From positions 868,001-932,000 of the forward strand of contig NZ_LT629689.1 of NCBI RefSeq assembly GCF_900102035.1: a DNA stretch of 64,000 bases, written 5' to 3'. Positions 1 to 64,000 of this stretch are shown piece by piece. Made by a program: the position numbers and the translations under genes. The stretch's first letter is position 1, and each line of letters begins with the position of its first letter. The notes below the pieces were generated by a model. That model ran no database searches. It was not told the DNA's origin and saw only the letters and a list, made by a program, of their open reading frames with translations. The DNA comes from Pseudomonas extremaustralis. Its GTDB lineage: Bacteria > Pseudomonadota > Gammaproteobacteria > Pseudomonadales > Pseudomonadaceae.

Positions 1-839
1 CCGGGGTCGAGGGCGAACACGCCGCCGGACAGTGATTGTTCGCTCTGATCGTCACGGATCGAGGTGACGAACAGGGTGTCCAGGCGACTGCCGCCAAAGG
101 CGCACATGGTGGGTTTTTTCACCGGCACGCTCAGGGAGCGGTCCAGGCGACCTTCGGGGGTGAAGCGGTGCACCAGGCCAGCGTCATTGGCGCAGATCCA
201 GTAGCAGCCGTCGACATCCACCGCCGCGCCATCGGGGCGACCGGGATATTGGTGCATGTCGACGAACACCCGGCGATTGGACGGCGTGCCGGTGTCGGTG
301 TCGTAGTCGAAGGCCCAGATCTGTTGCACCAGCGGGTGCGAATCCGAGACGTACATCGTGCGACCGTCAGGGCTGAAGGCCAGGCCGTTGAGGGTAATGA
401 AGCCGTCCAGCAGGGCCTGGGGCGCGTGGCCCGATGCATAGCGATAAAGCATGCCTGCGGCGGCGTTCGCGCCCATGTCCAGCACCATACTGCCCGCCCA
501 GAAACGGCCCTGGCGATCGCAGCGTCCGTCGTTCAGGCGCATGTCCGGGCGCGGGTGCTCGACCCTGGCCAGGGGCGTGGCGTCGAGGCTGCCATCGTTG
601 TGGGGGGTGAGTTGGAAAAAGCCGGTTTCCAGGCCGGCGACCCAGTTGCCCGCTGTGGTGCGGGCCATGCAGGCGAGCATCTGCGGGGCTTTCCAGGCGG
701 CGATATGCCCGGTGGCGGCGTTCCAGCGTTGCAGGCCGCCGTTGGGGATATCCACCCAGTACAGGGCGTTTTCCTCCGCCACCCACACCGGGCATTCGCC
801 CACGGCGTTGCGCGCATCGACAATCAAGTGTGCAGTCAT
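1..839 (-). CDS. SMP-30/gluconolactonase-family lactonase (3' end outside window)
   Basis: Partial gene that runs off the left edge; at least 279 residues are visible, close to the family's usual 290 or so. SMP-30 beta-propeller motifs are present: GECPVW near residue 14 (metal-ligand Glu), RLNDGRCDRQGRFWAGSM in the middle, LNGLAFSPDGRTMYVSDS and RPDGAAVDVDG later. The family hydrolyses sugar lactones using a divalent metal. It lies 30 bp downstream of uronate dehydrogenase on the same strand, so its likely substrate is the aldarolactone made by that enzyme, giving galactarate or glucarate. That substrate is inferred from context (a UxuL-type role). The start is the ATG at 839. Confidence 0.85.
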   Translation of the reverse strand, partial: MTAHLIVDARNAVGECPVWVAEENALYWVDIPNGGLQRWNAATGHIAAWKAPQMLACMARTTAGNWVAGLETGFFQLTPHNDGSLDATPLARVEHPRPDMRLNDGRCDRQGRFWAGSMVLDMGANAAAGMLYRYASGHAPQALLDGFITLNGLAFSPDGRTMYVSDSHPLVQQIWAFDYDTDTGTPSNRRVFVDMHQYPGRPDGAAVDVDGCYWICANDAGLVHRFTPEGRLDRSLSVPVKKPTMCAFGGSRLDTLFVTSIRDDQSEQSLSGGVFALDP

Positions 840-869
840 GGCCACTCATTCCCTTGGGTTGGTCTGGCG

Positions 870-1691
870 TCAGTCACCGAACGGCCCCGCGACGCAGAAC
901 GCGCCACCCTGATAGACCTTGGCCGGATCGTCGGCGGCCACCGGCGGCTGGGCCTCGACCTGGGCGCGGAACACTTCGGAGCTGTCCTTGGGGACAAAGC
1001 CCAGATGCGCGGCGTAGCGGTTGTCCCACCAGGTATCGAGGTTGGCCGACATGCCGTAGACCACGGTGTGACCGACGTTCGGCGTGTACAGCGCGCGTTC
1101 GAGCAGTTGGGTGAGGTCGTCGAAGCTCAGCCAGGTGTGCATCATGCGGCGGTTCTGCGGTTCGGGGAACGATGAGCCGATGCGGATGCTCACGGTCTCG
1201 ATGCCGTAGCGATCGAAGTAGAAATTGGCCATGTCTTCGCCGTAGGACTTGGACAGGCCGTAGTAGCTGTCCGGACGGCGCGGGGAGTGGGCGTCGAGTT
1301 GTTCGCCCTGCTTGTAGAAGCCGATGACGTGGTTGGAACTGGCGAAGATCACGCGCTTCACCCCGTGGCGGCGTGCGGCCTCATAGATATGGAAGGTGCC
1401 GCTGATATTGGCGTCGAGCACTTCTTCGAACGAGCGTTCCACCGACACACCGCCGAAATGCAGGATGGCATCGACGCCTTCCACCAGGTGGTGCACGGCT
1501 TGCTTGTCGGCCAGGTCGCAGGGGTGCACTTCTTCATGGGCGGCGGCGGGGGCCATGGCGGCGATATCCGACAGGCGCAGCACCTGGGCATAAGGGCGCA
1601 GGCGTTCGCGCAGGACTTTGCCCAGGCCGCCGGCGGCACCGGTGAGGAGGAGGCGGTTGAATGGAACAGGCGGGGTCGTGGTAGTGGTCAT
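870..1691 (-). CDS. udh: Uronate dehydrogenase (NAD-dependent)
   Basis: A 273-residue short-chain/extended dehydrogenase that closely resembles characterised Pseudomonas uronate dehydrogenases in length and sequence. The Rossmann motif LLLTGAAGGLGKVLRERL is at residues 14-31. The active-site motif YYGLSKSYGED supplies the YxxxK pair, and SSNHVIGFY supplies the Ser. It oxidises galacturonate or glucuronate at C1 to the aldarolactone with NAD+. The downstream lactonase gene and the upstream porin gene on the same strand fit a cytosolic oxidative uronate pathway. A 13-bp operator-like site lies just upstream of the start, suggesting inducer control by a GntR/FCD-type repressor that is not encoded in this window. 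Confidence 0.93.
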   Translation of the reverse strand: MTTTTTPPVPFNRLLLTGAAGGLGKVLRERLRPYAQVLRLSDIAAMAPAAAHEEVHPCDLADKQAVHHLVEGVDAILHFGGVSVERSFEEVLDANISGTFHIYEAARRHGVKRVIFASSNHVIGFYKQGEQLDAHSPRRPDSYYGLSKSYGEDMANFYFDRYGIETVSIRIGSSFPEPQNRRMMHTWLSFDDLTQLLERALYTPNVGHTVVYGMSANLDTWWDNRYAAHLGFVPKDSSEVFRAQVEAQPPVAADDPAKVYQGGAFCVAGPFGD

Positions 1692-1713
1692 GAGGGTTCC
1701 ATTGTTGTTGTAA

Positions 1714-1726
1714 GTTGTCGTATGAC
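1714..1726. promoter_or_regulatory. Candidate GntR-type operator upstream of udh
   Basis: The sequence GTTGTCGTATGAC lies 23 bp before the udh start codon. It shares its first ten bases with GTTGTCGTACAAC at 3244-3256 upstream of the porin. The GTTGTNNNACAAC-like shape is typical of FadR/FCD GntR operators. The regulator is not in the window, so the assignment is inference. Confidence 0.55.
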
Positions 1727-1814
1727 TGTGCCGAAGTATCGTTAGGGTGTCCCTGGATTGTCAACGCCTCGTCGACTCCGATTGATCGCTGGCACCCCGC
1801 AAAAAAACACATCC

Positions 1815-1917
1815 CCTGTAGGCGCGAGCTTGCTCGCGAAAAACCCAAGAACGCCACGGGCTATCAGCCTCTGCGCGTTATGGTTGACGACCTTCGCGAG
1901 CAAGCTCGCGCCTACAA
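1815..1917. repeat. REPIN, GCGAGCTTGCTCGC class
   Basis: Two REP copies face each other. The left one reads TGTAGGCGCGAGCTTGCTCG from 1817. The right one, ending at 1916, is its near-exact reverse complement. About 50 bp separate them. The spacer end GCGTTATGGTTGACGACC resembles the spacer of the REPIN at 50212-50313, so both descend from one mobile unit. It lies between the porin stop and udh and may act as a transcript-processing or termination hairpin. Confidence 0.9.
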
Positions 1918-1939
1918 GGGTGGGGCGTTGTTTGGGGGC

Positions 1940-3202
1940 CTACAGCAGTGAAATCGGATAGCTGATGAAGATGCGGTTTTCGTCGAATTCGTTATTGCTG
2001 AAATCCCGACGCAGGGTCGAGTTGCGCCATTTCACGTTGAGGTTCTTCAGCGCACCGCTCTGCACCGTGTAGGCCAGTTCCGATTCGCGGCCCCATTCCT
2101 TGCCATCGGTGATCGTACCGGTGTGCACATTACTGCCGCTGATATAGCGGTTCATCATCGTCAAGCCGGGAACCCCGAGCACCACGAAGTTGAAGTCATG
2201 ACGCAGCTGCCAGGATTTTTCCCTGGCGTTGTCGTAGCTGGAGTTATAGCTGTCGTTGGCCAGGGTGCCGCCACTGGTGCCGTTGACCCGCATCCACACG
2301 CTGTCGCCGCTGAGTTTCTGTAGGCCCACGTAGAAGGTGTGGCCCTGGTATTTGGCCGAGAGCAGGGCGAACGCGGTTTTGTTGTCCAGGTCGCCGGCCA
2401 GGGCGCTGCCGTCTTCCTTGCCGTTGAAGAAACCGACGTTGGCGCCCAGGGTCCAGTCGCCCAGCGGCTGGCTGTGGGTCAGGTTGACGTACTGTTGCTG
2501 GTAGATATCGGTCAATTCGGCGTACCACAGGCCGACCTGGGTGCGTTTGTCGTTGAAGGTATATTCACCGCCGCCGAAGTTGAAGCGGTCCGAGGTGAAC
2601 GCGGCTTTGCCGTTCATGAACATGTCTTCCATGCTCGCGTCGTTGCGCGGGCTGTTACCGCGAAACTGCCCGCCGTAGAGGGTCAGGCCGTCGATTTCGT
2701 TGGAGGTGACCTGGCCGCCGCGAAAGGTCTGGGGCAGGGAGCGGCCATCGTCGGAGCGCAGGATCGGCAGCACTGGCATCCATTCGCCCACCTTCAATTC
2801 GGTCTTTGACAGCTTGGTCTTCAATGCCACGCCCAGGCGGCCGAAGTTGTCGGCCGGGCGGCCGTCGTTGTGGATCGGCAACAGTTGGGTGCCACCGGTG
2901 CCTTTGCCGCCGTCGAGCTTTTGCGAGTACAGGCCCAGCACATCGATGCCGAAGCCCAGCGTGCCTTGGGTGTAGCCGGACTTGGCGTCGAGGATGAAGC
3001 TCTGCGTCCACTCTTCGGCCTTGCCCTGGGCATTGGTCGGGTTGGTGAAATTGCGATTGAAGTAGGCATTGCGCAGGTTGAGCGTGGCCTTGGCGTCGTC
3101 GACAAACCCTTCGGCCTGGGTGACCAGCGGCAGGGTGAACGCCAGGCTGCCAAGGCTGATAAGGCCCAGGCGTGTGGAGGCATTGCGGGCGGATTGACTC
3201 AC
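1940..3202 (-). CDS. OprD-family outer-membrane porin
   Basis: I chose the GTG start at 3202 because GGGAG sits 7 bp upstream and because it gives a clean signal peptide (SARNASTRLGLISLGSLAFTL...TQAEG); an ATG 31 codons upstream has no such support. The product is 420 residues, the normal OprD size. The body shows alternating strands with typical OprD phrases such as NLRNAYFNRNF, GLYSQKLDGGKGTGG and RNDASMEDMF, and it ends in a beta-signal region (RIFISYPISLL). OprD porins admit small specific substrates. Its position before udh and a shared operator-like site suggest uronate or aldarate uptake, which is inference. Confidence 0.88.
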   Translation of the reverse strand: MSQSARNASTRLGLISLGSLAFTLPLVTQAEGFVDDAKATLNLRNAYFNRNFTNPTNAQGKAEEWTQSFILDAKSGYTQGTLGFGIDVLGLYSQKLDGGKGTGGTQLLPIHNDGRPADNFGRLGVALKTKLSKTELKVGEWMPVLPILRSDDGRSLPQTFRGGQVTSNEIDGLTLYGGQFRGNSPRNDASMEDMFMNGKAAFTSDRFNFGGGEYTFNDKRTQVGLWYAELTDIYQQQYVNLTHSQPLGDWTLGANVGFFNGKEDGSALAGDLDNKTAFALLSAKYQGHTFYVGLQKLSGDSVWMRVNGTSGGTLANDSYNSSYDNAREKSWQLRHDFNFVVLGVPGLTMMNRYISGSNVHTGTITDGKEWGRESELAYTVQSGALKNLNVKWRNSTLRRDFSNNEFDENRIFISYPISLL

Positions 3203-3243
3203 AGTGAAGCTCCCATTTTTGTTGTTTTTATTATTTGTTATAC

Positions 3244-3256
3244 GTTGTCGTACAAC
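3244..3256. promoter_or_regulatory. Candidate GntR-type operator upstream of the porin
   Basis: GTTGTCGTACAAC is an imperfect palindrome (GTTGT-N3-ACAAC). It lies 42 bp before the porin GTG start and matches the site before udh in its first ten bases. It would overlap or abut the porin promoter and so suits a repressor. Confidence 0.6.
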
Positions 3257-3301
3257 ATTGAAGCGAATATTTGCGGGGTTTTTCCAGCTTGTCAATCGGA
3301 A

Positions 3302-3314
3302 GTTATACGATGAC
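3302..3314. promoter_or_regulatory. Possible second, weaker copy of the same operator
   Basis: GTTATACGATGAC matches the reverse complement of the udh site at 10 of 13 positions. It lies 58 bp from the site at 3244. A paired arrangement would allow looping or cooperative binding, but the match is weaker than the other two. Confidence 0.35.
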
Positions 3315-3365
3315 TGCGCGATGGGGATCTACAGCTGGAGCAGTCAATGTGGGAGGGTCGCGGAT

Positions 3366-4223
3366 TCAGCCGGCCAGCCCCATGGGAGGCAAGGTGCCAA
3401 GGAGCGAAACGGCGGCTACTGCTGAAACACCTAGTAACCATTCCAGCATCACGCTGGCTTTCAAGCTGCCCGGTCGCTGTTCGCAACGGTCCAGGCGCAG
3501 GCGGTTCAGCAGCGCCAGGGCCAGCATGCCCAGCACCAGCATCACCTTGATCAACAGAATCAAGGCAAACCCATTGAACAAGGGCGTGGGCCACCACTGC
3601 CCGGTCAGCACGCGTACGTTGATCATCCCGGTCAGCAGCAAGCCGGCGACCAGGCCATAGCCCACGCCGCTGAATCGCCGGAGGATCGTTTCCAATGGGG
3701 GGCGATCCGGCTGACGCAGGATCAGCACCAGCAGCAACAAGCCGCCCAGCCATGCGCCCACGCACAGCAGGTGCATCACCTGGTTGAGGATCAGCAATTG
3801 TCCGCGCAGCCCAGCGAGCATGGCGCCATGGCCGACCGGCGCCAGGGTCGCCAGCAACACGGTGATCAATGGCAGGCGCGGGGCCTTCCAGCCTGTCATC
3901 AGGACAACCACCAGCAGCCCATTCAACAGCAGGTGCCAGGTCCACACCTGGCCGAAGAAGGTCTTGTCGAGCACCAGCTGCACGGTCGAAAGGTCCCACG
4001 CAGCGGACCATGAGCCGGCCATGCTGGCGGTGATCAACACTAACCAGGCCACGCCGGAGCCGAGCCCTGCCCAGGCCAGCGCGCGGGTGATGCGCAGCAA
4101 CCGCCGGTCCAGCGCTGGTTGCGGTGCAGCGCCGAGCAGCCAGGGCCTGAACACACAGGCCCCGAACATCAGCAGCACGACGATGAAATGCACGAAGCGG
4201 CACAGCACCAGCAGGGTTGCCAT
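3366..4223 (-). CDS. copD: CopD-family copper-resistance membrane protein
   Basis: A 285-residue protein made mostly of hydrophobic segments (about eight predicted helices). It begins MATLLVLCRFVHFIVVLLMF, whose FVHF motif is typical of CopD/YcnJ proteins. Further His-bearing helices include WTWHLLLNGLLVVVLM and VMHLLCVGAWLGGLLLL. CopD is an inner-membrane protein thought to move copper into the cytoplasm, usually next to copC. No copC is adjacent here: the nearest genes are the OprD porin and a TetR regulator. The start ATG lacks a strong ribosome-binding site. The family call is good; copper specificity follows from the family only. Confidence 0.78.
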   Translation of the reverse strand: MATLLVLCRFVHFIVVLLMFGACVFRPWLLGAAPQPALDRRLLRITRALAWAGLGSGVAWLVLITASMAGSWSAAWDLSTVQLVLDKTFFGQVWTWHLLLNGLLVVVLMTGWKAPRLPLITVLLATLAPVGHGAMLAGLRGQLLILNQVMHLLCVGAWLGGLLLLVLILRQPDRPPLETILRRFSGVGYGLVAGLLLTGMINVRVLTGQWWPTPLFNGFALILLIKVMLVLGMLALALLNRLRLDRCEQRPGSLKASVMLEWLLGVSAVAAVSLLGTLPPMGLAG

Positions 4224-4377
4224 GGGTTATTGACCCGTCGCCAGGGGTTTATTGATCGACATGCTGCAATAGCCATCCACGATTGGGGGCGGGCAGTGTA
4301 CGAAGTTTCTTCTGTGCCTGTCGCCCCGATCTAGAGCGGTGGTAGTCTTTGGCCCATGTCTTTGTCAGGGAGCCCTT

Positions 4378-4998
4378 ATGGGCAATCACAAGAGCGGAAT
4401 TCGTCGAGTCAACGTCGAAAAGATCCTGCTGGCGGCGGAGAAAATCTTCGCCGAGAAGGGCTATGGCAGCACCGCCATGGCCGACATCGCCGAAGAAGTG
4501 CAACTGCCGCGCTCCAACCTGCATTACTACTTCACCACCAAGAGCGAGCTGTACAGCGCGGTGCTGTTCGACCTGCTGGAAGTGTGGAAGCAGGATGCCC
4601 TGAGCTTCGAGACCTTCGATGATCCTCGGGTGGTGCTCAGCAGTTACATCCGCGCCAAGATGCAGCGCTCACGCACGCGGCCCTATGGCTCGAAAGTCTG
4701 GGCCAACGAAATCATCCACGGCGCGCCGACGCTCGGTGAGGCGCTGGATGAAAGCCTGTACGACTGGGCCAAGATGAAGGAAGCGAAAATTCGCCAGTGG
4801 GTGGAGGACAAACGCATCCTGCCGGTGGAGCCGTCGAGCCTGCTGTACATGATCTGGGCCTCGACCCAGCACTACGCCGACTTCGATCATCAGGTGAAGA
4901 TCCTGAACGATCACCAGCCGCTGTCGGACATGCAGTTCGAGAAGGCGATTCAGACGGTGACCGGGGTGATTTTGCGCGGGATCGGGTTGGAGCCTTGA
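4378..4998 (+). CDS. rutR: TetR-family regulator, RutR-like
   Basis: A 206-residue regulator. I chose the ATG at 4378 because GGGAG lies 7 bp upstream; a start 13 codons earlier has no site. The N-terminal helix-turn-helix is clear (ILLAAEKIFAEKGYGSTAMADIAEEVQLPRSNLHYYFTTK). The C-terminal part (ASTQHYADFDHQVKIL) resembles RutR, the uracil/thymine-sensing regulator of pyrimidine use. It faces the preA/preT genes head-to-tail across a REP hairpin and is next to a full reductive pyrimidine pathway, so control of that pathway by a pyrimidine or breakdown product is the natural inference. Confidence 0.8.
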   Translation: MGNHKSGIRRVNVEKILLAAEKIFAEKGYGSTAMADIAEEVQLPRSNLHYYFTTKSELYSAVLFDLLEVWKQDALSFETFDDPRVVLSSYIRAKMQRSRTRPYGSKVWANEIIHGAPTLGEALDESLYDWAKMKEAKIRQWVEDKRILPVEPSSLLYMIWASTQHYADFDHQVKILNDHQPLSDMQFEKAIQTVTGVILRGIGLEP

Positions 4999-5016
4999 AG
5001 GCTGTGGTGAGGTTGA

Positions 5017-5050
5017 GGGCGCTATCGGGAGCAAGCCCCCGATAGTGCCC
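5017..5050. repeat. REP-like hairpin between convergent genes
   Basis: GGGCGCTATCGGG and CCCGATAGTGCCC form a 13-bp stem with one mismatch around an 8-base loop. It is a compact version of the TATCGGGAGCAAGCCCCC REP class. It lies between the convergent rutR-like gene and preA and could end transcription from both sides. Confidence 0.7.
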
Positions 5051-5057
5051 TAAAGAC

Positions 5058-6332
5058 CTACACCGCTTCCCGATACGGATTACGCGGATCTTGCGTCCAG
5101 TTCAAAAACGGCTTGCCAGTGTCCACCGTCACCATCTCGATGCAATCGGCCACCGGGCAGGTGATCTGGCACAGATTGCAGCCCACGCACTCATCATCGA
5201 TCACCTCGTATTTATGCGTGCCATCCGCCTGTTTCAAACTGGCAATCGCCTGGTGCGAGGTGTCCTCACAGGCAATATGGCAACGCCCGCAACCAATACA
5301 GGCTTCTTGATCGATCTTGGCGATGACTTGGTAGTTGATGTCCAGGTACTTCCAGTCGGTGGTATTGCCCACTGCGCGACCGGAAAAATCCTGCAAGCTC
5401 GCGTAACCCTGGCTGTCCATCCATCGCGACAGTCCGTCCTTCATCTCTTCGACGATGCGAAACCCGTGCAGCATCGCCGCCGTGCACACCTGCACCGCAC
5501 CGCAGCCGAGGGCGATGAATTCCGCCGCGTCGCGCCAGTTGCCGATGCCGCCGATGCCGCAGATCGGCAGGCCGTGGGTCTGCGGGTCGCGGGCGATTTC
5601 GGCGACCATGTTCAGCGCAATCGGCTTGACCGCCGAACCGCAATAACCGCCGTGGGTGCTTTGGGTGCCGACGGTCGGCAGGGCGACCATGCGCTCTAGG
5701 TCCACACTGGTAATGGAATTGATGGTGTTGATCAGCGACACCGCATCCGCGCCGCCGCGATACGCCGCCCGTGCCGCCACGCGAATGTCGGTGATATTCG
5801 GCGTGAGCTTGACGATCACCGGCAGCGAACAGTACGTCTTGCACCAGCGCGTCACCTGTTCCACATACTCCGGCATCTGGCCCACCGCCGCGCCCATGCC
5901 GCGTTCGGGCATGCCGTGGGGGCAGCCGAAGTTCAGCTCGATACCGTCGCAGCCGGTGGCTTCCACCAGGGGCAGGATGTTTTTCCAGGACTCTTCGACG
6001 CACGGCACCATCAGCGACACGATCAGCGCACGGTCGGGCCAGTCTTTTTTGACCTGGGTGATTTCCCGCAGGTTGATTTCCAGGGAGCGGTCGGTGATCA
6101 GCTCGATGTTGTTGATGCCCAGCACTTCACGGTTGGCGCCGTAGTGCGCCGAGTAGCGCGACGACACGTTGACCGCCGCCGGGTCTTCACCCAGGGTTTT
6201 CCACACCACGCCGCCCCAGCCGGCTTCGAAGGCGCGGACCACGTTGTAGGCCTTGTCGGTGGGCGGCGCGGAGGCCAGCCAGAACGGGTTGGGGGCTTTG
6301 ATACCGGCGAAGACAATCGAGAGATCGGCCAT
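5058..6332 (-). CDS. preA: NAD-dependent dihydropyrimidine dehydrogenase, subunit PreA
   Basis: A 424-residue subunit. An FMN-binding dihydroorotate-dehydrogenase-like barrel is followed by a ferredoxin tail with two 4Fe-4S sites, CIGCGRCHIAC at about 345-355 and CVGCNLCQITC at about 382-392. The catalytic loop GCPHGMPERGMGAA carries the active-site Cys of dihydropyrimidine dehydrogenases. With PreT it reduces uracil and thymine to the 5,6-dihydro forms, step one of the reductive pathway. Its ATG overlaps the PreT stop by one base (TAATG), which points to translational coupling and equal synthesis of the two subunits. In Pseudomonas literature it is also named pydA. Confidence 0.95.
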   Translation of the reverse strand: MADLSIVFAGIKAPNPFWLASAPPTDKAYNVVRAFEAGWGGVVWKTLGEDPAAVNVSSRYSAHYGANREVLGINNIELITDRSLEINLREITQVKKDWPDRALIVSLMVPCVEESWKNILPLVEATGCDGIELNFGCPHGMPERGMGAAVGQMPEYVEQVTRWCKTYCSLPVIVKLTPNITDIRVAARAAYRGGADAVSLINTINSITSVDLERMVALPTVGTQSTHGGYCGSAVKPIALNMVAEIARDPQTHGLPICGIGGIGNWRDAAEFIALGCGAVQVCTAAMLHGFRIVEEMKDGLSRWMDSQGYASLQDFSGRAVGNTTDWKYLDINYQVIAKIDQEACIGCGRCHIACEDTSHQAIASLKQADGTHKYEVIDDECVGCNLCQITCPVADCIEMVTVDTGKPFLNWTQDPRNPYREAV

Positions 6333-7699
6333 TACGCAGCCTCCACGTTGAGCATGAGTTGGGCGTGCATGGCTTCAGCGGCCAGCTTGCCGTGTTGTAC
6401 CGCCTGCACGGTGAGGTCCTGGCCGAGACTGACGCAATCGCCGCCGGCATACACGCCGGGGATGCTGGTGCGCAGCTGTTCGTCGACGAAAATCCGCTCG
6501 CCCACGCGTTGCAGTTGCTGGGCCAGCGGATCGTGCAGCGCGGCGTTGTCGAAGCCCTGGCCGATGGCTTTGAAGATCGCGTCGGCGGCCAGTTCGAAGG
6601 TTTCGCCGGTGGGGTGCAGACGGCCGTTGTGCATGTGCGTGCGCAGGAAACGCATGCCGCGCACATGGCCCTGGTCGTCGAGCAAGACTTCTTCGGGTTG
6701 GGCCCAGGTCAGCAGGCGTACCTGATTGGCCTTGGCGATGTCCTGTTCATGGCCGGTGGCGCCCATGTCGGCCAGCCCCCGGCGGTAGACGAGGTTCACA
6801 TCGCGGGCGCCGAGGCGGGCCATTTGCACGGCCATGTCGATGGCGGTATTGCCGGCGCCGAGCACGATGCAGCGGTCGGCCAGGGGCAGTTGGCTAAGGT
6901 CGTCGGTCTGGCGCAGTTCGCGGATATAGTCGGTGGCGGCGAGCAGGCCGGGGGCGTCCTCGTGGGGCAGGCCCAGTTGTTTGCTGGCGGCCAGGCCGAG
7001 GCCGAGGAACACCGCATCGAAGTGTTGATGCAGTTCGCTCAGGCTGAGGTTGTCGCCCAGGCGCTGGCCGTGACGGATCTCGATGCCGCCGATCTGCAGG
7101 AGAAATTCCAGCTCCTTTTGCGCGAAATCATCCACCAGCTTGTACTTGGCGATCCCGTATTCGTTCAGGCCGCCGGCTTTTTCCCTGGCTTCGAAGATCA
7201 CCACGTCGTGGCCGTGCAGGGCGGCGCGATGGGCACAGGCCAGGCCAGCCGGGCCGGCGCCGACCACCGCGATGCGTTTGCCGGTGGCAGCGGCGCGCTG
7301 GAACGGATGCTCGCTGAAGTGCGCGTTGTCGATGGCGTAGCGTTGCAACAGGCCGATCAGCACCGGGGCGCATTCGTCGGCGTTGTTACGCACACAGGCC
7401 TGCTGGCACAGGATCTCGGTGGGGCAGACGCGGGCGCAACTGCCGCCGAGGATATTGGCCGAGAGAATTTTTTGCGCGGCGCCTTGCACGTTGTCGGTGT
7501 GGATATTGCGGATGAACGACGGGATGTCGATTTCGCTGGGGCACGCATTCACACACGGCGCGTCGTAGCAATACAGGCAGCGCGAGGCTTCCAGTTGGGC
7601 CTGGCGGGCGTTGAGGGGCGGCGCCAGGTCGGTGAAATGGCTGGCGAGGGTCGCCCCATCTGCGTGGGGATGGGGGAGGTGGGTCAGGGTCTGGATCAC
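6332..7699 (-). CDS. preT: NAD-dependent dihydropyrimidine dehydrogenase, subunit PreT
   Basis: The GTG at 7699 is preferred because GAGG lies about 9 bp upstream, giving 455 residues; an ATG 15 codons earlier has no such signal. An N-terminal domain binds Fe-S clusters through cysteines in CLYCYDAPCVNACP and SCARVCPTEILCQQAC. Two nucleotide-binding folds follow, with [15 protein letters not shown] for FAD and IVLGAGNTAIDMA for NAD(P). The layout matches GltD-type electron-input subunits. It passes electrons from NADH to PreA for pyrimidine reduction. Also called pydX in pseudomonads. A REPIN separates it from the upstream hydantoinase gene on the same strand. Confidence 0.93.
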   Translation of the reverse strand: MIQTLTHLPHPHADGATLASHFTDLAPPLNARQAQLEASRCLYCYDAPCVNACPSEIDIPSFIRNIHTDNVQGAAQKILSANILGGSCARVCPTEILCQQACVRNNADECAPVLIGLLQRYAIDNAHFSEHPFQRAAATGKRIAVVGAGPAGLACAHRAALHGHDVVIFEAREKAGGLNEYGIAKYKLVDDFAQKELEFLLQIGGIEIRHGQRLGDNLSLSELHQHFDAVFLGLGLAASKQLGLPHEDAPGLLAATDYIRELRQTDDLSQLPLADRCIVLGAGNTAIDMAVQMARLGARDVNLVYRRGLADMGATGHEQDIAKANQVRLLTWAQPEEVLLDDQGHVRGMRFLRTHMHNGRLHPTGETFELAADAIFKAIGQGFDNAALHDPLAQQLQRVGERIFVDEQLRTSIPGVYAGGDCVSLGQDLTVQAVQHGKLAAEAMHAQLMLNVEAA

Positions 7700-7763
7700 G
7701 GTGTTAGCCTCACGATGTTTTTTCGGATTGCCTCTGGCGGGCATTTTTTGTTGCCTGTGCTGG

Positions 7764-7845
7764 CCTTATCGGGGGCAAGCCCCCTCCCACACTTGAATGG
7801 TGTGAACCCGATCAAAGGTGTGAGGGGGCTTGCTCCCGATAAGCG
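7764..7845. repeat. REPIN, GGGGGCAAGCCCCC class
   Basis: Inverted REP pair. CTTATCGGGGGCAAGCCCCC starts at 7765, and its reverse-complement partner (GAGGGGGCTTGCTCCCGATA) ends near 7842. About 25 bp separate the two. It lies between the dihydropyrimidinase stop and preT and may set different mRNA levels for the two halves of the operon. Confidence 0.9.
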
Positions 7846-7848
7846 ATG

Positions 7849-9327
<1,479 letters not shown>

Positions 9328-9353
9328 CTAAGTGTTTTAATTCCGTTCACTGA

Positions 9354-9384
9354 AGGTTTAAAAAAACCTGTCATCGGTGACAGG
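9354..9384 (-). promoter_or_regulatory. Candidate transcription attenuator in the hydA leader
   Basis: Read on the minus strand, CCTGTCA-CCGA-TGACAGG forms a perfect 7-bp stem with a 4-base loop, followed at once by seven T residues: an intrinsic terminator 65-95 bp before the hydA start. The end of this stem overlaps a second possible hairpin, AGGTTT-TTTT-AAACCT. The two cannot form together, as expected of terminator/antiterminator switching. No leader peptide or factor-binding site was identified. Confidence 0.45.
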
Positions 9385-9485
9385 AATAGAAACTAGCCCG
9401 AGTCTTTAGATAGGGCAAGAATATTTTTTATAAGCTTATATCATTCTTAATTTATTGATTTATAAGGATAAAAAATCAAAATCAC

Positions 9486-9513
9486 CAAAATGTGGCGAGT
9501 GCTCACCATTTTG
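9486..9513. promoter_or_regulatory. Nested dyad, likely operator, between hydA and the NCS1 permease
   Basis: An inner dyad TGGCGAG-TG-CTCACCA (6 of 7 pairs) at 9493-9508 sits inside an outer inverted repeat CAAAATG ... CATTTTG. Its place in a divergent promoter region suits a dimeric regulator. It does not match the published RutR palindrome as I know it, so the binding protein is open. Confidence 0.5.
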
Positions 9514-9881
9514 ACGCACTTGACAGGTTCGCAAATTGAGCAACATTTCTTATTGCAAATCAGACGCTTGAGACATGCCTCTTGACGTCGGCAGTGAATA
9601 AAAATAATTGTGTTGCACCAGATTGAGTCCTGACGGTTCGGACAACTTCCAGGTTATGTCGGCGGTGTCACGCGGCAAGTATCCAAGGTTCAATCGGAAA
9701 ACTGATTAACATCAGCAAGTTATATAAGCGGTGCAGGTTCGGAGGCGGTTGTCGGCACGGTTATTGAGTGCAGTGGCGGCTGGCCGGACCCGTGATGTCA
9801 TGTTGTTTACGAGGTACTCCGGCCACCTGCCTCGACCTGGCAGGTGAGCAACAACAATTCAAAAAAAACCGTGGAGCGGCC

Positions 9882-11369
9882 ATGCAACAGAACAGATCGC
9901 AAGTCATTGAACGCAACGGGCTGTACGAACTCGACGCCGGCCCCGACGTCCTCGACAGCCCTCGCTACAACCACGACATGGCACCGACCAAGGTGCATGA
10001 ACGCACCTGGAACAAGTGGCACATCACCGCGCTGTGGGTCGGCATGTCGATCTGCGTGCCCACCTACACGCTGGGCGGGGTGCTGACCGCGTACTTCGGG
10101 TTGTCGGTGGGCGAGGCGCTGATGGCGATCCTGCTGGCCAATATCGTGGTGCTGATCCCGCTGACCCTCAACGCCTTCCCCGGTACCAAGTACGGCATTC
10201 CGTTCCCGGTGTTGTTGCGCTCGTCGTTCGGCATCCTCGGTTCCAACGTGCCGTGCCTGATCCGTGCGCTGGTGGCCTGCGGCTGGTTCGGTATCCAGAC
10301 GATGTTCGGCGGATTGGCGATCCACCTGTTTCTCGGCTCGATTTTCGAGGGCTGGAAATCCCTGGGCGGCACCGGTGAAGTGATCGGCTTCATGATCTTC
10401 TGGACCCTCAACCTGTGGGTGGTGCTGCGCGGCGCCGAGTCGATCAAGCGCCTGGAAACCCTGTCGGCACCGTTGCTGGTGGCGGTGGGCATTGGCCTGC
10501 TGGTGTGGGCGATGCCGAGCGTGTCCCTCAGCGAGTTGATGGCGATCCCGCCCAAACGCCCCGAAGGCGCGAGCCTGACCGGTTACTTCATGGCCGGCCT
10601 GACGGCGATGGTGGGCTTCTGGGCCACTCTGTCACTGAACATTCCCGACTTCAGCCGCTACGCCAACAGCCAGAAGGACCAGATCCTCGGGCAGATCTTC
10701 GGCCTGCCCCTGACCATGTTCCTGTTCGCCGCCCTCGGCGTGATCATGACCGCCGCGTCGGTGAAACTGGTGGGCGTCAGCGTGTCCGACCCGGTGACGC
10801 TGATCGGGCATATCCAGAGTCCGGTGTGGGTCGCGGTGGCCATGGCGTTGATCATCGTCGCCACCTTGTCCACCAACACGGCGGCAAACATCGTCTCGCC
10901 CACCAACGACTTCCAGAACATCGCCCCCAAGCTGATCAACCGCACCACGGCGGTGATTCTCACCGGGTTGGTGGGGCTGGCACTGATGGCCCACGAACTG
11001 CTGAAAAAACTTGGGCTGATCGTCTCCGATGTCAGCCTGGAGACCGTGTATTCCAACTGGTTGCTGGGTTATTCGAGCCTGCTCGGGCCCATCGCCGGGA
11101 TCATGGTAGTGGACTACTTCATCACCCGCCGGCAGCAACTGGACCTGGCCGGCCTGTATCGCGACGACGTGTACCCGGCGTGGAACTGGAGCGGTTTCGT
11201 CGCGTTTGGCGTGCCGGTGGTGCTGACCTTGCTGGCGCTGGGCAGCGATGCGTTCAGCTGGTTCTACAGCTACGGCTGGTTTACCGGTTCGGCGTTGGGC
11301 GGCGTGTTGTATTACGGCCTCAATGCCAAGCGCAGACCCCAGGCACTGGCACTGAAAACCCCCTCATAA
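9882..11369 (+). CDS. NCS1-family nucleobase permease
   Basis: I chose the ATG at 9882 because GGAG lies 5 bp upstream; this gives 495 residues, standard for NCS1 (nucleobase:cation symporter-1) carriers. About twelve hydrophobic helices are visible. The N-terminal part carries the family phrase WNKWHITALWVGMSICVPTYTLGG. GTKYGIPFPVLLRSSFG and NIPDFSRYA mark transport helices 3 and 8. Substrates in this family include uracil, cytosine, allantoin, hydantoin and thiamine. With pyrimidine-degrading genes on both sides, uracil/thymine or dihydropyrimidine uptake is the likely job. The next gene starts 61 bp downstream on the same strand, probably in one transcript. Confidence 0.9.
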   Translation: MQQNRSQVIERNGLYELDAGPDVLDSPRYNHDMAPTKVHERTWNKWHITALWVGMSICVPTYTLGGVLTAYFGLSVGEALMAILLANIVVLIPLTLNAFPGTKYGIPFPVLLRSSFGILGSNVPCLIRALVACGWFGIQTMFGGLAIHLFLGSIFEGWKSLGGTGEVIGFMIFWTLNLWVVLRGAESIKRLETLSAPLLVAVGIGLLVWAMPSVSLSELMAIPPKRPEGASLTGYFMAGLTAMVGFWATLSLNIPDFSRYANSQKDQILGQIFGLPLTMFLFAALGVIMTAASVKLVGVSVSDPVTLIGHIQSPVWVAVAMALIIVATLSTNTAANIVSPTNDFQNIAPKLINRTTAVILTGLVGLALMAHELLKKLGLIVSDVSLETVYSNWLLGYSSLLGPIAGIMVVDYFITRRQQLDLAGLYRDDVYPAWNWSGFVAFGVPVVLTLLALGSDAFSWFYSYGWFTGSALGGVLYYGLNAKRRPQALALKTPS

Positions 11370-11430
11370 CCGCGTTGCTCTCGCCGGCAATGCCCAAGAC
11401 GTACCTAAGAAACAGCCTGAGGAGAACCCC

Positions 11431-12714
11431 ATGAACGCTGTCCTCGACGTTCTGCAATCGACCCATCCGCACGTCAACCGCGACCGCCTGTGGCAGTCGC
11501 TGATGGAGCTGGCCACACTCGGTGCCACCGCCAAGGGTGGCGTGTGCCGCCTGGCCCTTACCGACCTCGACCGCAAGGCCCGCGACCTGTTCGTGCAGTG
11601 GTGCGAAGAGGCCGGCTGCACCGTGACCATCGACGGCATCGGCAACATCTTCGCCCGCCGTCCGGGACGCAATCCCAACCTGCCGCCGGTGATGACCGGC
11701 AGCCATATCGACACCCAGCCCACCGGCGGCAAGTTCGACGGCTGCTTCGGCGTGCTGGCGGGGGTGGAAGTGCTGCGTACCCTCAATGACCTCAAGGTGG
11801 AAACCGAGGCGCCGCTGGAAGTGGTGGTGTGGACCAACGAGGAAGGTTCGCGCTTCCCACCGTGCATGATGGGCTCGGGAGTATTTGCCAGGAAATTCAC
11901 CCTGGCCGAAACCCTGGCCAAGGTCGATGCAGATGGTGTCTCGGTGGGCGATGCATTGAATGCGATCGGTTATGCCGGTACGCGTGCGGAGAGTGGGCAC
12001 AAGGTCGGCGCCTATTTCGAGGCGCATATCGAACAAGGGCCGATTCTTGAGGACGAGAAGAAAACCATCGGCGTGGTGCTCGGCGCCCTCGGGCAAAAGT
12101 GGTTCGACCTGAAACTGCGTGGCGTCGAAGCCCACGCCGGGCCGACGCCCATGCATTTGCGCAAGGATGCCCTGGTGGGCGCGGCGGCGGTGGTGGCGGC
12201 GGTGAATGCGGCTGCGTTGGGGCATCAACCCCATGCCTGCGGCACCGTTGGTTGCCTGCAGGCTTATCCCGGCTCACGCAACGTGATTCCCGGTGAAGTG
12301 CGCATGACCCTGGACTTCCGTCACCTGGAACCGGCGCGCTTGGATTCGATGATTGCCCAGGTGCGCCAGGTGATCGACGAGACCTGCGCCAAGCATGGAT
12401 TGAGTTATGAAATGGAACCCACCGCCGACTTCCCGCCGCTGTACTTCGACAAAGGCTGCGTGGACGCCGTCCGCGACGCCGCGAACGGCTTGGGCTTGTC
12501 GAACATGGACATCGTCAGCGGGGCCGGGCACGACGCGATCTTCCTCGCCGAACTCGGCCCGGCGGGGATGATCTTCGTCCCGTGTGAAGGCGGCATCAGC
12601 CACAACGAAATCGAGAACGCCGCACCGGATGATTTGGCAGCGGGGTGTGCGGTGCTGTTGCGGGCGATGCTAGCCGCATCGGCCGCCATCGCCAGCGGCC
12701 AACTCGCCGCCTGA
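11431..12714 (+). CDS. pydC: Beta-ureidopropionase (N-carbamoyl-beta-alanine amidohydrolase), M20 family
   Basis: A 427-residue zinc-dependent amidohydrolase of the M20 dimetal family. Motifs in order are GSHIDTQPTGGKFDGCFGV (metal His and bridging Asp), NEEGSRFPP (catalytic Glu pair), FEAHIEQGP (metal His) and a late SGAGHDAIFLA. It releases beta-alanine or 3-aminoisobutyrate, CO2 and ammonia from the N-carbamoyl product of HydA, the last step of reductive pyrimidine degradation. M20 members can also act on N-carbamoyl-L-amino acids or allantoate; context favours the pyrimidine role. AGGAGAACCCC precedes the ATG. A REPIN follows the stop. Confidence 0.9.
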   Translation: MNAVLDVLQSTHPHVNRDRLWQSLMELATLGATAKGGVCRLALTDLDRKARDLFVQWCEEAGCTVTIDGIGNIFARRPGRNPNLPPVMTGSHIDTQPTGGKFDGCFGVLAGVEVLRTLNDLKVETEAPLEVVVWTNEEGSRFPPCMMGSGVFARKFTLAETLAKVDADGVSVGDALNAIGYAGTRAESGHKVGAYFEAHIEQGPILEDEKKTIGVVLGALGQKWFDLKLRGVEAHAGPTPMHLRKDALVGAAAVVAAVNAAALGHQPHACGTVGCLQAYPGSRNVIPGEVRMTLDFRHLEPARLDSMIAQVRQVIDETCAKHGLSYEMEPTADFPPLYFDKGCVDAVRDAANGLGLSNMDIVSGAGHDAIFLAELGPAGMIFVPCEGGISHNEIENAAPDDLAAGCAVLLRAMLAASAAIASGQLAA

Positions 12715-12731
12715 GTCCCTGACCCAAAACC

Positions 12732-12821
12732 AATGTGTGGGGGCTCGCTCCCGATAGCCGTCTTTCAGTCGATGCATACATGACTGATCCACCGCCATCG
12801 GGAGTGAGCCCCCTCCCACAG
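12732..12821. repeat. REPIN on the left of the RAYT gene
   Basis: REP copies TGTGGGGGCTCGCTCCCGAT (from 12735) and CATCGGGAGTGAGCCCCC (from 12796) face each other about 35 bp apart. They belong to the same class as the REPINs at 7764 and 13383 but carry CTCGC/GTGAG changes in the loop arms. Confidence 0.88.
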
Positions 12822-12832
12822 TTGAACGGTGT

Positions 12833-13291
12833 CTATATCCAAATCGCATCCCACAACGGGTAATCGCCGATCCGGCTAACCAACCCCGCACGCAATGGAT
12901 TAGCCACCACATACCTGGCCATTTTCACCAGGTCCTCCTCCTTGCGCAGCGCCCGGTCATGAAAACTGGTTTGCCAAAGCCGGCCTTTGCGTCCGCTCGC
13001 GCCGTTGACGGTCCGTGTACTTTTGGACTTCACCTGGCACATCAGGTCAGCCAGCGAGCCTTTTTGCAGTTCTAGCATTCAGTGAAAGTGGTCCGGCATG
13101 ATCACCCACGCCAGGGAGTTCGCCAGCCCTTGGTACTGGGCTGCCCGCAACTGCCGGACAACCAGGCGACCGAGGTGGAAGTCGCTGAATATCGGTACGC
13201 GTTCGTGGGTGTTGGTGGTGATGAGATAGATGCGATTCGGCTCGCTGAATCGACCGATACGCAGGCGATGTGAAGCGGGTAAATCAGGCAT
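12833..13291 (-). pseudogene. REP-associated tyrosine transposase (RAYT), one in-frame TGA
   Basis: The first part (ATG at 13291, 70 codons) runs from MPDLPASHRLRIGRFSEPNRIYLITT to AWVIMPDHFH, where a TGA follows directly. The same frame then continues as MLELQKGSLADLMCQVKS to ARYVVANPLRAGLVSRIGDYPLWDAIWI. Joined, the product would be about 152 residues, a normal RAYT. Family members usually read MPDHFHWLLELQ here, so TGG (Trp) became TGA by one base change. The HxH metal motif is before the stop and the catalytic-Tyr helix (ARYVVANPLRAG) after it. RAYTs cut and move REP/REPIN single strands. REPINs on both sides confirm the association. Confidence 0.88.
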
Positions 13292-13382
13292 TCCCTGGCC
13301 TCTCTCTGGGGGTGTCTTGAGAGGCTAGATGGGGATGCCACAGGTTGAGAGGCGGGCTTTTGGCAGGATGTGTCTGGACGGA

Positions 13383-13483
13383 CGCTATCGGGAGCAAGCC
13401 CCCTCCCACATTGGATCTGTGGCATTCATACAACCCATGTCAGCCCCCAAACCCGTGAGGGAGGGGGCTTGCTCCCGATAGCG
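13383..13483. repeat. REPIN on the right of the RAYT gene
   Basis: GCTATCGGGAGCAAGCCCCC (from 13384) and GAGGGGGCTTGCTCCCGATA (ending near 13480) form an inverted pair about 42 bp apart. It lies between the RAYT start and the outer-membrane factor stop. Confidence 0.9.
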
Positions 13484-13537
13484 ATCTTTCAGCCAATACC
13501 GATGTAACTGACCGCAACCCCTTCCCCTATTCTGTTG

Positions 13538-14956
13538 TCAGGTACCCGACTGCCAGCCGCCGCCCAGCGCCGTCACCAACCCCACACTCGCTTGCAATTG
13601 CCGCGTCTGCACCGCTTGCAAGGTCCTTTGCGCCTGCAACGCTGCCGTCTGCGCTGTCACTACGTCCAGGTAACTCACCGCGCCGGCTTGATAGCTGTTC
13701 ATCGCCAACGACTGCGTGTGCAGCGCGGCATCCGCTGCCGCCTGTTCATCCTGTGCCTCCTGCTGCAAATCGCGCAGTTGCGCCAGGTTGTCTTCCACTT
13801 CGCGCACGGCCTTCAGCACTTGGCTGCGGTACTGCGCCGAGGCTTGTTCAAACTCGGCTTTGGCTTGGCGTTCGTTGGCACTCAAGCGACCGCCGTCGAA
13901 GATCGGCACGTTCATCAGCGGCCCCAGCGCCCAATACCGATTGCCCGCCGACAGTAAGTTCCCCACGCCTTGGGTCTGTCCGCCGATCAACCCGGTCAGA
14001 CTGAAATCCGGGTACCACGCCGCCTTGGCCACGCCGATATTCGCGTTGGCCGCAAATACCCGGCGCTCTGCCGCTGCAATATCCGGGCGACGTTGCAGCA
14101 GGTGGCTTGGCAACTGCGATGGAATTGCCGGCAGGGCGATCAGCTGTTGGCTCGCCGGCAGAGTGAAGTCGCTGGCCGCCACGCCGACCAGTTCACCGAT
14201 GGCATGCTCGGTCAGGTTGCGTTGCCCGCGCACTTCATCGAGCTGGGCCTTGGCTTCGGCCAACTGGTTTTGCGCGCGCGTGAGGTCAAGTTCAGACGCG
14301 ATCTGGCCTTCATAACGGCTGCGGGTCAGTTGCAACGCCTGGCTGAAATCGTCCAGCGAGCTGTCGAGAATCCGACTCTGCGCATCCAGCCCATTGAGTT
14401 GCACATACAGGCTCGCCAACTGCCGTTGCAGGCTCAAGCGCGCCACCGCCAGGTCATCCGCGGACGCTTGCGCCTGGGCATCGCCGGCCGCCACCTGATT
14501 GCGGATCTTGCCCCACAGGTCCAAGTCATAACTCAACGAAAACCCGGCCGTGTTGCTGTTGTACACCGACGGCTGCGTCGCCCCGCGCAGCGGGCGTGAG
14601 TCGGATTGGCGCTGGCGCAACGGCTGCGCGCTGGCGTTGATCTGCGGGAACAAGCCGGCATGCAACTGGCTGGCATACGCCTGGGACGCATCGAAGTGCG
14701 CCAGCGCCGCCGCCAGGTCGGGGTTGGCCGTGAGCAGTTGCTGTTGCAGGGCGTTCAGGCGCGCATCGTGGTACAGCGTCCACCATTGCGGCGCCAGTTG
14801 ATCGGACGGTTGCGCGCTGTGCCACGGGCCGTCGCTGGTCTGTTCGCGGTAGTTGGCCGGCAGGTCAAGCGCCGGCACTGTGTAGGTCGGCGCCAGCGAG
14901 CAACCTTGCAATGCCAGCAGCATCAGCGCCGCGAGGGGCTTAAGCCTTGGGCGCAT
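13538..14956 (-). CDS. RND efflux outer-membrane factor, NodT-type lipoprotein
   Basis: 472 residues from the ATG at 14956. The start gives a lipoprotein signal, MRPRLKPLAALMLLALQGCS, with the lipid-accepting Cys in LQGCS. Two TolC-type repeats rich in Ala/Gln helices follow, and the phrase LLQRRPDIAAAERRVFAANANIGVAKAAWYPDFSLTG is diagnostic of NodT-like outer-membrane factors. It forms the outer-membrane channel of the tripartite pump encoded just upstream. Its start overlaps the end of the adaptor gene by 17 bp, so it is the last gene of a tight operon pump > adaptor > channel. Confidence 0.92.
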   Translation of the reverse strand: MRPRLKPLAALMLLALQGCSLAPTYTVPALDLPANYREQTSDGPWHSAQPSDQLAPQWWTLYHDARLNALQQQLLTANPDLAAALAHFDASQAYASQLHAGLFPQINASAQPLRQRQSDSRPLRGATQPSVYNSNTAGFSLSYDLDLWGKIRNQVAAGDAQAQASADDLAVARLSLQRQLASLYVQLNGLDAQSRILDSSLDDFSQALQLTRSRYEGQIASELDLTRAQNQLAEAKAQLDEVRGQRNLTEHAIGELVGVAASDFTLPASQQLIALPAIPSQLPSHLLQRRPDIAAAERRVFAANANIGVAKAAWYPDFSLTGLIGGQTQGVGNLLSAGNRYWALGPLMNVPIFDGGRLSANERQAKAEFEQASAQYRSQVLKAVREVEDNLAQLRDLQQEAQDEQAAADAALHTQSLAMNSYQAGAVSYLDVVTAQTAALQAQRTLQAVQTRQLQASVGLVTALGGGWQSGT

Positions 14957-16109
14957 GGGCACCTCCGGCGGCGTCGGCCAGTTGCACCGGGTCGCCTTCG
15001 CGCAGGGCATCGGGCGGGTTGTCGACGATGCGGTCGGCGGGGTTCAGGCCCTGGTCGATCACCAGGCGTTCGCCCAGGTCCAGGCCGATATGGATGGTTT
15101 GCAGGTGCACGTGGTTGTGTGTGTCCAGCACCGCCACTTGCGTGCCTTGGGCGCGGAAGATCAGCGCGCTGGCCGGAATGCTCACGCCATGGGTGTCCGC
15201 CGGGATCGGCAGGGTGGCTTCGGCGTAGTCGCCGGGGAGCAATTCGCCGTGGGGGTTGTCGGCGACGAACTGCGCGAGCAGGGTGCCGGAGCGTCGGTCG
15301 ATGGCGGTGGAGTCGCCGATCAGGCGCGCCTTGAAGTGCTCGCCAGGGTGTTCGGGGACGGTCAGTTCGGCTTCCAGTCCTGGGTGGATCACCGCCGCGT
15401 AGTTCTGCGGCACCGGCACATAGAGTCGCAGCTGATGGGTGTCGGCAATGCTGAACAGCTCCGGGTCGCTGTCGGTGTCGGCCTTGATCAACTGGCCGAT
15501 GTCAGTGTTGCGCGCGGTGATGGTGCCGGCGAAGGGCGCGCGCAGGGTCTTGTAGCTTTCCAGGGCCGACAGCCGTGCGTAATCGGCGGCGGCCGCCTCG
15601 GCGTTGGCTTTCGCCGCCGCAGCGTTGGAGGTTTTTTCATCGGCTTCCTGGCGCGATACCGAGTGGCTGGCCAGCAGGTTTTCCCAGCGGGTCGCAGTGG
15701 TGGCGGCCAAGCGTGCGTTGGCCTGCTGCTGGATCAGGCGCGCATGGGTCTGCGCCAACTGTTGATCGAGGTCGGGACTGTCGATTTCGGCAAGGACCTG
15801 CCCGGCCTTGACCTGGCTGCCGATGTCGACTTTCCAGTCCTTCAGGTAGCCGCTGACCCGCGCATGAATCGGCGCTTTGCTCCAGGCCTCAAGGTGGGCG
15901 GGCAGGCGCAGGCTGTCGCCGGTCACGTTTTGCTGCGGCTGGAACACCATCACCTGGGGGATGGCCGCAGTTTCGGTCCAGGCCGTGACGGATCGTTCGT
16001 GCATTGTGCGGGCGTACAGGCCGTTGGCGACCAGCAGGGCGGCCAGGGTCAGGCCGCCGACACCCATGAGCATCAGACGCTTGCGTGAGGGTTTGTGATC
16101 AGACGACAT
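14940..16109 (-). CDS. RND efflux periplasmic adaptor (membrane fusion protein)
   Basis: 389 residues from the ATG at 16109, chosen for GGAG upstream and for the N-terminal membrane anchor (MLMGVGGLTLAALLVANGLYA). Lipoyl half-motifs flank an alpha-hairpin: HARVSGYLKDWKVDIGSQVKAGQ before it and LRAPFAGTITARNTDIGQ after it. The hairpin (residues about 110-180) is rich in Ala and Gln. Beta-barrel and membrane-proximal domains follow. The protein bridges the inner-membrane RND pump and the outer-membrane factor. It overlaps the pump gene by 11 bp and the channel gene by 17 bp. Confidence 0.93.
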   Translation of the reverse strand: MSSDHKPSRKRLMLMGVGGLTLAALLVANGLYARTMHERSVTAWTETAAIPQVMVFQPQQNVTGDSLRLPAHLEAWSKAPIHARVSGYLKDWKVDIGSQVKAGQVLAEIDSPDLDQQLAQTHARLIQQQANARLAATTATRWENLLASHSVSRQEADEKTSNAAAAKANAEAAAADYARLSALESYKTLRAPFAGTITARNTDIGQLIKADTDSDPELFSIADTHQLRLYVPVPQNYAAVIHPGLEAELTVPEHPGEHFKARLIGDSTAIDRRSGTLLAQFVADNPHGELLPGDYAEATLPIPADTHGVSIPASALIFRAQGTQVAVLDTHNHVHLQTIHIGLDLGERLVIDQGLNPADRIVDNPPDALREGDPVQLADAAGGAHAPKA

Positions 16110-19100
16110 GGGACGTTTCTCCAGCAATTGCGCGAGTAGGGTGACGACCGTGGACCAGGCTGAAGACCACGGGAACAAACAACAAAGTGGCGGTGGTGGC
16201 GAGGATCAGGCCACCGATTACGGCGCGGCCCAATGGCGCGTTCTGTTCTTCGGAAAGGGCCAGGGGCAGCATGCCGATGATCATCGCCAGGGCGGTCATG
16301 CACACCGGGCGAAAGCGTGTGTAACCGGCTTCCAGCGCGGCCTTGAGCGCATCGCCATGCTCGGCCAGGCGTTCGCGGCAGAAGCTCACCACCAGGATCG
16401 AGTTGGAGGTGGCCACCCCCATGCACAGGATCGCGCCGGTCAACGCGGGCACCGACAGCGACGTGCCGCTGAGGAACAGCATCCACACGATGCCCGCCAG
16501 TGCCGCCGGCAGCGCGGTGATGATCACGAACGGGTCGACCCAGGACTGGAAGTTGACCACGATCAGCAGGTAGATCAGCACCACTGCGCCGAGCAGGCCG
16601 AAGCTCAAGCCACTGAAGGCTTCGTGCAGCGCGTCGATCTGCCCGTGCAGGCTGATCGTCGCGCCTTTGGGGCGCAGGTGCGCGGTGTCGTCCAGTACCT
16701 TTTGCACGTCGCGGGCCACGCCGCCGAGGTCGCGGCCTTGCACGTTGGCGTACAGGTCCAGGGTCGGTTCGATGTTGTAGTGGGTCACCACCGCCGGGCT
16801 TTGCACCCGGGAGATGCTCGCCACGCCGCCGAGGATCTGCGACTGGCCATCGGCACCGGTCACCGGCAGCGCTTCCAGCGCCGGCAGGCTGTCGAGGCGG
16901 TATTGCGGGGTGGCGGCGACGATGGAATAGGACACGCCGTTGGCCGGGTTGAGCCAGAAGGTCGGCGCGGTTTGCGAGCTGCCGGCCAGCGACGCGACCA
17001 TGCTGTTGGTCACGTCGCGCTCGGTGATGCCCAGGCCGTTGGCGCGCAGGCGGTCGACGTTGACCTGTAGCGACGGGTAGCCGGTGGACTGCTGGATGCG
17101 CAGGTCGGCGATGCCCGGTACGTGTTGCAGACGGCGCTCGAGTTCCACGGCGTAGGCGCGGTTTTCGGCGTCGCTGCGCCCGGAGATTTTCACGTCCAGC
17201 GGCGCCGGCGTGCCGAAGTTGAGGATCTGGCTGCTGATGTCCGCCGGCAGGAACGCGAAGTGGCTGCCGGGGAAACTCTGCGGCAGCGCTTCACGCAGTT
17301 TCTTCACGTAATCGGCGGTGGGGGCGTGGTGTTTTTTCAGGCTGACCTGGATGTCGCCATCCTGCGGGCCAATGGTGCCGCTGCTGCTGTAGGCCATGTC
17401 GATGCCGCTCAGCGGAATGCCGATGTTGTCGACGATGGTGTCGAGTTCTTCGGCGGGGATCACCTCACGAATCCGCGCTTCGATGCGGTCGAAGGCAGCG
17501 GCGCTTTCTTCGATGCGCGTGCCCAAGGGCAGGCGCACATGCAACGCCAGCGCACCGGCATCGGTGGCCGGGAAGAAGTCCTGGCCCAGGCTCGGCAGCA
17601 GCAGGAACGAGGCCAGCACACAGGCTAAAAAGCCTGCGATAAAGCCCTTGCGATTGCCCAGGGCCAGCGTCAGCAGGCCATGGTAGGTGTCGCGGATGTT
17701 CGAGAAGTGCCGCTCGAAGCCCTGTTGGAAATTCAGCACCGATTGCAGCACGGCATTGCGTGGCTTGCGGTGCTGTTCACCCTCGTGGTGGTTGATGAAC
17801 GCATCTTCCGGGTGGTGCCCCGTGCCGGGTTCCGGCGTGTGCGGCTTGAGCAGGTACATCGCCAGGGTCGGCACCAGGGTGCGCGAGAGGATGAACGAAC
17901 TGGCCATGGCAAAGATCACTGCCAGGGCCATCGGCCGGAACAGGTAGCCGGCGATGCCTTGCAGCAGGAACATCGGCACGAACACGATGCAAATGCACAG
18001 CAGGGAGACGAACGCCGGGCCGACGATCTGCGCGGCGCCGTCGAGAATCGCGGTCTTCACCGCCTTGCCCTGTTCCAGGTGCCAGTTGATGTTTTCGATG
18101 GTTACCGTGGCGTCGTCCACCAGAATCCCCACCGCCAACGCCAGGCCGCCGAGGGTCATCACGTTGAGGGTCTGCCCGCTGACTGCCAACAGCGCGATGG
18201 CCGACAGCACCGCCAGGGGAATCGACGCGGCGATAATCAATGTGGAGCGCCAGCTGCCGAGGAACAGCAGGATCATCGCACTGGTCAGCAGCGCGGCGAT
18301 GATGCCTTCCTGGGCCACGCTGCCCACCGATTGCTTGACGAACACCGAGGCATCGCCCAGCAGCGAGGTCTTCAGCGACGGCGGCAGGGTTTCGTTGATG
18401 CGCGGCAGCATCTGGCGGATGCCGTCGATGATCGACAGGGTGGAGATGCTGCCGTTTTTCAGCGCCGGCATCAGCACCGCGCGATGGCCGTCGACGCGCA
18501 CGATGTTGGTCTGCGGTGGCGAACCGTCGCGCACGTGGGCCACCTGGCCGATGGTGATCAGCGCGCCATCGACGGTCTTGATCGGCAGGTCGTTGAGTTC
18601 ATCGATCGCCTTGGGGCTGTTGTTGAGCAGGATCGTGTATTCGTCGGGGCCGAGCTTGGCGGTGCCCACCGGGATGATCTGGTTCTGCAACGCCAGGGCA
18701 TTGCCCACGTCCTGGGCCGACAAGCCTTTGGCGGCCAGCGCCTGGGGGTCGAGGTCGAGGGTGATCTGCCGCTGTTTGCCGCCCATGGGCGTCGGCATGG
18801 CCAGGCCGGGTAGGGCGCTCAGGGGCAGGCGGATATTGTTCTGCACCAGGTCGCGGATCTTGGCTTCCGACAGTGTCGGGCTGGAGAACGCCATTTGCAG
18901 GATCGGCACCGTCGACGCGCTGTAGTTGAGAATCAGCGGCGGCGTGATGCCTGGTGGCATTTGCTTGAGCACGGTTTGTGACACCGCCGTCACTTGCGCG
19001 TTGGCGGTGCGGATATCGACGCCGGGCTGGAAGAAAATCTTGACGATGCCCATGCCGGGCAACGATTGCGATTCGATGTGTTCGATGTCGTTGACGGTGG

Positions 19101-19320
19101 TGCTCAGGGAGCGTTCGTAGGTGTAGATCACCCGGCCGGCCATGGCGTCCGGCGACAGGCCGTTGTACTGCCAGACCACGGCGACCACGGGGATGCCGAT
19201 ATCGGGAAATACATCGGTCGGGGTGCGCAGGGCCGCCATCGGTCCGATGATGCAGATGAATAGGGCCAACACGATAAACGTGTATGGCTTTTGCAGTGCG
19301 GTCTTTACCAGCCCGAGCAT
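16099..19320 (-). CDS. RND-family efflux pump, inner-membrane permease
   Basis: 1073 residues from the ATG at 19320, which has GGAGG 7 bp upstream. Two sets of six helices and two large periplasmic loops give the AcrB-like plan. ALALAVGILVDDATVTIENI carries the paired acidic residues of helix 4 that relay protons. Substrate cannot be told: it lacks the Met triad expected of heavy-metal CusA pumps and differs from the usual MexB/TtgB sequences, for example starting LGLVKTALQKPYTFIVLALF. The gene order pump-adaptor-channel is less common than adaptor-pump-channel. No regulator is adjacent. Confidence 0.93.
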   Translation of the reverse strand: MLGLVKTALQKPYTFIVLALFICIIGPMAALRTPTDVFPDIGIPVVAVVWQYNGLSPDAMAGRVIYTYERSLSTTVNDIEHIESQSLPGMGIVKIFFQPGVDIRTANAQVTAVSQTVLKQMPPGITPPLILNYSASTVPILQMAFSSPTLSEAKIRDLVQNNIRLPLSALPGLAMPTPMGGKQRQITLDLDPQALAAKGLSAQDVGNALALQNQIIPVGTAKLGPDEYTILLNNSPKAIDELNDLPIKTVDGALITIGQVAHVRDGSPPQTNIVRVDGHRAVLMPALKNGSISTLSIIDGIRQMLPRINETLPPSLKTSLLGDASVFVKQSVGSVAQEGIIAALLTSAMILLFLGSWRSTLIIAASIPLAVLSAIALLAVSGQTLNVMTLGGLALAVGILVDDATVTIENINWHLEQGKAVKTAILDGAAQIVGPAFVSLLCICIVFVPMFLLQGIAGYLFRPMALAVIFAMASSFILSRTLVPTLAMYLLKPHTPEPGTGHHPEDAFINHHEGEQHRKPRNAVLQSVLNFQQGFERHFSNIRDTYHGLLTLALGNRKGFIAGFLACVLASFLLLPSLGQDFFPATDAGALALHVRLPLGTRIEESAAAFDRIEARIREVIPAEELDTIVDNIGIPLSGIDMAYSSSGTIGPQDGDIQVSLKKHHAPTADYVKKLREALPQSFPGSHFAFLPADISSQILNFGTPAPLDVKISGRSDAENRAYAVELERRLQHVPGIADLRIQQSTGYPSLQVNVDRLRANGLGITERDVTNSMVASLAGSSQTAPTFWLNPANGVSYSIVAATPQYRLDSLPALEALPVTGADGQSQILGGVASISRVQSPAVVTHYNIEPTLDLYANVQGRDLGGVARDVQKVLDDTAHLRPKGATISLHGQIDALHEAFSGLSFGLLGAVVLIYLLIVVNFQSWVDPFVIITALPAALAGIVWMLFLSGTSLSVPALTGAILCMGVATSNSILVVSFCRERLAEHGDALKAALEAGYTRFRPVCMTALAMIIGMLPLALSEEQNAPLGRAVIGGLILATTATLLFVPVVFSLVHGRHPTRAIAGETSHVV

Positions 19321-19540
19321 GCGTAAACCTCCAATGGAGCAGGATTGCAAACCCCGGCAGTCTTGACCGACCCACCTAACACGCACCTTTCAGCCAGGTG
19401 AAGGAAGATTTAGGTAAGGGCTGAAGATCGTTTCATATGTATTCATTTGTTCTACATGGGGGGGCTCCGCAAGCTTGTAGCCCAACGGACACGACGTCGT
19501 TTCGCCGCGTCTTTCTACGAATGTTCTTTGGAGCCCTGCC

Positions 19541-19951
19541 ATGTCACTCAAACCTTTTTTGTTGATTCCCGCCCTGGGTGCGGTGTTGCTGCTGTCGGCC
19601 TGCGCCGGCCCGATTCCCAAGGCAGACCCGAGCGAAGCCTGGATCGGCCTGAAAGAAGAAGCGCCGAACGATCTGATGGCCGAGCGTGTGGATGGCAAGC
19701 GTGTGGATGACGGGCGCTTTTTCGAGGTGACCCCAGGCAACCATCGCTTGGACGTGACGTTATTCGAGGAGGAACCCGGCGACGACAACCAGCGGGACTG
19801 CCAGGGCAGTGTCGAATACAAGCATTTCAAGGCGGGTGAGCATTACACCCTGATGGAGTCGAGCCTGGGCACGACCGTGCGCGCATCCCTTGAGGATGGT
19901 CACGGCAAGGAAGTAGCGGCCACCCAGGACTTCAGTTGCATGCCGGGCTAG
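19541..19951 (+). CDS. Hypothetical lipoprotein
   Basis: 136 residues; function not recognised. A lipoprotein signal, MSLKPFLLIPALGAVLLLSAC, ends at Cys21. The mature part is acidic and short, with two or three further Cys (QRDCQGS, FSCMPG) that could form a disulphide. The phrase VDDGRFFEVTPGNHRLDVTLFEEE resembles small periplasmic beta-sandwich proteins. GGAG lies 7 bp before the ATG. Its TAG stop overlaps the stop of the convergent small membrane-protein gene within the palindrome CTAG. Confidence 0.75.
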   Translation: MSLKPFLLIPALGAVLLLSACAGPIPKADPSEAWIGLKEEAPNDLMAERVDGKRVDDGRFFEVTPGNHRLDVTLFEEEPGDDNQRDCQGSVEYKHFKAGEHYTLMESSLGTTVRASLEDGHGKEVAATQDFSCMPG

Positions 19952-20109
19952 GCGTGGTGCCCCGCTGCCTTATGGCGCTTGGCGGGTGCAGCGGGTTTGA
20001 CGTGGGGGTGATGGTGCCGGCGGGTAATGCGCAACACCCCCCACAACATGGCGCTGGCAACGGCCAGCCAACCGCAGATCAACAGGAAAATCGTTGTAGC
20101 AAGGCTCAT
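19948..20109 (-). CDS. Small membrane protein with His-rich tail
   Basis: 53 residues from the ATG at 20109, with AAGGAGG 5 bp upstream. That strong site makes this short frame credible. One hydrophobic helix (MSLATTIFLLICGWLAVASAMLWGVL) is followed by a basic tail rich in His (RRHHHPHVKPAAPAKRHKAAGHHA), which could bind metal ions or nucleic acid. Function unknown. It is convergent with the lipoprotein gene and shares a CTAG stop region with it. Confidence 0.65.
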   Translation of the reverse strand: MSLATTIFLLICGWLAVASAMLWGVLRITRRHHHPHVKPAAPAKRHKAAGHHA

Positions 20110-20300
20110 TCTGGCCTCCTTTCGCCCCGCTCGGGGCACACACAGTCTGTTCAATGGACAGTCTAGCTACCCGCCGGTTGCCTGCTATTGACCAATGGTC
20201 GAGTCGCGTCAACTTCTTTGCTCTATCGCCGCGGGTTTATAGAGCGGACGGCGATTCTTTGATGACGCGGGTTATCGGGGAGAACGCGGCGTTCTCTGGT

Positions 20301-20329
20301 TTTTCGCGAGCAAGCTCGCTCCTACGGGG
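20301..20329. repeat. Single REP, GCGAGCAAGCTCGC class
   Basis: TTCGCGAGCAAGCTCGCTCC (from 20303) is a solitary copy of the class found in the REPINs at 1815 and 50212. It lies in the 5' region of the C39-like lipoprotein gene, which is an unusual place; REPs more often follow genes. Confidence 0.85.
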
Positions 20330-20393
20330 AACATCCGCCGCGATTGGGCTATGATCTGGCCCTTCACCGGCAGTTGATCAAGAGAGTAAAAAA

Positions 20394-21053
20394 TTGCGGT
20401 TACGGTCGAACGTTAAAACATCCTTATTGTTGGCCTTTGCCCTGGGGCTTGCGGCCTGTTCCAGTGTGTCGAAACTGCCGGGCCTGCCGGAGCGCGTCGA
20501 ACTCAACGGCGTGCCGAGCTTTCGCAGCGACGCTTATCAGAGCGCTCCTACGGCTCTGGCCAGCATGCTGTCGCAACAAGGCATTGTCATGACACCGGGC
20601 TTGCTGGAAAAGCCATTGCACTTGCCGGGCGGTGAGGCGGACCTCGAGCGCAACATGCAGGTGCTGGCGCGCGAGTACGGGCTGATGGTGTACCCGCTGG
20701 ATGCCAAGCTCACGGCGGTGCTGGCGCAGGTGGCGGCGGGTTACCCGGTGATGGCGCGGGTGAGCGGCGGGTTGTTGTCCAGCACGCACTACGTGGTCGT
20801 GGTGGGTTTCAACCAGCAGAAAAGCACGCTGCTGCTGCGCTCAGGCAAGGATCGGCGGCTGTTGATGAGCTTCAGCGACTTTGAATCGAAGTGGAGCAGC
20901 GCCGGCCACTGGGCAATCCTCACCCAGCGTCCGAGCCAGTTGCCGGCCAATGTGGATGCGCAGCGTTGGCGCGCTGCGGCCAACGCCACGGCCCAGGCCG
21001 GCCAGGAGCGGGCCGCGGCCCAGGCGCTGAAGGTGCTGGCCGAGAGCAAGTAA
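20394..21053 (+). CDS. C39-peptidase-like lipoprotein lacking the catalytic Cys
   Basis: 219 residues from a TTG start at 20394, with AGAGAG upstream and a sensible lipoprotein signal (LLAFALGLAACSS, Cys22). The body has the papain-like C39 arrangement: the helix that normally reads QCGPAALA reads QSAPTALA here (Ser50 instead of Cys), while the His is kept in THYVVVVGF (His132). The fold is thus inferred but peptidase activity is doubtful. The C-terminus is an Ala-rich helix (WRAAANATAQAGQERAAAQAL), perhaps for binding a partner. No neighbouring substrate or transporter is evident. Confidence 0.7.
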   Translation: MRLRSNVKTSLLLAFALGLAACSSVSKLPGLPERVELNGVPSFRSDAYQSAPTALASMLSQQGIVMTPGLLEKPLHLPGGEADLERNMQVLAREYGLMVYPLDAKLTAVLAQVAAGYPVMARVSGGLLSSTHYVVVVGFNQQKSTLLLRSGKDRRLLMSFSDFESKWSSAGHWAILTQRPSQLPANVDAQRWRAAANATAQAGQERAAAQALKVLAESK

Positions 21054-21070
21054 CCGCGCTCGCGTCAGCC

Positions 21071-21772
21071 CTACACCGTGGCGCCGAAGATCGCCCCCAC
21101 GGCGGCCGTGATGCCCATGGCGAGTGCTCCCCACAGGGTCACTCGCCAAGCGCCGATGAAGATGTTCGCCCCGCCGGCCCTGGCCGCAACGGCGCCCAGG
21201 CTGGCCAGGAACAGCAGGGACATGCCGGATATCCACGGCACGACGCTGTGGGTCGGGGCGATGATGGTCACCGCCAGCGGCAACACCGCACCCACCACGA
21301 AACTCGCCGCCGAGGCGAGCGCCGCCTGCAGCGGTTTGGCCGTGAGCGTCGCGCTGATGCCCAACTCGTCCCGTGCGTGTGCGCCCAGTGCATCGTGCGC
21401 CATCAATTGATCGGCCACCTGATGGGCCAGTTCGGATGACACCCCTCGATTCATGTAGATGTGGGCAAGCTCGCTGTGCTCGGCCTTCGGGTTGTTCGCC
21501 AGTTCCGCCTGTTCGCGGGACAGGTCGGCGCGCTCGGTATCGGCCTGGGAATGCACGGAAACGTATTCGCCGGCCGCCATGGACATCGCGCCCGCCACCA
21601 GCCCGGCCAGGCCGGTGACGATCAGCGAGGCATGGGTGGCGTTGGCCGCGGCCACGCCGATCAACAGGCTGGCGGTGGAGACGATCCCGTCATTGGCTCC
21701 AAGGACGGCGGCGCGCAGCCAGCCGATACGGTCACTGCGGTGGGATTCGGTGTGCCGGTGCATGAATTTCAT
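21071..21772 (-). CDS. VIT1/CCC1-family iron/manganese transporter
   Basis: 233 residues from the ATG at 21772. Family features are DRIGWLRAAVLGANDGIVSTASLLIGVAAA (helix 1) and AGAMSMAAGEYVSVHSQADTE (helix 2), then a cytoplasmic Glu/His-rich helix (ERADLSREQAELANNPKAEHSELAHIY) and three more helices. The plant and yeast members carry Fe2+ or Mn2+ out of the cytosol. It follows apbE by 13 bp on the same strand and may be the last gene of the redox operon, linking that operon to iron. The start has no strong ribosome-binding site, so its exact position is less sure. Confidence 0.82.
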   Translation of the reverse strand: MKFMHRHTESHRSDRIGWLRAAVLGANDGIVSTASLLIGVAAANATHASLIVTGLAGLVAGAMSMAAGEYVSVHSQADTERADLSREQAELANNPKAEHSELAHIYMNRGVSSELAHQVADQLMAHDALGAHARDELGISATLTAKPLQAALASAASFVVGAVLPLAVTIIAPTHSVVPWISGMSLLFLASLGAVAARAGGANIFIGAWRVTLWGALAMGITAAVGAIFGATV

Positions 21773-21785
21773 GGATGTGCGGGAC

Positions 21786-22781
21786 TCACGTGCGTGGGCG
21801 GGGTTGGGTCGGACGGCTGTCAATCTGCGCCTGCAGAATGCCGCCGACAATGGATATTTCTCTGAGTCGGTCACCCTCGCGCAGCACGAACAGTGCGTCC
21901 ATCCCGCGGGCCTGGGCCACGCGCGGGCCTTCGCTTTCGCCCAGCACCATCAGTGCCGTGGCCCAGGCGTCGGCGAGCATGCACGAGGCGGCCACCACCG
22001 TCACGGCTGCGACGCTATTGCACAGCGGCGCGCCGGTGGCCGGGTTCATGGTGTGAGCATAGTGGCGACCCTTTACGTCAATCCAGTGTCGGTAGTCGCC
22101 GGAGGTGGCGATGGCGGCATCGCAGAGTTCCATGACCCCCATCACTTCGCGCACGCCACGGCACGGTTTTTCAATCGCCACGACCCAGGGTTGCGCATCC
22201 GGTTTGCTGCCGCGGGCACGCATCTCGCCATCGATGCCGACCAGATAGTCGGTCAGCCCGAAGCCGTCCAGGCAGCGGGCCAGTTCGTCGACGCCAAAGC
22301 CTTTGGCGATCGCGTTGAGGTTGAGCTGCAGCGGCGCGCGTTTGCGCACTTGGTGGCGTTGGGTGTCCACCGTCAGCGCGGCATTTGCCGAGAGAGCGCT
22401 GCGCGGCGCCAGGGTGTCGAGGGGCTGCTCGGTCACCGACGATGCGCCGGGACCGAAGCCCCAGGCTTCTACCAGATCACCGACCGCGATGTCGAAGGCG
22501 CCGCCGGATTGCTGGCCGACCCGCAGCGCGGCGGCCAGAACCGTGACCAGCTCTTCAGGCACCGGCAGCCACACTTGCTCAGGGGCAGCATTGAGGCGAT
22601 TGAGGTCGGAGTCGGCTTTCCAGGTAGACATCTGCTGGTCCACGCGGCCCACGGCCTGGGCCAGAGCGCGGTTGATCGCGTCGGTGTCGAGGCCGGCCTC
22701 GGCGTAGAACAGGGCGGTGTAGCGCGTGCCCATGGTCTCGCCGTTGAGGCTGTAGCGTTGTGTCTCAGTAGACGTCTTCAC
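21786..22781 (-). CDS. apbE: FAD:protein FMN transferase
   Basis: 331 residues. ApbE signatures are GETMGTRYTALFY near the start, LNLNAIAKGFGVDELARCL, GIDGEMRARG, SGDYRHW and the C-terminal HTMNPATGAPL with DAWATALMVLG. ApbE moves FMN from FAD to a Thr or Ser in a D-x-x-[ST]GA[ST]-like motif of partner proteins outside the cytosol. No export signal is obvious at the N-terminus, unlike many ApbEs. It overlaps the flavodoxin-reductase gene by 17 bp. A candidate target motif is in the nearby DUF2271 protein. Confidence 0.92.
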   Translation of the reverse strand: MKTSTETQRYSLNGETMGTRYTALFYAEAGLDTDAINRALAQAVGRVDQQMSTWKADSDLNRLNAAPEQVWLPVPEELVTVLAAALRVGQQSGGAFDIAVGDLVEAWGFGPGASSVTEQPLDTLAPRSALSANAALTVDTQRHQVRKRAPLQLNLNAIAKGFGVDELARCLDGFGLTDYLVGIDGEMRARGSKPDAQPWVVAIEKPCRGVREVMGVMELCDAAIATSGDYRHWIDVKGRHYAHTMNPATGAPLCNSVAAVTVVAASCMLADAWATALMVLGESEGPRVAQARGMDALFVLREGDRLREISIVGGILQAQIDSRPTQPRPRT

Positions 22782-24945
22782 GGTAGCGTCCTTGTGTCTT
22801 GAGGGCCTGCACGCTCAAGTTGAGCGGCGCCAGCACTTCGTCCAGGGCGTGCATCACGCCTTTGGCCATTTCACGGCTGCCACACACCAGCACCTGGGCG
22901 CCTTTTTCAATCAGCCGGCGCAATGCCAGGGCATCGCTGAGCAGCCGGTCCTGCACATAGCTGCGGTCCTGGACCTGGGAAAACGCAGCGCGCAAGGCGG
23001 TCAAGCGGTGGTCCGCCAGGTAACGGTTGAGCTCCGGTTCATAGAGGAAATCCGAAGCCGGGTTACGCCCGCCCCAATACAAGTGCATCGGGTGCTTGGC
23101 GGTGTTGTGGCGAATAAAGCCCGCCAGGGGCCCGATACCAGTGCCGGCGCCGATCAGAATCACCGGGTGCGCGCCCGACGCCGGACGGAATTGCGGATTG
23201 GGCTGGATGAACGCTTCGACCGACCCACCGATCTCCAAGTCATGCAGGAACCCCGAGCATAGACCGCCTGGGTGTTTGCGCACGCAGATTTCCAGCACGC
23301 CGTCGTCGGCGCAGCTGGCCAGCGAGTAAAAGCGCGGCGCCGGGTTATCCGGCAGGAAAATGCCGACCAGATCACCGGCCTGGAAGCGCGGTAGCCCACC
23401 CTTGGCCTTGAAGCGCAGGACGTGGGTCGGTGCGTTCACGGCTTCGCCATAGACGATGCGCTCGCTCAGCTCCAGTTGACAGGTGCTTGGGCGCTGCGCC
23501 GTGTGGATCAGCGGCAGGTCGTGACCCAGCGGTACCGCCAGCGCGTCGCCCCAGCGCGCGAATTCCTGGGAGGATTGGCGGTTCACGGTTTCCAGCCCCA
23601 GCAAGGGCGTGCCGCCGACCTGCACCATCGCGTCCTGCACCTGATGGGCGTACTGACAGAACCTTGGAAACTGCCTATCGCCAAACCCGAGTACCGCAAA
23701 AGGCAGGCCGGGTTTGAGGCCCAGTCGCTTGAGGCGCGCCAGGAATTGCGTGGCTGATGCCGGTGCATCGCCGTCGCCGTGGGTGGCGGTGAGGATGAAC
23801 AGGCGCTGGGCGGCACGGTATTCGCCTGTCCACTCATTCATCGCGGCACTGTGAACCCGGTGCCCGGCCTGGTGCAGCGCGGCGTGCAAGGTGTTGGCAA
23901 AGCCCCAGGTGCCGTTGTTTTCGCTGCCCACCAGAATCACGCTGTCGGCGGCGTGGGCCGGGCTGTTATGACGAATCTTCGGTGCGGCTTTGCGGCGCCG
24001 CCACCACAGCAGCATGCCGGTCACACTCATCAACGGTACGCTGAGGGCGCAAACCCCGAGGATCAAGCCCAGCCACCAGAGGCCTTCACCGGTGTGCAAT
24101 TGATAGATCAATTGATACAGGTCGTGCATTGAATCGTGGGGCTGATACGCCAGCAGCTCGCCGCTGACCGGGTCCACGTAGCCATCACCCTGGGCGGTGC
24201 GCAGGGAAAACACGTCCTCGGGGTTGCCGGGGCTCGGGTAAACCAATTCGCGCAGGTCATTCAAATCGGTGGCCTGCAACGCTTGCAGGTTGGCCACCGG
24301 TTGCGTCGCGCCGACGCTGATATGCGCGGGGAAGGCCGGTTCAGCCTGACTGCCGTCGGCGATCAGGCCGAAGGTCGTGGCGCACATGTACAGCCCGCTC
24401 AAGGCCGACAGCAGCAGCCCAAGCAAGGCCAGGCGCCCGACTTCGGCATGCCAGCGCTGGCTGAACGAGCCGCGCAGCGGCCGCAACAGGTTGCGCAGGC
24501 CACCCAGGCGGCGCGCCAGCAACAGCGCCCCGGACACCGAGAGCAGCAACATGACAAACGCGCCGACGCCCGCGATCCCATGCCCCACCGTGCCCATGAA
24601 CAGCGAGCGGTGCAGGTCTTTTACCCAGCGCGAAACGGCGGACGGCTCATAGGCCCCGAGCCCCTGGCCGGTGAGTGGGTCGACCGTTTGCGCACCGGCC
24701 TGGCCGTCCTGGTTGTAGTAGATGATTACCGTCCCGGACGCTGTGCGCTGGATCTGCTCCACCCCCGGGAAATGGTTGGCGATGCGTCCCGCCAATTGCC
24801 CGACATTGACCTGCCCGGCAGCGGTCGAGGTGCCGTGCAGGCGTTCCAAGGCCGGATTGACGGACAGCACTGCGCCGCTGATGGCCAACAACATGACCAG
24901 CAGGGCGGCGATCAGACCGGGCAGTGAATGGAACTGGCGAAGCAT
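22765..24945 (-). CDS. PepSY-domain membrane flavodoxin/NADPH reductase
   Basis: 726 residues from the ATG at 24945, with GGAGG 6 bp upstream. The N-terminal PepSY-TM part has about four helices (LPGLIAALLVMLLAISGAVLSV, GIAGVGAFVMLLLSVSGALLL, and others) and repeated periplasmic PepSY phrases VDPLTGQ and VDPVSGE. A flavodoxin-like domain (ILVGSENNGTWGFANTLHAAL, TATHGDGDAPASA) follows. It ends with a sulfite-reductase-type FAD/NADP module (PRFYSLASC, GAGTGIGPLAGFIRH). The plan suggests electrons pass from cytosolic NADPH through FMN/FAD across the membrane, as in PepSY ferrisiderophore reductases. It forms an operon with apbE. Confidence 0.92.
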   Translation of the reverse strand: MLRQFHSLPGLIAALLVMLLAISGAVLSVNPALERLHGTSTAAGQVNVGQLAGRIANHFPGVEQIQRTASGTVIIYYNQDGQAGAQTVDPLTGQGLGAYEPSAVSRWVKDLHRSLFMGTVGHGIAGVGAFVMLLLSVSGALLLARRLGGLRNLLRPLRGSFSQRWHAEVGRLALLGLLLSALSGLYMCATTFGLIADGSQAEPAFPAHISVGATQPVANLQALQATDLNDLRELVYPSPGNPEDVFSLRTAQGDGYVDPVSGELLAYQPHDSMHDLYQLIYQLHTGEGLWWLGLILGVCALSVPLMSVTGMLLWWRRRKAAPKIRHNSPAHAADSVILVGSENNGTWGFANTLHAALHQAGHRVHSAAMNEWTGEYRAAQRLFILTATHGDGDAPASATQFLARLKRLGLKPGLPFAVLGFGDRQFPRFCQYAHQVQDAMVQVGGTPLLGLETVNRQSSQEFARWGDALAVPLGHDLPLIHTAQRPSTCQLELSERIVYGEAVNAPTHVLRFKAKGGLPRFQAGDLVGIFLPDNPAPRFYSLASCADDGVLEICVRKHPGGLCSGFLHDLEIGGSVEAFIQPNPQFRPASGAHPVILIGAGTGIGPLAGFIRHNTAKHPMHLYWGGRNPASDFLYEPELNRYLADHRLTALRAAFSQVQDRSYVQDRLLSDALALRRLIEKGAQVLVCGSREMAKGVMHALDEVLAPLNLSVQALKTQGRYREDVY

Positions 24946-24970
24946 GTTCAGCCTCCAGAAGTCGCAGGTG

Positions 24971-25441
24971 TTACAGGTCGTAGGTGAAAGACTTGACATA
25001 CGTGCTGCCGCTGACCGGCTTGTGCGAGCCGCTCGAGGTCAGGGGGACACTCACATCGGCGCGGGTGTCGCGTTTGTCTTCCACGGCGCTGTCGATACGG
25101 ATCTGATACCCGGCATCGATCAAGGTGTCGGCCAGTTCGACACTGACGGTGAGGGTGTCGCCGCTGCCGACGCTGGCGCCGCTGAGCCCGTCGAATTCGT
25201 TCGGGTTCATGCCGCTGCCACGCGCCCAGTCGCTCAGGTGGCGGTAGTACTTGGACTTTTTGCCAGCGACCCACAGGGTTTTCTGGTACTTGCCGTTGGC
25301 GTCGGTGACGTAGATCGCCAGGTACGCGCCGTTGCCGCTGTAGTCCTTGAGCTGGGTGGTCAGGGTCACTTCGCGGGCCTGGGCCAGCCCCGGCAGGGCA
25401 ATGGCACCGGCGAGGCAAGTTGCAGCAATGATTTTTTTCAT
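24971..25441 (-). CDS. DUF2271 periplasmic protein, candidate ApbE flavinylation substrate
   Basis: 156 residues from the ATG at 25441. A Sec signal peptide (MKKIIAATCLAGAIALPGLAQA) precedes a small beta-rich domain. The segment FDGLSGAS (residues 83-90) looks like the FMN-attachment motif known from NqrC/RnfG proteins (DGxSGAT), with Ser90 in the acceptor position. The gene lies 25 bp upstream of the membrane reductase and in the same operon as apbE. I infer that ApbE attaches FMN here and that this protein takes electrons from the membrane reductase. The flavin link is my inference. Confidence 0.8.
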   Translation of the reverse strand: MKKIIAATCLAGAIALPGLAQAREVTLTTQLKDYSGNGAYLAIYVTDANGKYQKTLWVAGKKSKYYRHLSDWARGSGMNPNEFDGLSGASVGSGDTLTVSVELADTLIDAGYQIRIDSAVEDKRDTRADVSVPLTSSGSHKPVSGSTYVKSFTYDL

Positions 25442-25524
25442 GGGGATGTCCTGGTTGAATGATGTGGCGAGAGCCTGGACCTGCTGGCTGACAGCAACCT
25501 GAAAGCCATGGAAAAACGCAAAGT

Positions 25525-25848
25525 TCATTCAGATCCGGGGCGGTTGAGGTAATCCCGGGCGTCGCCGTTGTCGCCGAAATGGATTTCCAGTTTGCGCAAT
25601 CGCAGCGAGGCTGGGGCATAGCTGGCTTCGATCGCATTGCCTTTGCGGTCGGTGGCCTTGAGTTCGTAGCAGCCGTCGTCGACCTTGATGCGCTGCACGC
25701 TCCAGCCGTATTGCTGTTCCACGTGTTGGCGCAGGGTCTCGCGGGGTTGCCAGTCGCTGACCGGCTCACTGCAGTCGTCATCGGCCAAGGCGTGTGTGCC
25801 GAGCAGGACGCCCAGCAGTGCGGTGCTGACAATAAAAGCTGATTTCAT
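25525..25848 (-). CDS. Small periplasmic PepSY-domain protein
   Basis: 107 residues from the ATG at 25848. A signal peptide (MKSAFIVSTALLGVLLGTHALA) is followed by one PepSY domain: WQPRETLRQHVEQQYGWSVQRIKVDDGCYELKATDRKGNAIEASYAPASLRL. Two Cys in the mature part may pair. It is the first gene of the leftward operon PepSY > DUF2271 > reductase > apbE > VIT transporter and is divergent from the two-component system. Small PepSY proteins near histidine kinases are often induced by, or feed back on, that kinase. Confidence 0.85.
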   Translation of the reverse strand: MKSAFIVSTALLGVLLGTHALADDDCSEPVSDWQPRETLRQHVEQQYGWSVQRIKVDDGCYELKATDRKGNAIEASYAPASLRLRKLEIHFGDNGDARDYLNRPGSE

Positions 25849-25898
25849 GATCTGTCTCCGGCCGGATGGGCATTTGCGGCTTACCCTAAAGGTCATTC

Positions 25899-25933
25899 CT
25901 GACAACCAGCTGAATCTTCAGATTCACGTCAGG
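25899..25933. promoter_or_regulatory. Nested dyad between the PepSY operon and the two-component genes
   Basis: An inner perfect dyad TGAATC-TTCA-GATTCA (25911-25926) sits inside an outer pair CCTGAC (25899-25904) and GTCAGG (25928-25933). It lies in the divergent intergenic space, 50 bp before the PepSY start and 47 bp before the response-regulator start. It is a likely operator for the regulator. Two GGTAAGG repeats follow at 25932 and 25941. Confidence 0.55.
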
Positions 25934-25979
25934 TAAGGTGGGTAAGGTGCTGCACGACAACCATCACAGGAGGTGCCAG

Positions 25980-26639
25980 ATGCGGGTTTTATTGGTCGAG
26001 GACGCGCCCGGACTGGGCGAGGCGGTACGCGAACAGATAGCCGATGACGGCCATGCCGTCGACTGGGTGCAGCGCCTGGACCATGCGAACGCCAGTGTGC
26101 GCACCACGCCCTACGACCTGATTCTGTTGGATCTGATGCTGCCCGATGGTCGCGGGCTGGACTTCCTGCGCCAGCAGCGCGCAGTCGGCAACGTGACCCC
26201 GGTGATCATCCTCACCGCCCAGGACCAGATATCCGACCGCATCGCCGGCCTCAATGCCGGGGCGGACGATTACCTGGTCAAGCCATTCGACCTGTTCGAA
26301 CTCTCGGCCCGAGTGGCCGCCGTGGCCCGGCGTTACAGCGGCAACCCCAACCCGCAGATCAGGCTCGGCGACCTGCAAGTCGATATGAGCGCACGCACCG
26401 TGCAGCGCGCCGGCATCACCATCGATCTGACGGCCCGCGAGTGGGCACTGTTCGAGGCGTTTGTGCAGCGTCCCACGGCATTGCTGTCGAAGGCGCAGCT
26501 CGAAGAGCGTTTGTACGCCTTTGGCGCGGAAATCGAGAGCAACACCATCGAGGTCTATATCAGCCGCTTGCGTAAGAAACTGGGGCGCGACCTGGTGGAA
26601 ACCGTGCGTGGCATGGGCTATCGGTTGATGGCCGCATGA
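25980..26639 (+). CDS. OmpR-family response regulator
   Basis: 219 residues from the ATG at 25980, with GGAGG 6 bp upstream. The receiver domain has the acidic pair (LLVEDAPGLGE), phospho-acceptor Asp in LILLDLMLPDG, Thr in ILTAQD and Lys in VKPFD. A winged-helix output domain follows (LTAREWALFEAFVQRP to VETVRGMGYRLMA). It resembles QseB/PmrA-type regulators. Its stop overlaps the kinase start (ATGA). It probably controls the divergent PepSY/ApbE operon. Confidence 0.92.
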   Translation: MRVLLVEDAPGLGEAVREQIADDGHAVDWVQRLDHANASVRTTPYDLILLDLMLPDGRGLDFLRQQRAVGNVTPVIILTAQDQISDRIAGLNAGADDYLVKPFDLFELSARVAAVARRYSGNPNPQIRLGDLQVDMSARTVQRAGITIDLTAREWALFEAFVQRPTALLSKAQLEERLYAFGAEIESNTIEVYISRLRKKLGRDLVETVRGMGYRLMAA

Positions 26640-27973
26640 AGTCGCCGATCAGTCTGCAAAAGCGTCTTGGCCTGGGCTTGACCCTGGGCATGACCTTGCT
26701 CTGGCTGGGCGCGACCGTCGGTGCCTGGCTGGTGGTGCAGCATGAATTGAACGAGGCGTTCGACAGCGCCCTGGAAGAGACTGCACAACGCATCCTGCCC
26801 CTGGCGGTGCTGGAAATCAGCAACCGCGAAGCGCCGCGTACCGCCCAGCACGTCGCCACCCTGAAAATGCACAAGGAATACCTGACGTACCTGGTGCGCG
26901 ACGCTGAGGGGCAGATCCTGATGCAGTCCCATGACGCCAACCCGAAGATTTTCAACGAGCACCCGAGCGAAGGGTTTTCCACCACGCAAAAATACCGTTT
27001 GTATGGCGCCAGTGCGTTGCGCAACACCCTGTTCATTGAGATCGCCGAGCCGTTGGGACATCGCCGTGAGGCGGCGCGGGAAGCCTTGCTCGCGTTGTTG
27101 TTGCCGTTGCTGGCGCTGATCCCCATCAGCCTGTTGGGCACATGGCTGTTTGTGCGTCTCAGCTTGCGTAGCGTGTTGGCCTATCGCCGTGCCGTGGAAG
27201 CCCGTGGCGTGGGGGATTTGTCGCCGATCAGCGTGGCGCGCCTGCCGGCGGAAATCGACCCGTTGGCCGATGCGGTCAACCGTCTGCTGGAGCGCTTGCG
27301 CAAGGCGTTGGAGGCCGAGCGCAGTTTCACCGCCAACAGCGCCCATGAGTTGCGCACGCCGTTGGCCGCGACGTTGGCGCAGATCCAACGCTTGCGCCAG
27401 GAAGCGCCGCAAGGCCCGTTGCGCACGCGCGCGGCGAAGATCGAAGACTCACTGCGCGAGCTGGCAAGGCTGTCGGAGAAGCTGATGCAGTTGGCCAAGG
27501 CCGAGGGCGGCGGGCTGTTGTCCGAGGCACCCCAGGACCTGATTCCCTTGCTGGCCCATGGTGTCGATGAGTGGAATCGCAGCAGCGGGCAGCGCATTCG
27601 CTTGCAACTGCCAACCGAGGCCAGCGTTTATTGTGCGATCGACCCGGATGCGTTCGGCATCCTGCTGCGCAATTTGATCGAGAACGCATTGAAGTACGGC
27701 GCTGCGGATCAGCCGGTCGAAGTCAGCCTCACGGAGCAGGCGCTGCTGCGGGTCGTCAATGGCGGACCGGTGGTGCCGGCACCGGTGTTGCAACGCCTGA
27801 CCGAACGCTTCGTGCGTGGCAGCAGCGAAGCCAGTGGCACAGGCTTGGGCCTGGCGATTGCCAAGACCATCGCTCAAGGGGTCAAGGCGCGTATGACCCT
27901 GGCATCGCCAGCGACCGGCAGGGCGGATGGGTTTGAGGTCACTGTCCAGTTTTTATGCGTGCCGAGCGCTTGA
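26636..27973 (+). CDS. Sensor histidine kinase, QseC/PmrB-like
   Basis: 445 residues. One N-terminal helix (LGLGLTLGMTLLWLGATVGAW), a periplasmic sensor of about 125 residues, and a second helix (ALLALLLPLLALIPISLLGTWLFV) are followed by a HAMP-like linker. The phospho-acceptor His is in SFTANSAHELRTPLAA. ATP-binding boxes are N (LLRNLIENALKYGA) and G (GTGLGLAIAKTIAQG). The ATG overlaps the regulator stop by 4 bp, so the pair is translationally coupled. The signal is unknown; iron or redox state would suit the divergent operon. Confidence 0.92.
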   Translation: MKSPISLQKRLGLGLTLGMTLLWLGATVGAWLVVQHELNEAFDSALEETAQRILPLAVLEISNREAPRTAQHVATLKMHKEYLTYLVRDAEGQILMQSHDANPKIFNEHPSEGFSTTQKYRLYGASALRNTLFIEIAEPLGHRREAAREALLALLLPLLALIPISLLGTWLFVRLSLRSVLAYRRAVEARGVGDLSPISVARLPAEIDPLADAVNRLLERLRKALEAERSFTANSAHELRTPLAATLAQIQRLRQEAPQGPLRTRAAKIEDSLRELARLSEKLMQLAKAEGGGLLSEAPQDLIPLLAHGVDEWNRSSGQRIRLQLPTEASVYCAIDPDAFGILLRNLIENALKYGAADQPVEVSLTEQALLRVVNGGPVVPAPVLQRLTERFVRGSSEASGTGLGLAIAKTIAQGVKARMTLASPATGRADGFEVTVQFLCVPSA

Positions 27974-28027
27974 ATGAGTCGCTCTGGGCGTCAATCGAGG
28001 CGCCTGCTTTGCGGCTATAGCGCAGAC

Positions 28028-28057
28028 AAAAAAATGCCCCGATCCGATCGGGGCATT
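28028..28057 (-). terminator. Rho-independent terminator of pbpG
   Basis: AATGCCCCGATC and GATCGGGGCATT form a 12-bp stem with a one-base loop. On the minus strand it is followed by seven T residues. It lies between the kinase stop and the pbpG stop and may also stop rightward transcripts. Confidence 0.88.
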
Positions 28058-28089
28058 GGCTGGGCTGACGCCGTTTCGTGTGGCGGGGC

Positions 28090-29013
28090 TCAGCGACTGA
28101 CTTCGGCAGCGTTCCCGCGATTCTTCAGGTTCTTGTCGGCCTTGTAGCGCAACGCTACATCCGGAACCGAACCGCCTTTGCCGGTCTCGACCCAGTTGCG
28201 AATGCGGTTGGCATCGGCGAAGTGGGTGAGTTTGCCGAAGGCGTCGAGGATCACCAGCGACACTGGGCGGTTACCCATGCTCGTCACGAGCACCAGGCAG
28301 TGGCCGGCCTGGTTGGTGAAGCCGGTCTTGGTCAGCTTGATATCCCAGTTGGCGCGGTTGATCAGGTGGTCGGTGTTGGAGAAGCCCAGGGTGTAGTTGG
28401 GCTTGCGGAACGCCACGGTCTTTTCCTTGGTGGTGCTCAATTGGCTCAGCATCGGGAATTTGCGCGCATAGGCCAGCAACTTGCTCAGGTCGCGGGCAGT
28501 GGACACGTTATGGATCGACAGGCCAGTGGGCTCGACGTAGTGAGTGCTGGTCATGCCCAGCGCCTTGGCTTTGGCGTTCATCGCCGCGATGAAGGCCGCA
28601 TAGCCGCCCGGATAATGGTGGGCCAGGCTGGCGGCAGCGCGGTTTTCCGAGGACATCAGGGCAATCAGCAACATCTCTTTGCGCGGCATTTGGCTGCCGA
28701 TCTTCACGCGGGAGAACACGCCTTTCATCTCCGGCGTGTCGCTGATGTTGATGTCGATGTATTCATCCATGTTCTGCTTGGCCTCAAGCACGATGAGGCC
28801 GGTCATCAACTTGCTGACCGACGCGATGGGCACCACCACGTCGGGATTGCTGGAATAGATGACCTTGTTGGTCTGCAGATCCACCAGCATGGCGCTGCCG
28901 GAAGCGATTTGCAGTTTGGATGTATCACGCGGGGCCAGGGTGGATTCGGCGGCGTGCGCAAAGGTGCCTGTGAAAGCGAACAATAGGCTGACGAGAGAGA
29001 GACGAATTTTCAC
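28090..29013 (-). CDS. pbpG: D-alanyl-D-alanine endopeptidase (PBP7/8)
   Basis: 307 residues from the GTG at 29013, chosen because it gives a clean signal peptide ([21 protein letters not shown]). All three penicillin-binding motifs are present: SVSK (nucleophile Ser in [10 protein letters not shown]), SSEN and KTGFT. The size matches low-molecular-weight PBP7. It cuts D-Ala-meso-DAP cross-links in periplasmic murein. Upstream lies a 422-bp non-coding stretch; downstream a strong terminator. Confidence 0.92.
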
Positions 29014-29171
29014 GCGGATGAACTCGCTAAAAAAGTAAAGAAATCCCGTTCTGCAACGGGCCTTATGAAAAATCACGTTACATTTTAGGAGTATGGATCA
29101 GAAAACGATAGAGAGCCTTTAAATAAAGGCTGTAAGACGATGATTGGTCGAACTTGTACTTATCCGTGGAC

Positions 29172-29198
29172 AAAAAATGGCCCGCTTATGGGCGGGCC
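29172..29198 (-). terminator. Orphan minus-strand terminator
   Basis: GGCCCGC and GCGGGCC pair around a 6-base loop, followed on the minus strand by ATTTTTTG. The folD transcript is already ended by its own terminator about 200 bp earlier, so this one has no known gene in front of it. Confidence 0.7.
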
Positions 29199-29390
29199 AA
29201 ATGGAGTTCTTCAAAGGAGTAGGGGTAAGTTGCGCCCGATTGCGTCGATGGCGGGTGAAAAGGATGTCGAAGAATCGAGAAACCAGAGCGATCATCAGCC
29301 TCGGCGGCGTTATTGAATGCGCGGTTCAGCGCTTCCCCGTTGGCGGACCCCTGCACGGTGAAAGCAGAGCATGAGGTTTACACCCAAAAC

Positions 29391-29420
29391 AAAAAGCCCT
29401 GCGCGAAGGCAGGGCTTTTT
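29391..29420 (-). terminator. Rho-independent terminator of folD
   Basis: AAAAAGCCCTGC and GCAGGGCTTTTT form a 12-bp stem with a 6-base loop, 15 bp past the folD stop. T-tracts on both strands make it potentially bidirectional. Confidence 0.92.
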
Positions 29421-29435
29421 CAGTGCGGCGGCCGA

Positions 29436-30290
29436 TCAGCCGTGCAGGGTTTCTGCGGCATACAAGGTGTTTTCCAGCAGGCAGGCACGGGTCATCGGGC
29501 CGACGCCACCGGGTACCGGCGTGATCCAGCCGGCACGGGGCAGGGCGGTTTCGTACACCACATCGCCGACCAGCTTGCCATCAGCCTGGCGGTTGATACC
29601 GACGTCGATGACGATGGCACCTTCTTTGATCCACTCGCCTTTGACCAGGCCCGGCTTGCCGGCGGCAACCACCACCAGGTCCGCCCGGCCAACGTGGCCG
29701 GCCAGATCCTTGGTGAAGCGGTGGGTGACGGTCACGGTGCAGCCGGCCAGCAACAATTCCATGGCCATCGGGCGACCGACGATGTTCGACGCGCCGACGA
29801 TGACGGCGTCGAGGCCGTACAGGTCGACACCGGTGCTTTCCAGCAGGGTCATGATGCCTTTGGGCGTGCACGGGCGCAGCAGCGGGATCCGCTGGGCGAG
29901 GCGGCCGACGTTGTACGGATGGAAGCCGTCGACGTCTTTGTCCGGGCGGATGCGTTCCAGCAGCTTGGAGGCGTCCAGGTGCGCGGGCAGCGGCAGTTGC
30001 ACCAGGATGCCATCGATCGCCGGGTCGTCATTGAGGCCGTCGATCAGGTCGGTGAGCGCCTGTTGGGTGGTGTCGGCAGGCAGGTCGTAGGCCTTGGAGA
30101 TAAAGCCGACCTCTTCACAGTCTTTACGCTTGTGCGAGACATAAACCTGAGAGGCAGGATCGCTGCCGACCAGGATCACCGCGAGGCCCGGCGTGCGCAA
30201 GCCTTGCTGGCGACGCTCGGTGACGCGCTTGGCGATCTGCTGGCGCAGGCTGGCGGCGATTGATTTGCCGTCGATAAGTTGTGCAGTCAT
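29436..30290 (-). CDS. folD: Methylenetetrahydrofolate dehydrogenase/cyclohydrolase
   Basis: 284 residues, the normal bifunctional FolD length. Motifs are [22 protein letters not shown] (catalytic Lys), [35 protein letters not shown] (NADP site) and [19 protein letters not shown]. It interconverts 5,10-methylene-, methenyl- and 10-formyl-tetrahydrofolate, feeding purine and formyl-Met synthesis. Neighbouring tRNA and trigger-factor genes match the usual Pseudomonas order. It is transcribed away from the tRNA cluster. Confidence 0.97.
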
Positions 30291-30422
30291 TACGCGTGAT
30301 TAACCATCGAGAGGGGGAAGAAAAGTGCGCGCATTCTCGCATGCCAAGACGTGAGGGCAAAGGCGCTTGGTCTGCAAATTGGCCTAACCCCTTAAATAAA
30401 ATGAATTTTTTTTAAAAAAGAT

Positions 30423-30449
30423 TTGACGGGTTTCGGGACCCTCTATACT
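30423..30449 (+). promoter_or_regulatory. Promoter of the tRNA cluster
   Basis: TTGACG (30423) and TATACT (30444) are close to sigma-70 consensus with 15 bp between them; reading the -10 as TACTAT gives 17 bp. It lies about 110 bp before tRNA-Arg. The GC-rich segment TCGTCGCAC after the -10 fits a stringent-control discriminator. Confidence 0.6.
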
Positions 30450-30565
30450 ATTCGTCGCACTTGTCGGGCACAGCCTAGCACTGGTTAAGAAGGTCGAGTG
30501 GGATTGTTGTTCTGCAAGGCTGGAAGCACTTAGTTTGTAATCCTCCAAGAGTACAGATTAATCAG

Positions 30566-30642
30566 GCGCCCGTAGCTCAGCTGGATAGAGCATCCGCCTT
30601 CTAAGCGGATGGTCGCAGGTTCGAGTCCTGCCGGGTGCGCCA
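30566..30642 (+). tRNA. tRNA-Arg (anticodon TCT)
   Basis: 77 nt. The acceptor stem GCGCCCG/CGGGTGC is complete, with one G-T pair. The anticodon loop CTTCTAA contains TCT, the T-loop reads GGTTCGAGTCC, and CCA is encoded. It reads AGA codons, which are rare in this genome. Confidence 0.97.
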
Positions 30643-30674
30643 TTAGGCAGCTTTGGCACAAGTAGCGCTATATG

Positions 30675-30750
30675 GTGGGCGTAGCTCAGTTGGTAGAGCA
30701 CGGGATTGTGACTCCCGTTGTCGAGGGTTCGATCCCCTTCGTCCACCCCA
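30675..30750 (+). tRNA. tRNA-His (anticodon GTG), copy 1
   Basis: 76 nt with anticodon loop TTGTGAC and encoded CCA. The sequence is identical to the copy at 30969-31044. The acceptor starts GTGGGCG; the usual extra G-1 of tRNA-His is present as the G at 30674. Confidence 0.97.
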
Positions 30751-30759
30751 TATTTAGAA

Positions 30760-30788
30760 AGGCGCCAGATTAATCATCTGGCGCCTTT
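30760..30788 (+). terminator. Hairpin after tRNA-His copy 1
   Basis: AGGCGCCAGAT and ATCTGGCGCCT pair around TAATC, followed by only TTTGC. The weak T-tract suggests partial termination or a processing site, so tRNA-Leu and the second tRNA-His can still be transcribed. Confidence 0.7.
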
Positions 30789-30806
30789 GCTTTAAGAGCT
30801 TCAAGC

Positions 30807-30891
30807 GCGGATGTGGTGGAATTGGTAGACACACTGGATTTAGGTTCCAGCGCCGCGAGGCGTAAGAGTTCGAGTCTCTTCATCCGCACCA
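30807..30891 (+). tRNA. tRNA-Leu (anticodon TAG)
   Basis: 85 nt with the long variable arm of class II tRNAs. The acceptor GCGGATG/CATCCGC is perfect. The anticodon loop ATTTAGG contains TAG. CCA is encoded at 30889-30891. Confidence 0.97.
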
Positions 30892-30968
30892 ATTAAAGCT
30901 TTGTTCAGCCATGGGGCAGGGCAAGGCTCAACAAAGAAGTGGTTTGGTTTCTTTGTTAACGCAATATG

Positions 30969-31044
30969 GTGGGCGTAGCTCAGTTGGTAGAGCACGGGAT
31001 TGTGACTCCCGTTGTCGAGGGTTCGATCCCCTTCGTCCACCCCA
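30969..31044 (+). tRNA. tRNA-His (anticodon GTG), copy 2
   Basis: 76 nt, identical to the copy at 30675-30750, with encoded CCA. The flanks (ATG before; CCATATT and a related GGCGCCAGAT hairpin after) are also shared, so the duplication included the hairpin. Confidence 0.97.
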
Positions 31045-31445
31045 TATTCGAAAGGCGCCAGATTTAACAGTCTGGCGCCTTTTTTTGTTTTAGCGTTTCG
31101 AGTATCGGCGGCTGCAGGCACTGGGTCGCAACGGCAGGGCGTTTCGTCGTATTTATGTTTCTCGATGATGCTGCGCTGCCTGCCGATCCCGTTCTCGGGG
31201 TTGGCCGTCAGGGAGATGATTGGCGACCTCTTCTATATATAGAAGGGTTGGCGCAGAGCCCTGGCGTGATTGGCTGTATTTGTCACCGGGGCGAGGTGCA
31301 TTCGTGCATTCGTACCGATAAATTGCCTGCTGTTTTTTTACCCGTTTCCAGTAGGGTGACTTCTTGAGTTTGACCCACTAGAATGCATGCCCTTGATTCT
31401 GGGGTCGGAAACGGCCGGCTAACGTCTGTGCAACGAGGAATATCC
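31045..31445. other. Intergenic region tRNA-His to tig, no supported gene
   Basis: This 401-bp stretch begins with the tRNA terminator. A 70-codon frame at 31155-31367 lacks a ribosome-binding site and family features. The trigger factor promoter must lie in the right half; TAGAAT at 31379 is a possible -10 element with no clear -35. Confidence 0.6.
31051..31087 (+). terminator. Terminator of the tRNA cluster
   Basis: AGGCGCCAGA and TCTGGCGCCT form a 10-bp stem followed by seven T residues. It is a strong rho-independent terminator 9 bp after the second tRNA-His. Confidence 0.93.
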
Positions 31446-32756
31446 ATGCAAGTTTCTGTTGAAAATACTACTGCTCTCGAGCGCCGCCTGAGCATCACCG
31501 TGCCGGCAGAGCGTATCGAAACTGCGGTCAACAAGCGTCTGCAGCAGACTGCCCAAAAGGCCAAGATCGCTGGTTTCCGTCCAGGCAAAGTGCCAATGAG
31601 CGAAATCAAGCGCCGTTTTGGTGCCGATGCGCGTCAGGAAGCTGTCGGTGACGTGATCCAGGCTTCTTTCTACGAAGCGGTCGTTGAGCAAAAGCTGAAC
31701 CCGGCTGGCTCGCCTTCGATCGAGCCCAAGTCCCTGGAAGCTGGCAAGGACCTGGAATACGTAGCCGTATTCGAAGTGTTCCCAGAGTTTGAAGTTGCCG
31801 GTTTCGACGGCATCGCTATCGAGCGCCTGAGCGCCGAAGTGGCTGATTCCGACCTGGACAACATGCTGGAAATCCTGCGCAAGCAGAACACTCGTTTTGA
31901 GGTGGCCGAGCGTGCCGCCCAGAACGAAGATCAGCTGAACATCGATTTCGTGGGCAAGGTCGACGGCGAAGCATTCGCTGGCGGCTCGGCCAAGGGTACT
32001 CAACTGGTGCTGGGTTCCAACCGCATGATCCCTGGTTTCGAAGACGGTCTGGTGGGGGCAAAAGCCGGCGAAGAGCGCGTGCTGAGCCTGACTTTCCCGG
32101 CTGATTACCAGAACCTGGACCTGGCTGGTAAAGCCGCCGAGTTCACCGTGACCGTCAACAGCGTTTCCGAGCCTAAGCTGCCAGAGCTGAATGAGGCGTT
32201 CTTCGCTCAATTCGGCATCAAGGAAACCGGGATCGAAGGCTTCCGTACCGAAGTTCGCAAGAACATGGAGCGTGAGCTGCGTCAGGCCATCAAGTCCAAG
32301 GTCAAGAACCAGGTCATGGACGGTCTGCTGGCTACCAACCCGATCGAAGTGCCTAAGGCTCTGCTGTCCAACGAAGTGGATCGCCTGCGCGTGCAAGCGG
32401 TTCAGCAGTTTGGTGGCAACATCAAGCCAGACCAACTGCCGGCCGAGCTGTTCGAAGAGCAAGCCAAGCGCCGCGTCGTGCTGGGCCTGATCGTGGCCGA
32501 AGTGGTCAAGCAGTTCGACCTCAAGCCTGACGAAGACCGCGTTCGCGAAATGATCCAGGAAATGGCTTCGGCCTACCAGGAGCCTGAGCAGGTTGTGGCT
32601 TGGTACTACAAGAACGACCAGCAGCTGAACGAAGTACGTTCGGTTGTGCTGGAAGAACAAGTTGTGGATACTGTTCTGCAGAAGGCTAAGGTGACCGATA
32701 AAGCGGTCTCTTACGAAGAAGCAGTCAAGCCGGCGGAAGCAGCACAAGCCGACTGA
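31446..32756 (+). CDS. tig: Trigger factor, ribosome-associated chaperone/prolyl isomerase
   Basis: 436 residues from the ATG at 31446; GAGG lies upstream. The N-terminal ribosome-docking segment carries [16 protein letters not shown], matching the GFRxGK signature. A central FKBP-type prolyl isomerase domain (about 150-245; [35 protein letters not shown]) and the C-terminal chaperone arms follow. It binds nascent chains at the ribosome exit. It is followed by clpP, clpX and lon, the usual folding/proteolysis block. Confidence 0.97.
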
Positions 32757-32781
32757 TTGTCCAATTCGTTGGAAATTCAAC

Positions 32782-32815
32782 CATAAGCCAGCCTCGCGCT
32801 GGCTTATGCGTTTTC
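32782..32815 (+). terminator. Terminator between tig and clpP
   Basis: CATAAGCCAGC and GCTGGCTTATG form an 11-bp stem with a 5-base loop, then CGTTTTC. The T-tract is short, so some read-through into clpP is likely. Confidence 0.85.
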
Positions 32816-32847
32816 AAGACATGACTATTTGGGAGTAACTGCAGAGC

Positions 32848-33483
32848 ATGTTCCGTAATTCCTATATTCAGCAGAACTCTGATATCCAGGCCGCAGGCGG
32901 CCTGGTCCCGATGGTTGTCGAGCAGTCCGCTCGTGGCGAACGCGCCTACGACATCTACTCGCGCCTGCTCAAGGAGCGAGTGATCTTTCTGGTGGGCCCG
33001 GTAGAGGACTACATGGCCAACCTGATCTGTGCGCAACTGCTGTTCCTTGAAGCGGAAAACCCGGACAAGGACATCCATCTTTACATCAACTCTCCGGGCG
33101 GTTCGGTAACGGCGGGCATGTCGATCTACGACACCATGCAGTTCATCAAGCCGAACGTATCGACTACGTGCATCGGTCAGGCATGCAGCATGGGCGCGTT
33201 CCTGCTCACCGCGGGTGCTCATGGCAAGCGTTACTGCCTGCCGAACTCCCGTGTGATGATTCACCAGCCACTGGGCGGTTTCCAGGGCCAGGCGTCGGAT
33301 ATCGAAATCCACGCCAAGGAAATCCTGTTCATCCGCGAGCGTCTCAACACGCTGATGGCCAAGCACAGCGGGCGCACCCTGGAAGAAATCGAACGCGACA
33401 CCAATCGCGACAACTTCATGAGCGCGGAAATGGCGCGTGAATATGGGTTGATCGACGAAGTGATCGAAAAGCGCCCCGCTTAA
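32848..33483 (+). CDS. clpP: ATP-dependent Clp protease, proteolytic subunit
   Basis: 211 residues. The catalytic triad is visible: Ser in [11 protein letters not shown], His in [10 protein letters not shown], and Asp in the [15 protein letters not shown] region. [19 protein letters not shown] is the substrate-strand signature. It forms the tetradecameric peptidase that pairs with ClpX, encoded 111 bp downstream. A short N-terminal propeptide is expected to be removed by self-cleavage. Confidence 0.98.
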
Positions 33484-33531
33484 TATAAGCCGCTCAAAAT
33501 AAGGCTGTTCGGCACATCCGACACCTGTGGG

Positions 33532-33560
33532 CTTGAAAAAGCCCGCATAAGCCTTCATCT
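33532..33560 (+). promoter_or_regulatory. Sigma-32-like heat-shock promoter of clpX
   Basis: CTTGAAA (33532-33538) and CTTCATCT (33553-33560) are 14 bp apart and resemble the sigma-32 consensus CTTGAAA / CCCCATNT. The -35 lies inside a hairpin GGGCTT-GAAA-AAGCCC. The site is 34 bp before the clpX ATG. Confidence 0.6.
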
Positions 33561-33594
33561 TGTGTTGCAAGCCTATCGGATTTGGATCGAACGA

Positions 33595-34878
33595 ATGACT
33601 GACACCCGCAACGGCGAGGACAACGGCAAGCTGCTCTATTGCTCCTTCTGTGGCAAAAGCCAGCATGAAGTACGCAAATTGATTGCCGGCCCCTCGGTCT
33701 TTATCTGCGACGAGTGCGTCGACCTGTGCAATGACATCATCCGTGAGGAGGTGCAGGAAGCACAGGCCGAAAGCAGCGCGCATAAATTGCCTTCGCCTAA
33801 AGAAATCAGCGGCATCCTTGACCAATACGTCATTGGTCAAGAGCGTGCAAAGAAGGTTCTGGCCGTAGCGGTGTACAACCACTACAAGCGTCTGAACCAG
33901 CGTGACAAGAAAGGCGACGAAGTCGAACTCGGCAAAAGCAACATCTTGCTGATCGGCCCTACAGGCTCGGGTAAAACCCTGCTTGCGGAAACCCTCGCTC
34001 GCCTGCTGAACGTTCCGTTCACCATCGCCGACGCCACCACCCTCACCGAGGCTGGCTACGTGGGCGAAGATGTCGAGAACATCATTCAGAAACTGCTGCA
34101 GAAGTGCGACTACGACGTAGAGAAAGCCCAGATGGGTATTGTCTACATCGACGAAATCGACAAGATTTCGCGCAAGTCCGACAATCCGTCGATTACCCGG
34201 GACGTTTCCGGTGAAGGCGTACAGCAGGCTCTGTTGAAGCTGATCGAAGGCACGGTTGCTTCCGTACCGCCGCAAGGTGGCCGCAAGCATCCGCAGCAGG
34301 AATTCCTTCAGGTTGATACGCGTAACATCCTGTTCATCTGTGGCGGTGCGTTCTCCGGTCTGGAAAAGGTTATTCAAAACCGTTCCACCCGTGGCGGCAT
34401 CGGGTTCAGTGCAGAAGTGCGCAGTAAGGAAGAAGGCAAGAAGGTGGGCGAGTCCCTGCGTGAAGTCGAGCCTGACGATCTGGTCAAGTTCGGTCTGATC
34501 CCTGAATTCGTTGGCCGTCTGCCGGTCCTGGCTACGTTGGACGAGCTGGATGAGGCTGCTCTGATTCAGATCCTCACCGAGCCGAAAAACGCCCTGACCA
34601 AGCAATACGCCAAGCTGTTCGAGATGGAAGGTGTAGACCTCGAGTTCCGTACCGACGCGCTCAAGTCCGTGGCCAAGCGGGCGCTGGAGCGTAAGACGGG
34701 TGCACGTGGCCTGCGTTCTATCCTCGAAGGCGTGTTGCTCGACACCATGTATGAAATCCCCTCGCAATCCGAGGTGAGTAAAGTGGTGATTGACGAAAGC
34801 GTTATAGAAGGTAAGTCCAAGCCACTGTATATCTATGAAAACAGTGAACCGGCTGCCAAGGCTGCGCCAGACGCGTAA
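33595..34878 (+). CDS. clpX: ATP-dependent Clp protease ATP-binding subunit ClpX
   Basis: 427 residues from the ATG at 33595. The N-terminal C4 zinc-binding domain is [26 protein letters not shown]. The AAA+ module has Walker A GPTGSGKT, Walker [10 protein letters not shown], pore loop YVGED and sensor region GFSAEVRSK. ClpX unfolds tagged substrates such as ssrA-tagged chains and feeds them to ClpP. A heat-shock-type promoter upstream allows expression apart from clpP. Confidence 0.98.
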
Positions 34879-34898
34879 GCGTTTCGCAGTTTCGGTAC

Positions 34899-34931
34899 AA
34901 ACAAGGGGCCTCTAGGGGCCCCTTTGTTTTT
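34899..34931 (+). terminator. Terminator of clpX
   Basis: AACAAGGGGCC and GGCCCCTTTGTT form a stem of about 11 bp with one bulge, followed by TTTT. It separates clpX from the lon heat-shock promoter. Confidence 0.9.
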
Positions 34932-34969
34932 CATAAGAATTTTTACTGCGTGTAACAGCAGGCATTGAG

Positions 34970-34998
34970 CTTGTTTTTTTTACACGCAGCCCCCATCT
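34970..34998 (+). promoter_or_regulatory. Sigma-32 heat-shock promoter of lon
   Basis: CTTGTTT (34970-34976) and CCCCATCT (34991-34998) are 14 bp apart. The -10 element fits the sigma-32 consensus CCCCATNT exactly. A start near 35006 would leave a leader of about 34 nt before the lon ATG at 35040. Confidence 0.72.
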
Positions 34999-35039
34999 TG
35001 GCTTCAAGCTTACTTTTCAACTGTCATAGAGGCGAAATC

Positions 35040-37436
35040 ATGAAGACAACCATCGAATTGCCTCTCCTGCCGTTGCGTGATGTCGTCGTCTATCCGCACA
35101 TGGTTATCCCGCTGTTCGTGGGGCGCGAGAAGTCTATCGAAGCCCTCGAGGCTGCGATGGCGGGCGATAAGCAGATCCTGCTGTTGGCCCAGAGAAATCC
35201 TGCTGACGATGATCCGGGCGAAGACGCCCTGTATCGCGTTGGTACCGTGGCAACCGTGCTGCAACTGCTCAAGCTGCCCGATGGCACCGTCAAGGTGTTG
35301 GTGGAAGGCGAACAGCGCGGCGCGGTCGAGCGGTTCATGGAGGTGGACGGCCACCTGCGTGCCGAAGTGGCACTGATCGACGAAGTCGAAGCTCCTGAGC
35401 GTGAGTCCGAAGTTTTTGTACGCAGCCTGCTCTCGCAGTTCGAGCAGTATGTGCAGCTGGGCAAAAAAGTCCCGGCTGAAGTGTTGTCGTCCCTCAACAG
35501 CATCGATGAGCCAAGCCGCCTGGTCGACACCATGGCGGCGCACATGGCGCTGAAAATCGAACAGAAGCAAGACATTCTGGAGATCATCGACCTGGCCGCC
35601 CGTGTTGAACACGTGCTGGCGCTGCTGGATGCCGAAATCGATCTGTTGCAGGTCGAGAAACGCATTCGTGGTCGCGTGAAGAAACAAATGGAGCGCAGCC
35701 AGCGCGAGTATTACCTGAATGAGCAGATGAAGGCCATTCAGAAAGAACTCGGCGACAGCGAGGAAGGCCACAACGAAATCGAAGAGTTGAAAAAACGCAT
35801 CGATGCCGCCGGCTTGCCAAAAGACGCCCTGACCAAAGCCAATGCCGAGTTGAACAAACTCAAGCAAATGTCGCCGATGTCGGCCGAAGCCACTGTGGTT
35901 CGTTCCTACATCGACTGGCTGGTGCAGGTACCTTGGAAGGCCCAGACCAAAGTCCGCCTGGACCTGGCCCGCGCCGAGGACATCCTTGATGCGGATCATT
36001 ACGGCCTCGAAGAAGTCAAAGAACGCATCCTCGAATACCTCGCCGTGCAAAAGCGCGTGAAGAAAATTCGTGGCCCGGTGTTGTGCCTGGTCGGTCCGCC
36101 GGGTGTGGGTAAAACCTCCCTAGCCGAGTCCATCGCCAATGCCACCAACCGTAAATTCGTGCGCATGGCCCTCGGCGGCGTGCGCGATGAAGCGGAAATT
36201 CGTGGTCATCGGCGTACCTACATCGGTTCGATGCCAGGAAGATTGATTCAAAAGATGACAAAGGTGGGTGTACGCAACCCGCTGTTCCTGCTCGACGAAA
36301 TCGACAAAATGGGCAGCGACATGCGTGGCGATCCGGCATCGGCTTTGCTGGAAGTGCTCGACCCCGAGCAGAACCACAACTTCAATGACCACTACCTGGA
36401 GGTCGACTACGACCTCTCCGATGTCATGTTCTTGTGCACCTCCAACTCCATGAACATTCCGCCAGCGCTGCTGGACCGGATGGAGGTGATTCGTCTGCCG
36501 GGCTACACCGAAGACGAGAAGATCAATATCGCGGTCAAATACCTCGCGCCCAAGCAGATTTCAGCCAATGGCTTGAAAAAAGGCGAGATCGAATTCGAAG
36601 TCGAGTCGATCCGTGACATGGTGCGCTACTACACCCGCGAGGCCGGTGTACGGGGGCTTGAGCGCCAGATTGCGAAGATTTGCCGCAAGGCGGTCAAAGA
36701 ACATGCGCTGGAAAAACGTTTTTCGGTGAAGGTCACCGCCGATGTGCTGGAGCACTATCTCGGCGTGCGTAAATTCAGTTATGGCCTGGCTGAACAGCAG
36801 GACCAGGTAGGGCAGGTGACTGGCCTGGCGTGGACCCAGGTGGGCGGTGAACTGCTGACTATCGAAGCTGCAGTGATCCCGGGCAAAGGTCAATTGATCA
36901 AGACCGGTTCCCTGGGTGATGTGATGGTCGAGTCCATTACTGCCGCGCAGACCGTGGTACGCAGCCGCGCGAGGAGCCTGGGGATCCCCCTGGACTTCCA
37001 CGAGAAGCACGATGTCCATATCCATATGCCTGAGGGGGCGACCCCTAAAGACGGTCCTAGTGCAGGTGTAGGCATGTGCACGGCGCTGGTGTCGGCATTG
37101 ACTGGCATTCCAGTGCGCGCCGATGTCGCAATGACCGGGGAAATTACCCTGCGTGGTCAGGTATTGGCGATCGGTGGTTTGAAAGAGAAACTGCTGGCTG
37201 CGCATCGAGGTGGCATCAAGACCGTGATCATTCCAGAAGAGAATGTTCGCGACTTGAAGGAAATCCCGGACAACATCAAGCAGGATCTTCAGATTAAACC
37301 GGTTAAATGGATTGACGAGGTCCTGCAAATTGCGCTGCAATACGCGCCGGAGCCCCTGCCGGATGTAGCTCCGGAGATAGTCGCGAAGGACGAAAAACGC
37401 GAGTCTGATTCCAAGGAAAGAATTAGCACGCATTAA
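35040..37436 (+). CDS. lon: ATP-dependent Lon protease
   Basis: 798 residues from the ATG at 35040 (AGAGG upstream). The N-terminal substrate domain (LPLLPLRDVVVYPHMVIPLFVGREKS) and a coiled coil lead to the AAA+ module with GPPGVGKTS and LFLLDEIDKMG. The C-terminal Ser-Lys protease domain has Ser in PKDGPSAGVGM and Lys in IGGLKEKLLAAHRGG. It degrades damaged and short-lived regulatory proteins. A sigma-32 promoter directly upstream explains heat induction. Confidence 0.98.
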   Translation: MKTTIELPLLPLRDVVVYPHMVIPLFVGREKSIEALEAAMAGDKQILLLAQRNPADDDPGEDALYRVGTVATVLQLLKLPDGTVKVLVEGEQRGAVERFMEVDGHLRAEVALIDEVEAPERESEVFVRSLLSQFEQYVQLGKKVPAEVLSSLNSIDEPSRLVDTMAAHMALKIEQKQDILEIIDLAARVEHVLALLDAEIDLLQVEKRIRGRVKKQMERSQREYYLNEQMKAIQKELGDSEEGHNEIEELKKRIDAAGLPKDALTKANAELNKLKQMSPMSAEATVVRSYIDWLVQVPWKAQTKVRLDLARAEDILDADHYGLEEVKERILEYLAVQKRVKKIRGPVLCLVGPPGVGKTSLAESIANATNRKFVRMALGGVRDEAEIRGHRRTYIGSMPGRLIQKMTKVGVRNPLFLLDEIDKMGSDMRGDPASALLEVLDPEQNHNFNDHYLEVDYDLSDVMFLCTSNSMNIPPALLDRMEVIRLPGYTEDEKINIAVKYLAPKQISANGLKKGEIEFEVESIRDMVRYYTREAGVRGLERQIAKICRKAVKEHALEKRFSVKVTADVLEHYLGVRKFSYGLAEQQDQVGQVTGLAWTQVGGELLTIEAAVIPGKGQLIKTGSLGDVMVESITAAQTVVRSRARSLGIPLDFHEKHDVHIHMPEGATPKDGPSAGVGMCTALVSALTGIPVRADVAMTGEITLRGQVLAIGGLKEKLLAAHRGGIKTVIIPEENVRDLKEIPDNIKQDLQIKPVKWIDEVLQIALQYAPEPLPDVAPEIVAKDEKRESDSKERISTH

Positions 37437-37584
37437 TCCGCTAAAGCCTGGGGGCTTCCTTGACAGCTTTTTAGAGCCCTTGTTATAAAGCGGCTCTTAA
37501 GTGTCTGTAGGCCATTCAGCACTGGTTTTTGCTTTCACCAAAAAACTTAGAATCATACTCAATAGATATATAAGGGGACTTAGA

Positions 37585-37857
37585 GTGAACAAGTCGGAAC
37601 TGATTGATGCTATCGCCGCATCCGCTGATATCCCGAAAGCTGCTGCTGGCCGTGCGCTGGACGCAGTAATCGAATCCGTCACTGGCGCTCTGAAGGCCGG
37701 CGACTCTGTGGTGTTGGTAGGCTTCGGTACTTTCTCTGTGACTGACCGTCCAGCGCGTACTGGCCGTAACCCACAGACTGGCAAAGCACTGCAAATCGCT
37801 GCTGCCAAGAAACCAGGTTTCAAAGCCGGTAAAGCCCTGAAAGAAGCTGTTAACTAA
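37585..37857 (+). CDS. hupB: DNA-binding protein HU-beta
   Basis: 90 residues from the GTG at 37585 (GGGGACTTAGA upstream); this start gives the classic [16 protein letters not shown] beginning. The HU signature [21 protein letters not shown] forms the DNA-gripping arms. HU bends DNA and compacts the nucleoid. Position after lon is conserved in pseudomonads. The frame extends upstream but without homology. Confidence 0.97.
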
Positions 37858-37900
37858 GCGTCGATCAAGCCTTACCTACCCGGGTCGGACGCCGTCCGGC

Positions 37901-37985
37901 CTGGCAGCGGAGCGGCAGCTGACCCATGTATCCATCGGGTCACCAAGCCGGGGGTGTGGGTTAAACCCCCCGTCCGCTCCGCCAG
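37901..37985 (+). ncRNA. Candidate structured RNA between hupB and ppiD
   Basis: CTGGC plus GCGGAGCGG at 37901-37915 pair with CCGCTCCGCCAG at 37974-37985 (12 pairs, 3-base bulge). Inside lie two more hairpins: TGACCC/GGGTCA (37920-37942 area) and GGGGG/CCCCC (37950-37971 area). The result is a closed multi-arm junction of about 85 nt. It ends in CCGCCA but lacks a TTCRA T-loop and a normal anticodon arm, so it is not a tRNA. A strong terminator follows within 10 bp. It could be a hupB 3' element, a free small RNA or a ppiD leader. Confidence 0.45.
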
Positions 37986-37992
37986 TTACGAG

Positions 37993-38020
37993 AAGGCGCA
38001 TCCTCGGATGCGCCTTTCTT
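37993..38020 (+). terminator. Terminator downstream of hupB
   Basis: AAGGCGCATC and GATGCGCCTT form a 10-bp stem with a CTCG tetraloop, followed by TCTT. It ends the hupB transcript or the structured element before ppiD. Confidence 0.88.
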
Positions 38021-38086
38021 CTATCCGGACTCTACCCACGCTCCACGGTTGCCAATTTTTGAAGTTCAACCGTTTCTGGGGGACGC

Positions 38087-39961
38087 ATGCTGCAAAATAT
38101 CAGGGACAATTCACAAGGCTGGATTGCCAAGACCATTATCGGGATCATCGTCGCATTGATGGCGTTCACCGGTATCGAGGCCATTTTCCAGGCTTCGACC
38201 AATACCAAGCAGGACGTGGCCAAGGTCAATGGTGAAAAAATCACCCAGACCGAGCTGAGCCAGGCCGTCGACATGCAACGTCGCCAACTGATGCAACAGC
38301 TGGGCAAGGATTTCGATGCTTCGCTGCTGGACGAAAAACTGCTGCGCGATGCGGCGCTCAAGGGGCTGATCGACCGCAAGCTGCTCCTGCAAGGCGCGGC
38401 TGATTCCAAATTTGGCTTCTCTGAAGCGGAGCTGGATCAGGTGATCCTGCAGACGCCGGAATTCCAGGTGGATGGCAAGTTCAGCGCCGAGCGCTTTGAC
38501 CAGGTGATCCGTCAACTGGGTTACAGCCGTCTGCAGTTCCGTCAGATGATGACCCAGGAAATGCTGATCGGCCAGGTTCGTGCAGGCATCGCAGGCAGCG
38601 GTTTCGTGACCGATGCCGAAGTGCTGGCATTCGCCCGTCTGGAAAAACAGACCCGCGACTTCGCCACCGTCAACATCAAGGCCAACCCTGCAGCGGTGAA
38701 ACTCACCGACGATGAGGTCAAGGCTTATTACGACCAGCATGCCAAGGAGTTCATGACCCCTGACCAGGTGGTCATCGATTATCTGGAGCTGAAAAAGTCG
38801 TCCTTTTTCGACCAGGTCAGCGTCAAGGACGATGAACTGCAGGCGGCCTATCAGAAAGAAACCGCCAACCTCGCTGAACAGCGTCGCGCGGCGCATATCC
38901 TGATTGAAGTCAACGACAAGGTCACCGACGCGCAAGCCAAGGCCAAGATCGAGGAAATCCAGGCGCGCCTGGCCAAAGGCGAGAAATTCGACGCCCTGGC
39001 CAAGGAGTTCTCCCAGGACCCCGGTTCGGCCAACAATGGCGGCGATCTCGGGTTTGCAGGGCCTGGCGTCTACGACCCGGATTTCGAAACTGCCTTGTAC
39101 GCCTTGAACAAGGATCAGGTCTCGGCACCGGTGCGCAGTTCCTTCGGTTGGCACTTGATCAAGCTGTTGGGTGTCGAGGCTCCAGAAGTGCCGACGTTTG
39201 ACAGCCTCAAAGGCAAGCTGACCCGTGAACTCAAGACCCAACAGGTCGAGCAGCGTTTTGTTGAAGCTACCAAGCAACTCGAAGATGCGGCATTCGAAGC
39301 TTCCGACCTGGCTCAGCCAGCGTCTGACCTGAAATTGACCGTGCACACCTCCGCGCCGTTTGGCCGTGAGGGTGGCGAAGGTGTTACGGCCAACCGTGCC
39401 GTGGTCACCGCTGCGTTCAGCCCGGAAGTATTGGATGAAGGTGCCAATAGCACTGCCATCGAACTGGACCCGGAAACCGTCATCGTGCTGCGTGCCAAAG
39501 AGCACCTCAAACCTGCGCAACTGCCGTTGGAAAGCGTTGCCACGGCTATTCGTGCACAGATGACCAAGGAGCGCGCCAGCGCGACGGCCAAGACTCACGC
39601 TGACGAGTTGATCGCTAGCCTGCGTGACGGCAAGACCCCGCTGAACCAGCCGGTTGATGGCCAGGCGTGGAAAGTCACCGCGGCGGCTACCCGTGGCCAG
39701 GAATCGATCGATCCGGCCGTGCTGCAAGCCGTGTTCCGTATGCCCAAGCCTGCGGCGAAGGACAAACCGACCTTCAGCAGCGTGACCCTGGCTGACGGTA
39801 GCCTGGTAATCGTGCGCTTGAACGGCGTCAATGAAGCCGTTGCTCCAACGGACGAAGAAAAGGCGCAATACCGCCGTTTCCTCGCTTCCCGTATTGGTCA
39901 GCAGGACTTCGCGGCGTATCGCAAGCAACTGGAAGCCAAGGCTGACATCAAGAAGTACTGA
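38087..39961 (+). CDS. ppiD: Periplasmic peptidyl-prolyl isomerase/chaperone PpiD
   Basis: 624 residues. A single N-terminal helix ([23 protein letters not shown]) anchors it to the inner membrane; SurA-like chaperone regions surround a parvulin domain at about 265-360 ([35 protein letters not shown]). It assists proteins leaving the Sec channel. The length matches the family. A strong terminator follows 14 bp after the stop. Confidence 0.96.
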
Positions 39962-39975
39962 TGTCGTTTTGAAAG

Positions 39976-40011
39976 AAAAAGCCCCCGGCCTGAAAAGACC
40001 GGGGGCTTTTT
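39976..40011. terminator. Bidirectional terminator ppiD / MFS gene
   Basis: AAAAAGCCCCCGG and CCGGGGGCTTTTT form a long GC-rich stem with A and T tracts on both sides. It serves the convergent ppiD and MFS transporter genes and touches the MFS stop codon. Confidence 0.93.
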
Positions 40012-41177
40012 CATGGGCGTTTGCCCAGCGCCAGCAGCATCAACAGCGCCACAGCCCAGGGAAAAGCCACGACGCCCCAGCTCTGTAATAGCAAACCGCC
40101 CGCCAAACCGCCTCCCGCAATGCCCAGGTTCCACACGGTCACCAGCATCGACTGTGCGGCGTCAGCCGACTCGCCGGCTGACTTGGCCAGCGCGGTTTGC
40201 AGCAGTGCCGGCAAACCACCGAATGCCAGGCCCCAAACCGCCACAGCGCTGTAGATGACTGTTGGCGAGTCGATCCAGAACACCAGCGACAGGGCCAGCA
40301 GGCCAAACAGCGAGCAACTGATCAGCACCAGCGGTCGCAGCCATCGATCGATCAGCAGCCCGACCAGCCAGATACCCAACAACGCCGACAGGCCAAATAC
40401 CAGCAGCACCCGGTCTATGTCGGCCTCGATTCCCGCTGGCGCCAGCAGAGGCGCGATGTAGGTGTAGAGAATGTTATGGGCCAGCACGTAGGTAAAGGTT
40501 ACCCATAGCACCGGACGAATACCCGGCAAGCCCAGCACTTGGCGCAATCCCAAACGTTTATCCGCCCGTTCGCCGGCAAAATCCGGCAGTTGCAGGCGCG
40601 CCCATATCAGCAGCACCAGCGTCAACCCGGTCATGATCGCAAAGCTCAGGCGCCAGCCAACGGTGGTACCGAGGAAAGTCCCCGCGGGCATGCCCAGTGA
40701 CAGCGCCAACGGTGCGCCCACCATCGCCACGGCAATGGCGCGACCTTGCAGGTGAGGGGCCACCATGCGGCTTGCATATCCGGCCAGCAACGCCCAGAGC
40801 AGCCCGGCGAACACACCGGCAAAAAAACGTGCCGTCAGGCTCAGGCCGTAGTGGCTCGAAAGCGCGGTCATGCTGTTGACCAGAGCAAAGCCGCCGATGG
40901 CGAGCAGCAGTAACGGGCGCCTGCGCCAGCCACGGGTCAGCAGGGTGAGGGGGATGGCCGCCAACAGCGATCCCAGGGCATAGACAGTGACCAATTGGCC
41001 TGCCAGCGCGGGCGACACACCGAGGCCTTCGCTCATTTGCGGCAGGAGTCCCGCAGGCATGGCTTCGGTGAGGATGGTAATGAAACCGGCGCATGCCAGG
41101 GCCAGCAAGCCACCCAGTGGCAGCGCATCAGGTTGGGCGGACACGGGGTTTTCGGTCAGAGAGGGGCTGTCGTTCAT
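40011..41177 (-). CDS. MFS efflux transporter (DHA1-type)
   Basis: 388 residues from the ATG at 41177, which gives a compact twelve-helix protein; the upstream extension has no features. Typical DHA1 phrases are ITILTEAMPAGLLPQMSEGLGVSPALAGQLVTVYALGS and LTLLTRGWRRRPLLL (motif A), and FFAGVFAGLLWALLAGYASR. It resembles YdhP/AraJ-like sugar or drug exporters. It is divergent from a LysR regulator 119 bp away that probably controls it. Substrate unknown. Confidence 0.88.
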   Translation of the reverse strand: MNDSPSLTENPVSAQPDALPLGGLLALACAGFITILTEAMPAGLLPQMSEGLGVSPALAGQLVTVYALGSLLAAIPLTLLTRGWRRRPLLLLAIGGFALVNSMTALSSHYGLSLTARFFAGVFAGLLWALLAGYASRMVAPHLQGRAIAVAMVGAPLALSLGMPAGTFLGTTVGWRLSFAIMTGLTLVLLIWARLQLPDFAGERADKRLGLRQVLGLPGIRPVLWVTFTYVLAHNILYTYIAPLLAPAGIEADIDRVLLVFGLSALLGIWLVGLLIDRWLRPLVLISCSLFGLLALSLVFWIDSPTVIYSAVAVWGLAFGGLPALLQTALAKSAGESADAAQSMLVTVWNLGIAGGGLAGGLLLQSWGVVAFPWAVALLMLLALGKRP

Positions 41178-41296
41178 GAGGTCGTATCCATGCAGAAGGT
41201 CAAGGACGCAGGGTAGAGGGCTGTGATGCACGGAAAAACAGGCTAAGGTTCCTGACTTATCGGACGTTGATGTCCGCAATAGGCAGGGATGGGGTC

Positions 41297-42196
41297 ATGG
41301 ACAGCTTGGGCAGCCTTTCGGTATTTGTGCAGGTGGCGGAGACGCGCAGCTTCACCGGCGCAGGCCGCGTGTTGGGGGTGTCGTCGTCGGCAGTGGGCAA
41401 AAGCATTGCGCGCATGGAAGAACGCCTGGGCGTGCGCTTGTTTCATCGCAGCACTCGCAGCATTACCTTGACCAGTGAAGGCTCGCTGTTTCTTGAGCGG
41501 TCGCGGCGTATTCTGGCGGAGGTGGAAGCGGCAGAGCGGGAGCTGACGCTGGCCAGCACCACGCCCAGGGGCAAGTTGCGCATCAGCGTGCCGCAAGTGC
41601 GGGGCTTGCTGATGCCGGTACTCAGCGCTTTTATGCGTGCTTATCCGGACATCGAGTTGGATGTGGATTTTTCCGACCGTATGGTGGACGTAATCGAGGA
41701 GGGTTTCGATGCGGTGATTCGTACCGGTAAGCCAGAAGATTCGCGCTTGATGGCCCGTCATCTGGGGCATTACCACCTGGTGCTGGTGGGCACGCCGGGG
41801 TACTTCCAGCAACACGGCACACCGAGCCTGCCCCGACACTTGAACGAGCATGCCTGCCTGCGCCACAAGTTCTGCGCCACGGGCAAGCTGGAACCCTGGC
41901 CCTTGCGGCTGGAGGCTGGCGCTGTGGAGCCCATGTTGCGCACCCCGTTGGTCAGCACCACGATCGAGTCCCTCAATCATGTGGTGCACGAAGGCTTGGG
42001 CATCGCCTGCCTGCCGGACTACATGGTCAATCAGGCCGTGGCAGAGGGACGCCTGCAACGGGTGCTGGATGACTATCTCGAGCATCAGGGCAGTTTCTGG
42101 ATGCTGTGGCCATCCAGTCGTCACGCTTCTGCCAAATTACGCGTGTTTATTGATCATATGTGCGCCGGGCTTTTTCCTGCAGGCCCCGCTGTGTAG
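41297..42196 (+). CDS. LysR-family regulator divergent to the MFS gene
   Basis: 299 residues from the ATG at 41297. The N-terminal winged helix is clear (LSVFVQVAETRSFTGAGRVLGVSSSAVGKSIARMEERLGVRLFHRSTRSITLTSEG). The C-terminal periplasmic-binding-like effector domain is of the group with DAVIRTGKPEDSRLMARHLG. Such regulators often control a divergent exporter or reductase; here that is the MFS transporter. Confidence 0.9.
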   Translation: MDSLGSLSVFVQVAETRSFTGAGRVLGVSSSAVGKSIARMEERLGVRLFHRSTRSITLTSEGSLFLERSRRILAEVEAAERELTLASTTPRGKLRISVPQVRGLLMPVLSAFMRAYPDIELDVDFSDRMVDVIEEGFDAVIRTGKPEDSRLMARHLGHYHLVLVGTPGYFQQHGTPSLPRHLNEHACLRHKFCATGKLEPWPLRLEAGAVEPMLRTPLVSTTIESLNHVVHEGLGIACLPDYMVNQAVAEGRLQRVLDDYLEHQGSFWMLWPSSRHASAKLRVFIDHMCAGLFPAGPAV

Positions 42197-42285
42197 GCCT
42201 GTGACGTTTTACCGACAGGAATGCGCGCGCCAAGGCCTCGTTCTGTTGCACAATACGGCCCTGACTGTTTTCCTCAGGATTTTCA

Positions 42286-43074
42286 ATGTCGACATCATTT
42301 CACTTGCGTAGCCTCGGGTTGGCGCTGGTGCTGGCGGGCGCTGCGGGCTGCTCGTCACCCAAGACCGCTATTTATGAACATGAGAGTTTCGACGACTCCG
42401 GCACGTTCTCGCGGGATTATCCGGTCTCCGATGTCGCCGCATGCGAAGCCGCCCGGCGTGCGTTGCTGAGCCAGGGTTACATCATCACCAGCAGCGATCC
42501 GAAACTGGTCGTGGGCAACAAGAGTTTCCAGCAGACCGGCGAGACTCACCTGCAGATCAGCTTCAACGTGGTGTGTGCCGACGACGGCAAAGGCAAGAAC
42601 CACTCGACGATGTTCGCCAACGCCTTGCAGGATCGCTATGCGCTGAAGAAGGTCAACAATTCCGCGAGCCTGGGTGTAGGCGTGCTGGGTTCGGTGTCGA
42701 TGCCGATCGGTTCCACCGATGACTCGATGGTGAAGGTGGCGAGCGAGACCGTCTCGGCGCCGAAGTTCTATGAGCGTTACTTTTCGTTGGTGGATTTGTT
42801 CCTGCCCCAGGAAGTGAAGAAGGCCGAGCACATTCCCGAGAAGCCAAAAGCCGAACTGGGTGTGCCTGAGCCTAAAGCAGCGCCGGCGGTCGAAAAGGTC
42901 GAGGCGCCGAAGGAGCAGCCCGCCGCCCCAGCGCCTGCAGCTTCCGAGCCCACCGCGCCGCAGCATGAGCCGGCACCGAGTGCCCCGCAACAAGAGCCGG
43001 CCCCAGCACCAACGAACTCGGAGCTGCCGGCCCCGACCGAGGCGATTCCGCCGTTGCCGACCCCTGCGCAGTGA
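42286..43074 (+). CDS. DUF2242-family lipoprotein with Pro/Ala/Glu-rich tail
   Basis: 262 residues. A lipoprotein signal ends at Cys22 (LAGAAGCSS). Residues about 30-185 form the conserved DUF2242 domain (CEAARRALLSQGYIITSSDPKLVVGNKSFQQ; YERYFSLVDLFLP). The last 75 residues are rich in Pro, Ala and Glu with repeated PAP/EPAP units, a likely extended periplasmic spacer. Function is not known. Confidence 0.8.
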   Translation: MSTSFHLRSLGLALVLAGAAGCSSPKTAIYEHESFDDSGTFSRDYPVSDVAACEAARRALLSQGYIITSSDPKLVVGNKSFQQTGETHLQISFNVVCADDGKGKNHSTMFANALQDRYALKKVNNSASLGVGVLGSVSMPIGSTDDSMVKVASETVSAPKFYERYFSLVDLFLPQEVKKAEHIPEKPKAELGVPEPKAAPAVEKVEAPKEQPAAPAPAASEPTAPQHEPAPSAPQQEPAPAPTNSELPAPTEAIPPLPTPAQ

Positions 43075-43241
43075 GAGGCCAGCCGGTGATGAGCCCCGGC
43101 TGATAAATTCTCCAGGCGCTACTACGTTTAATCCTGTAATGCAGGAACGTCACAGCGCTGACTTTTTTTCGTCATCGCGGCACTTTAGGCTGGTCTTGCA
43201 GGTCTTAATTGGCAGCTGCTTTGAACCCTAAGGAGCCTTAT

Positions 43242-43325
43242 ATGGACGATTACCAGGAAGAACTGCTCGAGTACCAGGCGTTTGAGTTGGACCCGCTGGA
43301 ACCGGACGACGCAACAGAGCTGTAA
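43242..43325 (+). CDS. 27-residue acidic small protein
   Basis: A very short frame with an excellent ribosome-binding site: AAGGAG, 6 bp, then ATG. The product has 27 residues, beginning MDDYQEELLEYQAFELDPL and ending PDDATEL. It is strongly acidic with no basic residue, quite unlike a random reading. It lies 8 bp before the stop of the convergent AraC-family gene. Function unknown. Confidence 0.6.
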   Translation: MDDYQEELLEYQAFELDPLEPDDATEL

Positions 43326-43333
43326 GACCGACT

Positions 43334-44368
43334 TCAGGCGGAATGCCGCTGACTGCGGCGAAATTCCCCTGGGGTCTGGTTGTTCCATCGCCGGAACGCC
43401 CGTTGGAAGGCCTGGGCCGAGGCAAAACCGAGCAAGTAGGCGATCTCGCCGAACGCCAGTTCCGTGTCGCGAATGTAGGTCATGGCCAGGTCGCGACGGG
43501 TATCGTTGAGAATGGCGCGGAACTGAGTACCTTCTTCGGCCAGTTTGCGGCGCAGCGTCCAGGTCGGCAGCTTCAAGCGTGCCGCCACTTCTTCCAGGTC
43601 GGGTTCCCGACCGCCATTGAGCATCGGCCCGAGCAAGCGGGTAATGCGCTCGCGCAGGCTGCGGGTGCGCGTCAGTTGCTCCAATTCCCGTTCACACAGT
43701 TGCAGCATCAGTTGCCAGGTACTCGGACAGTGCTGCGGGTTGCGCAGGGCCAGGGTTTGCTGGCTCAGACGCAATTGATTGACCTCGGCGCCGAAGTGGA
43801 CCGGGCTGTCACTCAGGATGCTGTACCGCTCGCTGTACTCGGGGGCGTCGAATTCGATGTCGATGCGCTGTGCCTGTACCGTCTGCTGGGCCAGGTTGGA
43901 CAATTGGTGCAGCCAGCCGGCAATGATCGAATCCACCACGAAACGGTTGTAGGCGTTGTAGGGGCTGATGGAGTAGAACCGCAGCCAGGCGCCTTCGGCA
44001 TCTTCATGCAAGCTCGATTGCCCGCGATAGTTGGAACCGTACAGGGCTTCGAAGCGGGTCAGCGTGCGTGCCGCCTCGCGTACGTTGGGCGCCTGGGCGG
44101 CGGTGACGCCGGCCAGCCCGGCCTGACTCAAACGGCTGAACTGGCCCATGCGCAGGCCGAGGCCGGGGTCGCCGGTAAGTTGGATGGCCCCATGGCCCAG
44201 GCGCATATAGCGCGGGATCGATAAGCGTGCTCCTGCCTCGGCAAGTCGCGCCGGGTCAAGGCCGTATTGCAGCAGCAGCGGTTGCGGGTCCAGGCCATGG
44301 CTGTGGACGGCATCGGCGAGGGTCTGCACGAAGCCTACCGACAGATCCCCCAGGCGCACCGGCTTCAA
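43334..44368 (-). CDS. AraC-family transcriptional regulator
   Basis: 344 residues. The N-terminal two thirds belong to the Arac_binding_3-type sensor (YMRLGHGAIQLTGDPGLGLRMGQ). The C-terminus has the paired helix-turn-helix (LEEVAARLKLPTWTLRRKLAEEG; FGEIAYLLGFASAQAFQRAFRRWNNQTPGEFR). The same order, AraC regulator - nitrilase-like gene - fadH, occurs in P. aeruginosa, so it may respond to fatty acids or related compounds; that is inference. Only 4 bp separate it from the upstream nitrilase-like gene stop, so the two are probably co-transcribed. Confidence 0.9.
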   Translation of the reverse strand: MKPVRLGDLSVGFVQTLADAVHSHGLDPQPLLLQYGLDPARLAEAGARLSIPRYMRLGHGAIQLTGDPGLGLRMGQFSRLSQAGLAGVTAAQAPNVREAARTLTRFEALYGSNYRGQSSLHEDAEGAWLRFYSISPYNAYNRFVVDSIIAGWLHQLSNLAQQTVQAQRIDIEFDAPEYSERYSILSDSPVHFGAEVNQLRLSQQTLALRNPQHCPSTWQLMLQLCERELEQLTRTRSLRERITRLLGPMLNGGREPDLEEVAARLKLPTWTLRRKLAEEGTQFRAILNDTRRDLAMTYIRDTELAFGEIAYLLGFASAQAFQRAFRRWNNQTPGEFRRSQRHSA

Positions 44369-44372
44369 GGCG

Positions 44373-45503
44373 CTACAGCCAGATATTCAGCAAACGCGCG
44401 CCACGGGCGTCGCCGTCGGCGCTGATTTGGCCATGGCTGCTGAGGAAGCTGTGCCCGGCGGTACCCAGGTCCCAGAACTGCCCGCGCAGAAATACGCTCA
44501 TACCGGCGACGGCGTGGCTGACCGGTTGCTGGCTGATCAGCGTAAGGCGCCGCCACGCTTCGCCCTCGCTGAGTTCTTCAGGCTTGAGGCTCACTTGCGG
44601 CGGCGTCGACACGCTTTTGAAGCCGCGCCAGGGTCGGTCCCACGTATCACGACCCAGCACAAAGGCCGGCACGGCGATCAGTTGCGCGCCGCGCTCGTTG
44701 AGTTTGCGGTAGTTGTCCGGGTACCAGCTGTCACTGCCCACCAGCACGCCCAAGCGGCCGGCCGGAGTGTCGAACACGTTGACGAGGTTTTCATCGCCGG
44801 ACTCGATAAAGCCGCGTTCATCGTAAATCGGATAGAACTGGCGCTGCGGCTCGCCGATGGGCAAACCGTCCGCGGCAAACACCACGCTGGCGTTGTACAG
44901 CGCACCATGACCGACCTGCAATTGGCCCTGGCTGACACTCGGGTTCGGCAAGGCGATGGAGCCGGCCACCAGCGTGACGCCGAACTCCTTGGCCAGACCG
45001 CCGAACAGCACCTGGTAGTCCCGCGCCATGGCCGGGGCTTTCATGCGCAGGTAGGCGTCGTCGGTACGATTGTCGCCGGTGGCGCTGATCCAGGCGCGCA
45101 GGAACAGCACCGGGTTGCTGGCCGACAGCCAGTTCATCGCATCCTTGGCATGCAGTGCCTGGTACACCTCGTTCTTTTCACCGGCCAGCATTAGCCATGT
45201 GCCGATATGTTCGGGCAGCACCACGATGGTCTTGTCGTTGATCAGCCCCTGTTCCCGTGCCTTTTGCAGATAGGCCGCGAGTTTCAGGTGCAGGCGTTCC
45301 AGGCTCTGGTAGTCGGCGGGGAACAGCTCCGGCTGGACCCCCAGCAGATTGCCGCGATCGGCGGGCAGGCCTTCATTCAGGGCGAGGGTGATGCGCAGGT
45401 CCGACAGGTAATGCGCCACGGGGCGTTCCTGGGTCCAGACCAGATACGCGGCGACGGCGGCAACCAGGGCCATGGAGAGGGTGAAGCCAAGAAGTTTACG
45501 CAT
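44373..45503 (-). CDS. Membrane-anchored nitrilase-fold protein without catalytic residues
   Basis: 376 residues from the ATG at 45503. An N-terminal helix (LLGFTLSMALVAAVAAYLVW) anchors a carbon-nitrogen hydrolase fold. Glu98 of the triad is kept (VVLPEHIGTW). In the segment where the nucleophile belongs (usual pattern ICxDxxFPE) it reads VGSDSWYPD, so Gly256 replaces Cys; in the Lys segment it reads PQRQFYP, without Lys. It is therefore unlikely to hydrolyse amides or nitriles. Located between an AraC regulator and divergent fadH, it may be a binding or sensing protein. Confidence 0.78.
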   Translation of the reverse strand: MRKLLGFTLSMALVAAVAAYLVWTQERPVAHYLSDLRITLALNEGLPADRGNLLGVQPELFPADYQSLERLHLKLAAYLQKAREQGLINDKTIVVLPEHIGTWLMLAGEKNEVYQALHAKDAMNWLSASNPVLFLRAWISATGDNRTDDAYLRMKAPAMARDYQVLFGGLAKEFGVTLVAGSIALPNPSVSQGQLQVGHGALYNASVVFAADGLPIGEPQRQFYPIYDERGFIESGDENLVNVFDTPAGRLGVLVGSDSWYPDNYRKLNERGAQLIAVPAFVLGRDTWDRPWRGFKSVSTPPQVSLKPEELSEGEAWRRLTLISQQPVSHAVAGMSVFLRGQFWDLGTAGHSFLSSHGQISADGDARGARLLNIWL

Positions 45504-45655
45504 GGGGCAACAGACAACAGACCGTGTGCTGGGTTCGTCGACTAGGGTAGGGCCCATGTACCGGCTTGCCAAGGGGCGCTGTGCATTTGGATCAATAACT
45601 TGTCAGTTTCGGTCATTGAGCGGTAATCCATCGCCTCTTAGTCTGTGGGACATAA

Positions 45656-47755
<2,100 letters not shown>

Positions 47756-47765
47756 GACCAGGGAA

Positions 47766-47794
47766 GGGGCGGTGTTAGACTACCGCCCCTTTTT
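47766..47794 (+). terminator. Terminator of fadH
   Basis: GGGGCGGT and ACCGCCCC form an 8-bp GC stem with a short loop, then five T residues, 10 bp past the fadH stop and 18 bp before the next ATG. Confidence 0.9.
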
Positions 47795-47812
47795 CATGCA
47801 GACGCCGCTCCG

Positions 47813-48703
47813 ATGGGTCCTTTCGATTGGCTTCCCCGTGCCCCGCTTGAATCCGTGCAGCTGGATTGGCTCAACGGCGTCGAGTTGGCCGTGCTGCGCC
47901 TGGATCGCATCGACCCGCTGATCAGCGGCAACAAGTGGTTCAAGCTCACCGAGCACCTGGCCTTGGCGCAGCAGGCCGGCGCCAGCGGGATCATCAGCCT
48001 TGGCGGCGCTTACTCCAACCATCTGCATGCACTGGCGGCGGCGGGGAAACGCTTTGGTTTTCCCACCGTCGGCTTGTTGCGTGGTCATCCCCAAGACACC
48101 CCCACCGTGCTCGACCTGAAAGCCTTCGGCATGCAACTGCATTGGCTCGGCTACGGCGGCTATCGCGCGCGCCACGCGGCGGATTTCTGGACGCCGTGGC
48201 GCGAGCGATACCCGGGTTTCTATCCGGTGCCCGAAGGCGGTGGCGGGATGGCCGGGGCGTTGGGATGCGCTGTCTTGGTCGAACAGGCCCGCCAGCAATT
48301 GAGCGATGTGGGCTGGGCCGATTACGACGCCTGGTGGTTGGCGGCAGGCACCGGGACTACGCTGGCGGGTCTGGCGCTCGCGGAAGCGTGCGCGCGCCCG
48401 GTGTACGGTGCGCTGGCGGTGCCGGATGATCACGGCGTCGCACAGAACGTGCAGGCCCTCGTAACGGGTGGGTATGCGTTGCTGGACGCCAGCCGGGGAG
48501 GCTTTGCGAAGGTCGATCCGCTATTGCTCGAATTTATCGAAACCACCGAGCAGGCCTGCGGTGTACCTCTGGAGCCGCTCTACACCGGTAAAGCGTTGCT
48601 GGCGTTGAAGCAACAGATCGAGGCCGGGCGCTTCGCCCCCGGCACTCGCCTGATCTTCGTGCACACCGGCGGCCTGCAGGGCCGCCGAGGTTTGGCGGTC
48701 TAG
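47813..48703 (+). CDS. PLP-dependent ACC-deaminase/D-cysteine desulfhydrase family protein
   Basis: 296 residues of fold-type II PLP enzymes. The PLP Lys is in SGNKWFKL and the Ser/Asn loop in LGGAYSNHLHALAAAG. The phosphate-binding Gly-rich loop is AAGTGTTLAGLAL. True ACC deaminases are near 338 residues with defined Lys/Tyr/Glu positions that I cannot confirm in this shorter form, so D-cysteine desulfhydrase or another D-amino acid lyase is equally likely. It overlaps the convergent cytochrome b561 stop by 4 bp. Confidence 0.8.
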   Translation: MGPFDWLPRAPLESVQLDWLNGVELAVLRLDRIDPLISGNKWFKLTEHLALAQQAGASGIISLGGAYSNHLHALAAAGKRFGFPTVGLLRGHPQDTPTVLDLKAFGMQLHWLGYGGYRARHAADFWTPWRERYPGFYPVPEGGGGMAGALGCAVLVEQARQQLSDVGWADYDAWWLAAGTGTTLAGLALAEACARPVYGALAVPDDHGVAQNVQALVTGGYALLDASRGGFAKVDPLLLEFIETTEQACGVPLEPLYTGKALLALKQQIEAGRFAPGTRLIFVHTGGLQGRRGLAV

Positions 48704-49245
48704 CGTTTGGGGATCATGCGCCGCACAGTGTTATCGCGCATGAAGTAGTGATGGTACAGCCCGGCCAAGGCGTGCAGGCCAATCAACCAATAGCCGATCG
48801 CGCCGCCCAGCTCGTGCCATTCCTTGATCTGCTTGGACAGGTCCTTGTTTTCGCCAATCAACGGCGGCAGCTCAATCCCGTAGAACATCACCGAATGCCC
48901 TTGGGCGCTGACGATCAGCCAGCCGGCAATCGGCATGCCGATCATGAACAGGTACAGCGCCCAGTGCATCAGGGTCGCCAGCAACGCCTGCCATTGCGGT
49001 GGTGCCGGGATGATTTTCGGTGCGACCCCCAGGGAACGTGCAAACAGGCGCAGCCACACCAGGACAAATACGGTCAGGCCGAACATGAAGTGCAGCTCCA
49101 CGATCAATGCCCGCCCGCCACTGCCTTTGGGAAAGATCCCGCGAAACTCAATGCAGGCGTAAACCACCGCCAACAGCACCAGCATCAACCAGTGCAACGC
49201 AATCGACATGGTGCTGTAGCGCGTATCGGAATTTTTCCACGGCAT
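48700..49245 (-). CDS. Cytochrome b561
   Basis: 181 residues from the ATG at 49245, with GAGG about 9 bp upstream. Four hydrophobic helices carry heme-ligand His: ALHWLMLVLLAVVY, ELHFMFGLTVFVLVW, LMHWALYLFMIGMPIAGW and GLHALAGLYHHYF. Two b-type hemes are expected. The family moves electrons from membrane quinol to oxygen or superoxide-linked partners. A second member of this family is encoded at 62132. Confidence 0.92.
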   Translation of the reverse strand: MPWKNSDTRYSTMSIALHWLMLVLLAVVYACIEFRGIFPKGSGGRALIVELHFMFGLTVFVLVWLRLFARSLGVAPKIIPAPPQWQALLATLMHWALYLFMIGMPIAGWLIVSAQGHSVMFYGIELPPLIGENKDLSKQIKEWHELGGAIGYWLIGLHALAGLYHHYFMRDNTVRRMIPKR

Positions 49246-49359
49246 CGCTTTTTTCCTCACTCATCAGGGCATATCTCCGTTCTTCGGTGACGAAGTCCTT
49301 TTACTGTATGCCTGTTTTACGTGATTTGCCTCGCGCGAATGTCCTTGTGTTGACCTTGA

Positions 49360-50187
49360 TCAGTGACTTTGTGGCATTTCTCCGCGGGCCAGGCGTGCGT
49401 TGATGTCCGCGATGACCGCCGGCAGTTCGATGAGGGTGTCGATCAGGTAATGCGGGCGCGAGCCTTTGAACATCGCTTCGATGCGTTGACGTTCACCGCT
49501 CAAGGTGGCGGCATCCAGGTCGCGGAATTGCGCGTAGGTCAGGCCCAGGGCATTACCGGAGCAGGTCAGGGCCACGGTCCACATGCCGGCACGGCGACCT
49601 TCGAGAATGCCTGGCACGGTGTCGTCGACCTTGACGCACGCCGCCACATCGTCGATGCCCAGTGCGATCACGTTGGCCAACGCCTGGGCCGGCCATGGGC
49701 GGCCGTTGGGCACTTCGTCGGTGGCCACCACATGGTCGGCGATGTAGCCGTTGGTGGCGGCCAGCGCGACGACCTTGTCCATCACTTGCTTGGGGTAGCC
49801 GGAGCAGGAGCCGATCTTGAGGCCCTGCGCGCGAAGGCGGGCGATGGTGTCGAGGGCGCCTGGGATAAGGGCCGAGTGCTCGGCGATCTTTTCGATCTGC
49901 AGCGGCATGAAGCGTTGGTAGATGGCGGTGACGTCGTCGTCGGTAGGCGTGCGACCGAACGCCTGGCGGTAGCGCTCGGCGACTTGCGGCTGGTCGCAGA
50001 GGGTGCGGATGTGGTCCCACTTGCCCATGCCCATCGGGCCACGGGCTTCTTCGATGGAGACGTGCACATCGAACTCGGCGAAGGCCTCGACAAAAATCTG
50101 CGTGGGCGCGAAGGAGCCGAAGTCGACCACAGTGCCGGCCCAATCGAGGATGACGGCCTGGAGGGTGTTGGGATTTTGGTAATTCAT
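49360..50187 (-). CDS. phnX: Phosphonoacetaldehyde hydrolase (phosphonatase)
   Basis: 275 residues, HAD superfamily. The nucleophile Asp is in [13 protein letters not shown]; the cap domain has the [11 protein letters not shown] motif with the Schiff-base Lys; motif II is [11 protein letters not shown]; motif III/IV is [19 protein letters not shown]. It splits phosphonoacetaldehyde to acetaldehyde and phosphate, the second step after PhnW. A REPIN lies in the 93 bp before it. Confidence 0.96.
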
Positions 50188-50211
50188 GATTCAGATCCTG
50201 TAGGTAAAGAG

Positions 50212-50313
50212 CCTGTAGAAGCGAGCTTGCTCGCGAAAAACCTGAGGGCGCCGTTGTGAACCAGGCGCCCCGCGTTATCGTTAAAGACTTTCGCGAGCCA
50301 GCTCGCGCCTACA
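50212..50313. repeat. REPIN overlapping the 3' end of phnW
   Basis: The left REP (GAAGCGAGCTTGCTCGCG from 50217) and the right inverted REP (TTCGCGAGCCAGCTCGCGCC, ending near 50309) flank a spacer like that of the REPIN at 1815. The right REP supplies the last codons and the stop of phnW. Confidence 0.9.
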
Positions 50314-51405
50314 CATTTCTTGCAGCACTTGGCCGATCGCCTTGACCGCAGCGTGCATGCCTGCCGCGTCGACATGGCCGATGCAGCCCACGCGGAAGGT
50401 GTCCACCTGGGTCAATTTTCCGGGGTACAAGATGAAACCCTTGGCCTTGACCCGCTCGTAGAAGTCTTTGAACTGATAGCGCGGGTCTGTCGGTGCGTGG
50501 AAGGTCACGATGATCGGCGCCTGGATCACCGCCGACAGGAAGCTGCGCAGGCCCAGGTCGGCCATGCCCTCGAGCAGTGCCTGGCAGTTGTCGGCGTAGC
50601 GTTTGTGGCGGGCGGGCAGGCCGCCTTCTTCCTGGTATTGCAGGAGTGCTTCGTGCAGGGCCGCGACCACATGGGTCGGCGGGGTAAAGCGCCATTGACC
50701 GGTCCTGGCCATATAGCTGTGCTGGTCGAACAGGTCCAGCGCCAGGGAATGGCAGTTGCCCTGGGCGGCGGCCAGTGCCTGTTTGTTGGCGAGCACAAAA
50801 CCCATGCCCGGCACGCCTTCCAGACATTTGCCCGAGGCAGCGATCAACGCGTCGAACGGCACTGCGCGGGCATCGATCGGCAACGCGCCGAAGGAACTCA
50901 TGGCGTCGACGATCAAGCGCTTGCCGTGCTGTTTGACGACCTGGGCGATGTCCGCCAGTGGATTGAGAATGCCGGTGCTGGTTTCGCAGTGGATCAACCC
51001 GACATGGGTGATGGCCTTGTCGGCGTGCAGCAGGCGGTCGACGTCGGCGGCGGTGGTGGGTTCGTCCTCGGCGGTTTCAAAGGTGCTGAAGTCGCGGCCG
51101 AGCACTTCGCAAATCTTCGCCAGGCGTTTGCCATAGGCACCGTTGATCAGCACCAGCACCTTGCCGGCGCGGGGGACCAGGGTGCCGACGGCGGCTTCGA
51201 CGGCAAAGGTGCCGCTGCCCTGCAAGGGCACGCAATGGTGACTGCCTTCGCCCTGCACAATCGCCAGCAGTTGCGCGCAGACGCTGGCGGTGAGGGCGTT
51301 GAAGCGATCGTCCCATGAGCCCCAGTCTTCCAGCATGGCCTGGCGGGTGCGGGCAGAAGTCGTCAGAGGGCCGGGGGTCAACAGGATGGGCGCGGCAGTG
51401 TTCAT
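50281..51405 (-). CDS. phnW: 2-aminoethylphosphonate:pyruvate aminotransferase
   Basis: 374 residues from the ATG at 51405. Motifs are [10 protein letters not shown] at the start, [12 protein letters not shown], the PLP Lys in [11 protein letters not shown] and [11 protein letters not shown]. It transfers the amino group of 2-aminoethylphosphonate to pyruvate, giving phosphonoacetaldehyde for PhnX. The last ten residues, [10 protein letters not shown], and the TAA stop come from a REP element, so the native C-terminus after about VLQEM was replaced or extended. The active site is far from that end. The LysR gene is divergent. Confidence 0.95.
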
Positions 51406-51462
51406 CTCGGGTTCTCGCAAGGCGTCGGGGTTGAAGCTACGGCGCCTAAATTGCAGTTTGGC

Positions 51463-51491
51463 TTGTTATCAATCAAATTATTTGTTGTTAT
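51463..51491. promoter_or_regulatory. Direct-repeat site in the phnW-LysR divergent promoter
   Basis: TTGTTAT occurs at 51463 and again at 51485, 22 bp apart (two helical turns), in an AT-rich tract between divergent phnW and the LysR gene. This suits binding of a LysR tetramer to adjacent sites. Confidence 0.45.
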
Positions 51492-51517
51492 GCGAGCTAT
51501 CAGTGAGGCCGATAGCT

Positions 51518-52375
51518 ATGAACCTGTTTCAGTTGCGTGCATTCGATGCCGTGGCCCGCGAGGGCAGTTTTACCCGTGCGGCGGCGCGGCTGTTCATCAG
51601 CCAGCCGGCGGTGACCGGGCATATCAAGGCGCTGGAAGAGCACTACCAGATCCCGTTGCTGCGCCGCACCGCGCGCCGGGTGGAGTTGACTGAGGAGGGC
51701 GCGCGGCTGGCGGCGATCACGCGGGCGATCTTCGGCCTGGTGGACGAAGCGCAGACGCTATTGGAGGCCAACCGGCAACTGCTCAGCGGACGCCTGGAAG
51801 TCGCGGCGGATGGCCCGCACCTGGTGATGCCGATGATTGCCAGCCTGCGCGCGCGCTACCCCGGAATTACCGTCAACCTGCGCCTGGGCAACGCTCAGGA
51901 AACCCTGGCCGCGCTGTTGTCCGAGCATGCGGATGTGGCGGTGCTCACCGAAGTGGAACCGCGCAATGGCCTGCACCTGCAAGCGTTGGCGCAGTCGCGG
52001 ATCTGCGCACTGGTGCCGGCCGGCCACGCGTGGGCGACGCACATGGAGGGCATTCGCCTGGATCAACTCAACGACGTGATCATGGTGTTGCGCGAGCCCG
52101 GTTCCATCACCCGGCGCACCTTTGATGACGCCTGTGTGGCCGCGGATGTGCGGCCTAAAGTGCTGCTGGAATTGGACAGCCGCGAAGCGGTTACCGAAGC
52201 CGTCGCCGCGCAGTTGGGGGTGGGCGTGGTCTCGTCCATGGAGGTCAGCCCGGACCCACGGGTCCAGGCGGTGGCGATCCAGGGCGACGGGTTGCTCAAC
52301 CGGCATATGCTCGGTTGCATGGAGCGGCGCCGCTCATTGCGTTTGATCCAGGCGTTTTTCGAGTTGGCGCCCTGA
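51518..52375 (+). CDS. LysR-family regulator of the phn genes
   Basis: 285 residues from the ATG at 51518 (GAGG 9 bp upstream). The helix-turn-helix begins [40 protein letters not shown]. The effector domain ([25 protein letters not shown]) resembles CysB/CbbR-type folds. Its position divergent to phnW/phnX suggests activation by 2-aminoethylphosphonate or its breakdown product. Confidence 0.9.
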
Positions 52376-52473
52376 TGGTTTTTGGTGGAACGATGGGTTC
52401 TTGCGCTATAAACTCTGCCCCCAAAGCGCCGGCCAGTAGACGTTTCGGCGCGATGGACAGAAGAGAGCGAGTC

Positions 52474-53181
52474 ATGGGCGCACAGTGGAAAGTCAAACAT
52501 AAAGAAGCGGCAGCCAATGCCAAGGGCAAGATTTTCGGCAAGCTGGTCAAAGAAATCACCATCGCCGCCCGAAACGGCGCCGACACCGCGACCAACGCCC
52601 ACCTGCGTCTGGTGGTGGAGCAGGCCAAAAAGGCCTCGATGCCCAAGGAAACCCTGGACCGCGCCATCAAGAAGGGCGCCGGTCTGCTCGGCGAAACCGT
52701 GCAGTACCACCGCGTGACCTATGAAGGGTTCGCCCCGCACCAGGTGCCGCTGATCGTCGAGTGCGTGACCGATAACATCAACCGTACCGTGGCTGAAATC
52801 CGCGTGGCCTTCCGCAAGGGCCAATTGAGTGCGTCCGGCTCCGTGGCCTGGGACTTCAACCACGTCGGCCTGATCGAAGCCTCGCCGGACCGCCCTGACG
52901 CCGATGCCGAAATGGCCGCCATCGAAGCCGGCGCGCAGGATTTCGAAGACGGCGAAGAAGAAGGCACCACCCTGTTCATCACCGAGACCACCGACCTCGA
53001 CGCCGTGCAGAAAGCACTGCCGGAGCAGGGCTTTACCGTGCTGTCGGCCAAGCTGGGCTACATCTCGAAGAACCCGGTCAGCGGCTTGACCGATGAGCAG
53101 ATGGCTGAAGTCGAGGCTTTCCTGGAAGGCCTGGACAACCATGATGACGTACAGGACATGTTCGTCGGTCTGGCCGGCTGA
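52474..53181 (+). CDS. YebC/PmpR-family DNA-binding/translation-factor protein
   Basis: 235 residues from the ATG at 52474. The beginning [33 protein letters not shown] is the YebC/TACO1 signature; the body ([63 protein letters not shown]) follows the three-domain family plan. Recent work links YebC proteins to relief of ribosome stalling at prolines; older work calls them transcription regulators. This is likely the YeeN-type paralog, not the copy next to ruvC. Confidence 0.93.
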
Positions 53182-53208
53182 TCCATAACCGAATAAATAC
53201 GGTCAAAC

Positions 53209-53234
53209 ATGTGGGAGCGGACTTGCTCCCACAT
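53209..53234. repeat. Single REP hairpin between convergent genes
   Basis: ATGTGGGAGC and GCTCCCACAT pair perfectly around GGACTT. It is a third variant of the REP class, between the convergent YebC-like and LRR-kinase genes, and 6 bp from the kinase stop. Confidence 0.88.
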
Positions 53235-53239
53235 TCAGT

Positions 53240-54553
53240 TCAGGGGTGTGGCACGGATTGCAGCAGCGCTTCGACGTCCTCGAAGCTTGGCCGCGCCAAC
53301 ACCTCGGGCTGACAGCAACGTGCCTGCAAGCCTTCCAACAGCTGACGCGTTGCGTCGTTCAAGCCTGTGTCGATCCGCTCCAGCAACTCCCCGAGCAACA
53401 CCCCGAACGCACGCACTTCAATACGCTGCAAGGCCCGGGTCTGCAAGGTGTCTGCCGTGGCATGGAACGACGCCGCGCCAAAGTCCCCCAGCAGGCAATC
53501 CCCAACTTCATTCCACAGAATATTGTGGCCGTACAAATCGCCATGGGTGATGCCGTGCCGGTGCAAGTGCGCCGCCACCGACGCAATGCCCTGTGCCATG
53601 CGCAGCGCTACCTCGAGGCTGAAGCGGGTAGTCGGTTCATAGATATCCCGGGTGCACGAGGCCAGGCTCGGTAGGGCGGCGAGGTTGCGGTAGCTCGGGT
53701 CGATCAGGTCCATCACCAGCGCGGCCTGCGCCTCGGGGTGGCCGACCACGCGGCCCTCCACCTTGATCAAATTGGGATGCAACCCGGCGGCGATGCAGGC
53801 CTGCATTTCGTGCAGCGGCGAGCCGTCACTGGTGATGGTGCCTTTGTAGAGCTTGACTGCGACGGGTTGCGCCAAGGGTGTCCACAGCGCCTTGCGAATC
53901 ACCCCGGAAGCGCCTTCGCCCAGCACCTCGGCCATTTCCAGTTCGGACCAGGGGATATTCGGCGTGGTGTCATCCGGTGCCACTTCCTCGGCCATCTCCA
54001 CCGGGTTACCGGCGTAGGCCAGCCAGGTCAGGCTCGGTAACGCCAGCAGCCACGCGGGCAGATGCGTCAGGCGGTTGGAGGCGATGCGGATCAGTTCCAG
54101 GTTTGTGCACTGGGCCAGGCTTTCAGGCAGATGGGCCAGTTGGTTGCCGGCCAGCATCAGCTTTTGCAGCAGGGGCCGCTGGCCCAATTCGTCGGGCAAT
54201 TGGCTGATACGGTTGTCGGTGAGGATCAGCCAGCGCAACTGCGGCGGTAGCGCGGCGGCGGGAACATGGCTGATCTGGTTGGCCTTGAAGCCGATCATGC
54301 TCAGCTTCGCGCACTGACCCAGACACACCGGCAGTTCGGTAAAGAGGTTGTCCGAACAGAACAGCACGCGCAGGTGCGGCAGGCGGTGCAGGTCGTCGGG
54401 CAGGCTGCTCAGGGCGTTACCGCTGAGGTTGAGGATTTCCAGGGAATCGGCCAGTTCGAAGATTTCCCGCGGGAATTCGGTCAGCCCACAGGACAGGTCC
54501 AGGCGCGTGATGCCGGCCAATTGGCCGGTCTTGAGTTGGGCGAGGGTATGCAT
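53240..54553 (-). CDS. Leucine-rich-repeat protein kinase fusion
   Basis: 437 residues from the ATG at 54553 (a GTG 5 codons earlier is possible; neither has a clear ribosome-binding site). Residues about 15-185 hold eight LRR units of the form LxxLxLxxNxLxxLP. Residues about 205-435 are a Hanks-type kinase: GEGASGVIRKA (212-222), Lys234 in VAVKLYK, Glu249, HGDLYGHN (337-344) and DFG (357-359). HGD replaces HRD, as in some bacterial and non-RD kinases. No signal peptide or membrane helix, so it is cytosolic. Substrate unknown. Confidence 0.9.
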   Translation of the reverse strand: MHTLAQLKTGQLAGITRLDLSCGLTEFPREIFELADSLEILNLSGNALSSLPDDLHRLPHLRVLFCSDNLFTELPVCLGQCAKLSMIGFKANQISHVPAAALPPQLRWLILTDNRISQLPDELGQRPLLQKLMLAGNQLAHLPESLAQCTNLELIRIASNRLTHLPAWLLALPSLTWLAYAGNPVEMAEEVAPDDTTPNIPWSELEMAEVLGEGASGVIRKALWTPLAQPVAVKLYKGTITSDGSPLHEMQACIAAGLHPNLIKVEGRVVGHPEAQAALVMDLIDPSYRNLAALPSLASCTRDIYEPTTRFSLEVALRMAQGIASVAAHLHRHGITHGDLYGHNILWNEVGDCLLGDFGAASFHATADTLQTRALQRIEVRAFGVLLGELLERIDTGLNDATRQLLEGLQARCCQPEVLARPSFEDVEALLQSVPHP

Positions 54554-54592
54554 GAACGGCGCGATCACTCGGCAAGAGGGCTTGAAGGGCGC

Positions 54593-55687
54593 TCATGATA
54601 CCGACTCGGACAGGACTTGCGGGGCGCCCTGTTGCAATTGGTTCAGGCGACTGGCGGTGCGCGCCAGGTCGATAGCCTGTCCCGCCAGGCTCTCGGCCAG
54701 GGATCGTGCGCCGATCAGGATCAGGTGTTTGTCTTGGTCGTACAGCACGTCCACCAGGTTGATAAAGCGCTGCTGCACGGCAATCGGGCAATCCCCCAGC
54801 AGGGGCAGGCCGTCGATGATCCAGTGGTCGAAGTCCTGGCACAGCAGCAGGTAGTCCATCACCGCCGTCAGTTGTTCGCAGAGGTCGCCGAAGGTAAAGA
54901 CGATGGTCCGTGCGTGATGGCGGCGGCCTGTCAGCTGGCGGTTACCGACCGTCAGGGACTGCGCCGGGCCCTCCGTGGCAGGCAGACCGAGGGCTGTACG
55001 CTGGGCCGCCGTGCCCGGCCACACGTATTGGCCGGTGGTAAAGCGCTGCGTGGCATGGGCCTGGGGCAGACGGCGAAAATCCTGGGGCGAACTGACTTCC
55101 AGCACCTCCATCCGCGCGGCGATCAGGTCGATGACCGGCTTGAAGCGCTCGTGATACAGCGGGTTGGGCAACAAGCCCGCGGGCGGGTAGTTGGAGGTGA
55201 CCAGCACCAGCACACCGCGCTCGAACAGCGCCTTGAACAGTCGGGTGATGAGCATCGCATCCCCGATGTCGTGGACATGGAACTCGTCGAAACACAGCAC
55301 CCGGCAGCCCGCCAGTTGTTCGTCGAGACTGGCGGCCAGGGCGTCGGCGTGCTCACGGTGCTTGAACAGGCTGCGGTGCAGATGGGCGAAAAAACCGTGG
55401 AAATGCACGCGTTTTTTCTCGGTGATCGGCAGCGCCTGAAAAAAACCGTCCAGCAGCCAGCTTTTGCCGCGCCCCACCGGGCCGTGCAGATACAGGCTGC
55501 GCGTGGGCTGGCCGGCGAGCAGGCGTTGGCATTCGCGCGACATCGCCGCAATCGCCAGGGCCTGGCCGGCGCTGAGGGTGTAGCCCTGTTGTCGGGCCTT
55601 GTTCTGAAAGAATGTCTGGATGGAAACGTCGTTGTAGCGGTCGGTTTTTTTACCGAGCAAACGACGGATCAGCGGTAGCACGGCCAA
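54593..55687 (-). CDS. zapE: ZapE/AFG1-like ATPase
   Basis: 364 residues. Walker A is GPVGRGKS, Walker B VLCFDEFHVHDI, and the phrase VTSNYPPAGLLPNPLYHERF is characteristic of the AFG1/ZapE family. E. coli ZapE acts at the division ring under stress. Pseudomonads often carry a second copy; this one, in a non-division setting, may be that paralog. It lies 39 bp before the LRR-kinase start on the same strand, so the two may be co-transcribed. Confidence 0.87.
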   Translation of the reverse strand: MAVLPLIRRLLGKKTDRYNDVSIQTFFQNKARQQGYTLSAGQALAIAAMSRECQRLLAGQPTRSLYLHGPVGRGKSWLLDGFFQALPITEKKRVHFHGFFAHLHRSLFKHREHADALAASLDEQLAGCRVLCFDEFHVHDIGDAMLITRLFKALFERGVLVLVTSNYPPAGLLPNPLYHERFKPVIDLIAARMEVLEVSSPQDFRRLPQAHATQRFTTGQYVWPGTAAQRTALGLPATEGPAQSLTVGNRQLTGRRHHARTIVFTFGDLCEQLTAVMDYLLLCQDFDHWIIDGLPLLGDCPIAVQQRFINLVDVLYDQDKHLILIGARSLAESLAGQAIDLARTASRLNQLQQGAPQVLSESVS

Positions 55688-55805
55688 TGGGAATCACTCT
55701 GTGGTGCGGTGGTCGCTCACTTTAGGCGGCGTACCGCCGTTTGACCAATAGGAAAGTGCGCCGCCAGCCATCTCGAAACGGCATGTCGCTGCCGAGTGTG
55801 GGCGT

Positions 55806-56579
55806 CTAGAACTTCAGCATCGGCGGGGCGGGCTGATCCGTCGGACTGACCACCGCATAGTTGTAGCCGGCGCCGGACCAATACTGGGCCTGCAGCCCAT
55901 CGGCGCTGCGGCTGCCACGGGGCAGGAAACCGTTGTCCGGTCCCGGCGGACGGATGTAGAAACTGATGCGCCGACCTTGCGGGTCTTCATACAGCACCAT
56001 GGCCGCAGCGCCTTGGTCGGTGGTGAGCAGGCGCCCGCTCACCGGGGTGAATCCTGCCGCGCTCAAGTCAGGCAGACGATGGGCGTGGCTGAAGTAACGA
56101 TCGAGCCAGGCTTGCATCGTGTCGCCGCCCTGGGTGTTGTAGTCGGCGGGCATGATGCCGTCCTGGGCAAACAGGCGGAACGCTTGCATCGCATCGGCCA
56201 TGGGCAGCAGGGGCGGCTCGGTGGCTTCGCGGGCATGCCAGCCGCCAAGGCCGCCAAGGCTGATGGCCACCAGCAGCAGCGCCGCCGTGGCGAAGTGGCG
56301 GCGCGACTGCTGCTTGATACGTTGACGAATCAGCGCTGGGTCCAGGTCCGGGTTGGCCGGCTGTTGCAGCGCACCGGCCAACGACGCGCGCAGCGCTTGC
56401 GCGTCCTGTTGCCAGGCGTGGACCTGGGCGGCGACATCGGGGTGGGCCGCCAAGTAGGTGTCAAGCACGTGCCGGTCGCTCTCCGGCAACTGGTGATCGA
56501 CGTAGGCATGCAAATCGCGTTCGCTGGGGGCAGGCTGATCATTTGAGTATCCGCAGGGAAGGGCTGGCGATTTCGCCAT
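55806..56579 (-). CDS. Anti-sigma factor
   Basis: 257 residues from the ATG at 56579, which overlaps the sigma gene end by 41 bp. The cytosolic N-terminus has the anti-sigma region with SERDLHAYVDHQLPESDRHVLDTYLAAHPDVAAQVHAW. One helix (FATAALLLVAISLGGLGGW) crosses the membrane; the periplasmic part ends with a domain containing FTPVSGRLLTTDQGAAAMVLYEDPQGRRISFYIRP, as in Pseudomonas anti-sigma proteins of the RsiW/ChrR-like type. It should hold the ECF sigma until a periplasmic signal arrives. Confidence 0.88.
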   Translation of the reverse strand: MAKSPALPCGYSNDQPAPSERDLHAYVDHQLPESDRHVLDTYLAAHPDVAAQVHAWQQDAQALRASLAGALQQPANPDLDPALIRQRIKQQSRRHFATAALLLVAISLGGLGGWHAREATEPPLLPMADAMQAFRLFAQDGIMPADYNTQGGDTMQAWLDRYFSHAHRLPDLSAAGFTPVSGRLLTTDQGAAAMVLYEDPQGRRISFYIRPPGPDNGFLPRGSRSADGLQAQYWSGAGYNYAVVSPTDQPAPPMLKF

Positions 56580-57045
56580 CGCTGAGTTGACGCAGGGCCT
56601 GGCGTGCCCGAGACAGGCGCGACATGACGGTACCGATCGGCACGTCAAGGATCTCGGCGACCTCCTTGTAGCTCAAGCCCTCGACCGAGACCCACAGCAA
56701 CAGGGCGCGTTGTTCGCTACCCAGTTGATCGAAGGCTTGCAGGGTCGACTGGGCGATCACTGTACGTTCCACCGACGGCTGCGCGTCATCACGGCCGGTG
56801 AAAAACTCCAACATGCGCCCATAGCGTCGGCTGCGGCGATGAGCGTCGAGAAACTGCCGGTACAGGATCGAGAACAGCCACGCGCGCAGATCGCCCTCGC
56901 TGCGTTTGTCGGCCCAGCGGCTGATCGCCCGTTCCAGGGTCGACTGCACCAGATCGTCGGCGCTGCTGACGTTACGGGTCAGGGACACGGCGAAGCGCCG
57001 CAGCCTGGGGATGAGTTCACGTAACGGTTCATCGAGTTCATGCAT
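56539..57045 (-). CDS. ECF-type RNA polymerase sigma factor
   Basis: 168 residues. Region 2 reads LTRNVSSADDLVQSTLERAI and WLFSILYRQFLDAHRR; region 4 reads RALLLWVSVEGLSYKEVAEILDVPIGTVMSRLSRARQAL. The next gene, overlapping by 41 bp, is its anti-sigma factor. It is divergent from the adenylation-enzyme operon across 199 bp and may control it. No FecI-type TonB receptor is adjacent. Confidence 0.93.
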   Translation of the reverse strand: MHELDEPLRELIPRLRRFAVSLTRNVSSADDLVQSTLERAISRWADKRSEGDLRAWLFSILYRQFLDAHRRSRRYGRMLEFFTGRDDAQPSVERTVIAQSTLQAFDQLGSEQRALLLWVSVEGLSYKEVAEILDVPIGTVMSRLSRARQALRQLSDGEIASPSLRILK

Positions 57046-57244
57046 GGGAGTGGGAGTCTAGCCGGTTGTGATGAGGTAGACGCTGGCCGTTGTAGGTTAT
57101 TCCACCTTCAGCAGAAAGAAATCTTACGCAGCACAAGTGGGAAAGCTCTGCATAGCTTGTGAGTCTGTAATCCCGGGTCCCGTCCTCTATCCACCCCCTT
57201 ACCTGCCGGCACTGAGTTGGCAGTGAAACAATGAGGGTGTGTCC

Positions 57245-58834
57245 ATGACGTTTTCACCAACCGATAAACCGTGTTTTTCCCGCCGTGCGCTCACTCACTT
57301 GCCGGATGCGCAACAGGTGCTTTTCGAACAGTGGGGATGTGGCCCGTCGGCCCGGCCGGGTTTCAGCAGCGTGCACCAGGCAGTCGAAATGCATGCGGCG
57401 CGGGCGCCCGAGGCGACGGCGGCGGTGGCTGCGGGTCAACGCATCAGCTATGGGCAACTCAACCGCCAGGCCAACCGCTTGGCCGCGCGGTTGATCGAGC
57501 AGGGGGTGGCACGCGGCGACACGGTGGCACTGTTCGTCGAGCGCTCGATCCCCATGCTGGTGGGGTTGCTCGCGGTGTTGAAGATTGGCGCGGCGTATGT
57601 GCCCCAGGACGCACGGATCGTGCCGCCGCTGCAACTGGCGATGGTCCTCGAAACCTTGACCGCCCCGGTGATATTGACCCTGTCGAACCTGCAAGCGTGT
57701 GTGCCCGAAGCGCAAGCGCAGCGGTGCCTGTGTCTCGATGCGTTTCTGGCCGAGGAGCCTTGGGTGGCCGAGGACAACGATCGGGTGTCGACCGCAGTCG
57801 ACCCGGACGACCTGTGTTTTGTGTTGTTCACCTCGGGCACCACTGGGCGGCCCAATGGCGTGCGTGTCAGCCATCGCAACCTGTGCAACATTTTACTGAC
57901 CGAGCCTGGGCGGATGGGCATGGCGCCGGGGCGCAACGTGGGGCAGATCCTCAATATCGGATTCGACATGGCCGCCTGGGAAATACTCGGCTGCCTGGCC
58001 CATGGCGCCACCCTGATAATTCGCGGCAAGGACATTGCACACACCGCCGCACAGTGTGACGTATTGATTGCCACGCCTTCGATCCTCGCCACCCTCGATC
58101 CGCAACGCTGCCCCGATCTCAAGGTGGTCGCGGTGGCCGGTGAGCCTTGTCCTCAAGGGCTGGCCGACCGCTGGGCCGCGCACTGTGACTTCTACAACGG
58201 TTGCGGTCCGACCGAAACCACCATCGTCAATACCTTGCACCGGCATGTGCCCGGCACGCCGTTGAGCATTGGCCGGCCGACACCCAATAACACCGTGTAT
58301 GTGCTCGACGCGCAGGGCCGCGCCTGTGAGCTGGGCGAAACCGGTGAAATGTGGGCAGGCGGTGCCGGTGTGACCGCAGGCTACCTGGGCAACGCCGAAC
58401 TGACTGCGCAGCGCTACCGGCCGGACCCTTTTCTGGGGGCCGGGGCCGTGATGTTTCGCACGCGGGACCTGGGGCGCTGGACCCGTGACGGGCAGCTCGA
58501 ACCCCTGGGACGTGTCGATGATCAGGTCAAGATTCGGGGCTTTCGCGTGGAACTGGACGCCGTATCTGTCGCGCTGGAGGCCGGCGACGGATGCGCGCGC
58601 GCGGTGGCGCTGAAACTCGACGAGCGCACTCTGGTCGCGTTCGTAACCCCCGCCAGCGCCGATATCGATGCTTGTCGGCATCAGTGCGAGCAGCGCCTGG
58701 CCTATTACTGCATGCCTCGGGCGATCTACGCCCTGGATCAACTCCCCCTGACCGCCAGGGGCAAGGTGGATAAAGCGCAGTTACTGCACTGGGCACGGCA
58801 ACGACAGGACGTGAAGGAGATCGGCGATGTTTGA
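57245..58834 (+). CDS. Stand-alone amino-acid adenylation enzyme (NRPS A-domain type)
   Basis: 529 residues from the ATG at 57245 (GAGG upstream). Core motifs are A3 LFTSGTTGRPNGV (196-206; Asn where Lys is usual), A4 GFDMAAWE with Asp241, which in NRPS enzymes grips the amino group, A5 NGCGPTET, A7 RTRDLGRW (Arg for Gly), A8 DQVKIRGFRVELDAV and A10 LPLTARGK with catalytic Lys507. No carrier, condensation or thioesterase domain is present. It should form an aminoacyl-AMP and pass it to a carrier or nucleophile encoded elsewhere. The next gene overlaps its end by 8 bp. Confidence 0.88.
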   Translation: MTFSPTDKPCFSRRALTHLPDAQQVLFEQWGCGPSARPGFSSVHQAVEMHAARAPEATAAVAAGQRISYGQLNRQANRLAARLIEQGVARGDTVALFVERSIPMLVGLLAVLKIGAAYVPQDARIVPPLQLAMVLETLTAPVILTLSNLQACVPEAQAQRCLCLDAFLAEEPWVAEDNDRVSTAVDPDDLCFVLFTSGTTGRPNGVRVSHRNLCNILLTEPGRMGMAPGRNVGQILNIGFDMAAWEILGCLAHGATLIIRGKDIAHTAAQCDVLIATPSILATLDPQRCPDLKVVAVAGEPCPQGLADRWAAHCDFYNGCGPTETTIVNTLHRHVPGTPLSIGRPTPNNTVYVLDAQGRACELGETGEMWAGGAGVTAGYLGNAELTAQRYRPDPFLGAGAVMFRTRDLGRWTRDGQLEPLGRVDDQVKIRGFRVELDAVSVALEAGDGCARAVALKLDERTLVAFVTPASADIDACRHQCEQRLAYYCMPRAIYALDQLPLTARGKVDKAQLLHWARQRQDVKEIGDV

Positions 58835-60125
58835 GGCCTTGACCCGCACGCCGATCCCGCCGAAGTCGACCCTGTGGCGCAGGGTGTCGGCGCTGCCCCT
58901 GTTTTCCTATTACCACCGGCTTTTCGCCTTGGTCATGGCCTGCAATGCAGCGGTTCTGTGGCTGGGGCCGGGCATACAGGCCATGGGCCTGGAACGTCTC
59001 TCGAGCCTGGTGCTGATCAACCTGTCGCTGGCGACATTGATCCGCCAGCAATACCTGATCAATGCGCTGTTCTGGTTGGCTACCCGCGTGCCGGTGGGCT
59101 GGCCGCTGGCGATCCGGCGCCGGGTGGCGAAGGTCTATCACTTCGGCGGTTTGCACAGCGGCGCTGCCCTGGCGGCCACCGGCTGGTTCGTCGCCATGGT
59201 CTGGGTACAGGTGCTGATGCACGTGCGTGAGCCTGGCAGTGTTTCGTCCCTGCGGCTGTGGCTCAGTGGCGGCTTGATGGCCTTGCTGCTGTCGATGGTG
59301 ATCATGGCGTTGCCGTGGGTACGAGGCCGTTTTCACAATGGTTTCGAACGCGTTCACCGGTTCGCCGGCTGGAGCGTATTGCTGGTGTTCTGGGGGATGA
59401 CGTTGCTGGCGCCCGCCGAAGGTTCGGCGAACCCGTTGTACAGCGGCACGTTTTGGATGCTGGTGGTGCTGAGCCTGAGCGTCGCCTTGCCATGGCTGCG
59501 CCTGCGTAAAGTGCCGATCGCTACGGTGCGGCCGTCCGGGCATGCGGTCATCGTGCGATTCACCCACACCACGCCCTTTACCGGTTCTTCCACCGCCATC
59601 AGCCGGAGCCCGCTGCTGGAGTGGCATTCATTCGCCAATATTCCTGCGCCGGGCCAACCGGGGTTTCGCCTGATCATTTCCCGGGCCGGGGATTGGACGG
59701 GGCAGTTCATCGAGCAGTTGCCATCCCATGTGTGGGTCAAAGGGATCACCACGGCTGGGGTCGCGAATGTGGAAACGCTGTTCAAGTCGGTGCTGTACAT
59801 CGCCACCGGCAGCGGTATCGGCCCGGTATTGCCGCACTTGCTGGCCGGCAACGTGCCGCTGCATCTGATCTGGTCGACCCGCAGTCCGCGACAAACCTAC
59901 GGTGACGCGTTGGTGGAGGAGATCCTGCAGGCCCAGCCGCAGGCGCTGATCTGGGACACCGATGCGCGTGGCAAGCCTGATCTTGTGCAACTGGCCTGTG
60001 GCGCCGTCCAGGCATTCGGGGTGGAGGCGGTGATCTGCATTGCCAACCAGGGTTTGACCCGGCGTGTGGTGCAAGAGTTGGAAGCCCGGGGAATCCCTGC
60101 CTATGGCGCGATCTGGGATTCGTGA
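58827..60125 (+). CDS. Ferric-reductase-like membrane flavoprotein
   Basis: 432 residues; GGAG lies before the ATG inside the end of the previous gene. About six helices occupy residues 30-225, with His pairs at 105/110 (YHFGGLH) and 170/177 (FHNGFERVH) that could hold heme. The C-terminal half is a ferredoxin-NADP-reductase-like module: WHSFANIP (266-273) in place of the usual RPYS flavin motif, and LYIATGSGIGPVLPHLL (324-340) for NAD(P). It should move electrons from NAD(P)H through flavin into the membrane. The flavin motif is unusual. Exact role unknown. Confidence 0.82.
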   Translation: MFEALTRTPIPPKSTLWRRVSALPLFSYYHRLFALVMACNAAVLWLGPGIQAMGLERLSSLVLINLSLATLIRQQYLINALFWLATRVPVGWPLAIRRRVAKVYHFGGLHSGAALAATGWFVAMVWVQVLMHVREPGSVSSLRLWLSGGLMALLLSMVIMALPWVRGRFHNGFERVHRFAGWSVLLVFWGMTLLAPAEGSANPLYSGTFWMLVVLSLSVALPWLRLRKVPIATVRPSGHAVIVRFTHTTPFTGSSTAISRSPLLEWHSFANIPAPGQPGFRLIISRAGDWTGQFIEQLPSHVWVKGITTAGVANVETLFKSVLYIATGSGIGPVLPHLLAGNVPLHLIWSTRSPRQTYGDALVEEILQAQPQALIWDTDARGKPDLVQLACGAVQAFGVEAVICIANQGLTRRVVQELEARGIPAYGAIWDS

Positions 60126-60167
60126 AACGGCGTTGTGGGTCAAACAAATCAATCTGTGGAGGTGTCT

Positions 60168-60932
60168 ATGAATCTCGTTATCGAGCGTCACGATCGGGTG
60201 GTGCTGGTGCGGCTCAATCGGCCGCAAGTCAAGAATGCGCTGAGTTCGGCATTGATGCGGGAACTGCTTTCGTGCCTGGAGGCACTGGACCAGGATCCCC
60301 AGGTCGGCTGCTTTGTCGTCACCGGTACGGCCGATTATTTCGCCGCAGGGGCCGACATCAAGGAAATGAGCGGCAAGTCCTATCTGGACATGTTGAACGA
60401 AGACTATTTTGTCGGCTGGGAGGCCTTTACCCGTCTGCGCACCCCGACCATTGCCGCCGTCGCTGGGTATGCGTTCGGCGGAGGTTGTGAACTGGCGCTG
60501 ATGTGCGACATGATTTTTGCGGCCGATACCGCCACGTTCGCTCAACCGGAAATCAAGCTGGGCGTGATGCCGGGCATGGGCGCGACCCAGCGTTTGACCG
60601 GGCTGATCGGCAAGGCCAAGGCCATGGACCTGGTGCTGACCGGTCGACCGATGACGGCTCGCGAGGCCGAGCAGGCAGGCTTGGTATCCCGTGTCTATCC
60701 AGCAGCGACATTGTTAGCCCAGGCGCTGGAGGTGGCGGCGCAGATCGCCGGGTTCTCCCGAACGGCGACGCGGGCAGCGCGGGAGGCCGTGGCGCAGTCC
60801 CTGGAGCTGGGCTTGCATGAGGGCGTACGCCTGGAACGTCGGCTGTTTCATGGCTTGTTTGCCACCCCGGACCAGCATGAAGGCATGCAGGCCTTTTTGA
60901 GCAAGCGGCACGCATCCTTCAACCAGTCGTAA
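60168..60932 (+). CDS. Enoyl-CoA hydratase/isomerase family protein (crotonase)
   Basis: 254 residues from the ATG at 60168, with GGAGG 5 bp upstream. Crotonase motifs are AAGADIKEM (oxyanion hole), GGGCELALMCD with Glu108, and QPEIKLGVMPGMGATQRL with Glu128. The two Glu are 20 residues apart, as in rat mitochondrial hydratase, so water addition to an enoyl thioester is possible. It is the third gene of the adenylation/flavoprotein operon (42 bp gap). In that company it may act on a carrier-bound or CoA-bound product and not in ordinary beta-oxidation. Confidence 0.9.
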   Translation: MNLVIERHDRVVLVRLNRPQVKNALSSALMRELLSCLEALDQDPQVGCFVVTGTADYFAAGADIKEMSGKSYLDMLNEDYFVGWEAFTRLRTPTIAAVAGYAFGGGCELALMCDMIFAADTATFAQPEIKLGVMPGMGATQRLTGLIGKAKAMDLVLTGRPMTAREAEQAGLVSRVYPAATLLAQALEVAAQIAGFSRTATRAAREAVAQSLELGLHEGVRLERRLFHGLFATPDQHEGMQAFLSKRHASFNQS

Positions 60933-61052
60933 GGCGACGGGAACCCCCGGCAATTCATCTGCCATGAAAAAACTACAGTGAATGGGGAATAAACCTACAT
61001 GGGATTCGTCCCATAGCACTTTCCCTTGCGGCCACGTGCCCTGGAGCTATTC

Positions 61053-62135
61053 ATGGTAGATCATTCATCGCCGCCCAAACCGCCCCTCAGCACCGCCAGC
61101 CGGGTCATCAGGCTGGCGTGTATTGCCGGGGTGGTGGCGGTCATGGCCGGGGCATTCGCCTACGTCAACGGCACCCTCGACCCACAGCGCCTGCGTCCGA
61201 AAACCCTGGTCAATGCCCTGGAAACCAACAACGGCGTGCACCCGGGGTTCCGGCGTAACCACGCCAAGGGCGTATGCGTCGCCGGGTATTTCGAGAGCAG
61301 CCCTGAGGCGCGGGCCTACTCCAGCGCCCAGGTGTTCAGCGAAGCCAGGACCCCGGTGGTCGGCCGTTTCGCTTTGCCCAGCGGCAACCCCTATGCGCCG
61401 GACAGCAGCGTGCCGATCCGTAGTTTCGCCGTGCAGTTCAACCAGGCCAACGGCCAGCAATGGCGCACCGGGATGAACAGCATGCCAGTGTTCCCGGTGG
61501 GCACGCCCGAGGCGTTCTACCAGATGCTCAAGGCCGGCGCACCGGACCCGGCCACCGGCAAGCCCAACCCCGGGAACATGCCGGCGTTTTTTGCTGCCCA
61601 TCCCGAGACTGCGGCGTTTCTGGCGTGGGTCAAGACCGCCAAGCCTTCGGCCAGCTATGCCACCGAAACCTATAACGGCATCAATGCCTTTTACCTGGTG
61701 GGTGCCGATGGCAAGCGTCAGGCGGTGCGCTGGGGTGTCGTCCCGCAGAGCCAGGACGCGCCGGATGCTGTTGCGCCAGCCGGCAATGATTTTCTCGAAA
61801 AAGACCTGGTGCAGCGCCTGGCGTCAGGACCGTTGCGTTGGCAGTTGAACATGACCCTGGCCAACCCCGGCGACCCACTGGATGACGCGAGCAAGACTTG
61901 GACCGGCGAGCACAAGGTGCTGAACGCCGGCACCCTGGTCCTGCAAAGCAGCCAGCCCCAGGCGGATGGCGATTGCCGCGACATCAACTTCGACCCGCTG
62001 GTGTTACCGAGCGGTATCGAAGCCTCCAATGACCCGCTGCTGGCCGCGCGTTCGGCAGCTTACGCCAGTTCCTACCTGCGTCGTGCCGGTGAAGTCAGCC
62101 CGTTGCACAGCGCGCCCCAGGAGTCGAAGCAATGA
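61053..62135 (+). CDS. SrpA-like periplasmic catalase-related protein
   Basis: 360 residues from the ATG at 61053 (GGAG 6 bp upstream). An N-terminal helix (LACIAGVVAVMAGAFAYVNG) anchors or exports it. The mini-catalase body keeps the distal His in GVHPGFRRNHAKGVCVAGYF and the proximal heme Tyr region ARSAAYASSYLRR. Family members have catalase or peroxidase activity. The stop overlaps the following cytochrome b561 start by 4 bp, a pairing common in proteobacteria. Confidence 0.9.
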   Translation: MVDHSSPPKPPLSTASRVIRLACIAGVVAVMAGAFAYVNGTLDPQRLRPKTLVNALETNNGVHPGFRRNHAKGVCVAGYFESSPEARAYSSAQVFSEARTPVVGRFALPSGNPYAPDSSVPIRSFAVQFNQANGQQWRTGMNSMPVFPVGTPEAFYQMLKAGAPDPATGKPNPGNMPAFFAAHPETAAFLAWVKTAKPSASYATETYNGINAFYLVGADGKRQAVRWGVVPQSQDAPDAVAPAGNDFLEKDLVQRLASGPLRWQLNMTLANPGDPLDDASKTWTGEHKVLNAGTLVLQSSQPQADGDCRDINFDPLVLPSGIEASNDPLLAARSAAYASSYLRRAGEVSPLHSAPQESKQ

Positions 62136-62671
62136 ATGCCCAACCCCGGTTTTTCGCGCCCCTGGCGCGCCTGTTGCACTGGCTGATGGCGCTGATGGTC
62201 ATCGCCATGCTGTTTATCGGCGCGGGTCTCGCGGCGTCCGTTTCCGAGCGGCATGAATGGTTGATCCACCTGCACAAGCCGTTGGGGATTGCGATCCTGG
62301 CGCTGGTGATCGTGCGGCTGGCGGTGCGTTTCTCCACGCGCCAACCGCCGTTGCCCAGCGATCTGCCGCTGTGGCAGGTGTTGGCGGCCAAGGCGTCCCA
62401 CCTGCTGCTGTATGCCTTGATGCTGGTGCTGCCGCTGTTGGGTTGGGCAATGATTTCGGCGGCGGGCGACCCGGTGATGCTCAGCAGTTCCCTGCGGTTG
62501 CCCGCGCTGGTGACGGCCAATGCGCCGCTGTTCGCCGTACTGCGCAAGGCCCATGGATTTTTGGCTTATGTGCTGTTCCTGACGGTACTGGTGCACTTGG
62601 CGGCAGCGTTGTTCCATGGGTTGATTCGGCGTGACGGCGTACTGCAAAGCATGACCGGCACCAAGGACTGA
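62132..62671 (+). CDS. Cytochrome b561, partner of the catalase-like protein
   Basis: 179 residues with four helices and heme His in LLHWLMALMVIAMLFIGAG, LHKPLGIAILALVIVRL, KASHLLLYALMLVLPLLGW and AHGFLAYVLFLTVLVHLAAALFHG. It should pass electrons from quinol to the periplasmic SrpA-like heme protein. Its ATGA start overlap with the catalase gene makes them one translational unit. Confidence 0.93.
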   Translation: MNAQPRFFAPLARLLHWLMALMVIAMLFIGAGLAASVSERHEWLIHLHKPLGIAILALVIVRLAVRFSTRQPPLPSDLPLWQVLAAKASHLLLYALMLVLPLLGWAMISAAGDPVMLSSSLRLPALVTANAPLFAVLRKAHGFLAYVLFLTVLVHLAAALFHGLIRRDGVLQSMTGTKD

Positions 62672-62674
62672 CGC

Positions 62675-63826
62675 CTAGCGCAAGGACGTGACGATGTCCG
62701 CCACCGTACTCAACACATCCTTGCCCAACTGCATCGAGCGTTTACCTGACCAGCCGGTTTGTGGGTTGGGGGCGTCGTCGTTGTCCTTGAATGGCATTTC
62801 CAGGGTCAGGGACAGGCAGTCGTACTTTTCGCCCACGGCGTTGCAGGCCAGGGTCATGTTGGCTTCGCCCGGCAGGTCGCGGGTGTAGCCATGGACGGTC
62901 TGGAAGTCGCGGGTCAGTGCGCTCAGGTGGCTGCGAAAGCGTTTCTCCAGCCCTTCGATGCGCGGGGTGTAGCCGGGGTTGCCTTCGCAGCCGGCGGTGA
63001 AGACGTAGGGGATTTCCTCGTCGCCGTGGATATCGAGGAACAGGTCCACGCCGTATTTTTCCATTTGCTGCTGCACGAACAGCACTTCAGGGCTGTTCTC
63101 TTCGCTAGCGCTCTGCCAGGCACGGTTGAGGTCCTGGCCCTTGGCGTTGGTGCGCAGGTGGCCGTGGAAGGCACCATCCGGGTTCATGTTGGGCACCAGG
63201 TACAGGTCGGCGACCGCCAACAGTTTTTTCAGTTCGGCGTCGCCGTCCTGTTGCAGGCGTTCGATGACGCCTTCCATGAACCACTCGGCCATGTGTTCGC
63301 CGGGGTGCTGCTGGGCGATGATCCACACGTTGAGGCGATCTTCACCGCCTTTGCCGCGGCGCAGCAGTTGGATATCACGACCTTCGACACTCTTTCCGGT
63401 GGCCAGCAACTGGGTGTCGGTGCGGTTCAACGCTCGCTCGATCAGCCAGTCGTGGCGTTCGCGGCTGTAGGGTTCGAAATAGGCGAACCAGGCGTGCTTC
63501 TCGCGGGTTTCGAGGCTGATATGCAAAATCTCGCCGTCAAACCGCGTGGGGACGCGAAACCAATGGACATGGTCGTAGGATGCCACGGCGTTGTAGCCGC
63601 TCCATGCATGCTTATAGGAAGACTTGCCGGCGTTGCTCAGGCGAAAGGTGTGGGTGTGGCCCACATGCATGCCTTCGGCCTTGAAGTGGAACCATTGGAA
63701 ATGGGGGCTGTGAGTGTCGGGGTTGATCGCCAGCAATAACTGGTAGGCATCGCTGGCGTCGAGTACCTGGATATTGCCACTGTCGAAGTCGGTGCTGATC
63801 CTGATGGAGGTCAAAGCCACTGTCAT
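62675..63826 (-). CDS. M14-family zinc carboxypeptidase, cytosolic type
   Basis: 383 residues. The N-terminal beta-sandwich domain (HFQWFHFKAEGMHVGHTHTFRLSNAGKSSY) is typical of cytosolic carboxypeptidases related to tubulin deglutamylases. The zinc site is HPGEH plus His in FLDIHGDEE; the general base Glu is in SLTLEMPFKD; substrate-binding Arg/Asn lie in LNRAWQ. No signal peptide. Substrate in bacteria is not known. It is convergent with cytochrome b561, only 3 bp apart. Confidence 0.92.
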   Translation of the reverse strand: MTVALTSIRISTDFDSGNIQVLDASDAYQLLLAINPDTHSPHFQWFHFKAEGMHVGHTHTFRLSNAGKSSYKHAWSGYNAVASYDHVHWFRVPTRFDGEILHISLETREKHAWFAYFEPYSRERHDWLIERALNRTDTQLLATGKSVEGRDIQLLRRGKGGEDRLNVWIIAQQHPGEHMAEWFMEGVIERLQQDGDAELKKLLAVADLYLVPNMNPDGAFHGHLRTNAKGQDLNRAWQSASEENSPEVLFVQQQMEKYGVDLFLDIHGDEEIPYVFTAGCEGNPGYTPRIEGLEKRFRSHLSALTRDFQTVHGYTRDLPGEANMTLACNAVGEKYDCLSLTLEMPFKDNDDAPNPQTGWSGKRSMQLGKDVLSTVADIVTSLR

Positions 63827-63953
63827 AGTCTGGGTGCCTGATTATGATTGTTGTGGCGGCTATATTACACAGGAGCCCGGTAAAGACTGGATGCAAAATT
63901 GTTGCAGGGAGGAGGGGGGCGTCGTCCATGACGCTGTCGCAGCTTAGGTTCTG

Positions 63954-63968
63954 TGAGATTGATTCTCA
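63954..63968. promoter_or_regulatory. Fur-box-like dyad at the right edge
   Basis: TGAGATTGATTCTCA is a perfect 5-bp dyad (TGAGA/TCTCA) around TTGAT and resembles the core of a Fur box (GATAATGATAATCATTATC). It lies upstream of whatever starts to the right of the window; an iron-regulated sigma factor or receptor would fit. Confidence 0.4.
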
Positions 63969-64000
63969 AGCGCTATTTTGCAATGAGTTGGGCTGGAGCG

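Follow-up and report, generated by a model that had tools for sequence, protein, structure and literature searches.

What task do three consecutive genes in the genome of Pseudomonas extremaustralis perform together, given that they code for an adenylation enzyme (A), a membrane flavoprotein (F) and a crotonase (E)? An earlier note on the window (the whole 64,000-nucleotide stretch of DNA analyzed here) had described an operon for a joint pathway. The three-gene arrangement and its coordinates were borne out when the sequence was re-checked. The trio and the features flanking it are as follows:

57245-58834, plus strand: A, a stand-alone NRPS-type adenylation enzyme (AMP-binding and TIGR01733 matches)
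58827-60125, plus strand: F, a TmpA-type membrane flavoprotein (PF26733-labelled relatives, hydrophobic segments, GSGIGP)
60168-60932, plus strand: E, an enoyl-CoA-hydratase-like crotonase (profile matches, both catalytic Glu)
56539-57045, minus strand: divergent ECF sigma factor, flanking, outside the trio (profile matches)
55806-56648, minus strand: probable anti-sigma factor, flanking, outside the trio (weak NCBIfam match, below cut-off)
60985-61010, plus strand: ECF-type promoter-like site GGGAATA-N14-TCGTC, upstream of the catalase gene (pattern match)
61053-62135, plus strand: catalase-family protein, flanking, outside the trio (profile match)
62132-62671, plus strand: cytochrome b561, flanking, outside the trio (profile match)

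The A gene starts with an ATG at 57245, with GAGG 8 nt upstream and an in-frame GTG at 57239, and it overlaps the F gene by 8 nt. The coordinates of the anti-sigma factor are those of the longest ORF; its true start probably lies further in, as homologues mostly align in this frame only from about residue 41. The promoter-like pattern matched once against 0.03 expected, a figure that is not independent because the pattern was drawn after seeing the site and the empty sites.

Recurrence and genomic setting of the trio

The check on co-occurrence proposed in the earlier note was run, and the three families were found to be widely neighbors. Among the 80 best relatives in the genome collection, A adjoins or is fused to F in all 80, and E then follows in 69 of the 78 decidable loci. 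These neighbor counts were made with tblastn since F went undetected by a simple ORF picker in 6 of 56 loci; weak matches (E near 1e-3) were dropped, which removed 2 genomes in one search and 6 in another. The trio occurs in Pseudomonadota, Bacteroidota, Actinomycetota, Chloroflexota and one cyanobacterial bin. In a phylum-wide sample, F was found in 4 of 398 genomes, and the two newly met among these also carried A, F and E. The trio is thus no chance arrangement of this one genome. The ORF picker recovered F in 50 loci; A and F form a single fused gene in 15 of them, and of 31 loci with separate adjacent genes, 19 show an overlap of 4 or 1 nt. Fused A-F proteins were seen in Bacteroidota, Burkholderiaceae, one Pantoea record and fungi, the fungal ones including TmpB (AN9129) and an Aspergillus fumigatus protein of the length of TmpL. 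No description of the bacterial operon was found in the literature searched.

In most Pseudomonas loci, the trio forms a cassette between the divergent sigma-factor gene and the catalase gene. Among the best 30 catalase loci fetched from 59 Pseudomonas genomes searched, 27 lack the cassette, so that the catalase and ECF genes diverge directly from each other (gap of 119-289 bp), and the other three carry it. The proximity of catalase and cytochrome b561 to the trio is thus not specific, and both were ruled out as members of the pathway.

In some other bacteria, a sensor kinase of the trio's own type adjoins the trio. Among ten such kinases, every one of the 45 pairs showed homologous sensor halves (E of 2e-14 or lower), a result that alone is not independent, the kinases having been pre-clustered by whole-protein similarity. 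In a control on four of these genomes, the trio-linked kinase was, among the matches listed, the only one reaching far into the sensor half. The kinase link is drawn from kinase genes lying close beside the trio and from comparing their sensor halves; two-component genes that simply fell inside 9 kb were not counted, many being expected by chance on a rough, uncomputed estimate. The shared sensor halves, together with the control, lend support to a product that serves as a signal.

Sequence features of the three proteins

A matched the AMP-binding model at 1.5e-70 and TIGR01733 (AA-adenyl-dom) above its cut-off. As had been read earlier, the amino-group-binding Asp (D243) and the catalytic Lys (K509) are kept without a carrier domain: profile searches with Pfam and NCBIfam found no T or C domain in A, which is therefore not an NRPS with carrier and condensation domains. 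Neither is it an alpha-aminoadipate reductase, as it stands alone without T or reductase domains and scored 114.3 bits with TIGR03443 against a cut-off of 1030.1. The deviations from consensus reported for A3 and A7 proved to be real and, in aligned columns, a trait of the bacterial family. The A3 position (N206) is Asn in 20/20 Pseudomonas rows, 58/58 other bacterial loci and 83/91 further fused proteins, the fungal rows having Lys in 82 of 87 with 5 gaps. The A7 position (R409) is Arg in 20/20, 54/58 and 73/91 of the same sets, and Gly in all 87 fungal rows.

The pocket code of A, read from aligned columns, is DMWIAAGIVK. Over 256 aligned rows, the form DMWIAA[GSAC]I[VI]K was near-constant from bacteria to fungi, gaps and a few exceptions aside. 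Rows from locus ORFs had more than 430 aligned residues and more than 38% identity to A, a filter by which two DSL rows dropped out; database proteins were restricted to those above 900 aa, and the fungal and fused sets include some proteins without an organism label. It is probable from this near-constancy that the substrate is common to the bacterial and fungal members and is hydrophobic. The code is not known to match that of any defined substrate, and a Phe-like substrate is for that reason a guess. A shared 44-49% identity with 13 of 14 chosen fungal members (41.5% with the remaining one) and 29-36% with 15 A domains from NRPSs encoded in the same genome (up to 38% in a separate listing). 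In a quick tree, the bacterial members, the fungal members and the own-genome NRPS domains each formed one group with starred support; these 15 NRPS domains were its only outside comparison.

A free carrier elsewhere in the genome had also been proposed as a check, and 20 PP-binding matches were indeed present, all outside the window. Such matches occurred in each of the 17 checked genomes with A and F, at least 3 in each. Endozoicomonas arenosclerae, which has the whole trio, showed only three, so that a dedicated NRPS carrier may well be unnecessary; three more genomes showed only 6. In the loci measured, with the exception of L138, the intergenic gaps within the trio are too small to accommodate a carrier gene. 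A carrier-motif scan near F in 80 loci, which recovered 8 of 8 known carriers, showed no recurring short gene, although 10 of the 80 contain a lone motif within a short frame.

GSGIGP lies at residues 328-333 of F, a protein with about six hydrophobic segments that ends in AYGAIWDS. No model of the NCBIfam or Pfam set searched (a set without PF26733) matched it at E 0.001, although its relatives are labelled PF26733 in the protein database. The heme-suitable His pairs claimed earlier are conserved as H105/H110 and H170/H177, with H110 (94/96) and H177 (91/96) not invariant, but they are spaced by 5 and 7 residues as against the 14 and 13 of aligned two-heme ferric reductases (helices 3 and 5). 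The classical two-heme path for moving electrons across the membrane therefore appears incomplete in F, which qualifies the earlier suggestion of electrons supplied at the membrane. Similarity to the FAD_binding_8 ferric reductases was weak (hhalign E 5.5e-4, probability 30), PF01794 was touched by 2 of 12 family members (best E 0.94), and no Ferric_reduct or FAD_binding_8 match above cut-off was obtained for F. An ordinary ferric reductase was ruled out on these grounds.

E shows by sequence the crotonase fold, and both catalytic Glu (E108 and E128), noticed earlier, are kept in 53/53 triad rows, some loci being counted twice. It scored 363.2 bits with the NCBIfam equivalog PRK05862, below the cut-off of 396, and is close to ordinary enoyl-CoA hydratases. 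The crotonase tree was weakly supported, its paralogues sitting on very long branches, and only the best-match count was used. L138 carries a divergent crotonase (35% identity) in place of E, and A-F has no neighboring E in L141 or in 8 of 29 Pseudomonas loci, suggesting that E is dispensable or replaceable.

Proposed pathway and alternative explanations

The operon is probably the split bacterial form of the TmpB/TmpL/ChNPS12 system of fungi, with A, F and E working together as one pathway. A would most likely adenylate a hydrophobic, perhaps Phe-like, amino acid. The acyl-AMP might be handed, with about even chances, to CoA or another thiol, not to a dedicated NRPS carrier. F, with NAD(P)H and FAD at the membrane, could as readily as not carry out a redox step on the activated compound, and it is an evenly balanced expectation that E hydrates or dehydrates a thioester at its alpha-beta bond. 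The small product is possibly a signal or stress metabolite. The joint pathway of the earlier note is accordingly upheld in part: the trio is widely neighboring, and activation, redox and (de)hydration remain its natural reading, but the two-heme electron path in F appears incomplete. A broader and rather doubtful proposal would make this an ancient carrier-free route of bacteria and fungi from one fixed hydrophobic amino acid to a small extracellular signal, read by an adjacent dedicated kinase in some bacteria and equal to the TmpB conidiation signal in Aspergillus.

It is unlikely that F is mainly a handler of electrons or oxygen for redox balance, similar to an NADPH oxidase or a quinone or ferric reductase, with A and E supplying a co-substrate or lipid-like modifier and the oxidative-stress phenotypes of fungal tmpL reflecting direct function. 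The weak resemblance of its FAD/NAD half to FAD_binding_8 ferric reductases would fit such a role, but the spacing of its His pairs does not. Similarly, the Pseudomonas cassette lies mostly beside the catalase and cytochrome b561 genes, yet this pair stands beside the ECF gene without it in 27 of the 30 loci fetched. Loss of TmpL raises sensitivity to H2O2 in two fungi (PMC4804170, PMC2766074), whereas conidia of an A. nidulans tmpB mutant are reported, with the data unshown there, to be insensitive to H2O2 and menadione (PMC4804170).

It also seems improbable that A loads in trans the carrier of another synthetase, F and E then modifying the bound residue. There is precedent for A domains that stand alone and act in trans (PMC2823734), and every genome checked offers PP-binding matches; the lack of space for a carrier gene within the trio at the measured loci other than L138, the scan without a recurring short gene near F and the scarcity of such matches in E. 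arenosclerae and three more genomes argue against it. Quite improbable is the catabolism of an amino-acid-like or aryl acid by a small beta-oxidation, in which A would be a CoA ligase, F the oxidizing flavoprotein and E the hydratase, with no signal involved. The gene order ligase-flavoprotein-hydratase and the closeness of E to ordinary enoyl-CoA hydratases agree with it, but the pocket of A is of NRPS type and includes the amino-group Asp, no thiolase or dehydrogenase is among the 11 annotated recurring neighbor clusters, and catabolism by itself would leave the linked sensor kinase and the fungal conidiation phenotype unexplained.

Should the split form of the fungal system be the correct reading, its compact operon, in which adenylation, redox and crotonase functions lie on separate genes, allows substrate, intermediate and product to be tested protein by protein in simple organisms. 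The near-constant pocket predicts the same answer for bacteria and fungi, and a reporter for the product may be available in the linked sensor kinase. The fungal counterpart is a poorly understood membrane enzyme tied to spore signaling and redox balance.

Relation to known systems

The earlier note recognized no characterized cluster, but a relative exists in fungal TmpB/TmpL/ChNPS12, a fused A domain and TmpA-type flavoprotein with roles in conidiation signaling or redox homeostasis (PMC4804170, PMC2766074, PMC2823734). TmpB is the protein of A. nidulans, and TmpL that of Alternaria brassicicola and A. fumigatus. A 2009 description confined TmpL to filamentous fungi, and the biochemistry reported for members in that source is the flavin binding of a TmpL fragment (PMC2766074). 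A and F are homologous in sequence to the two halves of these proteins, and the operon is very probably identical in kind with the fungal system. By identity and in the quick tree, A groups with the fungal family and not with ordinary NRPS A domains; F resembles the TmpA-type FAD/NAD(P) membrane oxidoreductase with GSGIGP; and T and C domains are lacking in both. The pocket code is also the same, the A. fumigatus protein having DMWIAACIIK; TmpB itself (989 aa; PMC4804170) gives no code, its database gene model AN9129.2 (950 aa) being without part of the A domain. In Aspergilli, an enoyl-CoA hydratase/isomerase gene, a possible counterpart of that for E, is reported to neighbor that of TmpB (PMC4804170). 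The fungal protein differs in being one polypeptide of ∼1000 aa, where two overlapping genes are found here, and in the Lys and Gly of its A3 and A7 motifs, where most bacterial A proteins have Asn and Arg.

Other systems are comparable in part. TmpA of A. nidulans is likewise a flavoprotein half, and its gene is contiguous to that of the adenylate-forming enzyme AfeA; AfeA, however, is a 4CL-like ligase and not an NRPS-type A domain (PMC4804170). F shares with bacterial ferric reductases and NADPH oxidases an FAD- and NAD-binding half (weak profile match) and about six hydrophobic segments, but differs from them in having no Pfam match at cut-off and in its His spacing. Bushley and Turgeon placed the pseudomonad A domains of their set, which may or may not be the present A, with the alpha-aminoadipate reductases, a point against the reading given here, and assigned A domains from the bacteria Hahella and Salinispora to the ChNPS12 subfamily (PMC2823734). 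The latter resemble A as bacterial proteins of the ChNPS12 group; in the relevant parts of that study they are described as single A domains, with neighboring flavoprotein or crotonase genes unmentioned, in contrast to the operon described here.

Organization and recurrence of the A, F and E genes

The window covers bases 868001–932000 of a one-contig 6.67 Mb genome, and its closest sequence relatives are from Pseudomonas. The coordinates of the three genes were confirmed as placed in the earlier note:

57245–58834, + strand: A, stand-alone NRPS-type adenylation enzyme, 529 aa (531 aa if the start is GTG)
58827–60125, + strand: F, TmpA-type membrane flavoprotein, 432 aa, overlapping A by 8 nt
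60168–60932, + strand: E, enoyl-CoA-hydratase-like crotonase, 254 aa

A matched the AMP-binding and amino-acid adenylation domain models, the latter above its cut-off (Pfam/NCBIfam), and E matched ECH_1. No NCBIfam model and none in the Pfam set searched, which does not include PF26733, matched F at an E-value of 0.001; Pfam accession PF26733 is attached to the listed F relatives in the protein database.

F was found in 7 of 293 genomes of an order-wide sample (strong matches; two further ones at E-values near 1e-3 were left out), 23 of 298 genomes of a genus sample (six weak matches left out) and 4 of 398 genomes of a phylum-wide sample, each count including the window's own genome. The foreign loci of the order and genus searches contained A in 28/28 cases, one truncated by a contig end and one matching in two pieces, and E in 21/28; the two genomes new in the phylum sample both carried A-F-E. 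Seven loci (L047, L053, L054, L063, L064, L067, and L069) kept A and F with no adjoining E found, and the A gene of L054 was the one matched in two pieces. Scanning one genome per species with two F peptide patterns gave 392 F relatives, of which the best 80, i.e., the most similar ones, were kept, more distant relatives lying outside this sample; the order, genus, phylum, and best-80 sets partly overlap. By tblastn, A was upstream of or fused to F in all 80 loci. The order A-F-E was present in 48 of 51 non-Pseudomonas loci (two end ahead of the E position and one lacks E) and in 21 of 29 Pseudomonas loci, the other eight having A-F alone. The co-occurrence of the three families, proposed earlier as a check on a three-gene operon with a joint pathway, was thus borne out. 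The hosts include Vibrio, Grimontia, Endozoicomonas, Paraburkholderia, Caballeronia, Ruegeria, Aquimarina, Streptomyces, Micromonospora, Herpetosiphonaceae, and a cyanobacterial bin. In 49 of 52 triad rows, among which some loci stand twice, E matched the window's E better than the own-genome crotonases compared (7 of the 12 found); L138 has a divergent crotonase as its E, at a distance of 415 nt.

A and F were fused in 15 of the 50 loci with F found by the ORF picker, and 19 of 31 loci with separate adjacent genes showed an overlap of 4 or 1 nt. As at least 10 changes among fused, split, and other states were needed on a quick F tree (96 chosen rows), the joining or splitting of A and F seems to have happened repeatedly. 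The literature search of open-licence full texts, with the 2006 TmpA paper outside it, found no paper describing a bacterial A-F-E operon.

Genomic surroundings and linked regulators

In 18 of 22 Pseudomonas loci, the window not counted, the cassette lies between a divergent ECF sigma/anti-sigma pair and a catalase/b561 pair; of the remaining four, one is truncated at a contig end and three (L054, L064, and L067) carry the cassette elsewhere. Thirty catalase loci were retrieved from 59 genomes; the cassette was absent from 27, in which the ECF gene lay 119–289 bp from the catalase gene, and the other three contained it. Five empty sites matched the window's flanks on both sides, mostly in coding ends, so that the cassette borders are placed only approximately. 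An ECF-type promoter-like site of the catalase gene was located at 60985–61010, the pattern having been drawn after the site was seen. Together with the catalase/ECF adjacency in the absence of the cassette, it indicates that the catalase and b561 genes appear to be part of a sigma-factor unit and not of the trio. The ECF sigma gene (56539–57045) is accompanied by a conserved divergent intergenic region and by GGGAATA...TCGTC sites (60985–61010 in the window), and in Pseudomonas these may be an autoregulated promoter set for the catalase/b561 unit. A search of the window sequence ahead of A gave no sigma-70-type promoter.

A histidine kinase and a response regulator adjoin the trio in 11 of 56 loci, with the nearer gene within 260 nt, and such a pair lies 3–7 kb from the trio in two of three Grimontia loci. 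Positions of the kinase plus response regulator in six loci, in coordinates of each fetched locus, are as follows, the kinase sensor halves being mutually homologous:

L109: 8794–11127; L103: 11162–13449; L127: 4878–7118
L140: 11084–13398; L136: 4978–7186; L073: 2840–5032

Among ten such kinases, spanning Gammaproteobacteria and a Tenacibaculum bin, the sensor halves were homologous in 45/45 pairs (E-value 2e-14 or better), and those scanned (L109, L104, and L073) had no match to a Pfam sensor domain. When the Endozoicomonas kinase was searched against five genomes, four genomes each gave one listed match that extended well into the sensor half, starting at residues 1, 1, 6, and 39, and all four were the trio-linked kinases by coordinates. 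The other listed matches start at residue 156 or later. These include all those from the window's own genome, which, judged by the listed matches, therefore seems to be without the trio-linked sensor type. What the linked kinase senses could be the product, the substrate, or a stress.

Other neighbors were also observed. Directly after E, a gene from a homology cluster with DUF6733 as its scanned member occurs in 14 Bacteroidota loci (L110–L113, L115, L120, L122, L129, L131, L133, L134, L138, L144, and L150). A gene from a cluster with a CRP-family regulator as scanned member is upstream in 11 of 56 loci, and a DUF6502-cluster gene (by its scanned member) is divergent beside the cassette, upstream of A or F, in five alphaproteobacterial loci (L107, L141, L145, L149, and L153).

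Flavoprotein features and a possible reaction scheme

F showed six hydrophobic segments after our merging and ends in IWDS, and at least 97% of rows retained GSGIGP; its FAD/NAD half aligned weakly with four bacterial ferric reductases. The heme-suitable His pairs described earlier were conserved (H105 and H170 invariant in 96 rows, H110 present in 94 of these, and H177 in 91), but their spacings of 5 and 7 differ from the 14 and 13 of the ferric reductases aligned here. Hence, F seems likely to have no more than one heme, and a classical two-heme path seems unlikely. Many of the protein-search matches P0222–P0241 are F flavoproteins fused to a cyclic-nucleotide-binding (CRP-like) domain, four of which formed one group on the F tree.

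Both catalytic Glu residues of E were present in 53/53 rows. In the simplest scheme, whose step order we infer, A would adenylate the substrate, which would be transferred to a thiol such as CoA, undergo a redox step by F, and have water added or removed by E. No dedicated NRPS carrier is apparent. With an A/F overlap of 8 nt and a gap of 42 nt, the window's trio cannot accommodate a carrier gene between its members, and a motif scan that recovered 8/8 known carriers found no recurring short carrier-motif gene near F in 80 loci; isolated motifs in short frames occurred in 10 of these, none recurring. PP-binding matches were present in 17/17 genomes checked, with totals of 3 in the trio-bearing Endozoicomonas arenosclerae, 6 in three other genomes, and 9 to 68 in the rest.

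Relation to fungal TmpB, TmpL, and ChNPS12

The aligned columns gave a hydrophobic ten-position pocket code for A, DMWIAAGIVK, at positions which we take to follow PheA numbering, mapped by eye on the motifs. The alignment comprised 20 Pseudomonas, 58 other bacterial, 91 further fused, and 87 fungal or fungal-like rows (ORF rows with >430 aligned residues and >38% identity to A; database proteins >900 aa), with gaps and some irregular gene models among the fungal rows. Over all four sets, D, M, W, I, A, A, I, and K were near-constant; position seven was mostly G, S, A, or C, position nine V or I, and position five I in 8/58 other bacterial and 6/91 further fused rows. This constancy across kingdoms suggests one substrate for A in bacteria and fungi. 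The A3 and A7 deviations noted earlier are explained by Asn and Arg, typical of most bacterial rows, in place of the fungal Lys and Gly. The hydrophobicity is in agreement with the PheA-based model of the TmpB authors (PMC4804170).

A joined A and F query, scored on F, returned fused proteins from both bacteria and fungi, and a search from an Aspergillus terreus member returned AN9129, named TmpB in the TmpB paper (PMC4804170), together with a 994 aa protein of A. fumigatus, which matches the published length of TmpL (PMC2766074). The window's A shared 44–49% identity with 13 of 14 chosen fungal members (41.5% with the other) and 29–36% with 15 own-genome NRPS A domains (up to 38% in a separate match listing). 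On a quick A tree, which held no alpha-aminoadipate reductases, the fungal members, the bacterial members, and the own NRPS domains (two on long branches) each formed one group with starred support; the 16 fungal rows formed a single group on the F tree. Taken together, these sequence comparisons indicate that A and F are separate halves of TmpB/TmpL/ChNPS12.

The ChNPS12 group already included bacterial stand-alone A domains from Hahella and Salinispora (Bushley and Turgeon, PMC2823734), and in excerpts of that paper neither a flavoprotein nor a crotonase is mentioned as a neighbor. Pseudomonad A domains in that set instead grouped with alpha-aminoadipate reductases (PMC2823734); the window's A scored 114 bits on the alpha-aminoadipate reductase model against a cut-off of 1030. 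TmpB, TmpL, and ChNPS12 are fused polypeptides, whereas A and F of the window are two genes. In Aspergilli a neighboring enoyl-CoA hydratase/isomerase gene is reported, and the full trio is therefore probably common to bacteria and Aspergilli.
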